A stretch of DNA of 64,000 bases from Aurantiochytrium sp. KH105 (Eukaryota > Sar > Bigyra > Thraustochytrida > Thraustochytriidae). This document shows, in pieces, positions 1 to 64,000 of this stretch; the first letter of the stretch is position 1, and each line of letters begins with the position of its first letter. Below the pieces are notes generated by a model. That model was given only the letters and a program-made list of their open reading frames with translations. It had not been told where the DNA came from and ran no database searches. Location: NCBI GenBank assembly GCA_003116975.1, contig BGKB01000177.1, forward strand, positions 62,001 to 126,000, written 5' to 3'. A program made the position numbers and the translations under genes.

Positions 1-743
1 CTGCTGCTGGCTGTGGCTGGTGCGAAATAGAATTGTAAAAGTGACAGTCAGGCGCTCGAATGTGACGTGAGTGAAGATACGAGTGTGGGCTCGTTGACGA
101 GCGCAAATTGGAACTGCATATCAAGTCTATCCCCTCTCCTCAAAAGGGAATGGAGAATCAAAGCTCACGGCACGTCAGGGCTGTGAGACTTGGTGGGAGG
201 TCGATCTCCATTCAAACAAACCTCCAGGTGAGCTACAAGACGCACGCTGCTGCTGCGGTGCGCAGCTGCTTTCTCTCAGACAACTGGGAACAAAATGAGG
301 TCGGAGATGACGCTACTTGATAATGTGTGATCCGGATGTACCCCAATCGCCGCTGCCGCTAGACTGTGAGTGAATCTTCGGAACGCCGAGCAGCTGCTGC
401 AGCTGCTACTGCTGCTGTAAGAAAGCTAGCTCCAGCTCCTCGAAGCGCAAACCTTCAGTCTTCGTCACCGCTACGTCCGAGGATTCTGAACTTTATGCCA
501 GATCAAATCTGTAGGACTCCTCGCAAGACCCCACTTCACAAACATGAAAGAGCTGCTGCTGCAGCAGTGGCAGCTTCAGCAGCAACGCACACGGCACAGG
601 GACAGTTTAATGGTGTCTTCCGAGGGCGAAGTTCCGCCCTGCGGCGAGCTGGCTCAGGGACGAGCGGCGGCGCGCGCGCGTGGGAGATGCAGCAAGCTGC
701 TGGTTGCTGGCGGCAGGCGGAACTTGGCATGGGCGGAGCATTT

Positions 744-770
744 GGCTGGCTGGCTGGCTGGCTGGCTGGC
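744..770. repeat. (GGCT)n tandem array
   Basis: Nearly seven perfect copies of the tetranucleotide GGCT. It lies about 370 bases upstream of the mutase start codon, in a region otherwise without a supported gene. Confidence 0.9.
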
Positions 771-979
771 CGTCTGCAGTCTGGCTGGTCTGGCAGAGGA
801 GTGAGTCCTTTGCGGGGAGGGGAGGGAGAGGGCGGCGGTCCGCCGTAGCTTAGGATGGAAGTTTAGCCAGCCATACCTAGCTATACAGAGTCGCACTTGT
901 CAATTTTTTTGGTTCACTTGTAGAGGCAGGTCAAAGTAGCATTCAACTGGAAGTGCCAGTGGTTGTTCGTTCTCGTGAT

Positions 980-1017
980 TCAAATTCAAAGTCAAATTCA
1001 AATTCAAATTCAAATTG
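980..1017. repeat. ATTCAA-type hexanucleotide array
   Basis: A short AT-rich tandem array of AAATTC/TTCAAA units with one imperfect unit. It lies 120 bases upstream of the mutase ATG and is probably part of the promoter or 5' leader. Confidence 0.8.
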
Positions 1018-1140
1018 CAAAAATCCAAAAGCAAATTTGAAATCGAGGAGGACAAGAAGAAGAAGAAAGGAGAAGCGCAGGGCGAGACGCGGCGACGTGG
1101 AGCGCGACGAAGCGAGGACACGGAGAAGAAAAGAAGCACG

Positions 1141-2967
1141 ATGGTGCAGAGTGCAGAGGATGCCCGCGCGGCGGCCGTGCAGTGGGTGAGCTGGGACCCG
1201 AACGAGGAAACCCGCGCGGCCGTGGAGAGACTCATTGCGGAAAACGACGAGGCCGGCCTCATGGAGGCGTTCGGGTCCCGCGTCGCCTTCGGCACCGCTG
1301 GCCTCCGCGGCGAAATGGGACCCGGCACTGCGCGCGTCAATGACCTCGTGGCACTCCAGACCGTCCAGGGCCTCATCAAGTACCTTGAAAAGACGCTCGG
1401 CGAAGACAAGGTCAAGGAACGCGGAATCGTCATTGGATTTGATCACCGCCGCCGTGGCACCCTCACTTCCAAGGGCTTCGCCGCCATCATGGCTGCTGCT
1501 TGCCAGCTCCGCGGCATCAAGGTCTACTTTCTGCGCGAAATCGTCGCGACACCTTTTGTACCCTTTGCCGTCGCCAAGTATGGCGCGGCCGCAGGCATCA
1601 TGGAAACCTGCAGCCACAACCCGCGCCCGGACGGAGGCATCAAGATTTACTGGGAAAACGCTGTCCAGCTTCTCTCCCCCCACGACGTCGGCATCGCCGA
1701 ATCCATTGCGGACAACCTGGAGCCCTGGAGCCCCGAAGTGGGCAAGGCGACCATGGAGTCCATCCTGGAAAAGGGGGCCCACGACGTCCTCGACGAAGTC
1801 GCGGACGCCTACTACGAGAGCCTCGCTGCCAAGCTCTGCCGCTACAAGGAAGACAACGCAGCTTCCGACCTCAAGGTGGCCTATTCTGCCATGCATGGTG
1901 TAGGCCACGAGTGGGCCAAGCGCAGTTTCAAAACCTTCGGTCACCCGGCCTTTACTCCAGTCGACTCCCAGGTCGAACCGGACCCAGAGTTCCCGACCGT
2001 ACCTTTCCCTAACCCGGAGGAGAAGGGCGCTCTCGACCCGGCCATTGAGGCTGCTGACAGCGCGGGATGCACGCTCATTCTCGCCAACGACCCGGACGCA
2101 GACCGCCTCGCCGTGGCCGAAAAGCTCGCTGACGGCTCTGGCTGGAAGGTCTTTACAGGCAATGAGATCGGAGCCCTGCTCGGGTTCTGGGAGTGGACCA
2201 ACTACCAACGCCATAAGCAGCCCAAGGACAACGACGACGCAAAACGCCAGCGGCCCAGCAAGGGCGCTGCCATGGTCGCTTCGACAGTTTCGTCCAAGAT
2301 GCTCAAGGCTGTTGGCGACGCCGAGGGATTCCGCTTTGATGAATGCCTCACGGGCTTCAAGTGGATCGGCAACCGGTCTCTCGAGCTTCGCGACGAGGGC
2401 TACGATGTCATTTTCGGCTTTGAGGAAGCCATTGGCTTTTGCATCGGAGACATGGTCCCCGACAAGGACGGCATCAGCGCCATGTCTGTCTTTACTGAGA
2501 TGGCCGCTCAGCTCAAGAAGGAGGGCAAGACCTGCGCAGAGCACCTCGTCTCCCTCCAGGAAAAGTACGGCTACTTTTTGACCAACAACGGTTACGTGCT
2601 CAGCCGCGACGTCAAGGCCAACAAGCGCGTTTTTGCGGCTCTTGGCGGCAATGGCAAGTATGTTGAGACCTGCGGAAAGTACAAGGTCAAGGACGTCCGC
2701 GATCTTCTCGCCCCAGGCTTTGATTCGTCGCAGCCCAACAAAATGCCCATCCTTCCGGTATCATCGTCCAGCAGCATGCTTACTTTCACATTCGAGAACG
2801 GCTGCGTCGTCACCCTTCGCATGAGCGGTACTGAACCCAAGCTCAAGTACTATTGCGAAATGGGTGGCGAGGATCCGGAAAAGGTCCGCGCGGAACTCGA
2901 CGATCTCGTCGAAAATGGAATTCGTGGTGACTGGCTCAAGGATCTCATCGCCAGCGATGAGCCTTAA
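1141..2967 (+). CDS. PGM2: Phosphoglucomutase-2-type alpha-D-phosphohexomutase (possible phosphopentomutase)
   Basis: The product is 608 residues, the usual size for the eukaryotic PGM2/PGM2L1 branch, which interconverts 1- and 6-phosphohexoses or 1- and 5-phosphopentoses through a phosphoserine intermediate in the cytosol. All four family signatures are visible: the active-site loop TCSHNP with catalytic Ser158, the metal-binding loop DPDADR at 317-322, the sugar-binding loop GFEEAIG around 428-429, and the phosphate-binding loop RMSGTEPK at 560-567. The frame is open upstream to 1015, but only a TTG is there; the ATG at 1141 directly precedes the conserved N-terminal part (AVQWVSWDPN), so it is chosen. 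No mitochondrial or plastid presequence is seen. No intron interrupts the frame. Glucose versus pentose preference cannot be read from the sequence. Confidence 0.95.
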   Translation: MVQSAEDARAAAVQWVSWDPNEETRAAVERLIAENDEAGLMEAFGSRVAFGTAGLRGEMGPGTARVNDLVALQTVQGLIKYLEKTLGEDKVKERGIVIGFDHRRRGTLTSKGFAAIMAAACQLRGIKVYFLREIVATPFVPFAVAKYGAAAGIMETCSHNPRPDGGIKIYWENAVQLLSPHDVGIAESIADNLEPWSPEVGKATMESILEKGAHDVLDEVADAYYESLAAKLCRYKEDNAASDLKVAYSAMHGVGHEWAKRSFKTFGHPAFTPVDSQVEPDPEFPTVPFPNPEEKGALDPAIEAADSAGCTLILANDPDADRLAVAEKLADGSGWKVFTGNEIGALLGFWEWTNYQRHKQPKDNDDAKRQRPSKGAAMVASTVSSKMLKAVGDAEGFRFDECLTGFKWIGNRSLELRDEGYDVIFGFEEAIGFCIGDMVPDKDGISAMSVFTEMAAQLKKEGKTCAEHLVSLQEKYGYFLTNNGYVLSRDVKANKRVFAALGGNGKYVETCGKYKVKDVRDLLAPGFDSSQPNKMPILPVSSSSSMLTFTFENGCVVTLRMSGTEPKLKYYCEMGGEDPEKVRAELDDLVENGIRGDWLKDLIASDEP

Positions 2968-3201
2968 GTTGAGCCTGGACTTTCCGCGAGCCTTTCAATG
3001 ATGCGCCGACTTCGCCACACCGCATTCTGCGAAAAAAGAAAAAGAAAAGAAAAGACGTTGGCTCTTGATTATGAAACAAACAAACGAACAAACAAGCAAA
3101 CAAAATTCTATCCTCCTTTTGTCTTCACATCAATTTCTTACTACCCTCGCCTCGCCGTCAATGTCATAAAAGTGAGCTTCCTTGTCTCGCTGCGTCTTGC
3201 G

Positions 3202-3456
3202 ATGGCTGAGCTCTGGAACGAACAGGGCAAAGAGGCCACGCCGACCGATCTTCTGCGCAACTACTATGCCTATTACATCCAGGACCGCCCCCTGCTTTCG
3301 GCCATTAGCGACCTTCTCGAATAGTTTCAGGCCAACGAAATCAAAAAGGAGCGTATGCAGTGTACAGAGCAGCTCTCGCGTCTCGATGTCCACGGCCGCT
3401 TCCTCCGAAACGACAGCTTCTTGCGGTACAAGGACCAACACTCGTTTTGCGAGTGA
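3202..3456 (+). pseudogene. Mini-ORF interrupted by one in-frame TAG
   Basis: An ATG at 3202 opens 40 codons (starts MAELWNEQGKE), then TAG at 3322-3324, then 43 more codons in the same frame to a TGA at 3454-3456. Both halves use C/G-ending codons like the neighbours and read as one amphipathic, aromatic-rich small protein (NYYAYYIQDR before the stop, RFLRNDSFLRYKD after it). TTTCAG immediately after the TAG looks like a splice acceptor, but the first half contains no GT donor, so a simple intron inside it fails. Options are a decayed gene, stop-codon readthrough, or terminal exons of a differently spliced gene. No family recognised. Confidence 0.35.
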
Positions 3457-3587
3457 CGACGAAAACAATGATGATGATGGTGATGATGATGATGATGATA
3501 GTACAAGCCAGACATTCAGCGGCTTGAAGATTAATAATAATAAAAATGAGCTAGCTAGCCTCAGCTAGTCAGCACATCAGCTGATCA

Positions 3588-6500
3588 TCATCGCCAATGA
3601 CCGTGATCGTGATGCTGATGCTGATGCTGATGCTGGTGCTGCTGATGCGAAAATGACGGCGGCGGTCTGTTTTGCAAAGCGTAATACTGCAGATCCTGCA
3701 AAAAGAGCCCATGGTCCGGGTGATCATGACGAGCAAACGGATACTCCGCAAGCCGATGTGCAAGCAAATTATAAGCGCTTGGACCGTCATAGGCATGATT
3801 TTGAGCACAATACGAGGCAGTTTGACCAATGAAATCCCGCTCGGCTTGCGTTGGATCAGATCTTTGCTCAAACCCATGATGTCCATGTGTATGCGGGTTC
3901 AAGCGCTGCTCGATAGAACCAATCCCGGACCCAGGTCCTCCTGGTTCGCTTCCTGCAGCTGCTGCCGCGGCTGACTTTTTGGCTTCGCTCGACCGACGAA
4001 TCGAACTCAGCAAGCCCTGCAATCCGCCTCCACCACCTCCGGTCCCGCTGGCGCTTGTCGGCCGCGATCCACTCAAGGCACTCGTTTCGCCTACAGGGAC
4101 ATTGGAGCCGCCTCGCAATATCGCTTGAACGGTACCAGATATGGGTCTGCTGCTACCTAGCGCAGCGGCACTTGAGTTTGTCTGCTGCAAATCTTCCTGC
4201 GTGTGTGCTGCCGGAGTCGTGATTGGCGCTGCAGCGTACTCGCTCGTAGGCGCCTCATTTTCCAAGGGTTTGCACTGAAGCAGAGCTCGAAGATTGGGTA
4301 AAGCGGTTGGTTTCGCCACGAGAATTGCAGCACCTAGCTTTGTACTGCGTACGTGCGAGCGAGCCTGCGGGAATCGCATTACTGTTCGCGGTGGTACCAA
4401 GTACAGTTGCAGTCCACTACCAAATTCCACAATGCCCACACGATCAATCTTGACTAAATCCTTCCAAGCAGCTGTAGCATCATCGCGCGACGCGCCAAGT
4501 TGCACCTCGGCGACCACAAATTGCCGAGAAGATTGAGCGTGCGTTGCCACAGTCTGCAAATATGCCAAAGCCTTTTCAGGGTTCATGTGTCCATTCAGCC
4601 GCAAAGTCTGACCCTGCCGCCCCACAAGCCCCAATTGCACGCTAGGGAGAATCCGTTTCTTGACAGCAATCCCCGGACCGTAAATGATTGATGCGGGACG
4701 CAATGTCAAAATCACCTTTTCGTGCCGATACTTTCCCTGCCAGGTCCGTCGTTGAAGCTTATCGCCAGCCTCTTGGGATTCTTTTCCTTTCTCTTCCCTT
4801 TCGTCATTTCTGTCGCCGCCGCCGCCGTCACCCTCAATGTCTTCGTTTGCGTCACGAAGAACGTCTCGCAGCGACGGCAACAGCGCCGCTTCTTGCTCCG
4901 AGCTCGCCGATGGCGCTCGCGACATGGAGCCACGCGGGCTTCTCTCCTCGCTACCCTTGAGACCCAGGGCCTTCTGCGCCTTGGCCTGACTTTCGGCGAT
5001 CTTTGCATCGATTGGATGGATCGCCGCAGTTTTGCTAGAGCCCACGCCGTTGCCTCCTTGCGCATCATTCGAGCTCTTGGAATCCTTGACGCTCTTGTCA
5101 TTGCCACCTTCATCAGACGAATGACCCGGTCCCTTCGATAGGCTGTCACCCTTTTGCTGCCCGACTTGACTCGCGGCCACATCTGTAGGTATAAGCACGG
5201 TAGACTCGCGAACCTCCCGAAGTTCACGTTCAATCTTTTGCTTCACCGAATCTCCTGCTAAATCAGCAGTCTCCATATGTGCGAGTTTATGAGGAGATAC
5301 CTCACGATCAATCACATTCTGCAAGAGCTTTTTATTTTCCTTGAGGTTCGTACAAATGGTGCGAACGGATTGCCCATACTCAATCTTCGCTCCTTCGCGA
5401 CGTCGCCATCGCGAGGCGCCTTCGTCCCAGTAAAAGAATCTGCACTTGGCAAAGATCGCCTTTTCCAGGTTTCGTGCCAAAAGACTCACCAATACCTCAA
5501 CTCCGGCCACCTGTGGGCCCGTTGTGCCACTCTCAAAAATTTTCCGGATCACCTTGCGCGCAAGCTTTCGCCTTTTCACAAGTACGTCATCTTGCGCGGC
5601 GGGGTCTCCAGCTCGAGGCACGAGAGCAAGCCAGTCTGCGGCAGTCTCCACCTTTCCGCCCTTGCTGCCACCACCAGAAGGGTTCCGCTTGATAATGTGA
5701 CGGCCCCCACGCTTGGTCTTGGGCTTCTTGTCCCCGTTCTTGTCTTTTTTGTGCTTGTGTTTTTTTTTCGATTTGCGTTTATCCTTTTTGTCCTTTTTGG
5801 CTTTCTTGGCCTTCTTCTTGGCCTTCTTACGCGCTCGCTTCTGGCTCTCTGTTTCTGTTGCAGACTCTCGGCGCTTTCGCTTGCCAGATGTTGGATCCTC
5901 GTAATCCGCATCGGCCTTAGTCCGCGTGTCCTCCAGACCCGGCTCGTCGCTGTCGTCGTCGTCGTCGTCGTCGCTTTGGTCTTCATTGCTGTCGTACGCA
6001 GAGCTCGCATCGTCGAGTGCCGGAATGGGATCGTTCTCGTCAATGTGAAACGCTTCTGCTGTGTTGATCCAGGAAAAGGTCTCGGATCCGTCCTTCGAAC
6101 GCGCCGAGCCATCCTCGTTCAGCTGCATGTACTCCGAATTTCCGTCCTTGTACAACACGCAGTGTAGCCCATGCGAGGCCTCAAACTTGCGCACGTTGCC
6201 CAGCCAGTACTCGCCTGCGGCCCACTCCACCTTGATGAAGTCACCTACAATGAGGGTTTGAAACGACTTGCCGTCGGCGTCGGCTCTGTCGCCTTCGTCC
6301 CGGTCCTCGTCTTCTTCGGCGTTCTGGCGACGGCCGTCGGACCCGGCGTCGCTTTCACGATCAAACTCGAGATCCCGCTGTCCCTCAGCCTGCTTTTGTC
6401 CACGCTTGCGATACTTTGCGCGCGCACGATCGAGCTCCCGCGTCATGTTACGAATCCGCTTCTGAAATTCCTTCTCCAGCGTAGCCGAAACATTGAACAC

Positions 6501-8723
6501 GCGGTCTGCAGGGGCCTCTCGCCAAGCAATGCGGTCTTCGCCATCCATAGAGAGCGCCTCCCCATCCCACTTGAAGAGAACAGCCTCCACCTCGCCGGTA
6601 TCATACGTGATAAAGTGCAGTTTGTCCAGGTTTTTGTAAGCCGCGACACGGGCAAGATACCAGTCGCCTGCCTCCCATTCTACCTCCACGACGCGCCCTA
6701 CCAAGGTCCGACGCCAACGTTCCACTTCTGAAGCAAGCTTGGTATCCACCCTATTCCACAGCGCCTTTGCTTCATGATACTCCTTCACTATGCACTCTGC
6801 GCATGATCGCGCGGCAGCAAGAGCGTCCTCATCGTGCTCAAAGTTGCCCCGCGCTTCCTTGCTCGAAGTTCCTGCGCTCGAGTTTGCATCGTCAATGCCT
6901 GCCTCCCGACCCTCCCGCAGCACCGTATCCAGCTGCTCGAGCGCCTCGCCGACCTCACGCCGCGGGGTGCTCTGACGCGCACTTTCTTGCAAGCACTCGT
7001 GCAACACGGGTTGAATCGCCTCGAGCACGGTGTGGGATGCCTTGTGCCATTTGCAAAAACCCAAGAGCGCCTGCGCTTGGCTCACTTCAGGAATCCAAAC
7101 GTCATTGGCATCATCGGTTCTTTCGTGAGGCGGGCCGCCTGGCTGTTGTTCCTGAGACGGCGTCTCGCTCTGCGACGTTAACAAGGATTCCAGCGAGCTA
7201 ATAATCGTCTCCGCGGTTTGGTCCATCGGTTCTTTAGACACCGCGGGTTGGGATGCAAAAGTAGTGGTCGCGCGAGCAAAAACGTTCTCGAAACGCGCCC
7301 GTGCTGTATCAGCATTTTGCAGAAGCAAATGTACGCGCGCGGCCAACAAACGCTCCTCCTTACACTCACTTTTGGTCGCGGAGGCAGTTTTTGAATCGTC
7401 ACTTTGCGGCTCTGAAGCGATCTCAAGACCCGGAACGCCGCACTCCATTCCAGAGTTGCGGAGCTCCTGCAGATCTTCATACGTCAAGTCTGATGGATCA
7501 GTCCACGCGAGCTTTGCAATGACAGCATCTTCGTCAGCCCCGTCGTCGAGCGAGGAGATGGGCACTCTGGAATTTGCGTGCAGCAACAGTCGGCGCGCTT
7601 GCTGGCGCCAAAGCCGCGTATCACGCAGGTGGAACAAGTCCATGGCACCCGGCAGCAGAACCGGAATATCGTCAATAGCAATACATTTTTCTTCCACCTC
7701 CTGATAATGTTGTTCCAATACGCGTGAGCTTGGTCTGGACGGACCAGCTCCTCCGGAGCGCTCGACGACGTCGAGCAGCGCCTCGGGCAGCCCCTTGGTG
7801 AGGAGCTCCAGAGAACGGAGGTTTTGCAAGTGGTCGCTTTCAAGCAGCGAAAAATCTGATTTCGGCGCTTCGCGCATGGTTTGAAAGGACTTCCACGCCA
7901 TGCGCTTTGATGCTGGCAGACGCATTGTGGACTTGCTGCGTCGTCCGCTGCGGCCTGAACGCATGAAAGGCAGAAAGTATGCATATTTGTGAATCCAATC
8001 TTGATACGCAGACACTTGGGTACGCAGCCGATCCATCTCGGGGACAAAGGAAAGAGGAAACTTGTTGGCTCGCTCATCTTGCAAAAACATTTGGACGAGT
8101 GACGCAGCATCCTGCGCCGGTACGCCGCCTTTCGCCATTGCGTTTTCCGTGAGCCCGGCTCCCCGCAAACGCCATCGCAGGACGCCATCAGCGTACGCTT
8201 CCGTCTCCGCGAGCGTAGCCTTGTCAACCTCGGAACCTGCTTCTTGCAGCTGCTTGATGCTCTCTTCGAGAAAGGCCGACGCCTTGTTGAGCGTGTCCAG
8301 CTTGCTCACAGAGTCTTCGGCAGGAACGTCAGCCTTGCGCAAGGCTTCACGGCCTGAATCTGGAATTCTTGATGCAGTGTTGACGCGCGCGTCGTCGACG
8401 CCGACATCAATGGCCGTGACGGGCTCAAGCTCGGCATCCTTGGCGTTGTACTCTCTGTTTTGCAATGCGCTGTCTGAAGCAATCGGCTCGCTTTCGTCTG
8501 CATGCTTGCTTTCCTCTCCATCGACATCACTCAAGACGCCTGAAAATCCCAGAGGCTGCGCGTTGTCAAATGCGGAATGATGAAGACGGTTGGGGTCAGA
8601 TTGGTCCAGATTGACATCGTCGAAAGTCAGACGAAAGACGTCATCGTCAGCCTCCACGGCCTCCAACAGCTGGAGTTCCTCCTCGTCAATCGGCTGAAAG
8701 TCCATCTCCTCGTCGTCGGCCAT
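3588..8723 (-). CDS. PHF3/DIDO/Bye1-like transcription regulator: paired Tudor-like domains, TFIIS central domain, SPOC domain
   Basis: A single open frame of 1711 residues. The acidic N-terminus (MADDEEMDFQPIDEEE) is followed by two Tudor/Agenet-like modules, VEVEWEAGDWYLARV near residue 675 and IKVEWAAGEYWLGNV near 822. Next comes an acidic stretch, then a long Lys-rich nuclear-localisation-like tract (about 940-1010). Residues about 1044-1174 match the TFIIS central domain (VRTICTNLKENKKLLQNVI, then a V..HKLA.M...DLA pattern), and about 1330-1477 match a SPOC domain (LRLNGHMNPEKALAYLQ, later LYLVPP). TFIIS-central plus SPOC is the signature of Bye1, PHF3 and DIDO, which bind RNA polymerase II and its phosphorylated CTD. 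Here Tudor-like modules are in place of the usual PHD finger; I see no PHD zinc ligands. The C-terminus is Gly/Ser-rich and ends in an HQ-repeat tail. ATG at 8723. Confidence 0.8.
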   Translation of the reverse strand: MADDEEMDFQPIDEEELQLLEAVEADDDVFRLTFDDVNLDQSDPNRLHHSAFDNAQPLGFSGVLSDVDGEESKHADESEPIASDSALQNREYNAKDAELEPVTAIDVGVDDARVNTASRIPDSGREALRKADVPAEDSVSKLDTLNKASAFLEESIKQLQEAGSEVDKATLAETEAYADGVLRWRLRGAGLTENAMAKGGVPAQDAASLVQMFLQDERANKFPLSFVPEMDRLRTQVSAYQDWIHKYAYFLPFMRSGRSGRRSKSTMRLPASKRMAWKSFQTMREAPKSDFSLLESDHLQNLRSLELLTKGLPEALLDVVERSGGAGPSRPSSRVLEQHYQEVEEKCIAIDDIPVLLPGAMDLFHLRDTRLWRQQARRLLLHANSRVPISSLDDGADEDAVIAKLAWTDPSDLTYEDLQELRNSGMECGVPGLEIASEPQSDDSKTASATKSECKEERLLAARVHLLLQNADTARARFENVFARATTTFASQPAVSKEPMDQTAETIISSLESLLTSQSETPSQEQQPGGPPHERTDDANDVWIPEVSQAQALLGFCKWHKASHTVLEAIQPVLHECLQESARQSTPRREVGEALEQLDTVLREGREAGIDDANSSAGTSSKEARGNFEHDEDALAAARSCAECIVKEYHEAKALWNRVDTKLASEVERWRRTLVGRVVEVEWEAGDWYLARVAAYKNLDKLHFITYDTGEVEAVLFKWDGEALSMDGEDRIAWREAPADRVFNVSATLEKEFQKRIRNMTRELDRARAKYRKRGQKQAEGQRDLEFDRESDAGSDGRRQNAEEDEDRDEGDRADADGKSFQTLIVGDFIKVEWAAGEYWLGNVRKFEASHGLHCVLYKDGNSEYMQLNEDGSARSKDGSETFSWINTAEAFHIDENDPIPALDDASSAYDSNEDQSDDDDDDDSDEPGLEDTRTKADADYEDPTSGKRKRRESATETESQKRARKKAKKKAKKAKKDKKDKRKSKKKHKHKKDKNGDKKPKTKRGGRHIIKRNPSGGGSKGGKVETAADWLALVPRAGDPAAQDDVLVKRRKLARKVIRKIFESGTTGPQVAGVEVLVSLLARNLEKAIFAKCRFFYWDEGASRWRRREGAKIEYGQSVRTICTNLKENKKLLQNVIDREVSPHKLAHMETADLAGDSVKQKIERELREVRESTVLIPTDVAASQVGQQKGDSLSKGPGHSSDEGGNDKSVKDSKSSNDAQGGNGVGSSKTAAIHPIDAKIAESQAKAQKALGLKGSEERSPRGSMSRAPSASSEQEAALLPSLRDVLRDANEDIEGDGGGGDRNDEREEKGKESQEAGDKLQRRTWQGKYRHEKVILTLRPASIIYGPGIAVKKRILPSVQLGLVGRQGQTLRLNGHMNPEKALAYLQTVATHAQSSRQFVVAEVQLGASRDDATAAWKDLVKIDRVGIVEFGSGLQLYLVPPRTVMRFPQARSHVRSTKLGAAILVAKPTALPNLRALLQCKPLENEAPTSEYAAAPITTPAAHTQEDLQQTNSSAAALGSSRPISGTVQAILRGGSNVPVGETSALSGSRPTSASGTGGGGGGLQGLLSSIRRSSEAKKSAAAAAAGSEPGGPGSGIGSIEQRLNPHTHGHHGFEQRSDPTQAERDFIGQTASYCAQNHAYDGPSAYNLLAHRLAEYPFARHDHPDHGLFLQDLQYYALQNRPPPSFSHQQHQHQHQHQHHDHGHWR

Positions 8724-9601
8724 CCCGGCTCACCCTGCGTCCGCGTTCCCGCGCGCACGTGCTGCGGCTGCTTTTGCTGTCGTTGTTGCTTGGAATCGAC
8801 CGTCGTCCTTTTGCGTGTCTCCGCCTCCCGACTCCTTCACGACTGGCCCTTGTTTCCCAGGCTCGCGCCGAGCTCCCGCCGCCGCCGCCGCCGCCGCCGC
8901 CCGCGTGCGTGCGTGCGCGCGCGAGGGGGAGCCGCTCGCCGCCGCTCCCTGACTCGGGCCGGCTGGTGGTTGGGGCCCTGCTTTCCTCGAACGAGGCGAT
9001 TGCGAATGATTGACCGTGAATGAATGAATGAATGAATGAAGGAATGAATGAAGGAATGAAGGAATGAATGAAGGAAGGAAGGAAGGAAGGTCATGTCGCG
9101 CCGTGAACAAAGCAAGGCAGAAGGCAAAGCAAGAACGGAGGCCAGTCTCCAAGATTTTACGACCAGCCTGCCGACCAGCAGTCAACAATCAACCCCAGCT
9201 CAGCTATCCACACCAGCCGCTTCGCGACGGACGGCGGACACGCACGAGATAATACTGGGCTCTCGACCCGCCGGCGCCTCGCGCCTCGACCTTGACGAGG
9301 TAGAGATGAGATGCGGCCCGCTTGTTTGTTTGTTTGTTTGCTTGTTGTGTTTGAGAGAGGCCTGGTGGTAGGTCCTAGTAAAAATCCGGGCAGGCAGACC
9401 TCGAACTCGACGGAGAGGATCTGATCAAGCTTGGTACGTGCAGCGGCGCGGGGCGGAGACCGGCGCGGCGGGGCGGTGGAGGCGGCGACGACGACAACGG
9501 ACGGTGGAGCTAACGCGCGCACGCGAGGCAGCAAGAAATCGCCGACAGCAGCTTTCGCTCGGGTAAGCAGACAGGAAAAGGCAAAAGATAAGATACGGCA
9601 G
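8724..9601. promoter_or_regulatory. Divergent promoter region with tandem repeats
   Basis: This spacer separates the start codons of the SPOC-domain gene (-) and the secreted Cys-rich gene (+), so it must hold both promoters. It contains a CCG trinucleotide run near 8878-8898, a TGAA/GGAA array at about 9017-9090 and a TTTG-type run at about 9320-9345. No canonical TATA box is obvious. A GTAAGC followed by AG just before the + gene (about 9560-9572) could mark a small 5' leader intron, but this is uncertain. Confidence 0.5.
9017..9090. repeat. (TGAA)n/(GGAA)n tandem array
   Basis: About 74 bases of mixed GAAT and GAAG tetranucleotide repeats in the divergent promoter region between the SPOC-domain gene and the secreted-protein gene. 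Confidence 0.9.
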
Positions 9602-10327
9602 ATGAAGCTCTCTGTGGCACTGCTCGTGGTGGCAGGCCTGGCGGCCGGTTCCGAGGCGTCCGAGACATTTGTCTGGGTCCCCACGGAGGCGTGCGACTCG
9701 CCGGTCAAGCTGTGCTACGAGGGCCCCGAAGATGAGGTGCGCAGGGTGGCCCAGGTGGACCCGATGAACCCGTGCCGTAAATCGTCCGAGGTTATTCGCG
9801 GAAATTGCGTCGACCAGGGTTATGAGCGCCACCTCGGCAACGACCCGATCTTTGACAAGCTTGACCTCTACATCAAGCTTGGCAACGAGCTTGCCTTCAA
9901 CGAGGTCGAGGCGCGGTCTACCGTTGTGGGTCACGCCCTCGACAGTCTCGAGTCTCTTGGAAGCTACAAGGGTGTTTGCTGGCGCACCCTTCACGAGCGC
10001 GTCAAGGGAATGCATGCTGCCCCCTGCGATGCGACCACCGAGGACGACCAGCTCGGCATTTGCTACCCCAAGTGCGCAACTGGCGGCGAGGGTGTTGGTC
10101 CCATTTGCCTCGGCGGATGCGGTGGCTCCCACCCGATCGCTGTTGGTGCGATCTGCTGCGACACGCAAGACTCTTGCAACAGAATGATCCAGGACCTCGG
10201 CGTCAAGCTCGCCTACGACATTGGCAAGGTGGCCATGGATCACGCGAGTACCGCTGCTCTTCTGGAGGATCTCCGCAAACTGGCCATTGACGCCCGGGGA
10301 CTCGTCCTCCCCGAGTGCAAAATGTAG
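9602..10327 (+). CDS. Secreted cysteine-rich protein of unknown function
   Basis: The ATG at 9602 begins a 241-residue protein with a clear signal peptide: MKLSVALLVVAGLAAG with probable cleavage near Ser-Glu-Ala-Ser, about residue 17-20. The upstream frame is open but starts only with a TTG. The mature part has 14 cysteines, concentrated in residues about 145-195 with the pattern C-Y-P-K-C ... GVGP-I-C-L-G-G-C ... A-I-C-C ... C. A 'GVGPxCxxxC' core of this kind occurs, as I recall, in secreted Cys-rich proteins of stramenopiles, but I cannot name a family. There is no membrane anchor or enzyme motif. It is most likely extracellular or in the cell-surface secretory system. It is convergent with the IQCH gene, 233 bases downstream. 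Confidence 0.8.
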   Translation: MKLSVALLVVAGLAAGSEASETFVWVPTEACDSPVKLCYEGPEDEVRRVAQVDPMNPCRKSSEVIRGNCVDQGYERHLGNDPIFDKLDLYIKLGNELAFNEVEARSTVVGHALDSLESLGSYKGVCWRTLHERVKGMHAAPCDATTEDDQLGICYPKCATGGEGVGPICLGGCGGSHPIAVGAICCDTQDSCNRMIQDLGVKLAYDIGKVAMDHASTAALLEDLRKLAIDARGLVLPECKM

Positions 10328-10560
10328 ATTCATGCGCAGATCAATCCACAAGTGCCTCCCAATCCTCTCCACTCAGCCTTATATCAATTCATTAGAACTT
10401 TCAAGAGGTAACACGCATGATCACGTAGAGTAAGCTAACGAACAATGGTCTTTTTATTCTTTCCTTACTTTACAACCAGCTCCAGGCCTATACCGTAGGT
10501 CGAGGCGTCAAGCCAATGCTGTAGGTCGCGACGTTAAGCCTCGGCCTCGGCTGGAGTTTG

Positions 10561-13500
10561 TTATTGAACTTTACTGGCGTCTTCGGCGCCGGTCTCACTT
10601 CTCTCCGAGACCTCGTGCTCGCTGCCTTCTTTTTCGTTGCGGCGCATTCGCCTCCGCTGCTGTTTTTGATGCGCATGCAAGCGTTGCTGTGCGCGTTCAA
10701 TGTTGCGTTGGTCCGCAAGCTCCTGGCGATATTGCTCTTCAATTTCGGCCGTGAGCCGTTTCGAAACGGCCAAGGCGTCGGAAAATGTGCACGTCCCGTC
10801 AAAAGTTTGATCTTCAGCAGGCTGCTGCACGTATGCTCCGAGAAATTTGTGCATAAAGTTGAAGCTACGCTGCAGCTGAATCGCTGCCTGCGCGGCATCC
10901 CTTTCAATGCTCACCGCGCCCACAACACCTGCTGAAAGACTATCTGCAAGCTCGAAAGCTGTCCCCTTTGCACATCGCAAATCGTAGCTAATCCCGTGAC
11001 GACGACATGCGTTGAAAAAGTGCGAATAGGTCATACTGGAGAGATTGGGGTGGTGCAGGGGCGAGACGGCTGCAAACGCCCGCGTCTGAAGTTCCTTTTG
11101 GACGCATCGGGTGCTTCCCTCGCGAGGTGTCCCTTGGCTTTCTTGATTGCTGCCAAGGCCACCGCTCTCGAGCGACGAAGAGGGTAGAGCACCCGACTCA
11201 GAAATGACAGATATCTTGTACTCGCCAGAGTTGTCCTCGATGTGGCCACCCAAAAGAAAGTCAAAGAACCGAAAGGTACTGAGGGCCTGCGTCATGCGCA
11301 GGTCCAATCCCAGTGCCCAGAGTCGCAGCGATTGCACATTAGGATCCATTAGCGCCGCAAAGTCAACCGAAACGTGACCAATGACCCCCCGTGCGAAAAG
11401 TACCTTGGCGACAGCATATGCAGCACTGCGCAGGGCAACGTGCGGGACTGCCGTTTGCGGAAAGACGAAGCCCACCGTCCGAAAAGGCCACTGTCGAGAA
11501 GAAATCTTGTCTTGCGTGCACAGCAAACGCGTGAAGCCGTCAGGATCGATCGCAAGGCACACAGACACGCTGCTCAAGAGTGAGTCCGGCAACGCCTCCA
11601 CCACGCCTCCTACATTGGTGAACGCCACAATAAAGTCTGCCCACGTGGGGTAGACGGAGGGGCACTGCAGATCGATGCGATGGCGAACCTCTTTGCGGAA
11701 CCCTTCTTCCAACTTTTGACGTGCGCGCTCTTGCACATCGCTGCGACTCCAATAAGCCTTGCCGAGGTGGCTTTTTGCGGTCTGCCTGGCGCGGTCCACG
11801 CGCGCCATTTGTACAAAGCGGAACTTGGACATGTCAAGCACTGCAATGCCGCGACCTGCGAATTCGTCGTCGATTTTGAGAACCCATCGATCGACGTCGA
11901 GATTGGCTGCTACCAATTTGGCTAGCATACGATACAACTCGTCCTCCTCGAAGATGTCATAAGCTCCAATGGGAATATTGACCTCGGCCTCGGCGAAAAT
12001 CTCCTTGGCGCCGGACTTGGTACTATACAACGAAACAATGTCCGGTTCCGGGGCAAACAAGGGCACCCGCAGAGCCAGAGCAAGCATGCGGTCCTCTTCA
12101 CCGACCTGGTTTGGCATAATGAATGCGACTTTTCCGCACACCAGGCCACGGATTCTCTCGAGAGCCTTTGGCGAGTAAGAGAGAGTCGTCGCCAGAGAGG
12201 CGTGCTCCGGGAATCGATGTGCATTCTCCGGGGCAACAATGTGGAGACGCCCTGCAGCGTTGACGATGCCTCGAAGCTGCAGTAGTTTTTCGTAGTAAGT
12301 TCGTATCTCGTGGACGAGAGCCATGGGTGCAACATAAACGACCTCAACGTCGCGGTGCGCCAGGTCGCACAGGCGGCTCAGCTGCATGTTTTGCAGGATT
12401 CCAAACCTGTCAATCGGAAGCCGTAAGTGTTCTCCAAATGAGAGCGACGGCACGTGTACGATCACTCGTTTTCCTGCAGAGGTGGATTTCCACTCGTCCT
12501 TGAATTTGCGCTGTAGCGCCTGGAAGGCTGCGTTTTCCTCGGCGCGCTTGCGCACGAGCTGACGAGCGAGTCTTGCCTGTAGAGCGCTCACGCGCACTGC
12601 ATCCGTGATAACTCGAGCAGCACGATGCTCCTGTCGAAGAGCATGATAGTCTTGGCGTTGACGCCCCCCGCGGAATCGAGCCTGAATAGCCGCAGCCGCA
12701 AGATCCTCGGAATCTTCAGTTCCTGTGGAAAAGGCGCGCCCCGGAAGCTGCACTGTGCTTCTCACCTGGTCCTCGTTGCATACACATCGAAGAATGTCAC
12801 TTTCAGAGTGCCGCGATAACTGATCTCGAGCGAGCTCGGCAACCTTTCCACCGTCCATGTAAGCCACCTCAACATCATATTTCACCATAACTGTCTCAAC
12901 CTTGGTGATGAGACGGCTTATTGCGCCCCATTCGGCTTCAAAAGCGCGCTTGAACGCGATAAAACCCGACGATCGTGTCAGCGTTACTCCCTTGTGGACC
13001 ATGAATACGTATAGTCCCTGAGCGCGCATCTTGGTCTCGTATTCATAGATGCGCAGGACGCTGTCGCCCAGTGACTCTTCCTTGGGTGTTGTTTCGGCCG
13101 TCTTATTGGCCCGCGGACCTGTTGAAGAGTCTGCAGCGGCGACAGAATCCTTGAGTGCTTCTTCTCCAAGATTGACTGCTGCTGCCACGCGCGGGTCGCG
13201 ACGATTGCGTCCTGAAGACTTCTCTTTAGTTGTCGTTGTTGTTTGCATAGATGAGGAATTCAGATCAAGCTTGACGTTGGCATGGAGACGCTCTGTCTCG
13301 CACGCCATAGAGACCTTTGCTTTAGCCTCCATGTGTTGCTGCGACCATGGATGAAGCTGCACACTGTCATTTTGGATTGCACCCTGGAATTTACCTGGAG
13401 CACCGTCCTCTTGTTTTGCTTTGGCGTTTTCTTCAATGATCTTTTTGCGTCGCACGAGACTTGATCCGATTGCTTTCTGATGAATCTCTACACTGCCTCT

Positions 13501-14037
13501 TCCCCCTCGTTGACGACCGCGCTGTCCTTGGCCAGCGGCAAGTGAGTCCCCTGGTGCAGCTAGTTGTTGCTGCTGCTGTTGCTTGCGAAAGTCACTGAGT
13601 AATTGAGAGACCTGGTCAGGCTTTGAACTTCTTTGCGGTTTGTTGATCCTCATTTGACCTGGAGATGGACTCGCGTCGGTGCTCTGCGCTCTTGGAGATT
13701 TTCGAACTCGTCCTTGCCGAAACTTAGATCCCGACACGCTTGAGCCAGTTTGTTTTGGTAGCGCTGGAACATGCGCAAGTTTCGAATCGAGTGTGCTTGA
13801 AAGAAGAAGATCTGCCTTTTGGCGAAGCTCGTGCTCGGCCTTTCGAATGATTTCGTCCAGCTCATCCGACGCATGTTGCCCATCTCCTTGCGCTTGGGCC
13901 AAAGACCTGCGCAGGTTGTCTCGAAGACTGCCAAACTCGGCCTCCACGTCAAGAAGTATACGTCCGACATCATGAACATGACGCACCTGCATCGCCTGGT
14001 CGATTTCGTTGCGCGTTGGGCGGCCGGCTGCTGCCAT
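10561..14037 (-). CDS. IQCH: IQ motif-containing protein H (IQCH) homologue
   Basis: Uninterrupted frame of 1158 residues from the ATG at 14037; the frame continues to 14121 but only with a GTG. The N-terminal third is low-complexity with a poly-Q run. An IQ calmodulin-binding motif (AAIQARFRGGRQRQDY) lies near residue 450. The C-terminal two-thirds carries the long region conserved in animal IQCH: an FGEHLRLPIDRFGILQN segment, an FIMPNQVGEEDRMLAL segment, and an ATP-grasp-like part with VLKIDDEFAGRGIAVLD. Human IQCH is a testis/ciliated-cell protein with a role in sperm; its presence fits an organism with flagellated stages. The C-terminal tail (last about 80 residues) is Arg/Lys- and Glu-rich. 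Molecular function is not known. Confidence 0.85.
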   Translation of the reverse strand: MAAAGRPTRNEIDQAMQVRHVHDVGRILLDVEAEFGSLRDNLRRSLAQAQGDGQHASDELDEIIRKAEHELRQKADLLLSSTLDSKLAHVPALPKQTGSSVSGSKFRQGRVRKSPRAQSTDASPSPGQMRINKPQRSSKPDQVSQLLSDFRKQQQQQQLAAPGDSLAAGQGQRGRQRGGRGSVEIHQKAIGSSLVRRKKIIEENAKAKQEDGAPGKFQGAIQNDSVQLHPWSQQHMEAKAKVSMACETERLHANVKLDLNSSSMQTTTTTKEKSSGRNRRDPRVAAAVNLGEEALKDSVAAADSSTGPRANKTAETTPKEESLGDSVLRIYEYETKMRAQGLYVFMVHKGVTLTRSSGFIAFKRAFEAEWGAISRLITKVETVMVKYDVEVAYMDGGKVAELARDQLSRHSESDILRCVCNEDQVRSTVQLPGRAFSTGTEDSEDLAAAAIQARFRGGRQRQDYHALRQEHRAARVITDAVRVSALQARLARQLVRKRAEENAAFQALQRKFKDEWKSTSAGKRVIVHVPSLSFGEHLRLPIDRFGILQNMQLSRLCDLAHRDVEVVYVAPMALVHEIRTYYEKLLQLRGIVNAAGRLHIVAPENAHRFPEHASLATTLSYSPKALERIRGLVCGKVAFIMPNQVGEEDRMLALALRVPLFAPEPDIVSLYSTKSGAKEIFAEAEVNIPIGAYDIFEEDELYRMLAKLVAANLDVDRWVLKIDDEFAGRGIAVLDMSKFRFVQMARVDRARQTAKSHLGKAYWSRSDVQERARQKLEEGFRKEVRHRIDLQCPSVYPTWADFIVAFTNVGGVVEALPDSLLSSVSVCLAIDPDGFTRLLCTQDKISSRQWPFRTVGFVFPQTAVPHVALRSAAYAVAKVLFARGVIGHVSVDFAALMDPNVQSLRLWALGLDLRMTQALSTFRFFDFLLGGHIEDNSGEYKISVISESGALPSSSLESGGLGSNQESQGTPREGSTRCVQKELQTRAFAAVSPLHHPNLSSMTYSHFFNACRRHGISYDLRCAKGTAFELADSLSAGVVGAVSIERDAAQAAIQLQRSFNFMHKFLGAYVQQPAEDQTFDGTCTFSDALAVSKRLTAEIEEQYRQELADQRNIERAQQRLHAHQKQQRRRMRRNEKEGSEHEVSERSETGAEDASKVQ

Positions 14038-14780
14038 CCTCCTTTGGGCGCGCGCTGAGAGGCGTCTCTTGTAGCGACCGTAGCGCACTTTACACACGAC
14101 GGTCAGTTGCGTGTTCCGCACGCGGGCGAAGCTTTAAGCTTGCAGCAACCACGCACTAGGTCCAGCGAGCCAAACAAGCGAGAGAGAGAGAAGAGGAGAC
14201 GAATCCTGATCAATGCTTGTGCGAAGAACTTTTAGTGCATGTCTCGACTCGGACTCCTACAAGCAGTCGCTCACGATAATAAAAATGCGCCAAGTGCCGC
14301 TTGTCAGCGTGTTATTGTGTCTCAGAAGCTCGTGCAGCCGCTGGACCGCGGAAACTCTGTAGTCTGTATCGACACCAACGTCGAAGAAAGGTCGTGACGA
14401 AAGCAGAGGGCGGAACTTTAAGACTTCGACTCTACGCGCGAACTTGGTTCTCATAACATCAGGTATACAAAAACACACATACACAGGTCGCCTTCGTGTT
14501 GCCAACTAAGTCAAGCAAAATATCAGAGGCGGGGGAGGAAGGCTACAATCCTTTTGGACAATACAGTCGGTCTTCTCCCACTTATTCATTGGCTGGCACA
14601 GTCTTGTCAGCCAGAACTAGACTCGGCTGAGACGGGGAGACGCATCGTCCGTAACGGACATTATTGGGAATCGAGGGAACGCTTTCGACCGGCAAACCGT
14701 CGAGCCCAGAAGACCGAGCAGGCAAACAAACTCGTGCGGACGCGCAGGGGCGCGCGCGCGCAGCGGGCGGGCAGGCCGCG
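14038..14780. promoter_or_regulatory. Divergent promoter region, IQCH / CH-module gene
   Basis: A 743-base spacer between two divergent start codons. It carries an AG-rich run (GCGAGAGAGAGAGAAGAGGAG) near 14180, a possible CCAAT-like reverse element (ATTGG at 14587-14591) and a TAACGG site at 14652-14657, about 124 bases before the + strand ATG. Small open frames here are not supported as genes. Confidence 0.45.
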
Positions 14781-17700
14781 ATGAAGTCGGCAGGGGAAGC
14801 TGATGGGACGCGGCCAGCGTCCGCGGCGGTCTTGGTCCACTGGCTGAACAGCAGTGTTGGGGAGGCCCTGCCGGAGGCACTTCTCGTGGACCAGGTGGAA
14901 GACCTTGACGACGGTGTCTTGCTGTGCAAGCTCGCGTGCCTCGCAAAGCCTGGTGTTAGCATTCAGATCATTCAAGATGTTTTCAACCAACAGGAAGCCA
15001 TCAAAAATCTTAGCACCGCAATGCGAGTGGCAGCCTCTTTGGACTCAAAGATTGCCCGTGCCTGCGGAGGCTGCAGAAACCCCGAACAAATCGCACTCAC
15101 CGTTTTTGGCGGTGACACACGAAAACTGGTGATTGCACTCCTGCGCGTCTTTCGCGATCATCTCCACCAGCCCAAAAGAAGGCGGAGCTCGATGGGTCGA
15201 GACTCGAAATCAAAGACTTCCGCGCGGTCCTTTGCGCAGTCCAAGACAGGAGCAAGGCAGAAAACGCACGATAGCAATCGAATGTTTGCTCGGTCAAGAC
15301 CATCTTCTCTTTCAATGCGCTCGCCTGATATGAGTGCCAAGCTTTTACGTGAGCGACCACAATGGAATGGATCTGTAGCCCTTTCTCCGTCTGCCTCAGC
15401 CAAGGATGCCAAGCTTCAACCAAAAGTTCACAACGACCAAAGGAACGAGGTCTCATCAGTTCGTTTCGTGGCTAATGGAGAGCTTGCGAGTGCTTGTAGT
15501 AAAAACTCCAAATCGAGCGCGTGCGCAGCTGACGGTCTTAGTCCCGTAAATGCTGGTCTGGTGCTGTCCGCACTTCGTCGACTGCGTCAGAGTACGTCGG
15601 GAGTCACCGCAAGTTACCTCGCATCATTTGATTGGCTGCTGCACGCAGACCACTTGCCACGAATTCTCCGCCGACTCGAGCAGGTCGACGTGCCTATTTA
15701 TGCACCAGCGTCGAGCCCGCCCACGGTATCCGCAATTGACTACGTTGCAGCTGTATTGAGTGATGGGATTCTCCTTTCAGAGCTAGCACGAATGAGTGAA
15801 CCGCGTCTCGGAACAACCGCGGTTGGAGGAAAGCGGAAGCAGCCTGTCATTGAGAAACTCTTTGTGAGACCTGACGGCGCCACGGAGAAACTTCTCTTTT
15901 ACAGAGGCGTGAGTCTCGATCCCCGAACGACAGCTGCCCGCATGAAAAATGTTACAGTCGCACTTGAAAGTTTTCGTGACCGTGCGCGAATGAATCATCG
16001 ACATCTGTACGCGGCAGACGGGATTGTGAAAAAACAACCGCCGGCTATCGTCTGGGAACTTATTGAGGATTTGCGTCAGAGTCTACCTCCCGTGGTCGCA
16101 CGTCAGAGCCCAGCAAAACAAAACGTCCATCAACGGAACGCTGCTAAAGTGTCCGTGATCGACCAGAATCTGCAGCAGAGTCGTCCTCGGTCCGCGTCCT
16201 TGGATGTAGGCAGCGTAGACATTGCAGCAGATCACGATTGTCGTGTACGCACCTTTTCATTTCAAACCACCGGGCAAGCGGATGGTGATGCTTCGAGCTG
16301 CGCCGAGCCGCAGGGTTCATTGCGGAAGCAGCGTCACTCGCATACATCTCAGAAAATGAGACAGCTGCCAACTTGGGCTCCTCCGCCTCCACCTCAATTG
16401 CAAATGCCATCGAGCCCAGTTCATGCAGCGCCTCCGGGCACGCTGGGCTCTGAGGAAATTGCAGTGCTTGCCTCATGGCTTCGCGATCTCGGCCTCCACG
16501 TGCCTGACGACACGCACGATTGCCCTTTACTCGAAGACGTGCGCTTCAATGGGAAGCTGCTTTTGGCTCTATTTTCCACGCTCAGCGAGGATGCAAAGGC
16601 TGCCTATTCCCAATCCGGGTCCCTCCGTCGTCTACAAGGGGCGAAAGTGACTTCTGTTCAGCAGGCAGTAGACTCGGTTCGAGAAGCGCTTGGCGAGATG
16701 CGGACTGCTGTGGCCAAGACGCAACCACGACCAACCTCGTCTCGCGCATCACTCATGCAGGCTCTTAAAGCGGATCCTACGGAAATAGCCCGTGGTCGCG
16801 AGCAAGCCTTTTGGCAACTTATTAAGGCAGTGCATAGGGCATTCTCCAAGATCAAGTGCTCTGCTGATGTGGAACGCAGACGCGCAAAAGTTGCGCTCCT
16901 TGAAACGCGAGAACACGGAGAAGAGGACGTACATATGGAAACACGCACAGAACGTCTCGATCGCACTTACAAGCAAACGCGTGACATTGTTCCCAGCATG
17001 ACAATGACAAAGAGCGATCCTCCAAATATAAAGGTATCCCTGCGTGATGAGCCACGCTTGACGGAAGGAGGGCTCCTTCCGTACACCTTGGCGCAGCTAG
17101 GTCAGCTCGAGGCCTCGTTACTAGGGTGGCTTCGTCGCCGCGGCATCTTGGAAGAGATTTGTGGGTCAGATGGGTCTTTCAATTCAATTCTGGGGCCACC
17201 ACTTCTGCGCAGAGCCTGGGTTGATGGCTCGCTTCTTTTGCGAATCATTGCAACAATTTGCAGCGATAAACCTCTACGAGGGCTCATACTTCCCGCTCAC
17301 ACACCCCAGGTCGAAAAGGCAAATCTGGAAAAGGCGCTCGAGTATCTCCGGCGACACTCGTCAATGGGGCGAAGATTCCTCTTCTCGAGAGATGCATTGT
17401 GGAAGTGCGACCGCATGGTTGTCCTCGGGCTCCTCGAAGACTTGCATCGACTCGACGCGGGACTGCTGCCGAGACCATCTCGTGTCGTTCCTGGCGAGAG
17501 TCCTTTTCTTGGCACCAAGCCGCCGCGCTCGAGAAGAGAACAACTTTCCAAGCAAGGGTCGGAGCAAGAGCTCGCCAATATCGCCCCTGAACTGACGGCG
17601 ACACCAACGACGTCAGGATCTCGCGGCCGACGACATCCAGATGCTGACATCTGGCCTTCCCCCTTCTCCAGCGATGATGTCCTCCTGTACTCGCGTCGGC

Positions 17701-18269
17701 GTCTCGGGTCATCTACAAGCTGCGTGTCCATCGCCCCCGAAGAGGATTGCGCATCACCGTGGAAATCTCTGGTGGCAACGCCGCGCAGCGACATTGTACC
17801 GCGACCACGAACTTCGAGTGACTTCAAGAGGAAAAGTGAACATGACGCAAAACCGAGCGCGCAATGGGCCTCGAAAGTCATCCCGCAAGAACCTGCGCAC
17901 GCCTTCTCTGAGTTCTCAGCGAGACAGATTGATTCTCTTATTGACTGGGTGAAGCGCACAAGTCCTAAACCTGTGCGAGGTCTCGATCAACTTCATCAAG
18001 GAGAGGCACGAATTCTTGCTTTGAGTGATGGGACCGTGCTCGCAGGCATGGTTGAGAAGCTGGAACGCATCCGAGGGGGTCTCGGCGGCATCCAGCACAA
18101 GCCAAAAACTGTTGCAGCGATGCTTGGTAATTTGCGTCTTGCGCTGGGCAGACTTCAGAAAAACAAGAGAATGAAGCCTGACCTCTTGTGGTCTGAGAGA
18201 GAACTTGCAGCGGGTAACACGCGAACGTGGCTTGCCCTTCTCGCGGACATGCATCGCGCTTATGTGTGA
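14781..18269 (+). CDS. Large protein with five calponin-homology-like modules
   Basis: ATG at 14781, 1162 residues, no introns. Five segments share the CH-domain layout of a helix with LxxWL, a DGxLL core, and a C-terminal helix ending in LLxDLH or similar: about 19-130 (VHWLN, DGVLLCKLACL), 320-436 (YVAAVLSDGILLSELARM, IVWELIEDL), 557-683 (ASWLRDLGLHV, NGKLLLALF), 770-893 (LLGWLRRRGI, DGSLLLRIIATI, VLGLLEDLHRLD) and 1040-1162 (SLIDWVKRT, DGTVLAGMVEKL, WLALLADMH). They are divergent from each other and separated by basic, serine-rich linkers with PPPPPQ. CH domains bind actin, microtubules or signalling partners; an array of five suggests a cytoskeletal scaffold. The start was chosen as the first ATG just before module one; upstream in-frame sequence has no ATG. 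Modules 2 and 3 are the weakest. Confidence 0.7.
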   Translation: MKSAGEADGTRPASAAVLVHWLNSSVGEALPEALLVDQVEDLDDGVLLCKLACLAKPGVSIQIIQDVFNQQEAIKNLSTAMRVAASLDSKIARACGGCRNPEQIALTVFGGDTRKLVIALLRVFRDHLHQPKRRRSSMGRDSKSKTSARSFAQSKTGARQKTHDSNRMFARSRPSSLSMRSPDMSAKLLRERPQWNGSVALSPSASAKDAKLQPKVHNDQRNEVSSVRFVANGELASACSKNSKSSACAADGLSPVNAGLVLSALRRLRQSTSGVTASYLASFDWLLHADHLPRILRRLEQVDVPIYAPASSPPTVSAIDYVAAVLSDGILLSELARMSEPRLGTTAVGGKRKQPVIEKLFVRPDGATEKLLFYRGVSLDPRTTAARMKNVTVALESFRDRARMNHRHLYAADGIVKKQPPAIVWELIEDLRQSLPPVVARQSPAKQNVHQRNAAKVSVIDQNLQQSRPRSASLDVGSVDIAADHDCRVRTFSFQTTGQADGDASSCAEPQGSLRKQRHSHTSQKMRQLPTWAPPPPPQLQMPSSPVHAAPPGTLGSEEIAVLASWLRDLGLHVPDDTHDCPLLEDVRFNGKLLLALFSTLSEDAKAAYSQSGSLRRLQGAKVTSVQQAVDSVREALGEMRTAVAKTQPRPTSSRASLMQALKADPTEIARGREQAFWQLIKAVHRAFSKIKCSADVERRRAKVALLETREHGEEDVHMETRTERLDRTYKQTRDIVPSMTMTKSDPPNIKVSLRDEPRLTEGGLLPYTLAQLGQLEASLLGWLRRRGILEEICGSDGSFNSILGPPLLRRAWVDGSLLLRIIATICSDKPLRGLILPAHTPQVEKANLEKALEYLRRHSSMGRRFLFSRDALWKCDRMVVLGLLEDLHRLDAGLLPRPSRVVPGESPFLGTKPPRSRREQLSKQGSEQELANIAPELTATPTTSGSRGRRHPDADIWPSPFSSDDVLLYSRRRLGSSTSCVSIAPEEDCASPWKSLVATPRSDIVPRPRTSSDFKRKSEHDAKPSAQWASKVIPQEPAHAFSEFSARQIDSLIDWVKRTSPKPVRGLDQLHQGEARILALSDGTVLAGMVEKLERIRGGLGGIQHKPKTVAAMLGNLRLALGRLQKNKRMKPDLLWSERELAAGNTRTWLALLADMHRAYV

Positions 18270-18415
18270 CGGGGCTTTCTCCGTCAAGAAACGATGAAGA
18301 TCGAATAGCAAGAAAATAAGTATAAGGTAAACCTTTTCGCCAAGTATTGGTCTCTGGAATGGGAGATTACCCCAAGTTGGTGCGCTCAGCTGGTAATAAT
18401 GGGACTTGCGGTTCT

Positions 18416-20028
18416 TCATTCACCGTGAAAGAGCTTGACGAGTCTAGTGGTCTCAGCATCATCCTTGCCAAGAACATCTCGGAGGATCTCCTCTGTATGC
18501 TCGCCGTAGTGGGGCGGAGCTGAGAATGTGCGGCCCGTCGCGTCGAGGCCCTCGTTGCCAGCACCCTTCCAAACAGCCTGGCGAAGCCCGACGGGCTGAT
18601 TGCCCCCAAACTGCTGCAAGTGGTCCTTCTTGGCAAGCTCGTTCTCCGTTGCTGGCCTCGTCACAACAACCTCTCGCGCCTCGGGCGCATCAAAGGCGGC
18701 TGCCATGTCGTTGACGCCGCCACAGGGTACCTTGCGATCAAGCAGCGCGTCAAGAAGCTCCCTACGATCCCACTTGCTCATCTCTCTTCGCAACAGCGCA
18801 TTGAGTTCAACTCGATTTGCGCAGCGTTGAGGGTTCGTTGCAAAGCGCTCATCATCAGCCCACGCGGCTTGGCCCAGAACCTCGCAAAGAGCGCGAAACT
18901 GCGAATTGGTACCAACACCAAGCGTGAGCAGCTCCTCCTCGTTTCGCGTTGGGTATAAAGTACCGTATGGCGCAATAGAAGGATGATCGCTACCCATGCG
19001 TTGCGGAACAACGCCTTCTTTGAGATAGTTCATGGCTTGGTTGGAGAGGCCTGACACTGCCGATGACATGAGCGAAACGTTGACAGCACCGCCTTTGCCG
19101 GTCCGCTCACGCCGCCAGAGCTGCAAGAGGATGGCCTGTTTGAGCTGATGTGCCGTCATCACATCGACCAAGGCCACTGGCATTTTGACGGGCTCACTCT
19201 CTGGCGTGCCGTTCATGTATTGGAATCCAGATTCTGCCTGAATGACGGCATCATATCCGGCACGGGGATTGTCGAGTCCGTAGCCTGTAATCTGAGCGTA
19301 GACAAGTCGATCATTCAGAGCGCAGAGCGTCTCGGGATCGACCCCAAGCTTCTCCGCGTCGCCTGGTTTGAAGCTCGCGAGAAAGCAGTCCGCGGATTGC
19401 GCGAGCTCACGCAAGACCTTGCGACCGTCTTCGTTGCCAAGGTCGACCACAATACTCTTTTTCCCAAGATTGCACGTGGAAAAGTACGCCGTCACATCCT
19501 CTTCGAGAGCTTCTCGTCCAAGTCGCCAGGTGCGTGTCACGTCTCCCTTTGTCCGTGGAGACTCTACTTTGATGACTTCTGCGCCAAGCTCGGCAAGAAA
19601 TTGACCAACGCTAGGGCCTGCAAGTACGTTTGCAACCTGAAAGAGAAGGGGGTTCGCGGGGGGAGGGGGGGGAGGTGGGGGTGGGGGGGGATGGAACCCT
19701 CGCATCGTTAGTCTCTGCACCTCATCTTCTACAAAATACATCCCGTGCATTTCGCAGGTCCTGCAGAAGATGCATGCAAAAGATTGAAACTTACCTCCAC
19801 TACACGCATGCCCTCCATCATGAGCGGCTCATGCTGCTGCGTGCCAAAGTGTCGGCTCTGCTGCTGCTGCTGCTGATGCTGCTGCAGAGGGCTTTGACGA
19901 GAGGGCGTCAGGATAGCCGCGCCTGTGCTACTGCTCTCGAAGTGGCCCAACATCACGCAGGCTGTCACAGCCTGCGGCCGCGCCTTGACTGCGGAACTCC
20001 GCGCATAGCGCAGAGCAGTCCCGAACAT
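18416..20028 (-). CDS. Class III (CaiB/BaiF-type) acyl-CoA transferase, mitochondrial; two exons
   Basis: Exon 1 is 19795-20028 and exon 2 is 18416-19636; the intron 19637-19794 (158 bases) has a GTAAGT donor and a CTTTCAG acceptor and is phase 0. Splicing joins MMEGMRVVE to VANVLAGPSVGQFLAELG, exactly restoring the CaiB N-terminal motif, so the intron is well supported. The protein is 484 residues. The first 70 are basic, Ser/Ala-rich and contain a Q-run, consistent with a mitochondrial presequence. Family features include LGAEVIKVESP, the RERTGKGGAVNVSL segment, and an Asp in LVDVMTA at the place of the catalytic aspartate. The closest known type is SUGCT (succinate/hydroxymethylglutarate CoA-transferase), but substrate cannot be assigned. 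The intron polypyrimidine tract is almost pure C. Confidence 0.9.
19648..19690 (+). repeat. G-rich tract (C-rich intron 3' end on the minus strand)
   Basis: Five or more runs of three to nine guanines on the + strand, interrupted by single A or T. On the coding (-) strand it is the poly-C tract just before the CTTTCAG acceptor of the CoA-transferase intron. The + strand has strong G-quadruplex potential. Confidence 0.85.
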
Positions 20029-20542
20029 CCTCCCCTGCTCTGTGTCCCGAGCGGTCTATCCCCGAACGACTCTCGCGTGCGGACGTCGTCGATGGCGATC
20101 GCGATCGAGGTCTGCTTTCTGCAGCTGCTTTGATCTATCTGCTTGACCCGGCTGGACAGACCCCTCCCTACGGTCTCAGTGTGTTGCGCAACCCATTTCA
20201 AAGTCCGATCACATTCATGCGAGTCCGAACCACGATTTAGCACATCGGAGCGACCCCGTCTCCAGCGCAGACGAACAAGAAGAAGATCGAGACCTTGACG
20301 AAGAACATCAAACAAAAGGTGATAACAGACAACGAGCAATGCTCGAAAGAGAGTGTTGCTGCGTGCGTGGCCAGCTGGAAAAAGGCACACGTGCTTGAGC
20401 AGGCGAGCCTCCGTAGGGCGGCGGCGCGGACCCGTTGAACGGATACTACACTTTGGCATTGTGCTCCTGCAAGTGGAAGAAATAAATAAAGCAAAGGTTC
20501 ACATTGCAGGCTGCGGCACGTGCAGACGCAGAACGAAGAAAG
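20029..20542. promoter_or_regulatory. Divergent promoter region, CoA-transferase / TIR-like gene
   Basis: A 514-base spacer between two divergent starts. It contains a palindromic GCGATCGCGATCG cluster near 20093-20106 and an A-rich run AAATAAATAAA at about 20480-20490. A TTGCAG at about 20504 could be a splice acceptor for a 5' leader intron of the + gene. No gene seen. Confidence 0.4.
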
Positions 20543-22447
20543 ATGGCGATGCGAGCGCGGAGCTTGCGGTCATGGGCGCAGGACTACAGCATCGAGGTCC
20601 TGCCGAGCCCGCAGGCGCGAGACAAGGAGAGCGCGCAAAGGCGTGAGAGTAAGTTTAACTTGCGCCGGTCGTCTTCTTCGCGAGGCAGCAGCATCAAAGG
20701 AGGTGGCGCGGGCGCAAAGACCGAGTCCAAGGAAGAGAGCTTGGTGACGCGATTTAGCGTGGGTGAGGCTGTCGAGACGCGGCAGGGTCTCACGCGATGG
20801 CAGCCTGCCAAGGTTCAAAGAGTGAACGCAGATGGGAAAGTCTATGACATACGTCTTGACTCCGGCGATGTCCAATTTGCCGTCGCAGCAGATATGCTAC
20901 GAAGACCTTGCTGCAGCCAAGACAAGACAGAGACGCTCATCCAGGCGCTCAGCACGTGCGCGAGAAAACACTTTGCAGACTTCACCGATACAGAACAGCG
21001 CGCAATTCTCGCGCACCTGTCGCACCTCGGTGCGGCCGTACTTAAAGATCGGAAACCAAAGCTCAAGAAACCCCCTCCGCCGCCCCCGGGCCCCCCACCA
21101 GCCGGCAATGTCAAGAAGGACCGCCCCCCACCGCAAGGGCGACCCAAAGTTCTTGGGAAACCGCCTCCAGCCCGGAAACCGCAAATCGAGACAAACGTCA
21201 ACGAACGAGAGGAGTCCGGTAAGCGCCAGAGCTTTACAGTTCGTAAAAGCGATGTTGTCTCGGATGCATGGGTGCAACTCGAGATATGCCTCTCATCCTG
21301 TGTAGCTGCTGCAATACCAAATCTCCCGCTACATCTTGTCGATGGAGTAACCAGCAAGTCCTCTGTAAAGATTTTGCGGGACGTATCGGTGCCAGCATCG
21401 TGGCAAATTCTTGTCCCCAAGCAAACGTCTTCAAAATCCAATGTATTCCATCTCCGGGCTGGAGACTCACGGGGTCCGATACTCGCACGGGGAGAGACTG
21501 ATCCAAGCCGTGCTGAATGCGAATTCGACTTGCCAAGCGCTCACATCATATGCGCGGAGATCGACATTGACAAGCTTAGAGTTTTCTCACGAACAATGTC
21601 GCGAGCGGGGGTGCACGTAACATATTGCAGACTTTTTGACGATTGTTGTCGTCAATCTATGCGACAAGCAGGCGTCGTTGTCATTGTATTAACGGCTCTC
21701 AGCGAATCAGATATGCATCTCTCGCAGCAAGTCGACTTCGCCCTGCGCGAATTTCCTGCAAAAGTCCACGTTTGGGTCGAGGAATCCGCGCCACCTTGCG
21801 CATTGACGACCAAACTGAAGGCGTCGCTGAGCGATGAGCGCTTTGAAAGCGTTAACGCGTCGGCGGGCCCCTTTGCCCGACCACTCGCATGTGACTCACT
21901 GCAAAGTCTGGATGACGACTTGCTTTTACTTGTTTTACCAAGTGTAGAAGTGCCGGCATCATTTCAGCATCGCGACATTGGTGCTCTTCTTCGACAAGGA
22001 GAGATTGCCCGTCGCAAGTGGCAGCAGGACCAGGAGCAGGAAGGAAACAAGGAAAAGCTTCCCTGTACAGTAGCGTTACTACAAAAGAAGGCACCCTTTG
22101 CGCCCTGCCAAGCAAGCTGGATTCGGCAGGTGGACCCGCGGGCTTTCGCCGAGACCGTGCTTCCAGCGCAGAGGCTCTTGCTCGATTTGCTGCAAAGTTT
22201 TGCCCGAGAAGACACCGCGCAAAAGTGGAGTCACAAACGGACTCCACAGCGTTGTAGTTGGCCAGGGAGCCAACACTTGACATGCGAGGAGGCAGTGCTT
22301 GTGGGTCAGGCGTGTCTGTTCGACATTGCAGAGCCAGCGCCCGTGGAAGATGCAGTGCACGAAGGACCACAGCACGTTGCACTTGCGTGGATGACCAGCA
22401 CACTGCAAGCGAGCGCCTCCATCCTCAAGCGCCAAGGTGATCTCTGA
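20543..22447 (+). CDS. Tudor-like / proline-rich protein with a possible TIR-like segment
   Basis: 634 residues from the ATG at 20543. Order: a basic Ser-rich N-terminus; a Tudor-like barrel at about 75-125 (FSVGEAVETRQ, then KVYDIRLDSGD); a proline-rich linker at about 170-215 (PPPPPPGPPPAG, PPPARKP) suited to SH3 or WW binding; and a C-terminal half in which about 330-440 has the alternating strand-helix layout of a TIR or SEFIR domain (HIICAEID, GVHVTYCRLFD, AGVVVIVLTALSES, QVDFALREFP, KVHVWVEE). The TIR idea is inference from pattern only; the usual catalytic Glu of NADase TIRs is not clearly placed. The gene is convergent with the small YAE1-like gene. No close family recognised. Confidence 0.65.
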   Translation: MAMRARSLRSWAQDYSIEVLPSPQARDKESAQRRESKFNLRRSSSSRGSSIKGGGAGAKTESKEESLVTRFSVGEAVETRQGLTRWQPAKVQRVNADGKVYDIRLDSGDVQFAVAADMLRRPCCSQDKTETLIQALSTCARKHFADFTDTEQRAILAHLSHLGAAVLKDRKPKLKKPPPPPPGPPPAGNVKKDRPPPQGRPKVLGKPPPARKPQIETNVNEREESGKRQSFTVRKSDVVSDAWVQLEICLSSCVAAAIPNLPLHLVDGVTSKSSVKILRDVSVPASWQILVPKQTSSKSNVFHLRAGDSRGPILARGETDPSRAECEFDLPSAHIICAEIDIDKLRVFSRTMSRAGVHVTYCRLFDDCCRQSMRQAGVVVIVLTALSESDMHLSQQVDFALREFPAKVHVWVEESAPPCALTTKLKASLSDERFESVNASAGPFARPLACDSLQSLDDDLLLLVLPSVEVPASFQHRDIGALLRQGEIARRKWQQDQEQEGNKEKLPCTVALLQKKAPFAPCQASWIRQVDPRAFAETVLPAQRLLLDLLQSFAREDTAQKWSHKRTPQRCSWPGSQHLTCEEAVLVGQACLFDIAEPAPVEDAVHEGPQHVALAWMTSTLQASASILKRQGDL

Positions 22448-22595
22448 AGTGGTGGGACCATCGCAGCAGTATCCTTTCGACGTAGAGCTCTTTCTCCAAG
22501 AAAAGCTTGTGGGCGTCGTGGTAGCTGCAGTCTAACTAACATAAATCTTCCCGGATTGAAGAAAAGAAAAGCAAAAGCAGTGTGGACGGAGTAGG

Positions 22596-23012
22596 TCACC
22601 CTTCTGCAGGCTCGTTGTCCTCGTCTTCCGCGACAGTGGTCACGGAAGGGCTTGTGACGCAGGGACCGAGTTGAGCCTGGAGTTTTCGAAGTGCCGCAGA
22701 CTTGTCGACGAGGATTGCCTCGGCTTCAGCCGCGTCATCGAGGCGCTTTTCGGCCGCTACCGCGTAGAGGACTGCCGACTCTTCTTGCGGCGGCTGGGGC
22801 ACGATACGAAGTCTGCCCAGAAGTCTGCCGATCTCTGCTGCCTTCACGAAGGCCGGCCCAAAGCCGCTGTCGAAGGCCTCCTCGACGGCCCTGGAAGCGG
22901 CCTCGCTGGCGTCCTCCGCCGCGCGAGACTCCGCCGCGATGCCCTCCTGGACACCGATCGCGCGGAGTCGCCGCTCCAGCGCGGCGAGGTCGCGCGTCTC
23001 TGCCTCCGCCAT
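22596..23012 (-). CDS. Small alanine-rich helical protein, possibly YAE1-like
   Basis: 138 residues from the ATG at 23012. The N-terminal half has GVQEGIAAESRAAEDASEAA followed by AVEEAFDSGFGPAFVKAAEIG, which resembles the spacing of the YAE1/LTO1 'GxxxGxxxGxxxGFxxGF' helical repeat, although several glycines are replaced by Ala or Ser. YAE1-LTO1 is an adaptor that delivers Fe-S clusters to ABCE1/Rli1. The C-terminal half (about residues 66-125) is predicted helical, with an acidic tail (EDEDNEPAEG). The YAE1 assignment is tentative; a generic small helical protein is the alternative. It shares a short divergent promoter with CPSF2. Confidence 0.6.
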   Translation of the reverse strand: MAEAETRDLAALERRLRAIGVQEGIAAESRAAEDASEAASRAVEEAFDSGFGPAFVKAAEIGRLLGRLRIVPQPPQEESAVLYAVAAEKRLDDAAEAEAILVDKSAALRKLQAQLGPCVTSPSVTTVAEDEDNEPAEG

Positions 23013-23132
23013 GCTCTCCCTCGCGCGCGCGCGCGCGGATCTTCTGCGCGCCCGCGATGTCGATTTGGCTGGCCGCCCCGCGCCGCCGGCCGCGCCGCGC
23101 TTGCGCCCCTTTCGCGAGGAACTGTTCCACTT

Positions 23133-23175
23133 GCGCGCCGGCTATAACCCACTCGCGCGCCGGCTATAACCCACT
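23133..23175. promoter_or_regulatory. Exact tandem duplication of a CTATAAC-containing promoter unit
   Basis: A 21-base unit (GCGCGCCGGCTATAACCCACT plus one spacer base) occurs twice with a 22-base period. Each copy carries CTATAA, the best TATA-like element in this spacer. It lies 121 bases upstream of the YAE1-like ATG (-) and about 280 bases upstream of the CPSF2 ATG (+). Confidence 0.7.
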
Positions 23176-23456
23176 TGCGGCCCGCGAGGCGAGCGCCGTG
23201 AGGCAGCTAGGTGGATGAATGAATAGACGGCGGATGATCAGGATCAGGACAGAGCCCGTTGCAGCAGCAGGCGCGGCAGCGCTCGCGGCGGCGCAGCGCG
23301 GAGCGGGGCGGAGCAGAGCAGAGCGGCCCGGGGGAGAGCGCAGGCGGAAGGCAGCGTGCTCGCGCGAGGTCTGCGCAGCTTCGCTCGCCGCGCAGCACGC
23401 ACGAAGGGAAGGACCGGAAGCCACCCGCCGCGCTTTTGATTTGGCTTGACTTGGAG

Positions 23457-26294
23457 ATGGCGAGCGAGACGGCCGAGGCGCGCGGCGCGCTCGCAGGCGC
23501 GACGATGGCTGGCGGAGGAGAGGTGCAGCGGGAGCAAGAGCAGGATCCGAGCTCGATGGACGAGCGCGTGCTGTTCACGCCGTTGTGCGGGGCGCACAAC
23601 GAGGACCCGCTCGCATACCTTTTGCAGATCGATGACACGAGGATCTTGCTGGACTGCGGATGGAACGACAACTTCGATCCAGCCATGCTCGAACCGCTGC
23701 GCGCAGTCGTGCCTACCGTGAACCTAGTTCTTGTGAGCTTTGCCGACCTCGAACACATGGGCGCTCTGCCCTATGTGCTCAAGGAGTTCAAAATGAATGA
23801 GTCGGCAGTAATTTACATGACGAGGGCCACCAAGCAGCTTGGAGTGCAGTTCCTTTATGACGCTTACATCTCGCGCGCGCGCGAGAAGCCCTTTGACCTT
23901 TTCGATCTTGATGACGTCGACAGGATGGAGTCGCGCATCAAGGATATTGGTTATGAATTTCCCATCACCGTCCGCGGCAAGTCGGTGAGCCCAATTGAGA
24001 TCGACGCCCTGGCCGCAGGGCGAATTCTGGGAGGTGCAATGTGGCGCATTCGCCGCGAGCCCGATGTTATACTCTACGCTGTGGACTTTAATCATGCGCG
24101 TGACAGCCATCTCGACGGCATGTTCTCCAAAATTGATCGACTCAAGCCAACGCTGATGATCACGGACGCATATAACTTTCGGCGGTCTACCCGCGATGTA
24201 AACCGACGCCGCGATGACCTTTGGCGCAAGGTACTTGCGGTTCTTCGACGCAACCGTAATGTGCTCATGCCCGTGGACAGCGGCGGTCGTTTGCTTGAGC
24301 TTCTCTACGTCTTGGACTCGTACTTTACCAAGAACAAACTTACGTACCCAATCGTGCTGGTCACTTCGGTGCCCTCCGTGCTTGGTTATGCTCGCACAAA
24401 TATTGAGTATATGCACAAAGATATCGGTGCCGAGTTTGAGAAAACACGGCGCAATCCCTTTGAGCTGAGCCACGTACAGGTTGTGGCGAGCGTGGAGCAG
24501 GTCCACAGCATTCGCGATCCCAAGGTTGTCCTCGCGTCTTCGAGCTCTCTGGAGAGCGGCGCGGCGCGGGAGCTCCTTGCCCGATACGGCTCGACCGAGG
24601 GCCATATGGTGCTTTTGACGGATCGCTCGATGGTGCCCGGGTCCCTGGCGCGACAATTTGTGGATCACCTTCAGTCTCAGCGCACTGACCATTTGCAGGT
24701 CGCGAACATGCGGCTCGAATTGAAGACGTCGCGATGGGAATACAAGACAGGCCAGGAGCTCGTGCGCTGGCGCATGGAACAGCGCGAGAGGGTTCAGGCG
24801 GAGATGCGGCGCAAACATCGCGAGGAGGAGGCCAAGGCTTTGCGCAACGACATGGCCATGGATGGCATGGAGGAGGATTTGGACATTGACCGCATGATTG
24901 AGGTCGAAGGCGGAAGGGCCGGAGGTCCGGCCGATGATGATGTTCCGGCAGGCACGGACTATCCAGGCGCTCGTGGTACAGGGCTGGGCAACGGCGATGG
25001 GGCAGGGCCTAACGCGGGCCCCGGCACCCTTGCGCGACAGCAGTCGCTGCAGATGGCAGGCGACGATGCGGCGAGAACAGGTGGCGGACTGTTTGCTGTC
25101 TTTGCCAGCAGTTCTACGGATGCAAGTCGCAGTATGTTTAGCGCATACGAGCCAGAGAGAACGAAGCGCTGGGACGAATATGGTGAGGTAATTCGCGACG
25201 AGGACTACATGATTGGTGGCGGTGGCGCGGGTGGACTCGAGGGCGGGGGCGTTGAAGGCAAGGACGGCGTGGACGGTTCTGGACTAGATGAGGACGACGA
25301 TGACCTCGAGGATGATTTTGAGGATGAGGCCGAGGATGCCGCGGGCGAGACATCAGGCGCCGCGACCGGTGAAGATGGTGGATCGGAAGGCGCTCTCGTG
25401 CCCACAGGCGAGGACGGCGCAGCAGAGCCTGTTCGGAAGCGGCGCAAACGGCGACGGGAGATGGGTAATACGCTTATGGACGCCATACTTCCGCGCGAGC
25501 GACGACAAAACCTGCCGCGCACATGTGTGACCGAAGACGTCCCCTTGTATTTGCGGTGCTCTTTGGCGTACGTCGACATGGAGGGTCGCGCCAGTGGCTT
25601 GGATATCATGCATGTCATTGGCCTTCTGAAACCGACGGGGCTTCGCAAGGTCGTTGTTGTGCATGGAACAGAGGAAGACACCAAGGCGATGGTGCAACGA
25701 TGCTTGGATAGCGCCATTCAGACCGCAGTGGGCCCAGTCATAAGTGAGACTGTCGACGTTTCGTCAGATGTGGGCATGTGGCGCGTTGAGCTGGACCGCG
25801 GGCTCTTCGACCCAACGTACCCGTTGTTCAGCGCCCCGCGTGCGTTGACCATTGGCGACTCCAAGCGGGCACGTCGAAATCGCGCGACGACCAGCGCCGG
25901 TCCTACACGTATTGGAATTCGTTATGTCGAGGGTGTCGTGGAGCCTCTGGACGAAACTTCGGGAGTGGACGGCGGAGCTGGGGCCTCTGCGGTAGCTGCG
26001 CTCCATGCTGGTCGGGGTCGGATGCCAGTGATTCGACCTCTTGCGGAGCCCAAAGCGCGCTACGAGGAGCCGCAGTTCATTTTCACTTCGGTCTCCAAGT
26101 ATGAGGTCTTCAAAAAACTACAGCAATTTGAGGACGAACTACAGCCTCGCATGGTTGACAACTATATTGTTTGCAAAGATGCCGTCACGGTGCTGCTGGA
26201 GAATGGTGGGCAGCAGGTGCTCGTGGAAGGCCCCGTGTCCGCCACGTACTTTAGGGTACGCGATGTTGTGTATGGTTCTTACATTCAAGTCTAG
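23457..26294 (+). CDS. CPSF2: Cleavage and polyadenylation specificity factor subunit 2 (CPSF100)
   Basis: 945 residues from the ATG at 23457. It belongs to the metallo-beta-lactamase/beta-CASP family and is the non-catalytic partner of CPSF73 in pre-mRNA 3' end cleavage and histone mRNA processing in the nucleus. The N-terminal lactamase fold starts FTPLCGAHNEDPLAYLLQID and LLDCGWND. Where an active nuclease has HxHxDH, this protein has SFADLEHMG, so the zinc-binding histidines are lost, as expected for CPSF2. Family blocks VDFNHARDSHLDG, NVLMPVDSGGRLLEL and PKVVLASSSSLESG are present. A long low-complexity insert (about residues 480-680, Gly- and Asp/Glu-rich, ending in an Arg/Lys cluster RKRRKRR) makes it longer than the usual roughly 780 residues. 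The C-terminal domain follows. The ATG is the first in frame after a GC-rich leader. Confidence 0.95.
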   Translation: MASETAEARGALAGATMAGGGEVQREQEQDPSSMDERVLFTPLCGAHNEDPLAYLLQIDDTRILLDCGWNDNFDPAMLEPLRAVVPTVNLVLVSFADLEHMGALPYVLKEFKMNESAVIYMTRATKQLGVQFLYDAYISRAREKPFDLFDLDDVDRMESRIKDIGYEFPITVRGKSVSPIEIDALAAGRILGGAMWRIRREPDVILYAVDFNHARDSHLDGMFSKIDRLKPTLMITDAYNFRRSTRDVNRRRDDLWRKVLAVLRRNRNVLMPVDSGGRLLELLYVLDSYFTKNKLTYPIVLVTSVPSVLGYARTNIEYMHKDIGAEFEKTRRNPFELSHVQVVASVEQVHSIRDPKVVLASSSSLESGAARELLARYGSTEGHMVLLTDRSMVPGSLARQFVDHLQSQRTDHLQVANMRLELKTSRWEYKTGQELVRWRMEQRERVQAEMRRKHREEEAKALRNDMAMDGMEEDLDIDRMIEVEGGRAGGPADDDVPAGTDYPGARGTGLGNGDGAGPNAGPGTLARQQSLQMAGDDAARTGGGLFAVFASSSTDASRSMFSAYEPERTKRWDEYGEVIRDEDYMIGGGGAGGLEGGGVEGKDGVDGSGLDEDDDDLEDDFEDEAEDAAGETSGAATGEDGGSEGALVPTGEDGAAEPVRKRRKRRREMGNTLMDAILPRERRQNLPRTCVTEDVPLYLRCSLAYVDMEGRASGLDIMHVIGLLKPTGLRKVVVVHGTEEDTKAMVQRCLDSAIQTAVGPVISETVDVSSDVGMWRVELDRGLFDPTYPLFSAPRALTIGDSKRARRNRATTSAGPTRIGIRYVEGVVEPLDETSGVDGGAGASAVAALHAGRGRMPVIRPLAEPKARYEEPQFIFTSVSKYEVFKKLQQFEDELQPRMVDNYIVCKDAVTVLLENGGQQVLVEGPVSATYFRVRDVVYGSYIQV

Positions 26295-26392
26295 ACAATC
26301 AATGCACGGTCGTCGGATGTTTGCGTTGCGTATCGTCCGCTCTTTCCAACAAAATCAACAACAATACCCATCAAAGAACAATTTTCACAAAC

Positions 26393-26400
26393 TAGGCCTA
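26393..26400. repeat. TAGGCCTA palindrome copy 1
   Basis: Exact palindromic octamer in the CPSF2/TFIIA-gamma convergent spacer. The same octamer recurs at 31201, 35570, 46996 and 59665, always outside the high-confidence coding regions. Confidence 0.8.
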
Positions 26401-26499
26401 CTTTACATTTAGAAAAAAAAAATATTCCCTATTCAAAGGGGAGCGGCACACCCGCTTTTCTTTGTTTTACAACTTTTGAAGAGACAGTTCGCCCGCCCG

Positions 26500-27012
26500 C
26501 TATTTACCAGTCCAGAGACGCGGCGCACCAGGTTTGCTCAGCGACACAGAGGCAGCTGTCAAACCAGCCTGGGAGCATTGAAATGCACCGTGATATCTTG
26601 TTGCAAGACGCAAATCGCGCAAGTCAAAGGCAACATCATCGCCAAGAATCCGAAAGGCATGAACTTGCGCGGTAAGGTGACCTGCGGGCTTTGCCTTGCG
26701 CCGATGACCAGCAGGAGCCACGCGCAACTTGCCAGTGCGGCGTCGCCTTCGTTTCCGCGGTCTAACGCCCTCGGCTGCGCTGCTCTCGCGGTCTTGAGCC
26801 AGAGCGTCTTCGTGTATTGCCTGCGAGGCGGCTGCCTGTGCAGAAGCCTCGAACTGCGCCTCGCAGAGCGCGCGCGCTTCGGCAGAGAGGTTCTCTTGCT
26901 CCGTCAGCTCTGCAAGGGCCTGTCTGAGCGCAGCTCCGGCCACATTCCAGGCAAAGGGTCCGGCTTCTTCTGCTGAGGCCGAGGTCTGCGGCCGCTGTTG
27001 CTGTTGCTGCAT
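26500..27012 (-). CDS. Divergent TFIIA gamma (small) subunit with a basic insertion
   Basis: 170 residues from the ATG at 27012; a TTG at 27045 is the only upstream alternative. A Q-run is followed by ALRQALAELTEQENLSAEARALCEAQFEAS, which matches the N-terminal helical hairpin of TFIIA gamma, and by GHLTAQVHAFRILGDDVAFDLRD, which lines up with the beta-barrel segment (G-H-L-x-T-Y-R, W-x-F-x-L-x-D pattern). TFIIA stabilises TBP on DNA in the RNA polymerase II preinitiation complex. The normal protein is about 110 residues; here a basic insert (PRKRRRRRTGKLR and following) of about 50 residues separates helices from barrel. A conserved Tyr/Trp pair of the barrel seems replaced. Convergent with CPSF2. 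Confidence 0.6.
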   Translation of the reverse strand: MQQQQQRPQTSASAEEAGPFAWNVAGAALRQALAELTEQENLSAEARALCEAQFEASAQAAASQAIHEDALAQDRESSAAEGVRPRKRRRRRTGKLRVAPAGHRRKAKPAGHLTAQVHAFRILGDDVAFDLRDLRLATRYHGAFQCSQAGLTAASVSLSKPGAPRLWTGK

Positions 27013-27238
27013 CTTTCGCGCGTGGCGTGATGTTCTTGCATCCAATCAAAAGCACAGGTTTGCAAGCGAGCGATTGCGCATGTTTGTCTGACTCGCCCGT
27101 CGCCTTCGTCCATCCATCGTCAAGCTTGACCCTGAGAGAGCCGCGCCACGCGGCCCTATCTGTAACGGTAACCGCCGCTTCAGCGACGTTACAGCTTCGT
27201 GCGGTTTCGCTCAAATCGAATCTAGTTGCACTTCCAAA

Positions 27239-27487
27239 ATGCATCGCACCACCACGGCAGCGGTGCGGCAGCTGCAGAGGTCGGTGGCCCGGGCCAGTCT
27301 CGGGTTGACGCAACGCACGAGCACCACCCGCTCCGCTTCGGCGGCGCCCGCCCCGACCGTCTCGCTTTCAGCCAAGGCACTGCAGCCTGGCTCATTCGGG
27401 CCAGGTCCGCGCTGCATTTCGCTCGCGCTTTTTTTTGTTGTTGTTGTTTTTTCCAAGGCAGTTGGTCGCTGTCAGCAACAGCTATAG
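27239..27487 (+). CDS. Orphan ORF with a mitochondrial-presequence-like N-terminus
   Basis: ATG at 27239, 82 codons. The first 38 residues (MHRTTTAAVRQLQRSVARAS and on, Arg-, Ser- and Thr-rich, no acids) look like a mitochondrial targeting peptide. The rest, with a run FFVVVVF encoded by a T-rich tract (27427-27458), looks like intron or pyrimidine-tract sequence rather than protein, so this is probably exon 1 of a spliced gene. A plausible acceptor is the TTCCAAG that ends the tract, but I could not find a consistent downstream exon. A TAACGG site lies about 71 bases upstream. Confidence 0.3.
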   Translation: MHRTTTAAVRQLQRSVARASLGLTQRTSTTRSASAAPAPTVSLSAKALQPGSFGPGPRCISLALFFVVVVFSKAVGRCQQQL

Positions 27488-28575
27488 CTGCCTGCTGCAG
27501 CTGCAACCATGATTAGACCTTCCGTGCAGAGAATCTGGCACAGTGCAGCTGCCTGCAAAGCCGCCGCCATGCACGCAGCAGCAGCTGAAGCTGCAGACCT
27601 TCCTTCTCGCGCCCAAGCCACAGCCAGCCCGCCAGCCAGCCATTCTTGCTGCTCTGCCTGCGGCGGCGGATTCGTCTGCAGATTGGCGCAGGAGGCACCC
27701 CCTGTCACAATGGAGAGCAGCGCTGATAATTCTGCTGCCGAAAAGGTGCGCGACGGTGGGGTGACGCTGCCGCGCATCTCCGCCCGCACCGCACCGCACG
27801 CCGCGTCCGTCCGTGCGTCCGCGCGCGCCGCCGAGCGTGCGTGCGTGCGTGCATTCCTCGCCACCGGGCATGCACGCAGCTGCGGCCGCAGGCCGCGGGG
27901 CGTGCGGCACCGGCGGCCCCTCTGACAGCCTGCCTGCCTGCGCCGGGCTCGAGTCTCGACCTGGACCAGGGGGGCGAGACGGGCGGACGGCCACGGGCGA
28001 GCCCACACCGCAGAAAGCCGCCGCCGCCGCCGCCAAGATGGTCGGTCCCGGGCGTGGCGCTGCGCTGCGCTGCGCTGCGCTGCGCTGCGCTCGCCGCGCA
28101 TTCGCTGCGCCGGCGTGCTCGCTTCGCCTGCCGGCGCTGTCTGCGGTGGGTCCCGTCTGGCAGCGCGGGTCGAGCTGCAGCGGGGTTGGTGTAGGGCCTG
28201 GGCCTATCTATCTTTGTTTGTTGCTGCGAGCGCGCGTGAGCAGTCGGGGCGCGCGCGCAAGTGGAGAATGGGGGCGGGCAAGTGGGCAAACAGCCGGGCG
28301 GAAAGGCAAACAAACAGCCAGGCGGCCTCCGGATGCCAGGCAGGCGGGGCAGCCGGGCTGAGCGGCGGCAAACCAAGATTGCAGAGCCGCACGCACGCAC
28401 GCACGCACGCAGAGCGGGCAGAGCGGGCAAGGCAGAGCGCGGCAGAGCGGGGCAGAGGCGCGCACGCTCCGGGTCGAGAGCGCGCGGCGCGGGGGGCGGG
28501 CGCGGCGCGGCGCGGCGCGGCGACAAGAGCGCGAGCGCGAGGCGAGGCGAGCTCGCGCGCGCGCGGACAGGCACG
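27488..28575. other. GC-rich region upstream of VTC, no supported gene
   Basis: Very GC-rich. Microsatellite-like arrays include GTGC repeats near 27836-27851, seven CTGCG units near 28056-28092, and CGCA repeats near 28385-28412. A short ATG-led stretch at 27710 (MESSADNSAAEK) ends at an AAG-GTGCGC that could be a donor site; it may belong to the orphan mitochondrial ORF or to an alternative 5' exon of VTC. Long open frames on both strands here have extreme Ala/Arg/Pro composition and are judged spurious. Confidence 0.4.
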
Positions 28576-30780
28576 ATGAAGTTCGGGCAGTACCTGGAGG
28601 CGCAGCGCGTGGAGGGCTGGGAGGCGCACTACCTGGACTACCGCAAGCTCAAGTCCATGATCAAGGCGCTGGCAGAGGTGGAGTCTACCGGCATGGACGT
28701 GGACGTGGGCAAGTCCGGCTACGGCGAACGTGTGACCTCGCTGAGCACCGTCCCGAACCAGCAGGCGCACGGCAAGTTTGAGGGCAAGGACATCTCTGAA
28801 GCCGACTTCTTTACGGAGCTCGAAGCGGAGATGAAGAAGATCGACGACTTCACCCACGGTGAGCTCCAGGGCATCAAGAAGAAGACCGACACGCTCGAGT
28901 CCCGCGTCGGCGTCGACTCAGACCTCTCCAAACTCAGCGATACTGACCGCAAGGAATGCCTCGAGCTGGCGCGCACCCTCGGCGACGACTTCTTGCGCAT
29001 CGAGAAATTTGCTAACCTCAACTTCCTCGGCTTCCACAAGATCTTGAAAAAGCACGACAAGCAGCTGCCCACGCCGTGCCGGAGGTTCTACCTGACGCGC
29101 CTTCACAACCAGCGGTGGGTCAAGCACGATTACAGCAAGGTCTTTGTCTTTCTGAGCCAAATTCACGCGCGTCTGCGCGGAGACCAGTCCGGCAAGAACG
29201 AGGGCACCACGGCGCAGAACTTTGTTCGCAGCACCACAAAGTATTGGGTCCGCACGGAGGACATCTCCAAGGTAAAGCATATCGTCCTGCAGCACCTTCC
29301 CGTCTTCCAGCACAACCTCGACGACCTCCAGGGTGACTCCCAGTTCTGCTCGTCCGTCTACTTTGACAACACGCAACTCGAGCTCTACCACGGCCGTCTC
29401 GACAAAACACCCAACGCCATTGCCATTCGCTTCCGCTGGTACGCGACCCCGGAGCCCGACCTCGTCTTTGTGGAGCGCAAGACCCACCGCGACTCGTGGA
29501 CAGGTGATGTCTCCGTGAAGGAGCGCTTCACCTTGCGCGAGCACGAGGTCATGCCCTTTTTGCGTGGCGAGTTCACCGTCGACGACAAGATGGCTCAGAT
29601 GCGCGCCAAGAACTCTTCCGAGGCCGACATGGCGAATGTCCGCCGTCTCTTCACCGAAATCTACCAGCAGATCGACTCCAAGCAGCTGCGCCCCACCATG
29701 CGCACCGTCTACAACCGTGTTGCCTACCAGATTCCCTTTGACGCCACGGTCCGCATCTCGCTCGACACCAACCTTACTATGATCAGCGAAAACCCCAAGG
29801 TCGGCCCCGACTGTGCCACCGAGAAGCGTTGGTACCGCAACCCCAACCTCGTGCTCCCGCCGACCGAGTACACTGTCTTCCCGCACTCTGTTCTCGAGGT
29901 CAAGCTGTCCCTCAAGGAGGGCGAGGAGGCACCCGCCTGGGTCTCGGACCTCATCGAGTCCGGTCTCTGCACCCGCGTTGCCAAGTTCTCCAAGTTCGTG
30001 CATGGTGTCGCCACCCTTCTTTCCGAGGAGGTCCAAGCTGTGCCTTACTGGGTCGACGATGAGTCGATTCGCCCCTCCATGCTTCGTTCGCAGCCTGTGC
30101 AGAAGCGCCGCAGTCTGCTCGATGAGGGCCATGGCGGCTCCTCCTCGGCCAAGTACCCGTTCGCCTTTGGCCCGGCCGCGCCTATTCAGCTGATGGAGCG
30201 CAAGGCATCAGTCATCGGCAAGTCCCAAAAGGGCTACGGAACGCTCAACCCATCAGAACACCATCCTCTCAGCGGTCGTGGCGAGCCCGACGATGATTTT
30301 GTCTTTGTCCCGCACCGTCCGGATGGCTTCATTTCGTGGATCCTCAGCCCTTGCTTCGGCTCTTCAAACTCTGCGAATACGTCCAAGCCACGCAAGCTTC
30401 CCACCAAGGTTGAGCCCAAGGTGTTCTTTGCCAACGAGCGCACCCTCCTCAACTGGCTCTCTATGGCTATTACTATGGGCTCGATTAGCGCTGCTCTTCT
30501 TGGCTTTGGGGGTGGTTCCACCTCGGCCCCGCCAGGCGCTGACACGAACTCGATTGGCCACGAAGGCTCTCGCATCATTGGCATGCTTCTCCTTCCTGTC
30601 GCTATCGTCTTCATCGCCTACGCGCTCGCCACCTATTACTGGCGCGGCAAGAACCTGCATGCTCGCCAGGGTGAGTTTCACGACGAAGTTGGCCCCTTCC
30701 TTCTCGGCATTGTGCTCATGATTTCCCTCTCGACCATCTTCTTCCTTTACCTCTTTGAGGGGGCTACGATTCGCGTCTAA
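28576..30780 (+). CDS. VTC polyphosphate polymerase (SPX-VTC-transmembrane)
   Basis: 734 residues from the ATG at 28576. The N-terminal SPX domain opens MKFGQYLEAQRVEGWEAHYL with the usual YRKLK, and has the inositol-pyrophosphate-binding KILKKHDK cluster near residue 155-162. The central polymerase domain has the catalytic R-x-R (Arg285, Arg287 in IRFRWY), VERKTHRDSWTGD with Lys302, KERF, and EVKLSL (Glu441, Lys443), then AKFSKFVHGVATL. These match the catalytic VTC4-type subunit, so the protein probably makes polyphosphate from ATP at an acidic, vacuole-like membrane. The C-terminus is a DUF202-type membrane domain with three helices (about 620-645, 663-688, 703-728). The SPX domain implies control by inositol pyrophosphates and phosphate status. 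Confidence 0.95.
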   Translation: MKFGQYLEAQRVEGWEAHYLDYRKLKSMIKALAEVESTGMDVDVGKSGYGERVTSLSTVPNQQAHGKFEGKDISEADFFTELEAEMKKIDDFTHGELQGIKKKTDTLESRVGVDSDLSKLSDTDRKECLELARTLGDDFLRIEKFANLNFLGFHKILKKHDKQLPTPCRRFYLTRLHNQRWVKHDYSKVFVFLSQIHARLRGDQSGKNEGTTAQNFVRSTTKYWVRTEDISKVKHIVLQHLPVFQHNLDDLQGDSQFCSSVYFDNTQLELYHGRLDKTPNAIAIRFRWYATPEPDLVFVERKTHRDSWTGDVSVKERFTLREHEVMPFLRGEFTVDDKMAQMRAKNSSEADMANVRRLFTEIYQQIDSKQLRPTMRTVYNRVAYQIPFDATVRISLDTNLTMISENPKVGPDCATEKRWYRNPNLVLPPTEYTVFPHSVLEVKLSLKEGEEAPAWVSDLIESGLCTRVAKFSKFVHGVATLLSEEVQAVPYWVDDESIRPSMLRSQPVQKRRSLLDEGHGGSSSAKYPFAFGPAAPIQLMERKASVIGKSQKGYGTLNPSEHHPLSGRGEPDDDFVFVPHRPDGFISWILSPCFGSSNSANTSKPRKLPTKVEPKVFFANERTLLNWLSMAITMGSISAALLGFGGGSTSAPPGADTNSIGHEGSRIIGMLLLPVAIVFIAYALATYYWRGKNLHARQGEFHDEVGPFLLGIVLMISLSTIFFLYLFEGATIRV

Positions 30781-31389
30781 CTCTAGGTTTCTCTTTTTCT
30801 TTCTTCTCGGATCCTCTATCTGTCACGCCTGGGACTGACTGACATCGCACGAGACGAGTTTGTGTGAAGCGAAGGGCCGGGTCAAGCTTATCAAGGGTCG
30901 GGAGCGCGTGCATAGGGTGCGCTGCCAACTTCAAGTCTATTCCCCTTTCGGCTATCCCGCTCGATCGTTCCAATGTTGTTAATGGACACACTGCGGCCGA
31001 CCTTCTCTTCTCTCTTTCTCTCAAAGTACTCTGAGTTCGAAACATTGAGCCACATATCTTGCTTCGTGCTCATCATAACTAGTAGCGTTTTCACCATCTT
31101 TTCTCCATCGCCTACTTTTTCTTCGTACCTGATGGTGAGTGCTGAGGTCCAGGATTGCAATCATTAAACCCACATTGTGTTGTCTTACCTTGCCTTGCAG
31201 TAGGCCTATCTACGAGCCCAGTCTTGCAAATTAGTTGTCCGTTGGGTAGCGTAAAAAAAAAATCTCCTTTCACATTAACATCTCGAACAGACAGAAGCGG
31301 TAGCCCCTTGCCCGGCCTTAACAAGAAGTAGCATCCCCTTTCCTGCTCAGGCCCAAGCAAATCGGCCGGGCGACTCGGGGCCCGAGGCC
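30781..31389. other. Intergenic spacer between VTC and the EF-hand/WW gene
   Basis: 609 bases holding the 3' end of VTC and the promoter of the next + gene. It contains pyrimidine-rich stretches after the VTC stop and a TAGGCCTA palindrome at 31201-31208. The run GTGAGT... near 31136 followed by ...TTGCAG at 31195-31200 has the shape of an intron (about 65 bases), perhaps in the 5' leader of the downstream gene. No coding gene seen. Confidence 0.4.
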
Positions 31390-34300
31390 ATGGCTGACGC
31401 CAAGGCAGATTCGTGCAAAGCGCAGCCAGCTGGGTCGGGTCTGTCTCCTCTGGCGACACGAGCCTCGTATCTGGTGCTTAAAAAGACGCACGTCATTCCC
31501 GTCGCTAAATGCGACGGCGGGGCGCCTTCGAACCAGTTCGAGGAGAAAGTCTCGGGCTTCTCAGGCTTGCCCGTGCTTGTAGACCGTGTTCGAACGCCAC
31601 GCGAAGCGAACGCGAGCTCTCCCCAAAAGAAATGGCAGAAAAGACGACCCGGTCACGAGCTTCAAGGCGCAATCCGAAGAGACTTGCGACGACTACGCGT
31701 GGCTCGCGCCCAAGCAGGGTTTTTGCGAGACCGTAGATTCCAGCGACAAAAAGATCGCGCGGCCATATGGCGCGATGCAAGCCGGAAGAAATGGCCCGCC
31801 GTACAATTTCTCCACGAACTTCGCAGCGCACCAGAGCATCGTTTTGCGCCTCCGCTCGATGTCGCTTTCTCCAAAGCCATGCCGTATTTTCAAGTCAACA
31901 TGCGGGTTCTACGCAGTGCCTTTGTGGAGAACTTTGCCCTGGATAGGGAGCAACGTCAGCGGGCCGTCGAGGCCATCGAATTGTGTTTTTCAGCCCTCGA
32001 CGATGATGGGGACGCCCTTATCGACTGGCGCGAGCTCCTTTGCCACCTTGAGGTCCTCTACATGCCGCGGCGTCTCCTACGCGAGCGTTTCCGGGCCATG
32101 TTTCGCACCCTCACCGATCACCGCCACCTGCTTTCGCTCGACCGACTTTGGTCTCTTCTGTGCACCTTTTCCTTGCCGCATCAACGCGAGCTCCTCGCCG
32201 GCACAAGCTGGCCAGTGATGGCCAGCTTTGTCAGATGCGAGGCGCCTGTTGTGGTCCTTGATGATGCCGATGCTTGTCGAATGCTCGATCTTTTGCGCAT
32301 CCACCATCGCCGAGGCTGGGCGCATCGCAAAGAGGATGCTCTCGATGTACGCGTGTATGCCGATGCGCTTGGTGCTCCCCAGGAAGACAATCAAGGTAAT
32401 GTTCTTCCACGTACAGCAAAAGATCACGAGTCAGACCTGGCCATCAACACAAATCGGCTCGTGTCAAAGCCCAACGCTGCGGAAAGAGCTTGGATTGAAG
32501 CCGCTCTCGACGTTCAAGTTGATGAAGAGGCAGCCCTGCAGGCTGTGTTTGCAACCCCAAGAACCTTGAAGGCCTTGGGAGGCAGTAGTAGCAACAGCAT
32601 CGGCGGCGGCGGCGGTGAAAATGGCGGCCGTAGTAGCAGTATGGATAGTCGTGAACTCAGCGCAGAATCCTATACTCTTCGCGCTTTGCTGCAAAAATTG
32701 TCCTGGGATCGTCTTGCGCCCGAAACGCGGGTTCGTATTCGTGCTGAGCGTGTCGACGAAACGTATGCTGCCTTCGAACGCATCAATACAAAACTTCGCT
32801 GGGCGGAGGCACGAGACTTTTGGAAACGTGTTGTCTGCCCTCACGTGCTCCAGACGCGCTTCGAGAGATGGAGAGCCGTCGCCGTGCTCTCAATTCATAA
32901 AAAGCAGGGAGCGGCCTTTGCCATGTTCCGAAGGAAACGCAAGGCGATGCAGCAACTTGGCATTCATGCCGAGCGCAGGAAATATAACAAATGGCGAAAA
33001 GCAGTTGCAGACCGCTTCTCGCGCCGCGTCCACTTGGGCGAGGCCATGCGGCTTTGGAAGGATGCACATTCGCGCGAGCTCCGTTTCCAAAAGCTTCAGA
33101 TCGCCAAGGCAAAGCGGCTCTACAGCAGCTGGCAGCTCGAACGCATCTTCCATGTTTGGCATCGTGAGGCCCACACGCGGCGACGCTTTCGACGAATCCG
33201 AGGAATCTGGCAGCGTCGACTCGTGGCAAGAGTCTTTGGAACCTGGAGTGGGAACGTCCGCACGCTCGTGGAAAAGAGGCAGTTCGAAGAGGATCGCTCG
33301 CGCGTACGGCAGCAAATCCTCGAGGATGAGTTTGCTGCAGTGGACCAAAAGATCGCCGAGTTGCGTGCGCAGGAGGCTGCAGAGGAAAAAGAGCGTCAAG
33401 AAGAGCTTGAACGCGAGCGTCTTGCTGCAATTGCAGAAGAGCAGCGCTGGGAGCGCGAGCGAGAGCGCGCCTTTGCCGGGTATGAGCGTAGAACAGTTCT
33501 TAAGCGCCAAGAGGATCGACGGGCATCTCACAAGATGTCAATTCTCCGTCGCGAGGAAAGAACCATCGAAAGAACCTTTGAGGCTGTCATGGAGAAGGCA
33601 ATGGAGGACGCAAAGCGCGAAGCAGAAACTTTTGCGCGGACACACGCTGGCAAGGAGCAGCTCATGCGTGATGCAGAGACGATTCAGAACGACGCCGACC
33701 GCCTCGCGCGCACCAAGGGCGGCGCTGCGGGAGCTCCGGAGAACGAAGATGGCGCAGAGTGGAAGAGAATGTACGATCCAGTCTTTCAATCTTACTTCTT
33801 TTACAATCCAGAGACGGGAGAAAAAGTGACAGCCTCAGCTCTTTCCATTGATGAGGCCATGAGCATTGCACGCACAAACTATGTCTCGACAATGGTCCAG
33901 GCCGCCAAGGAAGAGGTCGAGCGTCTTAAGGACGCTGAAATCCACCAAAAGCGTCTCATCTGGGCGGGCCGCAAGGTGCAGGCTGCTTGGCGGGTCCGAA
34001 AGGCGCGCATGGCTGTGCACGATATGATCCGTGCAGTCTACATCAAGCGCGTCGATCCGTACACTGGCACCATGTACTACTACAACACGCAGACGCGCAA
34101 ATCGGCATGGACGAAGCCACTCAATCTTGGGCCTAAAAAGGACTTGCGCCCACCAGAGTGGGTCGTTCGCTGTGATGGGGACGGCCAATGGAGCTACCAG
34201 AACAATGTCACGCCCTGGACGAGCGGCATTGAAAAGCCGGCAGGATTTTTACCTTGTCTCACCTGTAGCCTGCAGCTCGCTACGATACGCTGCAACACAT

Positions 34301-34572
34301 GCGAGCACCACTTTTGTCTCGACTGTTTTGAGGCAGCGCATCCGCTGCCCGTATCGCACGTCATTTTCCGCAAGCCGTACGCTCAGCTTGTGAAAGACCG
34401 TCCTGAGCAGTGCGTTATGTGCAAGAAGGCGGTGGCGAGCAAATTTTGCATCGAGTGCGGACTTCTTGACTTTTATTGCAAGCGATGCTACACGATGTCC
34501 CACGCCAAGAACCCGAAGCGTCCACACCAGCTCAGCGCAAAACAAAAGCATGCGCCAGCGTTAGACTTCTAA
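31390..34572 (+). CDS. EF-hand / SFI1-like / IQ / WW / B-box multidomain protein, probable centriolar or axonemal
   Basis: 1060 residues from the ATG at 31390, no intron. Order: a low-complexity N-terminus; one EF-hand near 197-225 (DDDGDALIDWRELLCHL); a region with tryptophans at regular intervals (about 470-630: FERWRAV, YNKWRKAV, LYSSWQLERIFHVWHREA, VFGTWSGNV) like centrin-binding SFI1 repeats; a long Glu/Arg coiled coil (about 630-770); a first WW-like unit (YDPVFQSYFFYNPETGEK); an IQ-like helix (VQAAWRVRKARM); a good WW domain (DPYTGTMYYYNTQTRKSAW); and two C-terminal B-box-like zinc fingers (CLTCSLQLATIRCNTCEHHFC and CVMCKKAVASKFCIECGL). The combination suggests a centrosome, basal-body or ciliary scaffold. 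No single named orthologue is claimed. Confidence 0.8.
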   Translation: MADAKADSCKAQPAGSGLSPLATRASYLVLKKTHVIPVAKCDGGAPSNQFEEKVSGFSGLPVLVDRVRTPREANASSPQKKWQKRRPGHELQGAIRRDLRRLRVARAQAGFLRDRRFQRQKDRAAIWRDASRKKWPAVQFLHELRSAPEHRFAPPLDVAFSKAMPYFQVNMRVLRSAFVENFALDREQRQRAVEAIELCFSALDDDGDALIDWRELLCHLEVLYMPRRLLRERFRAMFRTLTDHRHLLSLDRLWSLLCTFSLPHQRELLAGTSWPVMASFVRCEAPVVVLDDADACRMLDLLRIHHRRGWAHRKEDALDVRVYADALGAPQEDNQGNVLPRTAKDHESDLAINTNRLVSKPNAAERAWIEAALDVQVDEEAALQAVFATPRTLKALGGSSSNSIGGGGGENGGRSSSMDSRELSAESYTLRALLQKLSWDRLAPETRVRIRAERVDETYAAFERINTKLRWAEARDFWKRVVCPHVLQTRFERWRAVAVLSIHKKQGAAFAMFRRKRKAMQQLGIHAERRKYNKWRKAVADRFSRRVHLGEAMRLWKDAHSRELRFQKLQIAKAKRLYSSWQLERIFHVWHREAHTRRRFRRIRGIWQRRLVARVFGTWSGNVRTLVEKRQFEEDRSRVRQQILEDEFAAVDQKIAELRAQEAAEEKERQEELERERLAAIAEEQRWERERERAFAGYERRTVLKRQEDRRASHKMSILRREERTIERTFEAVMEKAMEDAKREAETFARTHAGKEQLMRDAETIQNDADRLARTKGGAAGAPENEDGAEWKRMYDPVFQSYFFYNPETGEKVTASALSIDEAMSIARTNYVSTMVQAAKEEVERLKDAEIHQKRLIWAGRKVQAAWRVRKARMAVHDMIRAVYIKRVDPYTGTMYYYNTQTRKSAWTKPLNLGPKKDLRPPEWVVRCDGDGQWSYQNNVTPWTSGIEKPAGFLPCLTCSLQLATIRCNTCEHHFCLDCFEAAHPLPVSHVIFRKPYAQLVKDRPEQCVMCKKAVASKFCIECGLLDFYCKRCYTMSHAKNPKRPHQLSAKQKHAPALDF

Positions 34573-34689
34573 TCAACTTCTGAGAAGAAAGCAATCGAAT
34601 AGAGTATGTAAAAACATTGGCAGACCACGCTTTACCCTTGCGACACGAAACCACACGCTCTCTTTTTCAAGGGCAAGCCAACCAACCCA

Positions 34690-35193
34690 TCATGGCTCGA
34701 GCCGAGAACGGACCCAATCTGGAATTTTGGTCTCTTGCTTGTGATGTTTTGTCTCGCAAATTTCATACCACACACTCTTTTGCGCTGAAAGCTGTATTAG
34801 TGTGCGTTGCGATGTTTTGACAAGTTTTTGCGAAGACCGAGCGCTTATCACATCCGAAAGGCAAAGCTGGGGTGTCGTGAAGAGCAGATCCTGGTGTTCT
34901 TCGCGTGGTCGCGCGTCCGGTATTTGAACCTGTCGTGGCAAGTTTTTCTGCTCCTTTTCCACTACCTTTATCTTTTTCTCCTCCTCCTCCTCCTCCTTGC
35001 CTTCCGTTGCCTGCGACTTCCCTTCTCCGTGGTGCTCACGTTTGGCCACCACGACGCTTTGAGCTTGCTCGCGGATCTCCTCGAGAGCCCATGCTGCCCG
35101 CCTGTTCGCCTCGCGTTTGCGAGCCTTGTGCTGTTGTGCGACGAGGTCCAAAAGATGGATGCCCGTCTCCATTTCGCGCAAGCCACACTCCAT
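34690..35193 (-). CDS. Small charged coiled-coil protein, hypothetical
   Basis: 167 codons from the ATG at 35193. The first 60 residues (METGIHLLDLVAQQHKARK, then ANRRAAWALEEI) are helical and use C/G-ending codons typical of the window. A poly-Glu/Lys stretch and a less convincing C-terminus (SVWYEICETKHHKQETK) follow, so the real 3' end may differ. There is no recognised domain. It is convergent with the EF-hand/WW gene 117 bases away. It is possibly a real small gene; a spurious frame cannot be excluded. Confidence 0.45.
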   Translation of the reverse strand: MECGLREMETGIHLLDLVAQQHKARKREANRRAAWALEEIREQAQSVVVAKREHHGEGKSQATEGKEEEEEEKKIKVVEKEQKNLPRQVQIPDARPREEHQDLLFTTPQLCLSDVISARSSQKLVKTSQRTLIQLSAQKSVWYEICETKHHKQETKIPDWVRSRLEP

Positions 35194-35670
35194 TCTCTCA
35201 AACCCCCGAGTTCCTGGCCACGCGCAGCAGCGCCGCCGTCTTTCTCCTTTTTGTTTGCTGGTTGGTTGCTCAAGGTTGCTCTTGTTCGCTTGCCTACCTA
35301 CCTGGCTGAGCCGTTACGTCTTTGAGTGACTTGGGCTTGAGCCAGGCAGGCTATGACCGTCGGTCTCATCAGATGATCGAAAATCGAGGGAAGCAAGCGC
35401 CGTGTGATCTATTTATTGCGGGCTTGGCCTCAAACTCGCGCTCCACGAGATCTTTTCATCACCATAAGCGAGAAATTTCTCCATCTTTGCATATCATCTT
35501 AGTTTTCTCACAGCGTACGCGACGCGAAATGACACCTCATAAATCACAAGGCAAGGCCTCATGTGTAGGTAGGCCTACATCGAGGAAATGCGATGATGAT
35601 GATAACGATGATGATGATGATGATGATGTATGAAACTTTAGAAAAGGAGAAAAAGCTGTTGGACAAGTTG
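35194..35670. other. Spacer between two minus-strand genes
   Basis: Holds the promoter of the small coiled-coil ORF and the 3' end of the membrane-protein gene. It includes the 10-base palindrome GTAGGCCTAC at 35569-35578 and a GATGAT array at about 35591-35629. No gene seen. Confidence 0.4.
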
Positions 35671-36556
35671 TTACAGTTCGGCGTCGGCATCCTCGTCGTC
35701 ATCGTCAATGACGAATTGCTGCTTGGGTCGCGTCGACCCCCTGCCGCCGGGAGAAAGACCATTCTGGTAGCTCTGCCCAAGACTACCAGCACCAATTGGA
35801 GACTGCACCGCTTCGTAGTCCGGGGCCTGATGCTGGTGTCCACGCGAAGATACGCCTCGCAAGAGATCTTGTTTCCAAAAGATGACGAGACCTGTGAGAG
35901 CAAGGTGAACGAGGAAAAGCAAGGTTGTAATGACCGAGACAAAACGTTCCGATGCAGAACCGTCAATGATGCAAATGTTTCCATAAGACATTTGCAGACC
36001 ATTCGCAAAGTCGCCCCAGAGCGCTGCCGTTTGCAATAGCAGCACATTCATCATGACGTTGACTCCCCCGAGAAAGTCCGCGTGTCGAATGTCTTGACGA
36101 TTCACAAGGTTTAACACGTACAACGTGTAAGCCTCGTGAATCATGGCCGTGAAGACGGCCTGAAACGAGGCGCCTGATCCCCACCTCGAGTCCAAAAACA
36201 GCGTGCCGATGAAGAACCCAAACCCCAGCACCGCGTTGAAGAGCAGGATCACCTGAGCGTTTTATCCCGAGATGGCATGGAGTGCGCGCGTGCGTGCGAG
36301 CGTGGGTGCGATAGCAAGACGATCAACAATCCACCAATCAGTCAGTTAAGTCCATCAGCTCGTCCGTGCGCCAGCCAGCCAGCCAGCCTGCTTGCCAACC
36401 GCCACGGGCGCCTTTGCGTCCCGCCCGCCCGCGAGCTCTCTCTCGTGCATGTCCACCACGTACCTTGAGTGTCAGCCACTTGTCGCTCTCCGACACAGAC
36501 GCCAACGCGTCGGCTGCCTCGCGCAGCGAAGTGGGCGCCGACGCCATGCTGGCCAT
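35671..36556 (-). CDS. Small multi-span membrane protein, two exons, unknown function
   Basis: Exon 1 is 36464-36556 (ATG at 36556, starts MASMASAPTSLREAADAL) and exon 2 is 35671-36252. The 210-base intron (36253-36463) has a GTACGT donor and a GCTCAG acceptor, phase 0; it joins SDKWLTLK to VILLFNAVLGFGFFIG. The protein has 224 residues. Predicted membrane helices: about 32-48 (VILLFNAVLGFGFFIGTLF), a second moderately hydrophobic segment near 60-75, about 86-100 (VNVMMNVLLLQTAALWG) and about 125-145 (VSVITTLLFLVHLALTGLVIFW). The C-terminal tail is soluble, Gly/Gln-rich and ends in an acidic DDDDEDADAE. No family recognised. An ATG at 36547 is an alternative start. Confidence 0.65.
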
Positions 36557-37322
36557 CCTCTGCGCTCCCGCTCGCGAGCACCCGCTCTCTCGCCAAGTCA
36601 ACTTGAGCGATCACGATCCAGATTTGCTCAAGGGGGCCCAACCGAGCGAGCCAACCCAACCAACCCAGTGGTCGCGTTACTAGAATAGCCCTAGACCTGG
36701 GCCTAGTAGGAGCAGAGGCCGGGCTGCGTCTGACAATGAATACATCGCGCAACTGCATTTTTGCTGGCCTGGCGGAACGATGCGCCCGAGGGCAGAATGC
36801 ACGCTCGTGGATTGCTGTGGAAGATGAGGCAAAGACGGGCCATCGGCGGTCTCGCGCGACGAGCGTGAAGAAGGGTGCTTCGGTTCATGCTGTCACGGAA
36901 GCCGTTTGGGCGATCGATTTTCACATCCTACCTCTAGCAGTAGCGAGTAGGGTTTTAGGTGGTCGCTTCGGAACATTGACTCGCGGGGAGAGTCCTAAGA
37001 GACGCGCAAAATCGCCTTCGCTCGTGTCAGTAAGCCCTCCTTTTGCACGATGATGCATGCTTTACTCATTTTGACTCCTACCCGCGGCTCCGGTATGCGC
37101 CCAACTACATGTCCTCGTTCCCCGTGAAAGCTGCTTGTGCTTGTCGCACACTGTGTCCCCACAATGGCCGTGGCCGAGGGCGGTACTACCGAGCGATGAT
37201 CATCAATACACCAACGTGAGCGAGACGAACGAGTTGCCGAGGCCCACGCCGCTCAGGTGGGCTGCTCGTCTCCTCCCGCGCTTGCCTCTCGCGGGTCTCC
37301 ACGCAGAGTGAGCAAGCAAGCA

Positions 37323-37353
<31 letters not shown>

Positions 37354-37407
37354 GGCCCTTCTCAACATTTGCGACGTGCGCGCACGTGCGGCACGTGCAG
37401 TACAAAC
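36557..37407. promoter_or_regulatory. Divergent promoter region between the membrane-protein and NEL genes
   Basis: Contains CCAACC repeats near 36650-36668 and a GCAA/GCAAA tandem array at about 37310-37352 just upstream of the NEL-protein ATG. Open frames on both strands (for example 36736-37053) show no conserved feature. A CACGTGCGGCACGTGC pair of E-box-like CACGTG cores lies at about 37383-37398, directly before the start codon. Confidence 0.4.
37310..37352. repeat. (GCAA)n tandem array
   Basis: About ten GCAA units with one GCAAA interruption, 56 bases before the start codon of the NEL-domain gene. Confidence 0.9.
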
Positions 37408-40400
37408 ATGAGCAGCAAGGCCAACTCGCGACGGGCAAGTCGACGAGGTCTGTTGCTGTCGCGAAGCAGCATTCTCGCGGGACTGGCGCGACTGCTGAAC
37501 GAGAGCAGGGCAGACGTCGCACGCGAAGACGCAGAGGACGACAACGAAGAGGACACCGACGAGCTTGCCGGCGCCCAGGAGACATCTCTCCGACTCGAGA
37601 CACTGCAACTCGTTGCCCGCGATGACGGTGGCGTGATCAAGAGCCCGGATGATCTTCTTGCGCAGGTCCTCCAAGATCGAGAGCTCTGGAATATCCTTCG
37701 CCGGAATCGTTCGCTTGAAGCATTGCACCTCGCTCGTAGCGTGCTCTCTGCCAACGTGACCGCGCAACTGTCAAAAACGCTGCGCGCAAGTCGTGGACCT
37801 GCCTCTGTCAATCTGGAGGGAGCTCAGCTAACCAGTGTGCGCGCCCTGTCATCGCTGCTGCAAGACGCCCAGCGCGGTGCGGCGTGCCAAAGTCTAAATC
37901 TCGCCTCGGTGTACACCCATGCAGGTGAGGCTCCCTTCAAAGTATTGTCTGGACGCGCTTCCACCGTTCGCGTTGGACCCGGTCGAACCCGCATCAATTT
38001 TCATGGAGCTTTTACGACCGTGGCTCTCAAGGAGATGGCAACTCTGCGGACCGGAAACCGCAGCTTTTATTACGAGGTCGACCTTGCTGGTTGGCCCTCC
38101 GAAGCCTCTTGGGCTGATATCCGTATTGGTTGGACCGACACCTGGTGGGTGGCAACTACATTTGAGGATGCCACGCGGTCAAAAGGTGGCGCTGGCGTCG
38201 GTGACAACCTCTATAGCTGGGCGTTCGATCCCTTTCGAGCCCGCGCCGTTGTAGACAATACGGAGGCCAACTTTGGGGCGCACTGCAAAACTGGAGACGT
38301 GATTGGCTGCTATGTCGATCTTAGCGCCAAGGTCATCCGATTCAGTGTCAATGGCGTGTGGGATCTGCCGTTTGGCACCGCTTTCCAAGACTTCTCGCTC
38401 TGGAAAGGCATCGTTCCCGCTCTCACGGTCGCCTCGGCACGTCACTATGCCTCTTCGGTGGAGGTCAACCTCGGCCCGAACTTTGCTTTTCCCCCAGACC
38501 GCGCAGCCGCACCAATTGCTGAATGGTTGCAACGCCAAAAAGACAGTCTACTGCGCAGCGCACTCCAAAAAATGGCAGAAAGACGCACGAATCGGAGCCT
38601 GCACTCTTTGCTGCTTTCGGGTCTCTCATTCTTGCAGAATCGTCAGCGTCCCCACAGTGTTCGATATCTCTGTCAGGCCTTCCAAGGACTTCGGCATCTC
38701 GATCTCTCAAATTGCAAGCTTGGCGACGGTGGATGCGCATCGCTCTGCCGAGAGCTTTCAGACGGGCTATCTGGTCTCCTCACACTGGATCTTTCGTCCA
38801 ACGGGTTAACCTACAAAGGAGCGAGGAAACTTTCGAGAGCACTCTTGCACAGCGGTATCAAGTATCTCGATTTGAGCAGCAATCAGCTCGCTTTCACCGG
38901 AGATCGCGCCCGAGCGCTCGAGCAGGGTTCAGCTGCAAGTGCCTCGGAACTGGAGCTCGAGTGGACATCCATCGTGGGCCCAGGCACTCAACTTGCTGTA
39001 ATTGACTTATCATGGGCCGAAATTGACGCTATCTCAGCCTGTGCTCTCCTGTCGAAGCTCGCCACCAACGATACAATACTTGGCCTTCGTCTTGATGGAA
39101 ATCCGCTCACGGGACAGGTTCTTTCGTCCCTGGCCCAAATGCTTCGTGAAAACCGTACCTTGCTCCATCTCAGTTTGGTTTCCGCCTCAATCTCAGGCGA
39201 TTGGAACTTGCTTTCCCAGCCGCTCTTTGACATCTCAGAACCAAGATGTAGCGTTTTGCAGGCTCTCGATCTTTCGGGCAACCCGATTTGCGCCAATGTC
39301 TTTGCAGATGTCGACGCTTTTCTCTCGGGCCAAAGTGCTCTCAGACGTCTCAGTGTCGCCAAGGTCGCACGGGATCATGATTTGCTACGCCAAAGATCAG
39401 CCAAGAAGAAAGCCGAAGCCGCGCAGCGCCTGGTGCGAGCACTGGCAACTTCCTTGCCCACTGTACAGCTTTCGCTGAGCATTGAATCATTCTCGCAGGC
39501 GCAAAGCTTGGGAAGCGCGCTTGGAACTCAAGCGGGGCTCGCTGTCAAACAGCTCGAGCTTGCAGGTACGGTGCCAGTGCTAGATACCGTGCTTCAATCT
39601 ATTGCCGAGGACGCGCCCGCGGCTCTTTGCAGACTAGCTGTCCGCGTGCAAGCGAGCTCCGACGATGATTCGCTTCCTTGGAAAGGACTCTGCGATGTGC
39701 TCGAGGCACTGCAGCTCGACGTTCTCCGCATTGAGGGCAGTGGGGACCACGATAGCCTATCAAGCGTGAACGCGTCTCGAGATCTTTTTGTCGAGAGTCT
39801 CGCACGAAGTGACACGCTTCACATTTTCAGTATTGCAAAGGCCTCCTCGACTCTGCGCATCATTTGGGAAGCTTTGCTTGACGCTTTCGCCGCCAGTTCG
39901 AGCCTCAAGCATGTGCGAATCGAGAATTGCAGCCTTCGAGCAGGCTCCATGGCTTTGCTCGCGCGTCTTGTCCGGGGTACAACGCCAATTTCATCAATTA
40001 AATTTGCACGAGGAAACGAAGCGTCTCGTGCCGCGGAGAGCCTCATTCGTGACTTGCTGAAGGTCTCGACGAGAGCGCGCCCTCACCGTTGCCGCGAGCT
40101 CCTCTTACACGGAAGATACCCGGATCTTGATGCTTTTAGGCTCACAGACTTGGGATTGGGTTTGGTTGGCCGAGATCTTCCTCTGCTTGGCGCTCTCCTG
40201 AGCTGGGTCAGACATGAGGTTCTCGGCCGCAGTCGCGGTCCGCTCGAGATAACAAACACGCTTGTCTTGGACGGTTCCATTGCAGGCAGAGAGGAGCAAG
40301 ATTCTGGTCGTCTCGATCTCGAGCAAAACACGATGGAAGACCCTCTGGTGCTTGGTGAAGATCTCGTCTTCCAAGGCCAACTGACCATATCGAACTGGCG

Positions 40401-42711
40401 GAGCGATATCAGATTCGCTCCTCCGTCACAGGGTATGCGCCGCTCCTGGCGTGCCATTGGCCTCCATTTTATTGACTGTCCTCAGTTGACAAGGCTTCCA
40501 CGTGGTCTCGAGGTTGCAAGCTTAGTCGTCCGAGGCTGCCCTGCGCTCACCACTCTGCCGGAAGATCTTCGCGTGTGGACGATGCTCATTTTGGAGAATG
40601 TCCCAAAGCTCGAAAGGCTCCCTCTTCAGATTGACGTGGAACACCTCGAAGTTCGAAATTGCGAAGCTCTAGAAAGTGTCATTCACGTTCGCGTTCGCGA
40701 TACTCTAGTCCTTTCCCAGTGCGGCAAGCTGACGAGTTTGCCGGGAGGCATGCATTTGAACAAGCTTGAGATTACAGAATGCTCGAATTTGCGCTCGAAC
40801 GTCGAAACCGCGCATGTCCAAAAGCAACTTTGCTTGCGCTCGCTGCCTGTGCGCTGTCTCTGTGAGGGTCTTGAGCTGCAAGACTGCTTCTTGGACGATT
40901 GTCCTCAGCTGGAGACCCTTCCTCCTGATCTGGAGGTCTACGGTTCTTTCAATTTGATTCGTTGTCCACTCGTGGAAGCCGTGCCAAGTGGCGTGCGCGC
41001 AGAAGTGATTTCGCTCGAGTCTCTTACTGCGCTTACGGGAGTGCGTACCGGGGTCTCGGCACAACATAAACTTCTTGTCGCAGACTGCCCTGCGTTGGGG
41101 TCGCTGCCTGAAACCATTTTGAGCGCAGGGCGGCAGCACGTGGAAATTCGAAGTTCGGGTCTCCAAGCCTTTCCCTACGCGCCCGAGCTCTTGTCCTGTC
41201 ACATAATGCAATGCGCCGAGTTGCTCGAGTTGCCGTCATCGTTACGAGTCAAATTTGAGCTTCGCCTCGAGCAGTGCGGTATTCTGCAATTGCCTGAGTC
41301 TCTTCAAGTTGGCAGTCTGCGCGTCTTCCAGTGCCTGAACTTGATGGAAATTCCCCCTCGTGCCTATTGCCGAGGTAACATGATCATCGACTCGTGTCCG
41401 AGCGTGGAAGAGCTACCGGACGTCCTCAATTTGCGCGGCTCATTGGGCCTTCGCAAGCTGCCTTCGTTGCGACGTCTGCCCGACAATGTGCGCGCTCATG
41501 CCAGAATCGATATTCGGGACTGCACGCACCTGGAAAAGCTCTCGGAGCGCATGCGTGCTGCTAGCCTTGTGCTTGAGGACAATCCCGAGCTTTGGCTCAT
41601 TCCGGAATCCACGCGGATTGCGTCAAGCATTCAAACTCGAAACTGCAGCTCACTTCACAGCATCCCAGACAGTGTGCTGAGGAACGTTCAGCGCGTTGTA
41701 GTGGATGAGGCATCCCCGATCGGCCGCGATGCAGACTTGGAATTCCTCGAGGCCCGATGCGCCGCCTTGCAGACGAGGCTGTACATTAATGTGACTGACG
41801 ATGAGGACGAGGATCGAGACACGGAACATGAGCGATTGGACGAGGCTGTGGCGTATTGGGAGACGCACGCTGGCGGGACACCCGAGCTCGAGCTGGAAAG
41901 CGAGCTGGACAGCTTTTACCACTCGTCCGTTCTTGGTTTTCTGAATCTGCTGCGTCGAAGCGCAGAGTTTCGACGGCCTGATCTTCGCGAGGGCTTAGCT
42001 CAGCGGGTCGTGGAGCTTTTGCGCATTCTCAATGAGAACCCTGATGGTGTCCGGGAAGACTTGCTGTCACGCATTTCGGATGCCATCGATTCATGTTCGG
42101 ACAAGCCTATCTGGGCTCTCAACGACATGTATTTGATGACACTTATTATCAGGGCCCGAGGTAACCGGGACGCTCTTCGCTCGCTTGGGAAGCGCGTTAT
42201 GCGACTGCAAATCGTACGCGATCAGGCAGCACAGCATCCTGGCGCCGATCAAGACGACGTGTGTGTATACCTTCGCTTTGAAATTTCGCTGCGCGAGTCG
42301 CTCGACTTGCCCGTGTCCTCGGTCGCTATGCTGTATCGTACCTTTGTGACGGTGACCCCTGAGGAGATTGAGAAGGCTCGCCAGGCAGCGCTAGGGGTAA
42401 GCCAAGCCGAATTCGAGACGTGGCTTGGTGCTTGGCCAGAGTGGGAGCGGCAATTGCGAGCAGAGGCAGCAGCGACAATTCGATATGAGACCCTGGATGC
42501 AGAAGTCCTTTCCCGGCGCTCGAGTCTCCGGGCATTTAGCGGCGAACCGATGGATCATCCCGTTGTGGTGGCGCGACGCGGGCCTTGGGAATTATCCGAG
42601 TTGCTCGATCGCTGGGTCGTGACAGGACTCGACTTTGCCAATGTGGCCCTGGAACCTTCTGAGTTTATCCGCAACCTGCACCGTGCCTTGCCGTACGAAA
42701 CCCGAAAATGA
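37408..42711 (+). CDS. Giant SPRY / LRR / NEL-type E3 ubiquitin ligase-like protein
   Basis: 1767 residues, one open frame from the ATG at 37408. Residues about 211-361 form a SPRY/B30.2 domain (FYYEVDLAGWPSEASWADIRIGW is split here: FYYEVDLAGW; later GCYVDLSAKVIRFSVNG). About 427-640 are RI-type LRRs (LDLSNCKLGDGGC, LDLSSNGLTYKGAR). About 1020-1437 are about 20 short repeats of the form L-x-I-x-x-C-x-x-L-x-x-L-P-x-x-L-x-V, the style of bacterial LRR effectors. About 1454-1690 match the NEL E3 ligase domain: SCSDKPIWALNDM with the candidate catalytic Cys1563 and Asp1565 (C-x-D motif), DDVCVYLRFEISLRESL, and FETWLGAWPEWERQL. A tail of about 75 residues follows. NEL ligases form a Cys-ubiquitin thioester. 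Codon use matches the neighbours. The function in a eukaryote is unknown. Confidence 0.8.
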   Translation: MSSKANSRRASRRGLLLSRSSILAGLARLLNESRADVAREDAEDDNEEDTDELAGAQETSLRLETLQLVARDDGGVIKSPDDLLAQVLQDRELWNILRRNRSLEALHLARSVLSANVTAQLSKTLRASRGPASVNLEGAQLTSVRALSSLLQDAQRGAACQSLNLASVYTHAGEAPFKVLSGRASTVRVGPGRTRINFHGAFTTVALKEMATLRTGNRSFYYEVDLAGWPSEASWADIRIGWTDTWWVATTFEDATRSKGGAGVGDNLYSWAFDPFRARAVVDNTEANFGAHCKTGDVIGCYVDLSAKVIRFSVNGVWDLPFGTAFQDFSLWKGIVPALTVASARHYASSVEVNLGPNFAFPPDRAAAPIAEWLQRQKDSLLRSALQKMAERRTNRSLHSLLLSGLSFLQNRQRPHSVRYLCQAFQGLRHLDLSNCKLGDGGCASLCRELSDGLSGLLTLDLSSNGLTYKGARKLSRALLHSGIKYLDLSSNQLAFTGDRARALEQGSAASASELELEWTSIVGPGTQLAVIDLSWAEIDAISACALLSKLATNDTILGLRLDGNPLTGQVLSSLAQMLRENRTLLHLSLVSASISGDWNLLSQPLFDISEPRCSVLQALDLSGNPICANVFADVDAFLSGQSALRRLSVAKVARDHDLLRQRSAKKKAEAAQRLVRALATSLPTVQLSLSIESFSQAQSLGSALGTQAGLAVKQLELAGTVPVLDTVLQSIAEDAPAALCRLAVRVQASSDDDSLPWKGLCDVLEALQLDVLRIEGSGDHDSLSSVNASRDLFVESLARSDTLHIFSIAKASSTLRIIWEALLDAFAASSSLKHVRIENCSLRAGSMALLARLVRGTTPISSIKFARGNEASRAAESLIRDLLKVSTRARPHRCRELLLHGRYPDLDAFRLTDLGLGLVGRDLPLLGALLSWVRHEVLGRSRGPLEITNTLVLDGSIAGREEQDSGRLDLEQNTMEDPLVLGEDLVFQGQLTISNWRSDIRFAPPSQGMRRSWRAIGLHFIDCPQLTRLPRGLEVASLVVRGCPALTTLPEDLRVWTMLILENVPKLERLPLQIDVEHLEVRNCEALESVIHVRVRDTLVLSQCGKLTSLPGGMHLNKLEITECSNLRSNVETAHVQKQLCLRSLPVRCLCEGLELQDCFLDDCPQLETLPPDLEVYGSFNLIRCPLVEAVPSGVRAEVISLESLTALTGVRTGVSAQHKLLVADCPALGSLPETILSAGRQHVEIRSSGLQAFPYAPELLSCHIMQCAELLELPSSLRVKFELRLEQCGILQLPESLQVGSLRVFQCLNLMEIPPRAYCRGNMIIDSCPSVEELPDVLNLRGSLGLRKLPSLRRLPDNVRAHARIDIRDCTHLEKLSERMRAASLVLEDNPELWLIPESTRIASSIQTRNCSSLHSIPDSVLRNVQRVVVDEASPIGRDADLEFLEARCAALQTRLYINVTDDEDEDRDTEHERLDEAVAYWETHAGGTPELELESELDSFYHSSVLGFLNLLRRSAEFRRPDLREGLAQRVVELLRILNENPDGVREDLLSRISDAIDSCSDKPIWALNDMYLMTLIIRARGNRDALRSLGKRVMRLQIVRDQAAQHPGADQDDVCVYLRFEISLRESLDLPVSSVAMLYRTFVTVTPEEIEKARQAALGVSQAEFETWLGAWPEWERQLRAEAAATIRYETLDAEVLSRRSSLRAFSGEPMDHPVVVARRGPWELSELLDRWVVTGLDFANVALEPSEFIRNLHRALPYETRK

Positions 42712-43218
42712 ATCTTATTGCCAACAGAGGAAGGGAAAGACAGTAAAAACGTAAAGAAAGAAACAAATCTCGTGTTCTATTTTAAATGGCGATAAGTGAC
42801 GTGGTGCGCGCGCATACAATAAGATGAGTTCTCGTGACTTGGCTGGTTGATGTAGACCCCAACTGTGTGATGCATTGAAAGCCAAAAGACGTTGCGTCCA
42901 AAGAGAAGGGATCATTAATACTGAGGTTATTGACGTCTTTTGGCTCCAGCAATATCAATAAAAGGCCCTTTGCATCATGGTGCGGAGGAAAATGCGTTAT
43001 ATTTACGCCAACCATCGCAGCGAATCGTCCGCCAGGAAGAACAGGATTCCTGTTAGGGTGCCGCAATCATGGTATCGCAAAGGGGTGATGGTCTAAGTGC
43101 CCACACTGAGAGCATTCTTGTGGAGATGAAAGATCAGAGGCTCTTATGAGATCAATGGGACGCAAAATTCCCAAACCTGCTTGCCCTTGGCCTGATGCAA
43201 ACCCACGCGCGATCGTTT
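42712..43218. other. Convergent 3' spacer, NEL gene / PQ-loop gene
   Basis: 507 bases between two convergent stop codons. AT-richer than the flanks, with AATAAA-like elements (for example CAATAAAAGG near 42956). No gene or RNA gene recognised. Confidence 0.45.
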
Positions 43219-44730
43219 TCAAGAGTTCATATCGCGCAAGGATGTCCCCGAGAACGAACTCGAAACAGGACGGCTTCCCGCGGTGGAAGCCTGCTCCGAA
43301 CCCCCATCAGAGGGGAGAACGCCAAGGGAGTTCGAGTCGTACAGACTGAGCGGTGGGGGCATGGAGGAGTGGCGGCTATGGCCAGGCTTCGCTCCAGAAG
43401 GCTTGAAAAACGGAGAGGTGTTCCATGCCTTGATGCCATAGAGGCCTCGCGCCGGGCTTTTTTGCAGGGCATCGAGAGCATGACGACGATGACCCCGGGC
43501 GCTCGCAGCCATGGCGCGCGCAGATGGGTCATGGCGGTCGGCAGCGTCCGTCGCGGCAACGAACAAGGCGTCTGCCTCTTCAAGCTCGGCCATGGCCTCA
43601 TCCTCGTCAGTAAGCTGGTCGCTGTAGCACCAGAATTGAATAAGAATGAAAAAGTCGAGCGCAAGCGTGCCGAGGCTTCCGACGAGCCAAGGCAAAGCCT
43701 TGTGGATCGATTTCCATGACGAGTCGCGCAGCAGAACACCCATGCCATAAGTGGTGTTGCCCATGACGGCACAAAAGAACATGAGAAAGGAGAGTCCTTC
43801 AACGGACTTGCGGCGCCAGTTCTTGATAATCTGCGGCAGACGGCTGTTCAGATAGACAACCGCAGAGATCCAGCCAATGAGAGTGCCGACCTCGTTGGCA
43901 AATTTGCTAACCTCGCTAGCGGGCGCGCCGCAATCTGGTAAGACGCCATGCGAACCAAAGATGTCCGAAACTGCCGGGTCAGATGCCATAAAGACTGGGT
44001 TACTGGACATGCCCGTGGAAAGTCCAAGTTTGCTCGTGGTCTGCATCTGAGTCTGAACGAGAGCAGCACTGTAAAGGGGGATTGCAAGAGCTGCGAGGCT
44101 GAGCACCCGGCTTGAGGTGCTGCTTGCATGGTTCCCCTCGCTTTCGAAGGCGCCTCCGTCTTCGCTGCTCTCCTCGAGTTCTTCACCCTCTTGAAGCACC
44201 GGGTAACGCGCTCCGCTTGACGACGCCCCCGCTCCATTACTCGTTCCATAGGACTGGGAGTTCTGCAAAAGTGCGGTCCGGAGACTGTCATTTCCGTCCT
44301 CACTGCCTGCTGCATCGTCATCAGGGCCAGACGAACCCTGATCGTCACCCTCTTGGACACCGTAAATGGAGTAATAAGTGAGCTGGCTGATCATGATGCA
44401 ATCGTTGCAGATGAAAAGAAAGGCTGTAGCGAGCTGCGTGGGCAGCTGTTTGGTGAGCAGCGCCCCGATGAGATTGAGTGCGTCGCCCAAGAACCATTCG
44501 AGCAGAAACCACTTGGAGAGCGCGCTCGCGCTGCGTTTTCTAATATTTTTGATGATCTGCGGCATCTGGCAGGCGATCCAGAACCCGATGGAGGAGAAGC
44601 CGACAATCACGGACGAGATTTCTGCGCCGCTATAAACACATTCGCCGAGGTGATAGGCAATCCATTCGTTGAAATGTGCTCCATCTTTCACGGCTGGGTA
44701 GCACGTGCATGTTGGGCCGTTGGCTGCCAT
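43219..44730 (-). CDS. PQ-loop repeat transporter (Ypq1/PQLC2-type vacuolar amino-acid exporter)
   Basis: 503 residues from the ATG at 44730. Two PQ-loop repeats are clear: GFWIACQMPQIIKNIRKRS near residue 50-68 and VVYLNSRLPQIIKNWRRKS near 292-311, each starting a three-helix bundle, which gives the seven-helix SWEET/PQ-loop fold. The loop between them (about 125-255) is long, acidic and low-complexity, and the C-terminal 130 residues are soluble and Ser/Ala-rich. Family members (Ypq1-3 in yeast, PQLC2 in lysosomes) export cationic amino acids from acidic organelles. An acidic-organelle location here is inference. Convergent with the NEL gene. Confidence 0.9.
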   Translation of the reverse strand: MAANGPTCTCYPAVKDGAHFNEWIAYHLGECVYSGAEISSVIVGFSSIGFWIACQMPQIIKNIRKRSASALSKWFLLEWFLGDALNLIGALLTKQLPTQLATAFLFICNDCIMISQLTYYSIYGVQEGDDQGSSGPDDDAAGSEDGNDSLRTALLQNSQSYGTSNGAGASSSGARYPVLQEGEELEESSEDGGAFESEGNHASSTSSRVLSLAALAIPLYSAALVQTQMQTTSKLGLSTGMSSNPVFMASDPAVSDIFGSHGVLPDCGAPASEVSKFANEVGTLIGWISAVVYLNSRLPQIIKNWRRKSVEGLSFLMFFCAVMGNTTYGMGVLLRDSSWKSIHKALPWLVGSLGTLALDFFILIQFWCYSDQLTDEDEAMAELEEADALFVAATDAADRHDPSARAMAASARGHRRHALDALQKSPARGLYGIKAWNTSPFFKPSGAKPGHSRHSSMPPPLSLYDSNSLGVLPSDGGSEQASTAGSRPVSSSFSGTSLRDMNS

Positions 44731-44792
44731 CCTGAGCTGCTACCGCAGGCACGGGCACGACTTCTAGGCGTGCGCGGTGCGTCTGCTCGCAG

Positions 44793-44820
44793 GGCGAGCG
44801 AGCGAGCGAGCGAGCGAGCG
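44793..44820. repeat. (GCGA)n tandem array
   Basis: Seven GCGA units in the 5' region of the PQ-loop gene. The same tetranucleotide, in reverse complement, occurs upstream of the V-ATPase c gene. Confidence 0.9.
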
Positions 44821-45606
44821 TGCCAGCGAGCGTACTTGCCTGCTTGCGTGCTTGCTTGTTTGCCCGAATAAAGCTGCTGCGCCGCTGCAGACACCCTTTT
44901 GTATCGATGCGCGTTTACGAGCCCGCCTATGCCTGCCTATCTGGCAAGGCTTTGAGCTTCGAGTTGTCACCGCCAGCGAAGTGATGCCGGCGAGCTTGGC
45001 AAGCGACGTCCGCGAGGCCAGTCCCCGATTGGGTGACTGCTCGCTGCTCTGCGGGCCGCGAGCTGGCGCGGGGATGATCGCTCCGGCCTCACTGTCAAAG
45101 CTTCGGTCGAAAGAAAAACTCTTTTTGATTTTTCGCAGGGTGGAGTGCTATGCGAGAGTGCACACCCATTCTAGATTAATCGACACCTATATCTTTGGAA
45201 AGGAGTGCTCAGAGCGTTGTGTACGACAGTCAGAGACTCTCGTCTTTGATTGAGAAACTCTGGAAACCGTTCTCGCATCGCATCGCATCAAACTTGACGA
45301 AAAGTAGATCATTGCCGACAGAGGAAAGAGACGGCATGAGCACAAAGGGAATGGCAAGAGCTCTTGCGCGTCGCGACGCTTTTTTCTTCGAAGCATAGAC
45401 AGCAACGAATTGAATTGAACTGAACTGAACTGAACTGAGTTCTATTGTTCTATTGAAGGATGCTTTAGTAACTCTATGTGATGGATTGGAGGCGGATACG
45501 GCTTTGTCAGTTTTTCAAAACAAGTTAAACAGCCTTAACAATCGCAACGTTATGAGGAATGAACATAGCTTTGACCCGTAAAGTATCAAGCATGTATGAT
45601 TCAGTC

Positions 45607-45635
45607 GATCAATCAATCAATCAATCAATCAATCA
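45607..45635. repeat. (AATC)n tandem array
   Basis: About seven AATC units in AT-rich intergenic DNA, 240 bases beyond the V-ATPase c stop codon. Confidence 0.9.
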
Positions 45636-45872
45636 TAGATAGACTACTTTGATAAAGCTAGGCTTGCCTAAAACTTTCTGAGACTCGCAGTTGGTCAAGG
45701 AAATTAAGAATGGCACAAGGACCTTTTTTGGCGTCAATTGATTATAGCATTGATCGTTAAAAAGTAGCCTAAAGTGGCAGGAAAAGGAAAAGGAGATATA
45801 AAATGGAGGGGAAGAAGTAAGGAGAGATTGATGAAAAGGACGATTGTGATGAAGCACAGTGCCTCCTAGTAC

Positions 45873-46367
45873 TCAAGTGGAGAGAATGAGAGCGACAATG
45901 AGACCGTAGAGCGCAACAGCCTCTGCGAAAATGAGAATCAGAATGAGGCCAACAAAGAGTCGCGACTCGAGGCCGACCATCTTGACGCCGAGATCACCGA
46001 CCTCGCCAATGGCGTAACCCGCGCCAAGCCCGCTGACGCCGACCGCGAGGCCAGCGGCAAAGTTCTTGAAGCCAAGATCCCAGCCGTAGACGTTGATTGC
46101 CACGCCGTTCTGCTCCACGGGCTGATCGATACCCGACGCCAGCAGGACGGACACGATGAGGCCATAGATGCCAATGACACCGGCCATGACCACGGGGATA
46201 ATGTTCTTCATGACTGCCTCGGGGCTCATGACACCCATGGCGGCCACACCGACACCAGCCTTGGCGGTGCCGTACGCGGCGCCCACGTTCGCCAGCACGA
46301 GCGCCATGCTCGCGCCGCCCATACCGAAGAAGACCGGCATGGCCGTGCCCACGTCGAGCTCGGACAT
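45873..46367 (-). CDS. V-type proton ATPase 16 kDa proteolipid subunit c
   Basis: 164 residues from the ATG at 46367, the normal size. Four membrane helices form two related hairpins: [20 protein letters not shown] and [20 protein letters not shown], then [19 protein letters not shown] and [19 protein letters not shown]. The proton-carrying glutamate is Glu149 in [10 protein letters not shown]. The subunit forms the rotor ring of the V-ATPase that acidifies vacuoles, endosomes and similar organelles. The frame runs further upstream but is low-complexity (Arg/Ala/Ser-rich, from GAGC repeats at 46385-46410), so the ATG before the conserved N-terminus is chosen. Confidence 0.95.
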
Positions 46368-46384
46368 CTTCGCGCGCGCTTTCC

Positions 46385-46410
46385 GCTCGCTCGCTCGCTC
46401 GCTCGCTCGC
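46385..46410. repeat. (GCTC)n tandem array
   Basis: Six or more GCTC units in the 5' leader or promoter of the V-ATPase c gene, 18 bases upstream of the ATG on the coding strand. Confidence 0.9.
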
Positions 46411-46761
46411 CCGCGAGCCTGCTCTCTGCTCCCTGCCCGCTGGCCTCGCTGCGCCGCGCGCCTCTCTCCGCACGCTCTCCGCGCGCCGCCCGCTCGCTCG
46501 CTGCCGCCGCCGCTGCTCTGCTGCACTGCGCGACGCTCCCTTCAAGTTAGCTGCGCACTACTATCAAGGTAGAACTTGGCAACTCGCTTCTCGCCTCTTC
46601 TTCTGGCTGCTTCTTGCGCTTCTTCGCCCTGCCTCTGCCTGCCGGCCGCTCCCTCTCCCTCTGCGCTTTCTGCGGCCGCGCAGCCGCACTTGCAGCCCAC
46701 GGAGGGCACTTGCAGCCGCGGAGACGCCACTTGCAGCCGTGACGCCGCAAGTGCAACAAAG

Positions 46762-47462
46762 ATGTCCCGGCCCGGGTCCCTCGAGGCCTCTGCTTCCCGG
46801 AAGGCGCAGTGGAGTGAGGGGCGAGAGGGACGTGCAAAAGGTAATGTAGGAGGGGAGGTAGCGCAGAGAGAATGCGACTGGGGGTGTGGGTGTGAGGCGG
46901 GGTTGGTAAAATATGCAGTGGAGGCTGACGGAGAGCGTTTGTGCAGTGTGTGACCAGCAAGCTCGGTCGAAAACTACACTTGGTTGTGCGTAGGATAGGC
47001 CTATACTACTATAGTACTATACTACTACGTAAACGCTGGGATGTCGTTCCTCGTCTTCTGCCTGGCTCTTGAGAATGTTCAAGTTGTCGCGGCACGGCGA
47101 TGTGAGCAGCAGCAGCGGCATGCAGGAGAAACTTGGTCGCAGGGAAATGATTATAGATTCCATGCAGGTTGTCCTCGTTCGTTCACGAATCGCTGTTCTC
47201 CTTTGCAAAGGAACCGCAGGCAAAAATTAGCTTCTCGACTTCACGCTCCGGCGGAAGTGACGGAGCGAGTCCCATCTTCATCAACTCTGCTCGATTCGCC
47301 ATGGTCGCAAGACCTCATGCTTCAATTTGCAAGACCGTGAACGCGCTCTGGCTGGACGGCTCTTACCAGTCCACGATGGTCAAGGAAGCGGAAACCCTCT
47401 GTGACGAACGAACAGCACTTGTGCGCCGAGGCCCAACAGAAGTATCCGCCACGTGCAAGTGA
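46762..47462 (+). CDS. Candidate spliced gene, exon structure unresolved
   Basis: An ATG at 46762 opens MSRPGSLEASASRKAQWSEG and reaches an AAAAG-GTAATG donor-like site at 46841 after 26 codons plus one base. Downstream, the frame from 47169 to a TGA at 47460-47462 has coding-like composition (SLFSFAKEPQAKISFSTSR, later ARFAMVARPHASICKTVNAL) and begins right after a CATGCAG acceptor-like site. Direct joining of the two gives the wrong phase, so an extra exon or other splice sites would be needed. No family is recognised. The segment may be coding, but the model is not settled. The region between includes the TAGGCCTA palindrome at 46996-47003. Confidence 0.3.
46996..47003. repeat. TAGGCCTA palindrome copy 4
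   Basis: Exact octamer inside the 10-base palindrome ATAGGCCTAT, followed by TACTAC/TAGTAC repeats that continue the dyad-rich sequence to about 47028. Confidence 0.8.
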
Positions 47463-48027
47463 AGAATGGCGGCCGCACAGTGGCCAAAGTTCGCCCTGCC
47501 TGCATGGACGTAGGCCCGAGGATAGATAGATACGAAGGATCGCTCGATCCCTCGATCGCTCGATCCTTCAGAGAGCAGAAGCACCCGCGCGCGAGAGCCG
47601 CGAGCCCCGCGCGGATCGGAGCAGCGCCGCGCAGCGCAGAGCCGCGCAGCAGAGCCGCGCAGCGCAGCGCAGAGCGGCGGCGGGCTCCCTGCCCCCTCCC
47701 TCCCTCCCTCCCTCCCCGCCCGGCTGCCCTGCCTGGCTGCCCGAGCGGCACGCACCGCCGGCTCCACGTGGACAGGCGGCGGCAAGAAGGCAGAGAGGCA
47801 AGGCGAGGCGAGGCGAGGCGAGGCCAGGCCGGCGGTTGAGCGACCAGCGCGGCGGCAGCGGCCTCGGAGCGCGAGGAGGAGGCGAGGCCGCGCGCGAGAG
47901 AGCGGCGAGCGGCCCGCGCCGACCGAGCGCGCGGCGTAGACCCAGGCGCGAAGCCGGCGAGCGGGGAGAGCCGCGGGCGGATCGGGCGAGAGAGAAAAAA
48001 AGGACAGAAAGAAAGAAAGAACGAAAG
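47463..48027. promoter_or_regulatory. GC-rich promoter and leader of delta-COP
   Basis: Contains a direct repeat of an ATCGCTCGATCC unit at about 47541-47570, GCGCAG repeats near 47625-47670, CCCT repeats near 47693-47716 and GGCGA repeats near 47796-47822. The leader just before the ATG is A/G-rich (GAAAGAAAGAAAG). No separate gene supported. Confidence 0.45.
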
Positions 48028-49740
48028 ATGGTCGTCCTCTCCGTCGCCGTGCTCTCCAAGAGCGGCAAGGTGCTGGTCGCGCGACAGTATGTGGACATGT
48101 CGCGCATCCGCATCGAGGGTATTCTGGCAGCTTTTCCCAAACTCGTCGAGTCTGGGCCCGAGGAGTTCGCATCCTCGAGTGGGAAACAGCACACCTACGT
48201 GGAGACGGGAAGCATACGCTACGTGTACCAGATGATCGAGAGCCTCTTCCTCGTGCTCGTGACGACGCGAGGAAGCAATATTGTGCTCGATCTCGACACC
48301 CTGCGCCTCTTGAGCAAGGTCGTGCCCGAGTACGCCACGCACGTTTCCGAGGAGGAAATTACGCGCAACGTTTTCGATCTTGTTTTTGCCTTTGACGAGG
48401 TCATCACGCTCGGCTACAAGGAAAATGTCACACTGGAAGGTATCAGGACCAACCTCGAGATGGACAGTCATAGCGAAAAGCTGGCAATGATGGTCGAAGA
48501 GGGCAAGATAAACGAGGCTCGCGACGAGGCCCGCCGCAAGGCCATTGCCATCAACGCCCAAAAGGCTACCAACACGATGTCACGCATGCAAGGCATGGGC
48601 AACAACGCTCTCGGTGGCATGGGCGGTGGCATGGGCGGCGGTATGGGCGGCGGCATGGGCGGCGGCATGGGCGGTGGCATGGGCGGCGGCATGGGTGGCG
48701 GCATGGGTGGCGGCATGGGCAGCGGCATGGGCAGTGGCATGGGCAGCGACAGCATGGGTAGTGCGCCGTCGGGGTCCACATACGGACAGTCATCCTCCTC
48801 TACATCAGCAGACTCTAGCGCCCCGAGCAAGACGGGCGCCAAGCTGGGTAAGGGCCTCAAACTCGGCAACAAGGCTAGCAAACAGATGACCGATCTGGAG
48901 CAAATGGCAAAGGAGGAGGGAACCTCACTCAAGGCCTTTGTGCAGCAGGAGTCGTCCAAGGCCAAGGTAGCGGCCCCAGGTGCTGTCGTTCGCACAGATC
49001 CCATCGAGGTGAACCTCAGCGAGACCTTGTCGGTCCTCTTTGACAAAGACGGTGCTCTCCACAAACTCGAGGTCAAGGGTTCCATTCAGCTTCTCTGCCA
49101 CGAGGCCGATACCAAGGTGCGCTTGCAGCTCGAGGACTACGGCGACACCTCCATGTTTACTTTCCAACCTCACCCGAACCTCTCCAAGCCTGACTTTTCA
49201 GGAAGCAAGCTTTTGCAGCTCAAGAACGCCGACAAGGCTTGGCCCAAAGAAAAGTCGCTCGGCATTCTCAAATGGCGCTACGCCGCCAAGGAAGACGAGT
49301 CTCAACTTCCCCTCAAGGTCACCTGCTGGCCGCAGTCGAACGACGATGGTACTGTGACTGTGAACATGGAGCTCGAGCTTCTCAACGAGCACCTTTCGCT
49401 CACTGGAGTGGTTGTGACAATTCCGCTCAACACTTCCGAGGAGCCCGAGATCACGACGCTTGAGGGCGGCGAGACGCGTCACAACGCTCGTCGTCATTTT
49501 CTCGAGTGGGAAATTCCAGAGGTCAACAAGGAGACCAGCGACGCCCAGCTCGAATTTGTTGTCGCCTCGAACAACGAGGACGACTTTTTCCCTGTCCAGG
49601 TCACCTTTTCGTCCGAGGACACCATTTGCCCTGTGCACGTGGCTTCGGTCACTGACAACCAGACCAACGAGCCAGCCAAGTTCGGATTGTATCGCCAGCT
49701 CCAGACTGAGCGCTACGAAATCGCTGCCCAGGTAGAGTAA
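48028..49740 (+). CDS. ARCN1: Coatomer subunit delta (delta-COP)
   Basis: 570 residues from the ATG at 48028. The N-terminal longin-type domain starts MVVLSVAVLSKSGKVLVARQ and contains GSIRYVYQMIESLFLVLVTT; a helical linker (EEGKINEARDEARRKAI) follows. The C-terminal mu-homology domain runs from about 315 (PIEVNLSETLSVLFDKDG) to the end (ERYEIAAQ). The protein is part of the COPI coat that carries cargo from Golgi to ER and within the Golgi. An insert of about 13 MGGG/MGSG-type units at about residues 197-247 lies in the linker and accounts for most of the extra length over the usual roughly 510 residues. The upstream frame is open but only low-complexity leader. Confidence 0.95.
   Translation: MVVLSVAVLSKSGKVLVARQYVDMSRIRIEGILAAFPKLVESGPEEFASSSGKQHTYVETGSIRYVYQMIESLFLVLVTTRGSNIVLDLDTLRLLSKVVPEYATHVSEEEITRNVFDLVFAFDEVITLGYKENVTLEGIRTNLEMDSHSEKLAMMVEEGKINEARDEARRKAIAINAQKATNTMSRMQGMGNNALGGMGGGMGGGMGGGMGGGMGGGMGGGMGGGMGGGMGSGMGSGMGSDSMGSAPSGSTYGQSSSSTSADSSAPSKTGAKLGKGLKLGNKASKQMTDLEQMAKEEGTSLKAFVQQESSKAKVAAPGAVVRTDPIEVNLSETLSVLFDKDGALHKLEVKGSIQLLCHEADTKVRLQLEDYGDTSMFTFQPHPNLSKPDFSGSKLLQLKNADKAWPKEKSLGILKWRYAAKEDESQLPLKVTCWPQSNDDGTVTVNMELELLNEHLSLTGVVVTIPLNTSEEPEITTLEGGETRHNARRHFLEWEIPEVNKETSDAQLEFVVASNNEDDFFPVQVTFSSEDTICPVHVASVTDNQTNEPAKFGLYRQLQTERYEIAAQVE
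48600..48770 (+). repeat. In-frame GGCATGGGC minisatellite (Met-Gly repeats)
   Basis: Tandem 12-base units (GGCGGCATGGGC and close variants) in the delta-COP linker, encoding MGGG and MGSG repeats. Units differ mainly at third codon positions, so selection or expansion at protein level is possible. Confidence 0.9.
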
Positions 49741-50379
49741 GTAGGCAATGCAATGCAATGCAATGCAAAAAGAAGGTAAAAAAATAAGTAAGGCGACCTC
49801 GTGACTTATTATGCACACCTCATGAGGCTTTTGATTCCATTCTTCATTACATTCTATCCATCTGTAATTGCTACGTATACGTGCAAATTGCATTACTTGC
49901 TGTATGTCAGCTTTTTTATAAGGGAGCTGGGGAGGAGGCAGGGGAACTCAACATTAAGCCAGAGGACGAGGCAGCCAGCTTTTTGCTGATATTTCCGCCA
50001 AAGCAGACGACCATGAATCTACTCTTCCCCCGCCCCTTGCGGCAGACAAGAGAGGCCAAATTCAAGCTAATTGTCTGGCAGCTTGTCTTTTCGGGCAGCC
50101 TGTTCTGGTGTTTTCTTGATGTATTCGCCAAAAAATAATTCTTTGACATGTGCGTCACCTTTTCTGGTTCGAAAAAATTGCACACAAAACTTTTGGGTCC
50201 AGATGTACTTGTTTGCTACATCACTGTTCTGCCACAATTTGAGGAAAAAACTGAGGAATGAATGAATGAATGAACAAACGAGTCGTTTCCAGAGGGACGG
50301 ACGGGCAGACACTTCTACTGAAACGAGAAAGAAACAAGCAAGAAAAAGGGTAAATTAGTTCATGACGATGGAGCTATCT
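49741..50379. other. Convergent 3' spacer, delta-COP / thiolase
   Basis: 639 bases. It starts with a TGCAA pentanucleotide array (49746-49769) just after the delta-COP stop, then AT-rich sequence, and a GAAT array at about 50255-50274. No gene or RNA gene recognised. Confidence 0.5.
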
Positions 50380-51585
50380 TCAAGCGCAGTTCTCGAGAAT
50401 GATGGCAATGCCCTGGCCGCCACCAATGCAGGCGCTGCCAATGGCGTACTTCTTGCCCGGGTTGCGGGCCAGGTCGTAGGCGAGGGTGCCCATGATACGC
50501 GAGCCCGAGGCACCGGTCGGGTGACCCTGAGCGATGGCACCACCCTTGGACTGGACGCCCTCCTTCTCGAGGTCAAAGCCAAGGTCCTTCTGGCAGGCAA
50601 GGAACTGCGAAGCGAATGCCTCGTTGATCTCAAGAAAGTCCATGTCGTTGATCGAGAGGTTTGCGCGGCGGAGAGCCTCCTGGATGGCGGGGACGGGGCC
50701 AATGCCCATGATCTCAGGGGGCACACCAGCCACGGCGTAGGACACAATTCGCGCCATGGGCTTGAGGTTGTGCTTCTTGACAGCCTCGGCCGAGGCGACG
50801 ATTACGGCGCCGGCACCATCCGAGATACCGGAGGCGTTACCAGCGGAGACAGAGCCACCCTTCTTGAAGAGAGGCTTGAGCTTCTGGAGCGACTCGATCG
50901 TGGTCTGCGGGCGCGGGTGCTCGTCGACCTCAAAGTCGATCTCGCCCTTCTTGCGATCCTTGATCTTGATGGGGACAATCTCATCCTTGAAGAGACCGGC
51001 CTCCTGGGCGGCGGCCCACTTTTGCTGCGAGCGCAGCGCAAAGGCGTCGGCGTCCTCCTTGGAGATGTCGTACTTCTCGGCAAGGTTCTCGGCGGTGATG
51101 GCCATCGGGCAGCCCACATGCTTGTCCTGGAGGCCCTCCCAGAGGGAATCGACCATGGGCGGGTTCACGCCCAGAGGGGAGCCGAAGCGGACGCCGTGCA
51201 CCAGGTAAGGGGCCTGGGACATGCTCTCGGCACCGCCGGTGAGGACGACCTCGGCGTCGCCGACGAGAATGTCCTGCACGCCGTTGACGATGGACTGAAA
51301 ACCGGATCCGCAGAGGCGGTTGACCGTCAGGGCGGGCACGTCGATGGGGACGCCAGCCTTGAGCGCGACATGGCGAGCCAGGTAGGCAACGTCGGTCGTG
51401 GTCTGCTGCACGTTACCCACGTGCACGGTGTCGATGATCTCCGCGCTCGGGAGCTGCGCGATGGCGCCCTTGGCGGCCTCCACGCCGAGCTGCACGGCGG
51501 AGAGGTGCTTAAGGCTTCCGCCAAAGGTGCCGAAAGCCGTCCGCTTGGCGGCGACGATGAAGATCTCCTTGCCCACGGCGCTCAT
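50380..51585 (-). CDS. Thiolase (acetyl-CoA C-acyltransferase, ACAA2-like)
   Basis: 401 residues from the ATG at 51585. The catalytic residues are in place: nucleophile Cys92 in VNRLCGSGFQS, His355 in AQGHPTGASG and Cys386 in ACIGGGQG; NEAFA is also present. The best overall resemblance is to mitochondrial 3-ketoacyl-CoA thiolase ACAA2 (VNRLCGSGFQSIVNG, LTGGAESMSQAPY), which performs the last step of fatty acid beta-oxidation, although an acetoacetyl-CoA thiolase role is possible. No cleavable presequence is obvious; ACAA2 itself has an uncleaved N-terminus. The C-terminus (ENCA) is not a PTS1 signal. Upstream in-frame codons lead only to a TTG at 51651. Confidence 0.93.
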   Translation of the reverse strand: MSAVGKEIFIVAAKRTAFGTFGGSLKHLSAVQLGVEAAKGAIAQLPSAEIIDTVHVGNVQQTTTDVAYLARHVALKAGVPIDVPALTVNRLCGSGFQSIVNGVQDILVGDAEVVLTGGAESMSQAPYLVHGVRFGSPLGVNPPMVDSLWEGLQDKHVGCPMAITAENLAEKYDISKEDADAFALRSQQKWAAAQEAGLFKDEIVPIKIKDRKKGEIDFEVDEHPRPQTTIESLQKLKPLFKKGGSVSAGNASGISDGAGAVIVASAEAVKKHNLKPMARIVSYAVAGVPPEIMGIGPVPAIQEALRRANLSINDMDFLEINEAFASQFLACQKDLGFDLEKEGVQSKGGAIAQGHPTGASGSRIMGTLAYDLARNPGKKYAIGSACIGGGQGIAIILENCA

Positions 51586-51700
51586 CTTGCCTGATTTGGC
51601 GTGCTGTGTGCGTTTGCCTCCGCGGACTTTCGACCCTTTTGTGAAGATCAATCAACTGCCGCTCTGCTCCGGCTGCTCAAGAAACATGATGGATTCATGT

Positions 51701-51732
51701 CAACGAACGAACGAACGAACGAACGAACGAAC
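51701..51732. repeat. (CGAA)n tandem array
   Basis: Eight CGAA units about 115 bases upstream of the thiolase start codon. Confidence 0.9.
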
Positions 51733-52110
51733 CGTCAGTCAAATCAATCCAATCTGAAGAACAAGAACAACAACGACAAGAAGAACTCCCGCCGCCTCGT
51801 CCCGGTGCACTTGGCCGTGCGAGGCGCGCGCGCTCGGCTCCTCCTCTCCGCCAGGTGGACCGCGTCTGTCTGTCTGCCTGTCTGTCGGAGGGGAGGAGGG
51901 AGGGAGAGTCGCATCGACTTACCTTGGATTGCGATTTGCCGACGGGGTCGCGAGACCTGCCCGCTGCTGCTGCTCTCTCTCTCTCCCTCCTCCCCTCCTT
52001 CCTGCCCTTTCCCTCCTTCCTTCCTTCCTTTACCTTACCATGCCGCTTCCTTCTCTGCCTGCAGTGTCACCGCATTGCATTACACCGGCCACGGGCCAGC
52101 AAGGTGGATC

Positions 52111-52140
52111 GCACTGCACTGCACTGCACTGCACTGCACT
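52111..52140. repeat. (GCACT)n pentanucleotide array
   Basis: Six perfect GCACT units followed by GCGCT variants, in the divergent thiolase/TFIIS-N promoter region. Confidence 0.9.
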
Positions 52141-52342
52141 GCGCTGCGCTGCACCGCCTTGCACCGCGGCGCGTCGCATCGCATCGCATAGCGCTGCGCA
52201 TAGCGCTGCGCAACGTGAACAGAGCCCGCATCTCGGCCGGCACAGCGCGCGCGCGCGTGCGTGCAGCTGGCTGCAGAGGGCGGTACTCCTCCCTCGTGCC
52301 TCGGCCTCGACTCGCTGCTCCTGCTGCCAGACAGACACACAC

Positions 52343-52366
52343 ACAGACAGACAGACAGACAGACAG
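52343..52366. repeat. (CAGA)n tandem array
   Basis: About six CAGA units preceded by CACA repeats, in the divergent thiolase/TFIIS-N promoter region. Confidence 0.85.
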
Positions 52367-52798
52367 TGCCTGCAGTCCGAGGGTGAAATGGAAATCCCGC
52401 CGCCGTACTGCACTGCAATGCCACGCAACGCGATGCCATGAATGCAACGCAGTAAAATACAATGCCTTGCCTTGCCATGCAATGCGCGCTTCCCATTTCA
52501 TTGCGCTCGTTGCACCGCAGAGGCGCATTACAGGCGGAGTCCGACCCTGGCCGGCCGGGCTGGCACGTCCAGAACGTCTGGAAGCGCCAGGGCCGCGGGA
52601 AGCTCGGGAGCGTCTGGAAGGCCGGGAGCCCCGAGAAGGCTGGGAAGCGACGAAGCGAAGGGCGCGCGAGGCAGGGAGGGAAGGGAGGGAGGGAGGGCGC
52701 CGCAGACGAGCAACCGCGCGCGCGCGGGCGGGGACGCGGCGGCGGGCAGCGGCGAGCGCAGCGGCGGCCCGCGCGCGGGGCGGGCGCAGAAGGGGAGC

Positions 52799-52917
52799 AT
52801 GGCGCTGGAGCTGCTGGAGCGGAAGAAGGCGCTCGTGCGCGCCGTCGAGGCCGAGGAACGCGCCGGCAAGGAGCTGCTCACAGCGCTGCGCGAGCTCCGC
52901 GCACAAGTGGAGGCCGC

Positions 52918-52958
<41 letters not shown>

Positions 52959-54244
52959 CGGGGGGAGGCGGGCACAATGACCACGCCGCTTTGGAGAGCC
53001 TGCTCGGCAGCCTTTTGAATAACAAATTGGGCGCCGCCGCGCTGCGAGCCGACGTCCAGCACGAATGTAAAAAAGTGCTCGACGGGCTCAAAGCAGGCGC
53101 GTCAAAACCTCAGCCAGCTGACACTGCTTCTGCAAGTGCCTCTGTGTCTGCTCCGTCTGCAGCTACTACTCCAGCGGACCCCACCTCTTCCGGTGCCACG
53201 AAATCTCCGGTGAATGGCACTGCAAATTCCGCCCAAGGAAGCAATGCTGCAGTCGTAAAGCAAGAAGAACCAGCCGTGAAACAAGAGGCAGCAACAAAAC
53301 AAGACCCAGACATGAAACAAGAGCCTGCAGCAACAAACAAAGACCCAGTCGTGAAACAAGAATCAGTAGTGAAACAAGAGCCTGCAGCAAAACGAGAGCC
53401 ACGACCCCGCCTCACCGGCCTTGGAGTAAGCATGCTCAAGTTTGACGATTGTGTGCGCCAGCTCCAGGAAGAGGCCGCCGCCGAAGAGTTCCACAACATG
53501 ATCGTCCTCATGTCACGCCTTCGCAACGTCAAGCGCATTACTATGGAGGACATGAAGCGGACAAATGCAGGAAAGATTCTCGGCAGGATCGCCAGAAAGT
53601 GTGCAGACGAGAAGACCCGCAATGCCGCAAATGCTACTACAGAGATTGTAAGGAAGCGTTTGCAAGAGCAAATGAAGGCAGAAAAGGCAGAGTCTTCGAA
53701 AACGGCAAAGGCAGAAGCTGTGAAACCTACAAAGGAAGACGCAGAAAAACGCCTTTCTGCATCCGCGGCTCGCGCTGAGAAGCGAAAGCGCGAATTCCAA
53801 GAATCCAAAAAGGCAAACCAGCCCCGCCTGCTCAATCCCAATGAGCCTGGTATTCGCAAGCCGCTGCAAGGATCAAAGGCCACCGACGCAAGGTCCTCCT
53901 CGGGCTCCAATGCAGACAAGGAACGCAAACGAAAATCTGACCGAAGAGAAGCCAAAAAGGAAGCCAAAAAGGACAAGAAAAAGAAAAAGAGCAAAAAGGA
54001 AAAGCGGCGACGAAACAGTGAGGACGAGGATGAAAGCGAGGTGGAGAGCGGCGACGACGACGACGATGATGGCCAAGACGACTTTGCCAGTTGGATGAAG
54101 GCGCGGCGCGCGCGTCTCTCAGAGGCACGAGAGTACAGCGAGCGCGAGGAAAAGATTAGTGCAATGATTGGAGAAGAGGAGGACTTGGAAGCCGAGCTTG
54201 AGGAGCGAAGGGCGCGCCTCAAGAAGAAGAAGAAGGCTGCATGA
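52799..54244 (+). CDS. TFIIS N-terminal (LW)-domain protein with poly-Q and VKQE repeats
   Basis: 481 residues from the ATG at 52799. The N-terminus is a coiled coil (ALELLERKKALVRAVEAEER) that ends in a run of about 14 glutamines (CAG codons 52919-52956). A helical segment (LESLLGSLLNNKLGAAAL) follows, then a low-complexity stretch with about six KQE/KQD motifs (residues about 155-200). Residues about 210-295 match a TFIIS N-terminal/LW-type helical bundle (IVLMSRLRNVKRITMEDM, KRTNAGKILGRIARK, TTEIVRKRL). The C-terminus is strongly basic (KKDKKKKKSKKEKRRR), then acidic (DDDDDDG) and basic again, typical of nuclear chromatin or elongation factors such as IWS1 and TFIIS relatives. No central TFIIS or zinc-ribbon domain is present. 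Exact role unknown. Confidence 0.75.
52919..52956 (+). repeat. CAG repeat encoding poly-glutamine
   Basis: Twelve to fourteen consecutive CAG codons in the TFIIS-N protein. Uniform codon use suggests recent trinucleotide expansion. Confidence 0.9.
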
Positions 54245-54706
54245 CCTTCAGGTTTTCCCATCGTCAAAAACAACTTGCCCCTCATCGCGAGGAACCCCAT
54301 TTGCTCCCTATTCACCTCCGTTCACCCTTTCCTCTCTATCTCATTCTCGGAAACGTCTGCAGAATCCGAACAAACACAGGAACTTGAATTGTAACGTACA
54401 CCACCGTGACGGCCACCATCAAGAACCACAAAACGGACCGCGTGACGCCATCCGCCAGCGGAGCGCGCGGAAACAAGAACAAAAATCCTTATTTGCTAAT
54501 CGTTGTAGAACGAACGGCCGAAGCAACACTGAGTTGATGCACTCTTTGTAATTTCATGGTGTTGCCTACTTATATGGTTGATGCATGTTTATTCCTGCTC
54601 ATCTCTGTGCGCTGTTTCCCCCACAAACGCACAGCCTTCACTCATGAGTTGTCTTAGTCATCGCGGGGTCTCTTTTCGAACTCGCTCGACCGTGTGTCCT
54701 ACTCGC
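54245..54706. other. Convergent 3' spacer, TFIIS-N gene / Pumilio gene
   Basis: 462 bases between convergent stop codons. No gene, RNA gene or notable repeat seen. Confidence 0.45.
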
Positions 54707-57700
54707 TTACGCAATGCGTCGTTTGGCGAGGAAGGAGAGAATGTGTCTCCCGTGAGCGTATTGCATGAGTACCTCGCTCTGCGCGTCGATGGCAGCCGCA
54801 ATGCGAACACGATCAGACTTGCCCGAGATCTCGTAGGCTCGCTGCAAAACAAAGTTTGCATAAGGATCCTTCATCAAATTGAGGAGGACCCAGTCCGGGG
54901 CATCGAGAATCTCGCGCACAATCTCATTCGCTTGCGAGGCCGTGCCTGTCAGAAGACATTGCTCAACGAGGTGTGAGCCAAACTTGTGCTGCGCCAGATC
55001 AACGCACCGCGATGACACAAAGGACTGAATTCGGTCTGCCTGCGCCTGCTGACCAAATTGCAAAATGTGCTGCAAAATAAAATTTCCGTGCTGGTCCAAC
55101 GCCAAGCGCTCATAGTCGTTTTCCACAGCGTCCACAATGGAGCGTACGCACGACGAGCGCTCGCGATCGCAATCAGCAAGTGCTCGTTGGACGAGCCTGC
55201 ACGCGTTCGGATCCACCGTCATGCTTTCGACCTCGCTCTCGACTAGTTTCTCGACCGTATCAATCAACACTTGGCATCGCGCGCGCAGCTCGCTGCTTTC
55301 ACTTCGAATCAGTGACGTGAGAATCTGCCCATGGTTGTTGCTACTAGCACTGCTGCTAGTGCTGTTGCCGCTCGCACTGCTACAACTTGCGCTCAGAGCA
55401 CTACCACTTGCGCTCTGCGCGTGTGAACCTGTGCCCCTCTGGGGACTGCTTCGATGCATGCCCGTGCCTCGTGCCAGGGTTGCAGGTTTCGGCCCACGGC
55501 CAGGACGAAGCGTGAGATCTGGGCTCAGGTCATGTTGGAGGACGAGTAGCGCCTTTTGAAGAACATGTGAGGCATGCGAGTCGAGAGCCGCATCGCGGAG
55601 AATGTCCGAATCCAGCATGATTTCCTCCATGAGTACGAGGCGATCCTCGGGGCTAGACAATTCGAGGACACGCTGCACAACGCGGCAGCCGTGCGGGTGC
55701 TTGCTCAGCTCCAGGATGCTGCCTCGCATCAATCTCGCAACCGTGTCTCGCTGGCTTTGTTCTGCATGTTTCAAAAAGACTTGGATGACATAGTTTCCAA
55801 AGAGATCCTGAGCAATCTCAAGGGCGTCAAGCATGAGCTCGTCCATTAGTGCCTTTTGGTCCTGTGCAGAGGACCGTGGCATGAGCTGCTGCAAGTACCT
55901 TGATCCAAGCGAGTCTTGCGCAAATTCGACCACGTGCGACTGAAGCTCGCGTACGGACGGGCGGGAGCTTTTTTGCCTGAAAGCCGAAAGCACCGCCGAT
56001 GCAGGCGTTAAGCCCACTTCACGCGAGCCCTTGGCCGCAAAACCGCGGCGATTATCCCTGCTCGCACCCGTGTCGCTGGCACTCGTGCTGCTGCTGGTGG
56101 TGGTACTGCTGCTGTTGCTGTTTGCGCTGGTGGGTGCACAACCGGTCGAGTTGCCACGGGAACGAGATCCACTCTTTCGTCCCAAGGAGTCGCCACTTTC
56201 GCGACGTGAACGTCCTGACTGTGGAGGCTGAGAAAATTGCTGCTGCTGATAGGATGCAGACGCAGGAAAAGGGAAAGGCGGCATTGGCATGCCCATGGGC
56301 ATCGAAAGTGGCATGCCATAGGCAGGTGGCATCATCGGGAATCCCATCGGGGGCTGGCCCATATGCATGCTGGGAGCTGCTCCCGCGTTCGCCGCCCCTG
56401 CAAGAGGGCCAGCACTGTTCATGCCCCCCATGTTCATCCCCATATTGGCATTTGCAGCCAAAGCGGCTTGCTGTTGCAATAGCATCATCTGTTGCATGTA
56501 CATTGCAAAGTGCTGCTGCATCGCCTGCTGCATCGCCTGCTGCTGATCCGACATCATCGGGACACCGAAGGCATCCCAGGCGCCTTGCTGTGGCGACTCT
56601 GCGCCACAGGCTTGCGGCGCGCTGGTCGCCCCCGGCCCCTGGCCCGTGTACGTGATGCCTGCAGAGTCTCTACCCATGCTTGAGGAAGGGTCTGGGTGAT
56701 GGGACATTGGCGGCGGCAAAGGTGATGACGGCGTAGAGCCCAAGTCGGACGAGAACCCAGGCGGAACAGGTGAAGAGGGCGAGAGCATTGGGGATGCGGA
56801 GTCGATGGACCCAATTTCGCTTGCATTCGACACCGCGCGGCCTCGGCGAAATTGCGCTGCAGAGGTGAGCATCTCAACTTCGCTTGAGGTATCGACCTCG
56901 AGGGTGGAGCCGCAAAGGCGCTGGACAGCACCATCGTCTTTGGACTCTTCAGTTTCCCCTGGCTCGGGGGTGCGGCGGTCAAAGAGCATTTCGGGGAACG
57001 CGCGCCGAACGAGCGTCGCAGAGTTGACACGACGAAGGCTCATTTCCTGGTGGTCCTCGCCAGAACCCGAAGCGCGCTCGGGTGAGCAGGGGCCACTCGT
57101 CCTGCCGTTCCTTCTCTTGCCTCGAAATGCTCCGCCACCCAAGCTTTCTGTACCCTCACCACAGTCCCTGAACTCGTCGACCTCCTCGTCATCGTCATCG
57201 TCTTCATCGTAATTGTCAGCAACCTCACTCATGGCGGGAAGCGTCGTCCACTCTGGCGGGTGCTCGTATGCCCCAGCTTCCCGTCTGAGACGGAGATGAT
57301 CAGGTCCGCCTCGGAGGGTGTTTCCTGAGAGCGAGTTCGGAAAGTTGGCAAAGGTGGCTCGACGGAAGAGTTTCTTTTTGTTGGCTTCGGACGGCGAGTG
57401 AGAATGATGCATACCCGATGCGCCAAGTGGGGCATCTAACGCGCTCTCGGTATTTCTGGCAGCTGCGACAATGGCCTCAGCAACGTCGTCATCCTGAAAG
57501 AAACTTGCCGATTTCTTGGGCAAGCGAGGGGTCTGTCCTGTAGTTGTCAGGAAGTCAAGCAGCGTGGACGATGCAAGTTCTTGCGGAATGTCATTACAAA
57601 CGCTAGAAACGTTGTCGAACATGTTGTTGTTCCATGTACAGGCATCCCACGTCAGTGACTTGCAACGTTTAAGTTTGCTCATGTCCACATCGAATGCGGG

Positions 57701-57805
57701 CGCATGGGCATTTTGGTTTGCGGAGTGGCCGCAATTCTCACGTTCCGCCCCGACTTGGCCCTGTGTATGGTCCTGCTCGTGATGCGGCATATAATTTTGC
57801 GCCAT
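54707..57805 (-). CDS. Pumilio-family (PUF) RNA-binding protein
   Basis: 1032 residues from the ATG at 57805; the open frame upstream begins only with a TTG at 57937. The first 600 residues are low-complexity (acidic, Ser- and Gln/Met-rich, with a QQQAMQQAMQQ stretch). Residues about 615-1030 form the PUF domain. The eight recognition helices read SRYLQ, NYVIQ, CRVVQ, SHVLQ, CRLVQ, NFILQ, SHLVEQ and NFVLQ, which by the known PUF code predicts a UGUA-x-AUA element (repeat 8 = U, 7 = G, 6 = U, 5 = A). An insert of about 90 residues, Ser/Gly-rich, separates repeats 4 and 5. PUF proteins bind 3' UTRs in the cytoplasm and repress or localise mRNAs. Convergent with the TFIIS-N gene. Confidence 0.93.
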   Translation of the reverse strand: MAQNYMPHHEQDHTQGQVGAERENCGHSANQNAHAPAFDVDMSKLKRCKSLTWDACTWNNNMFDNVSSVCNDIPQELASSTLLDFLTTTGQTPRLPKKSASFFQDDDVAEAIVAAARNTESALDAPLGASGMHHSHSPSEANKKKLFRRATFANFPNSLSGNTLRGGPDHLRLRREAGAYEHPPEWTTLPAMSEVADNYDEDDDDDEEVDEFRDCGEGTESLGGGAFRGKRRNGRTSGPCSPERASGSGEDHQEMSLRRVNSATLVRRAFPEMLFDRRTPEPGETEESKDDGAVQRLCGSTLEVDTSSEVEMLTSAAQFRRGRAVSNASEIGSIDSASPMLSPSSPVPPGFSSDLGSTPSSPLPPPMSHHPDPSSSMGRDSAGITYTGQGPGATSAPQACGAESPQQGAWDAFGVPMMSDQQQAMQQAMQQHFAMYMQQMMLLQQQAALAANANMGMNMGGMNSAGPLAGAANAGAAPSMHMGQPPMGFPMMPPAYGMPLSMPMGMPMPPFPFPASASYQQQQFSQPPQSGRSRRESGDSLGRKSGSRSRGNSTGCAPTSANSNSSSTTTSSSTSASDTGASRDNRRGFAAKGSREVGLTPASAVLSAFRQKSSRPSVRELQSHVVEFAQDSLGSRYLQQLMPRSSAQDQKALMDELMLDALEIAQDLFGNYVIQVFLKHAEQSQRDTVARLMRGSILELSKHPHGCRVVQRVLELSSPEDRLVLMEEIMLDSDILRDAALDSHASHVLQKALLVLQHDLSPDLTLRPGRGPKPATLARGTGMHRSSPQRGTGSHAQSASGSALSASCSSASGNSTSSSASSNNHGQILTSLIRSESSELRARCQVLIDTVEKLVESEVESMTVDPNACRLVQRALADCDRERSSCVRSIVDAVENDYERLALDQHGNFILQHILQFGQQAQADRIQSFVSSRCVDLAQHKFGSHLVEQCLLTGTASQANEIVREILDAPDWVLLNLMKDPYANFVLQRAYEISGKSDRVRIAAAIDAQSEVLMQYAHGRHILSFLAKRRIA

Positions 57806-60012
57806 CGTTGCAACAAAAATGTAGGTATTCAAGGGTAAGACACCGAGCGTCTTTTCAATCTTCTGCTTCTTTGCGTCTTGGGTTGGGTCGGGAGCGGGGA
57901 GAGGGGGAAAAAAGGAAGGAAGGGGGTTCAAGACCAACTGAATGGGGAGCGAGCTGCGCTCCCGATTTCCTTACTTCGAGATTTGCTGGTTGTCTAGCAA
58001 GGCGAACGTTCTGCTTTGCTTCAGCCTTGCAGCGAGCGAGCAAGTGTTTTGGTGTCTGGCCGATATATGCGTGTCTTGCCTCTTTTCTCGTTTTCAGCTT
58101 CGCAGTGAAGTGTGCGGCAATGCGCGTGAAGCGTGCGAAGGGTACGAAGGAGGAGTGGACTTTTGCAAACGTCAATCAAAAATGTATCAAGCGCGATTGG
58201 ACGCCCTCGAGCTCAAGCCAGGTCCCGCGCCGAGACAGACTGCCGGGCAAGCAGGCAGGCAAAGAACGACGACTCGCTGGTTGGCGCGAACTTTGACGCG
58301 CCGTCCAGATTTGTGCTGCTGTTCGGGTCTGCCCTCCCAGTGAGGTCAACGTGACACGAGTTGGGTCGGGTCGCGTTGGCTGTAGTCTCGCCAAAGCGAA
58401 AGCGCGGAGCTCTGGACGTGTCCCAAACAGTCCCTTCGAGGGCGCCCGACGGTTTATGCTCGCCCAGCCGGCTGGCCTGGGACAGACGTGACGCTCGTCT
58501 TCGCCGCTCGTCTTCGTAGCCTCGTGCGCCGGGCTTCCCCGCGGGCGCAGGTCCGCTGGACGAGGTCTGAGCGCTGGGCAAATGGGACGAATGCTCGAAC
58601 GGGTGCCGGCCACCTCACCCTGTCGGGCTTGGCAAGGCGAGCTCTGGTCTGCAGCAGGCCTGTGGCTGCACGAGAGGTGTCTCCTCCGTCGGCGCTCTGC
58701 GCGGGAGAGAGATGGAGAGCGAGAGAGAGAGAGAGGCAACGAGAGGAATTGAGAAATTGAGAGGGAACGGATGACCGAATAGGCGTGAGCAGGCGAGCAA
58801 CTTGAAGCGAGCGAGCGAGCAAGCTGCCTACTGGCACTTCTTCAAGTTGGCGAGGTGGGCTGGGCCCCCTCTCTCTCATATCCCCCCCCCCCCCCCTTCC
58901 CCCCTTTCCTTCCCCCTCCCTCTCTCCCTCCCTCCTTCTCTCTCGGGCGCTCTTTCGCGTGCTCTATCCCTCCCTCCCCACCCACCCTGCGAGGATTGAT
59001 TGACCTCCCCTAGATGGACCATTTTGATGCGCTCAACTGATGACCGCTCCACCTCAGGGCCTTGATGATGAACAGACGTGCAGGCACGCAGGCATGCATG
59101 CACTGGTGGACGGATGGACAGGCCGGCGGGGCCGAGGATGATGTGCGATTTGGCTGAAGACCGATCGGATGTGACATGACAGACAAAGAGGAGCCATGAG
59201 TGAGGCATTCTGGCATACTGGATGGACGGATGGATAGAAAGATGATTAATCTGCATGGCTGGGCGGGTGCGTAGCGGGCACATTTGACAAAGCTAATTGG
59301 CAGAGAAGGAGATTGGCTCAGAGCTTTGAAAATACAGGTCCTGACAAACGTCTTCGCGTCAACCAAGTCGTCTGGGATGCTTTAGCGCCCACACTCTCTA
59401 TCCTCGCTCCCTCCACCCGTCCCTCCCTCCCTTAGACCCCCTTTCCCCTTTCCCTTCTTCACATCAGACTTCGACTTTATTGCCACCGGTCAAAGCCAGA
59501 ACAGCTGTCCAACTTGTCTGCTGTGATCAATTTGTCTGTCACTAGCTGATCAGCACAAGCTACTGTAGGTATGTAGTATCTAGCTATCAATCAATACTTG
59601 GCGGCCGCTGCCGCTACCGCTTGAACCGTCGACGAAGCAAGCGCACCACGCAAAAAAACAAGTATAGGCCTAAATGACACGGAACGAAAAATCGTAACGG
59701 AATCTAACGGAACCTAACGGAATTTCGTCACAGGTCAATTTGGTACCTGCTACGTATGTAGCCTGCAAACAAAGAGAAAGGTGAAATAGATATCTTTTCA
59801 TAAGATTCAAGGGTATAAGTAGGGCCTCTCCCTGTGAGAGTTGCGGCTAAAGAATCGCTGATAGTATAGTAAGTCAAGGGGAAAACGAGAAAAAAGAAAA
59901 AAAGGGCAAGGCGTTCCTTGCAATTTTTATAATGTACGTTTTCGACAACGAGAAAGGTGAAAAGCAAAAAAACGTTGTAAAAGAAGCAATTTGAATGAAG
60001 CTCGACACAGCG
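57806..60012. other. 2.2 kb region without a supported gene
   Basis: It holds the Pumilio promoter on the left and the 3' end of the USP gene on the right. Features: AG-rich run (58708-58735), a run of 15 C (58882-58896) followed by CCCT-rich sequence, CCCT repeats near 59400-59435, a TAGGCCTA palindrome at 59665-59672 and three TAACGG sites at 10-base spacing (59695-59720). No frame has convincing coding character. A non-coding RNA or a small spliced gene could be hidden here. Confidence 0.4.
59695..59720. repeat. Three TAACGG sites at exactly 10-base spacing
   Basis: TAACGG starts at 59695, 59705 and 59715, each followed by AAT or AAC and a C or T. TAACGG is the core Myb recognition sequence, and the spacing places all three on the same face of the helix. 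Confidence 0.75.
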
Positions 60013-61743
60013 TCAAGTCCGTCTCTCATAGAGCAAAAGGTAGGGCTCCTGTGCTTGAACACGAGACCAGGGCGCATCCGATACCACGTCGTCACTGATT
60101 TCCTCCCATGTTGACTTGGTGTCATCCTCGTAAAGCACGGCGCCTTTGCGAACAAAAGCCGTATAGTGGCCCGATCGACACGTGCGCCCATAATGAACAA
60201 CGAGTGCGCGTAGATCGTAATGTAGCCTTTTCTTGAATGCTAACGTTTCCGGAAAGACGACCCCAGCGTCAATCTTGGCACCTGAGTTGTCAAAGCGCTT
60301 CAAGTGCAGAACAAAAATCCGCGGCATGCGCACAAAATCTGTAGTTTTGGTGGCATGCACTTTCGCAGCACAATTGTCGCAGGCATAGGCATTTTCTCCT
60401 TGGAGCACTTCGGTTTCCGCGACGCGGTCCAACAAAGAAACAATGCTCGTGCCTGCCGGCTCATTTGCAATGGCAAGACTGACGTCGAGGATTGACTCTG
60501 CGCGTCCTGATACCGTCTTGCACCGCGAGCATCTAATGCTTGTTCGTACGCCAATATCAAAGATGCTCTCAACGCTCAAACTCGCCCCATCTGGGGACGA
60601 CGCGGAACCCGAGTGCGCCAGATGCTTCTTGCTGCAGGCCATGAGTGCCTCAATAAAGCATCGGAGAAACTCATGCGCGTCTTGCTGGTCCACGAGACGT
60701 CCGCGAGCGGAGACAGGCTCTAGACCCATGCATTGTAAGAATGCAAGGGGCGGATGCACGGGACCATGCGCTTTGGCGGAGGATAGCTCATGCAACAGAG
60801 CGTCCATTCCACAAAGATTGCAGGGATTCTCCTCGCATCGCGACCCCGCGCCCTCTACGTCGTGACTTATCGCGTCGCAAAAGCTGGGGCAATGGGCTAA
60901 GCTCTGTAGCACAGAATTCATGAAGCACAAGTTGTTTCCCATATTCCACAAGCCTCGGCTTTTTGTTGGGCAGTCAGCATGTTGTGCTTGTACACGTGAC
61001 GTACCATCCTGCTGACTGTCGCACAAGAGAGGCGAACGTCTTGTGAGGGGCGGGTCGGGTAGTGACTGCTGAACTTCGGACGGTGTGGATATCGTTCTCG
61101 GGGTTGAAGCGGGATGTCGTGCATCGGCACTGACAATTATGTTCACATTCGCGTCCGCACGCGTGCAAGCAGAAGATGAGGACGACGTTTTTCCAAATTC
61201 AGATCGCAGAGACGCACGCTGGCGAATTGCAGACGGATTGAACAAAGGTGGAGAACACGACGATGAGGGCGCATGATGTGGCTGATTTGATGGCGGGCCA
61301 GGATGTTTTGTATTTGGGGGGCTTGTGGATATGGAAAGACGACCATTTCGCTTTTTAGATCGGTGCAGACTCAGCTCAAGCTCCAAGTTGCGAGGTGATG
61401 GCCCTTGGACGGCGCTGCGAGGCACTATTGGTATTTCGATCTTGCGAGACGCGACTGGCTGATTAGTGACAGAATTAAATCCTGTGAGAGCGTGTGCAGG
61501 AAGAGAGTATCGCGCTCGCTTCGAAGACGGCTCGCCGCTTTGCGCCGACGTCCACGTCACCAGCCCAACGGAGCGTAGCATGGTACGAATCGCGCGGAGA
61601 GGCTTCGCGAGCCAAGAAGCGGACATTTCCCCGTTGTCATTTTGGCTCGAAATCTGGTTTGCTCTTCCCGTTGAGGACCACGATCTCCCTTCCCTCGGGG
61701 CCGGTTCTTCCCAGCCGCGCCGGCGCTTGACGCCGACCTGCAT
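60013..61743 (-). CDS. Ubiquitin carboxyl-terminal hydrolase (USP/UBP family)
   Basis: 576 residues from the ATG at 61743; the frame is open further but only with Arg/Ala low-complexity and a GTG. The N-terminal 250 residues are unstructured, Ser/Arg/Pro-rich. The catalytic domain starts at GLWNMGNNLCFMNSVLQSLA with the nucleophile Cys273 and has QQDAHEFLRCFIEAL, a zinc-finger-like pair CSRC ... CDNC, and the His box SGHYTAFV with His526, followed by W..ISDDVV. It is a small USP related to USP36/USP42-type enzymes by the GNTC-like and DAHEF boxes, but no orthologue is named. It removes ubiquitin from proteins; the substrate is unknown. Confidence 0.93.
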   Translation of the reverse strand: MQVGVKRRRGWEEPAPREGRSWSSTGRANQISSQNDNGEMSASWLAKPLRAIRTMLRSVGLVTWTSAQSGEPSSKRARYSLPAHALTGFNSVTNQPVASRKIEIPIVPRSAVQGPSPRNLELELSLHRSKKRNGRLSISTSPPNTKHPGPPSNQPHHAPSSSCSPPLFNPSAIRQRASLRSEFGKTSSSSSACTRADANVNIIVSADARHPASTPRTISTPSEVQQSLPDPPLTRRSPLLCDSQQDGTSRVQAQHADCPTKSRGLWNMGNNLCFMNSVLQSLAHCPSFCDAISHDVEGAGSRCEENPCNLCGMDALLHELSSAKAHGPVHPPLAFLQCMGLEPVSARGRLVDQQDAHEFLRCFIEALMACSKKHLAHSGSASSPDGASLSVESIFDIGVRTSIRCSRCKTVSGRAESILDVSLAIANEPAGTSIVSLLDRVAETEVLQGENAYACDNCAAKVHATKTTDFVRMPRIFVLHLKRFDNSGAKIDAGVVFPETLAFKKRLHYDLRALVVHYGRTCRSGHYTAFVRKGAVLYEDDTKSTWEEISDDVVSDAPWSRVQAQEPYLLLYERRT

Positions 61744-61894
61744 GCGTCCACGCACGGGGAGTTGTTGAGAGGACGGACGGCTTGGGTCAGGGTCTTTGAG
61801 CTCTCTCTCTCGGTTGGGCCAGGTAATCTCGCTCTCGGCGGCCGGCCTCGCTCCCGCTGCCGCTCCGCTGCCCGAGAGTCTCTTTGTCTGCCCG

Positions 61895-61926
<32 letters not shown>

Positions 61927-62522
61927 CGCAGCTGCTCCTAGCTTGCCGGTCTGCTCGCCGGCCAAACGCGCTCCGTGCCCGCTGCTGCTTCCTGCTGCCG
62001 CTGCTGCTTGGCCTCCCTTCTTCGTCTCTCTCTCTCTCGTCACGAGGGCTCGAGGAGGCCGAACACGAACACGGACACGAAGACGAAGACGAAGACGAGG
62101 ACGAGGACGAGGACGACCCGGCCGGCGCCGCGGGCAGGCAGAGCGCGGTCGCGCGGGCGCGGCGGCGGGAGGCAGGCAGGCAGGCAGGCAGGCAGGCGCG
62201 GCCGCGGTCACTGCGCGGGCGGACCCGGCGCGAGGCGCGGCGAGCGCAGCACGGCGACCTGGGAAGTGCCGTTTCGAAGGCCTCGCTCCCAGCTCGCCTG
62301 CGCGGGCTGCAGACCGCGCGGCGAGCCAAGTCGAGCTCGGAGGCGAGCCGCGAGAGAGGGAGTCTCTCCGGCGCGCGCGGACTGGTGGCGGGACGTGAGG
62401 CCGGGCTGGACGAGCTTTGCACGCGCGCGCAAGGAGGCCCCGGATAACGCGCCGAGAATTATCACAGACAGAGCCACAAGAGGAGCTGCTGTGGCTGTAC
62501 GCCCAAAAAGGAAAAGTACACG
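61744..62522. promoter_or_regulatory. Divergent promoter region, USP / ABCG, with opposed GCCT and AGGC arrays
   Basis: A CCTG array at about 61894-61927 and a GGCA array at about 62171-62198 are reverse complements of each other, about 245 bases apart. A GACGAAGACGAG array (62078-62115) lies between. The GC-rich frames across the region on both strands are repeat-derived. Confidence 0.5.
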
Positions 62523-64000
62523 ATGGGCGACTTCGATGGGTACACGATCGGCACGATCATCGTGCTGGCTGTGACCATGGCCTTCCCCTTGGTGCTCTTT
62601 AGCTGGCTCTCGCGTCGCTTGTGCTGCGATCAGCAGCTCAAGCATTTCTTCGCAGCGCAACACGAAGAATTTAGTGGGAATGCACAAGAGCGCAGTGGGC
62701 AAGTGCCCAGCATCCGTCCGCCGCCACGCGTCCTGCTTTCGTTCCGTGATGTGAGATACTCGGTCCCGGTCGGTAAAAACGAGGAAAAGAAGATCCTCCG
62801 CGGCGTTGACGCCTTCTTCGCACCAGGGACTATGACAGCCATCATGGGTCCGAGTGGATGCGGCAAATCGACTCTCTTGGACGTGCTCGCAGACCAGAAG
62901 GATTTCGGCACAATATCCGGCGACATTCGTATCAACGGCCGACTGCGTTCGCCCGTCTTTCGTAGAGCATCAGCGTACGTGATGCAGTTCGATGTTCTAT
63001 ATCCGAACCTGACACCGCGCGAGACCCTCTTCTTCGTCACGGAGCTTCGCTTGGGCGAGGAAGTGTCTGCAGAAGAAAAGTATCAACGCGTGGAGAAAAC
63101 CCTCGAGGATCTCGATTTGCTCCATGTCGCTGATACGCGGATCGGCGACGGCGATGGCGGCGGTGGTCTCTCCGGGGGCCAAAAACGCCGCGTCACGGTG
63201 GCGATTGAGCTCGTGACGGGACCAGGGCTGATTATGCTCGATGAGCCGACCTCGGGACTCGACGCCTTTGGCTCGCTGCGGCTCGTCAAGGTTCTCCGGG
63301 ACCTTGCCAATGAGGGACGCACCATTGCTTGCACGATCCATCAGCCGCGCGCCGACATCTTCAAGCTCTTCGACAACCTTTTACTCATGAAGCTCGGCAT
63401 CGTCATGTACTTTGGTTCCATTGATGGAATATTCCCGTACTTTGAGTCACTCGGGGTCGAAGTGGACTACAGCGTCAATCCTGCCGACTTTATTGTGGAT
63501 TTGACCAAGGAGAAGAGCCCCGAGGAAAGCGAAGAGGAGCGGCGCGTCTTGGAGAGAATCGCGCGTGCGCGCGAGCGTCGCAAGGCAGACCAGGCGTCCG
63601 TGCGCGCGACGGACGGGGACCTTGATGATGGTATAGATTCCACGAGCCAGAATCTGAGCCTGATGGCCAGTCTTGAGGAGTATGAGGAGGAAGAAGAAGC
63701 TGCCATGAAGGACAAGACGGAATCGGAATCGAATCTTGCATCAGCAGAAGAATCAACCGGAGACGCGTCTGATGACTTGCGTAGCGCAAAGGACAACCGC
63801 CTCGAGGGCCCCGCCGCAGTTCAAAAGGGAGAGAAGGTTCTACAAGGAGACGCGGCCGAAAAGGAGGATAATGTCGCCGCGGCTGCACCGGTGGCACAAG
63901 AAATGGGTCGCGAGAAAGTCGCGTCAGAGGAGCGAGATGGAGATGGCGATGGGCACGTTGCAGTGCCTCCACCCATCGGCGCGATGGAGCGCATCGCAGA
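62523..64000 (+). CDS. ABC transporter, ABCG (White/BCRP) half-transporter type; 5' part only
   Basis: The ATG at 62523 opens a frame that runs off the right edge after 492 codons, so the C-terminal membrane domain is outside the window. The ATP-binding domain comes first, as in ABCG proteins: Walker A GPSGCGKST with Lys115, the signature LSGGQ at 216-220 followed by KRRV, and Walker B LIMLDEPTSGLD with Asp240 and Glu241; IHQPRADIFKLFD is the ABCG-typical H-loop region. Two oddities: a hydrophobic N-terminal helix (about residues 10-29, IGTIIVLAVTMAFPLVLFSWL) before the ATPase, and a long acidic, charged insert of over 150 residues after the ATPase domain (about 335 onwards). ABCG proteins export lipids, sterols or xenobiotics. 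Confidence 0.93.
   Translation, partial: MGDFDGYTIGTIIVLAVTMAFPLVLFSWLSRRLCCDQQLKHFFAAQHEEFSGNAQERSGQVPSIRPPPRVLLSFRDVRYSVPVGKNEEKKILRGVDAFFAPGTMTAIMGPSGCGKSTLLDVLADQKDFGTISGDIRINGRLRSPVFRRASAYVMQFDVLYPNLTPRETLFFVTELRLGEEVSAEEKYQRVEKTLEDLDLLHVADTRIGDGDGGGGLSGGQKRRVTVAIELVTGPGLIMLDEPTSGLDAFGSLRLVKVLRDLANEGRTIACTIHQPRADIFKLFDNLLLMKLGIVMYFGSIDGIFPYFESLGVEVDYSVNPADFIVDLTKEKSPEESEEERRVLERIARARERRKADQASVRATDGDLDDGIDSTSQNLSLMASLEEYEEEEEAAMKDKTESESNLASAEESTGDASDDLRSAKDNRLEGPAAVQKGEKVLQGDAAEKEDNVAAAAPVAQEMGREKVASEERDGDGDGHVAVPPPIGAMERIA

Follow-up and report, generated by a model that had tools for sequence, protein, structure and literature searches.

Ubiquitin ligases of the NEL class are known as enzymes that bacteria inject into host cells. 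They share an all-helical NEL fold, LxxLP-type repeats, and a C-terminal thumb of two long antiparallel helices that binds E2~ubiquitin. In bacterial members, the cysteine of a CxD motif is the nucleophile and the leucine-rich repeats (LRRs) read the substrate, according to excerpts of two articles (PMC9320238, PMC12506513). Mentions of NEL in connection with eukaryotes include green-algal NLR-like genes, for which an excerpt terms a domain with LRR motifs homologous to NEL (PMC7145615), and Giardia, for which a NEL accession is included among the search profiles (PMC7029713). Among the matches listed, the titles and abstract openings of the open-licence PMC literature yielded no description of a eukaryotic NEL family, and the searched portion of that literature none of a hybrid between a NEL thioester core and U-box-type E2 recruitment.

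Here we describe a gene in a 64,000-nucleotide stretch of DNA from Aurantiochytrium sp. KH105 (the window), which, judged from its sequence, is probably one of 16 loci making up a eukaryotic family of E3 ubiquitin ligases of the cysteine type, with NEL as their catalytic core.

Domain layout and predicted active site

The NEL gene lies on the + strand, as do all features described below, and runs from an ATG at 37408 to a stop at 42711 (37408..42711) as a single stop-free frame of 1767 residues. A SPRY domain (38065..38472; residues 220-355) was recognized by Pfam (PF00622, E 1.6e-12) and by its PDB likeness to the ryanodine-receptor SPRY. It is followed by ribonuclease-inhibitor-like LRRs (38689..38889; residues 428-494), where LRR_6 was above the Pfam cut-off (E 4.4e-10) and LRR_8 below it, ribonuclease inhibitor being the PDB match to residues 425-519 (1.8e-7) in a single-sequence search. 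LxxLP-type LRRs with a period of 20-21 residues, of the kind that goes by the name LPX, occupy 40486..41679 (residues ~1027-1424) based on lag analysis and on their resemblance to repeats in the paralogues; the best lag in the 410 residues ahead of NEL was 21, with 8 of 500 shuffles equally high.

The NEL catalytic core (41926..42474; residues 1507-1689) spans positions 28-222 of the 223 in the Pfam profile PF14496 (E 2.4e-26, 92.9 bits against a cut-off of 24), and a six-frame search matched the same place. Single-sequence searching of the PDB returned the NEL ligases IpaH9.8 (E 2.8e-12, residues 1283-1694), SlrP (5.8e-7), and SspH1 (1.3e-6). A preliminary description of this DNA had placed a NEL domain at residues ~1454-1690 as the end of the protein. 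The identity of the domain and the three motifs quoted for it, all inside the Pfam match, hold up; the domain begins nearer 1507, and residues ~1690-1767 form a further conserved element lacking bacterial similarity. The same description called the gene full-length and apparently intact; "full-length" is too strong for a protein in which the bacterial thumb is unrecognizable and another element stands in that place.

Cys1563 (codon 42094..42096), the predicted thioester cysteine, and Asp1565 (codon 42100..42102) form a C-x-D motif and are invariant in the alignment of 16 paralogues. An HMM built from bacterial NELs only (17 rows, 16 from Pseudomonas and one from Bradyrhizobium) aligned to residues 1510-1687 (E 3.4e-18, computed over 16 proteins) and paired Cys1563 with the bacterial C-x-D cysteine, as did a MAFFT alignment with 12 Pseudomonas rows; both methods also align the aspartate, in agreement with the earlier proposal of these two residues as the C-x-D pair. 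This HMM recovered 14 of the 16 full paralogue proteins, missing L008 and L022 even with the E limit set at 10; both are matched by Pfam NEL. The pair L013/L015 reads C-G-D-M-I in place of C-x-D-K-P. A candidate second acidic residue, Asp1616 (codon 42253..42255), sits within D-D/E-V-x-V-Y/F-L, is nearly invariant across the 16 paralogues and invariant in the MAFFT alignment, and may be the counterpart of Asp397 in IpaH9.8. An AlphaFold2 model of the window NEL with the 12 Pseudomonas rows had a mean pLDDT of 39.0, too low for use.

The family in its genome

A six-frame Pfam NEL search of the 76 Mb genome gave 32 matches on 29 contigs, all above the cut-off and stop-free, and none in 14 control genomes, of which those named are prokaryotes. 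The matches fall into 16 near-identical pairs (95.5-100% identity in the NEL region), which we read as haplotypes; the nearest other paralogues share ~35-53% identity, so the 16 loci are widely diverged. The second copy of the window locus lies on contig C156 (locus L016; 99.0% identity in the NEL region). The preliminary description had omitted the SPRY domain and, made from the window alone, had no view of the 15 other NEL loci. The genome also gave 49 E2 matches, both copies counted. PUFA synthase is a mark of thraustochytrids, and the genome contains long matches to the PUFA-synthase family PfaA; the best scored 930 bits against a family cut-off of 1010, and sub-threshold PfaA matches also occur in 11 of the 14 control genomes.

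Full-length forms were taken from one copy per locus. Family members are long, multi-domain proteins of up to 3533 residues, and their heads vary, including SPRY, SAM, and a weak Armadillo (Arm) match in Pfam. The Pfam scan covered the entire protein for the window gene and seven others, L008 in pieces, and the last 570-999 residues of the remaining seven, whose heads are mostly outside the scan. LRR periodicity was rejected as a general family trait: the best lag was 20-22 in eight of the 16 proteins and another value in the other eight, and several were no better than shuffles, L008 among them with a lag inside that range.

The NEL gene's neighbors in the window are eukaryotic genes, and codon use of the whole gene correlates with that of 11 other window genes at r 0.878. 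The NEL part alone (~261 codons) reached an r of 0.478, a value that stands without a length-matched control; the host-like codon use claimed earlier is seen for the whole gene. Selection was estimated from all 16 pairs, using the part of each frame within loci of ~3.5 kb (10 kb for L040/L041). Between pair partners, dN/dS was 0.086 in NEL (61.5 nonsynonymous and 212.5 synonymous changes) and 0.166 upstream of it, indicating that the enzymes are under selective constraint; the pair L025/L027 stands out with a NEL value of 0.33. The faster change upstream is in keeping with recognition parts that vary ahead of a constant catalytic part. Based on the eukaryotic neighbors, the 16 diverged two-copy loci, the whole-gene codon use, and purifying selection, the sequence supports the 1767-residue gene as a eukaryotic gene with a predicted NEL-type catalytic core, as first suggested in the preliminary description.

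That the gene is bacterial contamination, or was inserted from bacteria very recently, and so is not a working eukaryotic gene, is extremely improbable. One scan of the prokaryote genome collection did turn up bacterial relatives, namely 13 Pseudomonas loci with 24-28% identity over the core, and no closer bacterial one. Such a source would also have to account for the eukaryotic genes alongside, a spread over so many contigs in near-identical pairs, heads of SPRY, SAM, and ribonuclease-inhibitor-like type, a codon use that is host-like across the whole gene, and a separate eukaryotic group in the tree (below). A search of viral contigs for carriers of NEL with the 16-row alignment matched seven stretches, of which none was confirmed.

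By analogy with bacterial LRR-NEL ligases, the SPRY and LRR parts would bind a substrate, E2~ubiquitin would pass its ubiquitin to Cys1563, and the ubiquitin would then move onto a substrate lysine; the targets would be the cell's own proteins. The enzyme now seems to be part of the eukaryote's own protein-control machinery. It is rather unlikely that the core has instead been retained as a noncatalytic scaffold or ubiquitin-binding part: the bacterial thumb is unrecognizable, and the Pseudomonas NEL-like L078, which is without C-x-D, indicates that such loss exists in the wider family, but the C and D of the motif are present in 32 of 32 copies and NEL is the slower changing part of these proteins.

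We consider it very unlikely that the organism secretes these proteins as effectors against other organisms, as bacteria do with theirs. The characterized NELs reviewed in one article (PMC9320238) are type III effectors, and an abstract reports a parasitic life for some thraustochytrids. Against this, long multi-domain proteins with SPRY, SAM, or weakly Arm-like parts look intracellular. The secreted NEL effectors of bacteria are encoded in bacterial genomes; the neighbors and the genome here are eukaryotic.

The C-terminal element

Similarity to the bacterial-only HMM stops at residue 1687, and beyond it lies an element of ~75 residues (42487..42708; residues 1694-1767) that is conserved in the paralogues, with its first part absent in L009. 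Neither profile comparison nor the bacterial-only HMM found a recognizable likeness to the bacterial E2-binding thumb in its sequence. Compared with the tails of 16 Pseudomonas rows (the Bradyrhizobium row was excluded as its tail is outside the search pattern), the element scored 12.5; compared with seven U-box rows, of which two share 97% identity, it scored 26.3. The U-box-like stretch (42532-42669; residues ~1709-1754) is centered on D-P-V plus a following W, D-P-V/I being present in 10 of the 16 paralogues. The highest scores among controls were 15.1 for 150 column shuffles and 16.9 for 60 tile groups; a SAM control of only two rows (10.2) was left uncounted. Fifteen reruns, seven leave-one-out and eight half-sized, gave scores of 23.4-28.8 with the register much the same, although seven of them aligned a reduced stretch of 29 columns, and the profile probability was only 23-64%.

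Other searches returned no U-box. Pfam U-box had no match in the full 1767-residue protein at E up to 1 or, with that limit raised to 10, in any of the 16 C-terminal elements; across Pfam as a whole, these elements matched two unrelated families through a single member apiece (E 0.034 and 0.19). The best match of the element's profile in the PDB was unrelated (E 0.48). A single-sequence AlphaFold2 model of the element was of low confidence (pLDDT 51.7), and Foldseek returned no structure matching it within E 0.001; its 10 weaker matches included no U-box. A basophilic kinase motif near the element, R-R/K-x-S, was dismissed as its pattern occurs in only 8 of the 16 paralogues.

Two readings of the element can be set against each other. 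There is about an even chance that it is a strongly altered bacterial thumb whose U-box likeness arose by chance or convergence. Its place in the chain is that of the E2-binding domain, as inferred from SspH1, for which an excerpt gives C492 and an E2-binding domain at 623-697 (PMC12506513), and the U-box has no Pfam, PDB-profile, or fold match. The profile scores pull the other way, being about twice as high for U-box rows as for Pseudomonas tails, unattained by any control, and stable in register over the reruns, shortened alignments included. As a working hypothesis, we tentatively suggest that the element replaces the thumb and may recruit E2 as a U-box does. The fuller and more doubtful picture is of a resident set of 16 receptor-like E3s in which varied eukaryotic heads and LRRs would pick targets, the conserved NEL core would form the thioester as HECT ligases do, and an E2 dock resembling a U-box would stand in for the thumb.

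Origin and comparison with known systems

Twelve of the 13 Pseudomonas loci have long, open frames of 1562-1707 residues (330 in L063). NEL is patchy in bacteria, occurring in 9 of 398 Pseudomonadota genomes, the chosen center among the nine. We inferred an unrooted tree of 24 rows, trimmed by hand around the cysteine, comprising the 16 eukaryotic loci and eight bacterial ones (four of the 13 Pseudomonas loci, three further Pseudomonas NELs, and one Bradyrhizobium); L078 was kept out for want of C-x-D. The eukaryotic loci make up one side of this small tree with support of 97/99, and the Bradyrhizobium branch is very long (3.64). With eight bacterial rows and no other eukaryote, a single eukaryotic group fits one acquisition followed by expansion. 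The opposite course, a eukaryotic origin of NEL with later acquisition by bacteria, is unlikely: ubiquitin is eukaryotic and the bacterial distribution patchy, but the tree that would have to carry it is unrooted, with few bacterial rows and all 16 loci from one eukaryote.

Sixteen loci under purifying selection in a eukaryote would break with the rule that NEL is bacterial only, and the eukaryotic ligase set would gain a catalytic E3 class, for this lineage at least. Where the NEL fold originated becomes a testable question, and the family can serve as a natural comparison when asking what keeps NEL ligases under control in a cell that uses ubiquitin and houses them permanently.

Among described systems, the bacterial LRR-NEL ligases (IpaH, SspH, SlrP, NopM; PF14496) share with the thraustochytrid family a C-x-D NEL core behind LxxLP-type repeats, which are also visible in the Bradyrhizobium NEL protein. 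The thraustochytrid family differs in its 16 loci, its added SPRY, SAM, and Arm-like heads, and another conserved C-terminal element in place of a recognizable thumb. The environmental Pseudomonas NEL proteins (L055-L067, L075-L077) have the same cysteine, with the core identity given above in 13 loci, and a C-terminal tail that profile comparison finds unrelated to the thraustochytrid element. Green-algal NLR-like genes are alike in that NEL is mentioned for a eukaryotic repeat protein, and unlike in that a catalytic Cys is absent from the description in the excerpt (PMC7145615). U-box E3 ligases show a weak profile likeness to the C-terminal element, which differs from them in having no Pfam U-box match and in being preceded by a cysteine-type core; if the likeness is true, a U-box-like dock joined to a NEL thioester core would represent a hybrid ligase design.

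The window gene and its eukaryotic setting

The window NEL gene (37408-42711, forward strand) is a single open frame of 1767 residues, in which Pfam-A assigns residues 1507-1689 to NEL (PF14496; E 2.4e-26, score 92.9 bits, cut-off 24) and residues 220-355 to SPRY (E 1.6e-12), with leucine-rich repeats (LRR) also matched. Among PDB sequences the protein matched ryanodine-receptor SPRY domains and the NEL ligases IpaH9.8 (E 2.8e-12, residues 1283-1694), SlrP and SspH1. The NEL motifs claimed in the preliminary description are present, Cys1563 and Asp1565 forming the C-x-D, and the core, as judged by profile and catalytic motif, is a NEL domain.

This is a eukaryotic gene. Among the products of the genes around it are a CPSF100-like metallo-beta-lactamase/beta-CASP protein, a VTC/SPX protein, an AP-complex medium subunit, a PUF-repeat protein, a ubiquitin-specific protease, an IQCH-like ATP-grasp protein and a PQ-loop protein. 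Host-like codon use, also claimed at the outset, holds for the whole gene (RSCU against 11 other window genes, r 0.878, equal to the best of those genes, which range from 0.689 to 0.878), while the NEL part alone gave r 0.478 over about 261 codons, a value without a length-matched control. The genome (76 Mb, 367 contigs) contains 49 E2 matches, counting both copies, and long PfaA-like PUFA-synthase matches, the best of 930 bits falling under the family cut-off of 1010 bits; such matches also occur in 11 of 14 control genomes, none above the cut-off, and they agree with a thraustochytrid, short of proof. Elsewhere in the window, positions 52001-54000 have a strong AT skew (0.322, against -0.22 to 0.11 in the rest) and carry long open frames overlapping on both strands; the one searched (52442-54244, forward strand) had no Pfam match at E <=0.01.

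A family of sixteen NEL loci

PF14496 was found at 32 places in this genome, all above the cut-off and none with a stop, and in none of the 14 control genomes. Each place has one partner with 95.5-100% identity across the NEL region, the nearest relatives outside the pairs being only ~35-53% identical. Because the 32 places pair up, and we read the partners as haplotypes of one genome, the family comprises 16 loci; an allopolyploid would give the same picture. Partner copies, including contig C177 (on which the window spans 62001-126000) with C156 and likewise 15 other pairs, differ by ~7-8% synonymously, and the assembly therefore resembles unmerged haplotypes or two subgenomes. Two NEL genes adjoin in divergent orientation (L035:678-6804, L037:3013-9259) in both copies of their region.

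The cysteine and aspartate of C-x-D are retained in all 32 copies, 30 of which read C-x-D-K-P, the pair L013/L015 having C-G-D-M-I. Invariant in the 16-row alignment are C1563, D1565, the A-L pair following and three later tryptophans, among others. Nei-Gojobori counts between partners across all 16 pairs gave a dN/dS of 0.086 for the NEL region (dN 0.0062, dS 0.0713; 61.5 nonsynonymous and 212.5 synonymous changes) and 0.166 for the upstream part of the same frames (247.8 and 460.2 changes). The catalytic part is thus constrained and the part ahead of it evolves about twice as fast overall, though it is not the faster part in every pair (per-pair ratios 0 to 0.33 for NEL, 0.06 to 0.40 upstream).

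The last part of the protein is common to the family, and the heads vary between loci. LxxLP repeats stand ahead of NEL; the best hydrophobic lag of the window protein is 21, with 8 of 500 shuffles scoring as high, and lags of 20-22 were best in 8 of 16 family proteins, with other values in the remaining 8. The window gene shares its SPRY region with the family locus L003 (32.5% over 200 residues). The 3533-residue protein of L008 has SAM matches in two stretches (PF07647, E 1.7e-10) and in one stretch (E 6.4e-18) and an LRR match; this locus (with L080 and L042; contig C94, 132601-146099) thus joins SAM domains, LRR and NEL in a single open frame. In L007 there is a weak match to Armadillo (E 2.9e-4), no single stretch of which passes alone, and the remaining proteins scanned with Pfam, seven of them over their last 570-999 residues only, have NEL, in some cases together with weak LRR matches. 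Two related NEL proteins, L005 (with L069, contig C4) and L001, have cysteine-rich N-terminal parts with hydrophobic stretches and are perhaps membrane-bound.

The C-terminal element

In SspH1 the E2~ubiquitin-binding thumb (residues 623-697, two long antiparallel helices and a small one) starts 131 residues past the catalytic Cys, C492 (PMC12506513). The same offset in the window protein falls at residue 1694, where bacterial likeness is over and a conserved element of ~75 residues (1694-1767) starts, with the consensus L-x-G-x(4)-D-P-V ... W-S-L-x-D-L-L-x-H-W-V-x-T-G-x-D-F-x-N; L009 is without its first part.

Compared by hhalign with seven U-box rows of this genome, including two that are 97% identical, the element scored 26.3 (probability 46%, or 64% once trimmed). 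The highest scores were 15.1 in 150 column shuffles and 16.9 in 60 tile groups from the same proteins, and 16 Pseudomonas NEL tails gave 12.5. Leaving out each U-box row (7 runs) or using eight random family rows (8 runs) gave scores of 23.4-28.8 and probabilities of 23-64% in about the same register, although seven of these 15 runs aligned a shortened stretch of 29 columns. Several results weigh against a U-box. D-P-V/I is found in 10 of 16 elements. Pfam gave no U-box match in the window protein or the C-terminal elements, nor did the element profile against PDB. Predicted models were of too low a confidence to use (NEL with its tail, pLDDT 39.0; isolated tail, 51.7), and Foldseek with the tail model found no meaningful match. 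Our tentative hypothesis, which we consider somewhat improbable, is that the element would act as a U-box-like E2 dock.

Relation to bacterial NELs

Scanning prokaryote genomes recovered 13 NEL loci, all in Pseudomonas and 24-28% identical; the viral contigs scanned gave none. Among 398 Pseudomonadota genomes drawn evenly, nine had NEL, one being the chosen centre in which it was known beforehand. Seventeen bacterial rows were used to build an HMM, which matches 14 of 16 full eukaryotic proteins (L008 and L022 were not reported), its match to the window protein ending at residue 1687, and aligns Cys1563 with the bacterial catalytic cysteine, as had been proposed. The preliminary description had left a choice between transfer and a eukaryotic origin. 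In an arbitrarily rooted tree, 16 eukaryotic rows split from eight bacterial rows with support of 97/99, most forks inside the eukaryotic group being without resolution and the Bradyrhizobium branch very long. This fits one acquisition followed by expansion, and is also compatible with the less likely reverse direction of transfer.

A Pseudomonas NEL-like protein (L078, G003:C34:265000-266400) has S-S-A-D-G in place of the catalytic C-x-D and is possibly a pseudo-ligase. On the Bradyrhizobium barranii plasmid NZ_CP096252.1, NEL is followed by a C-terminal Ulp1/C48 protease domain (L079:1096-2916; PF02902, E 1.6e-9), placing a ligase and a SUMO-protease-type domain within one chain.

In bacterial NELs, as outlined in the family review (PMC9320238), E2 hands ubiquitin to the C-x-D cysteine and a lysine of an LRR-bound substrate then receives it; NopM-C338A is inactive (PMC3355095). 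We infer from sequence and selection that the window family most likely uses this chemistry, because it has the same cysteine, Asp and repeats. Ubiquitin would pass from E2 onto Cys1563 and then onto a substrate lysine, and the head and LRR would select endogenous targets.

That review describes NELs as confined to bacteria that are pathogenic or symbiotic. In the literature searched, the sole mention of a eukaryotic NEL concerns green-algal NLR-like genes, the likeness described being of a domain with LRR motifs (PMC7145615); further eukaryotic NELs may already be deposited in protein databases. The NEL core is of a known kind, and the window family differs from characterised NELs in its eukaryotic host, its heads, its number of loci and its C-terminal element.
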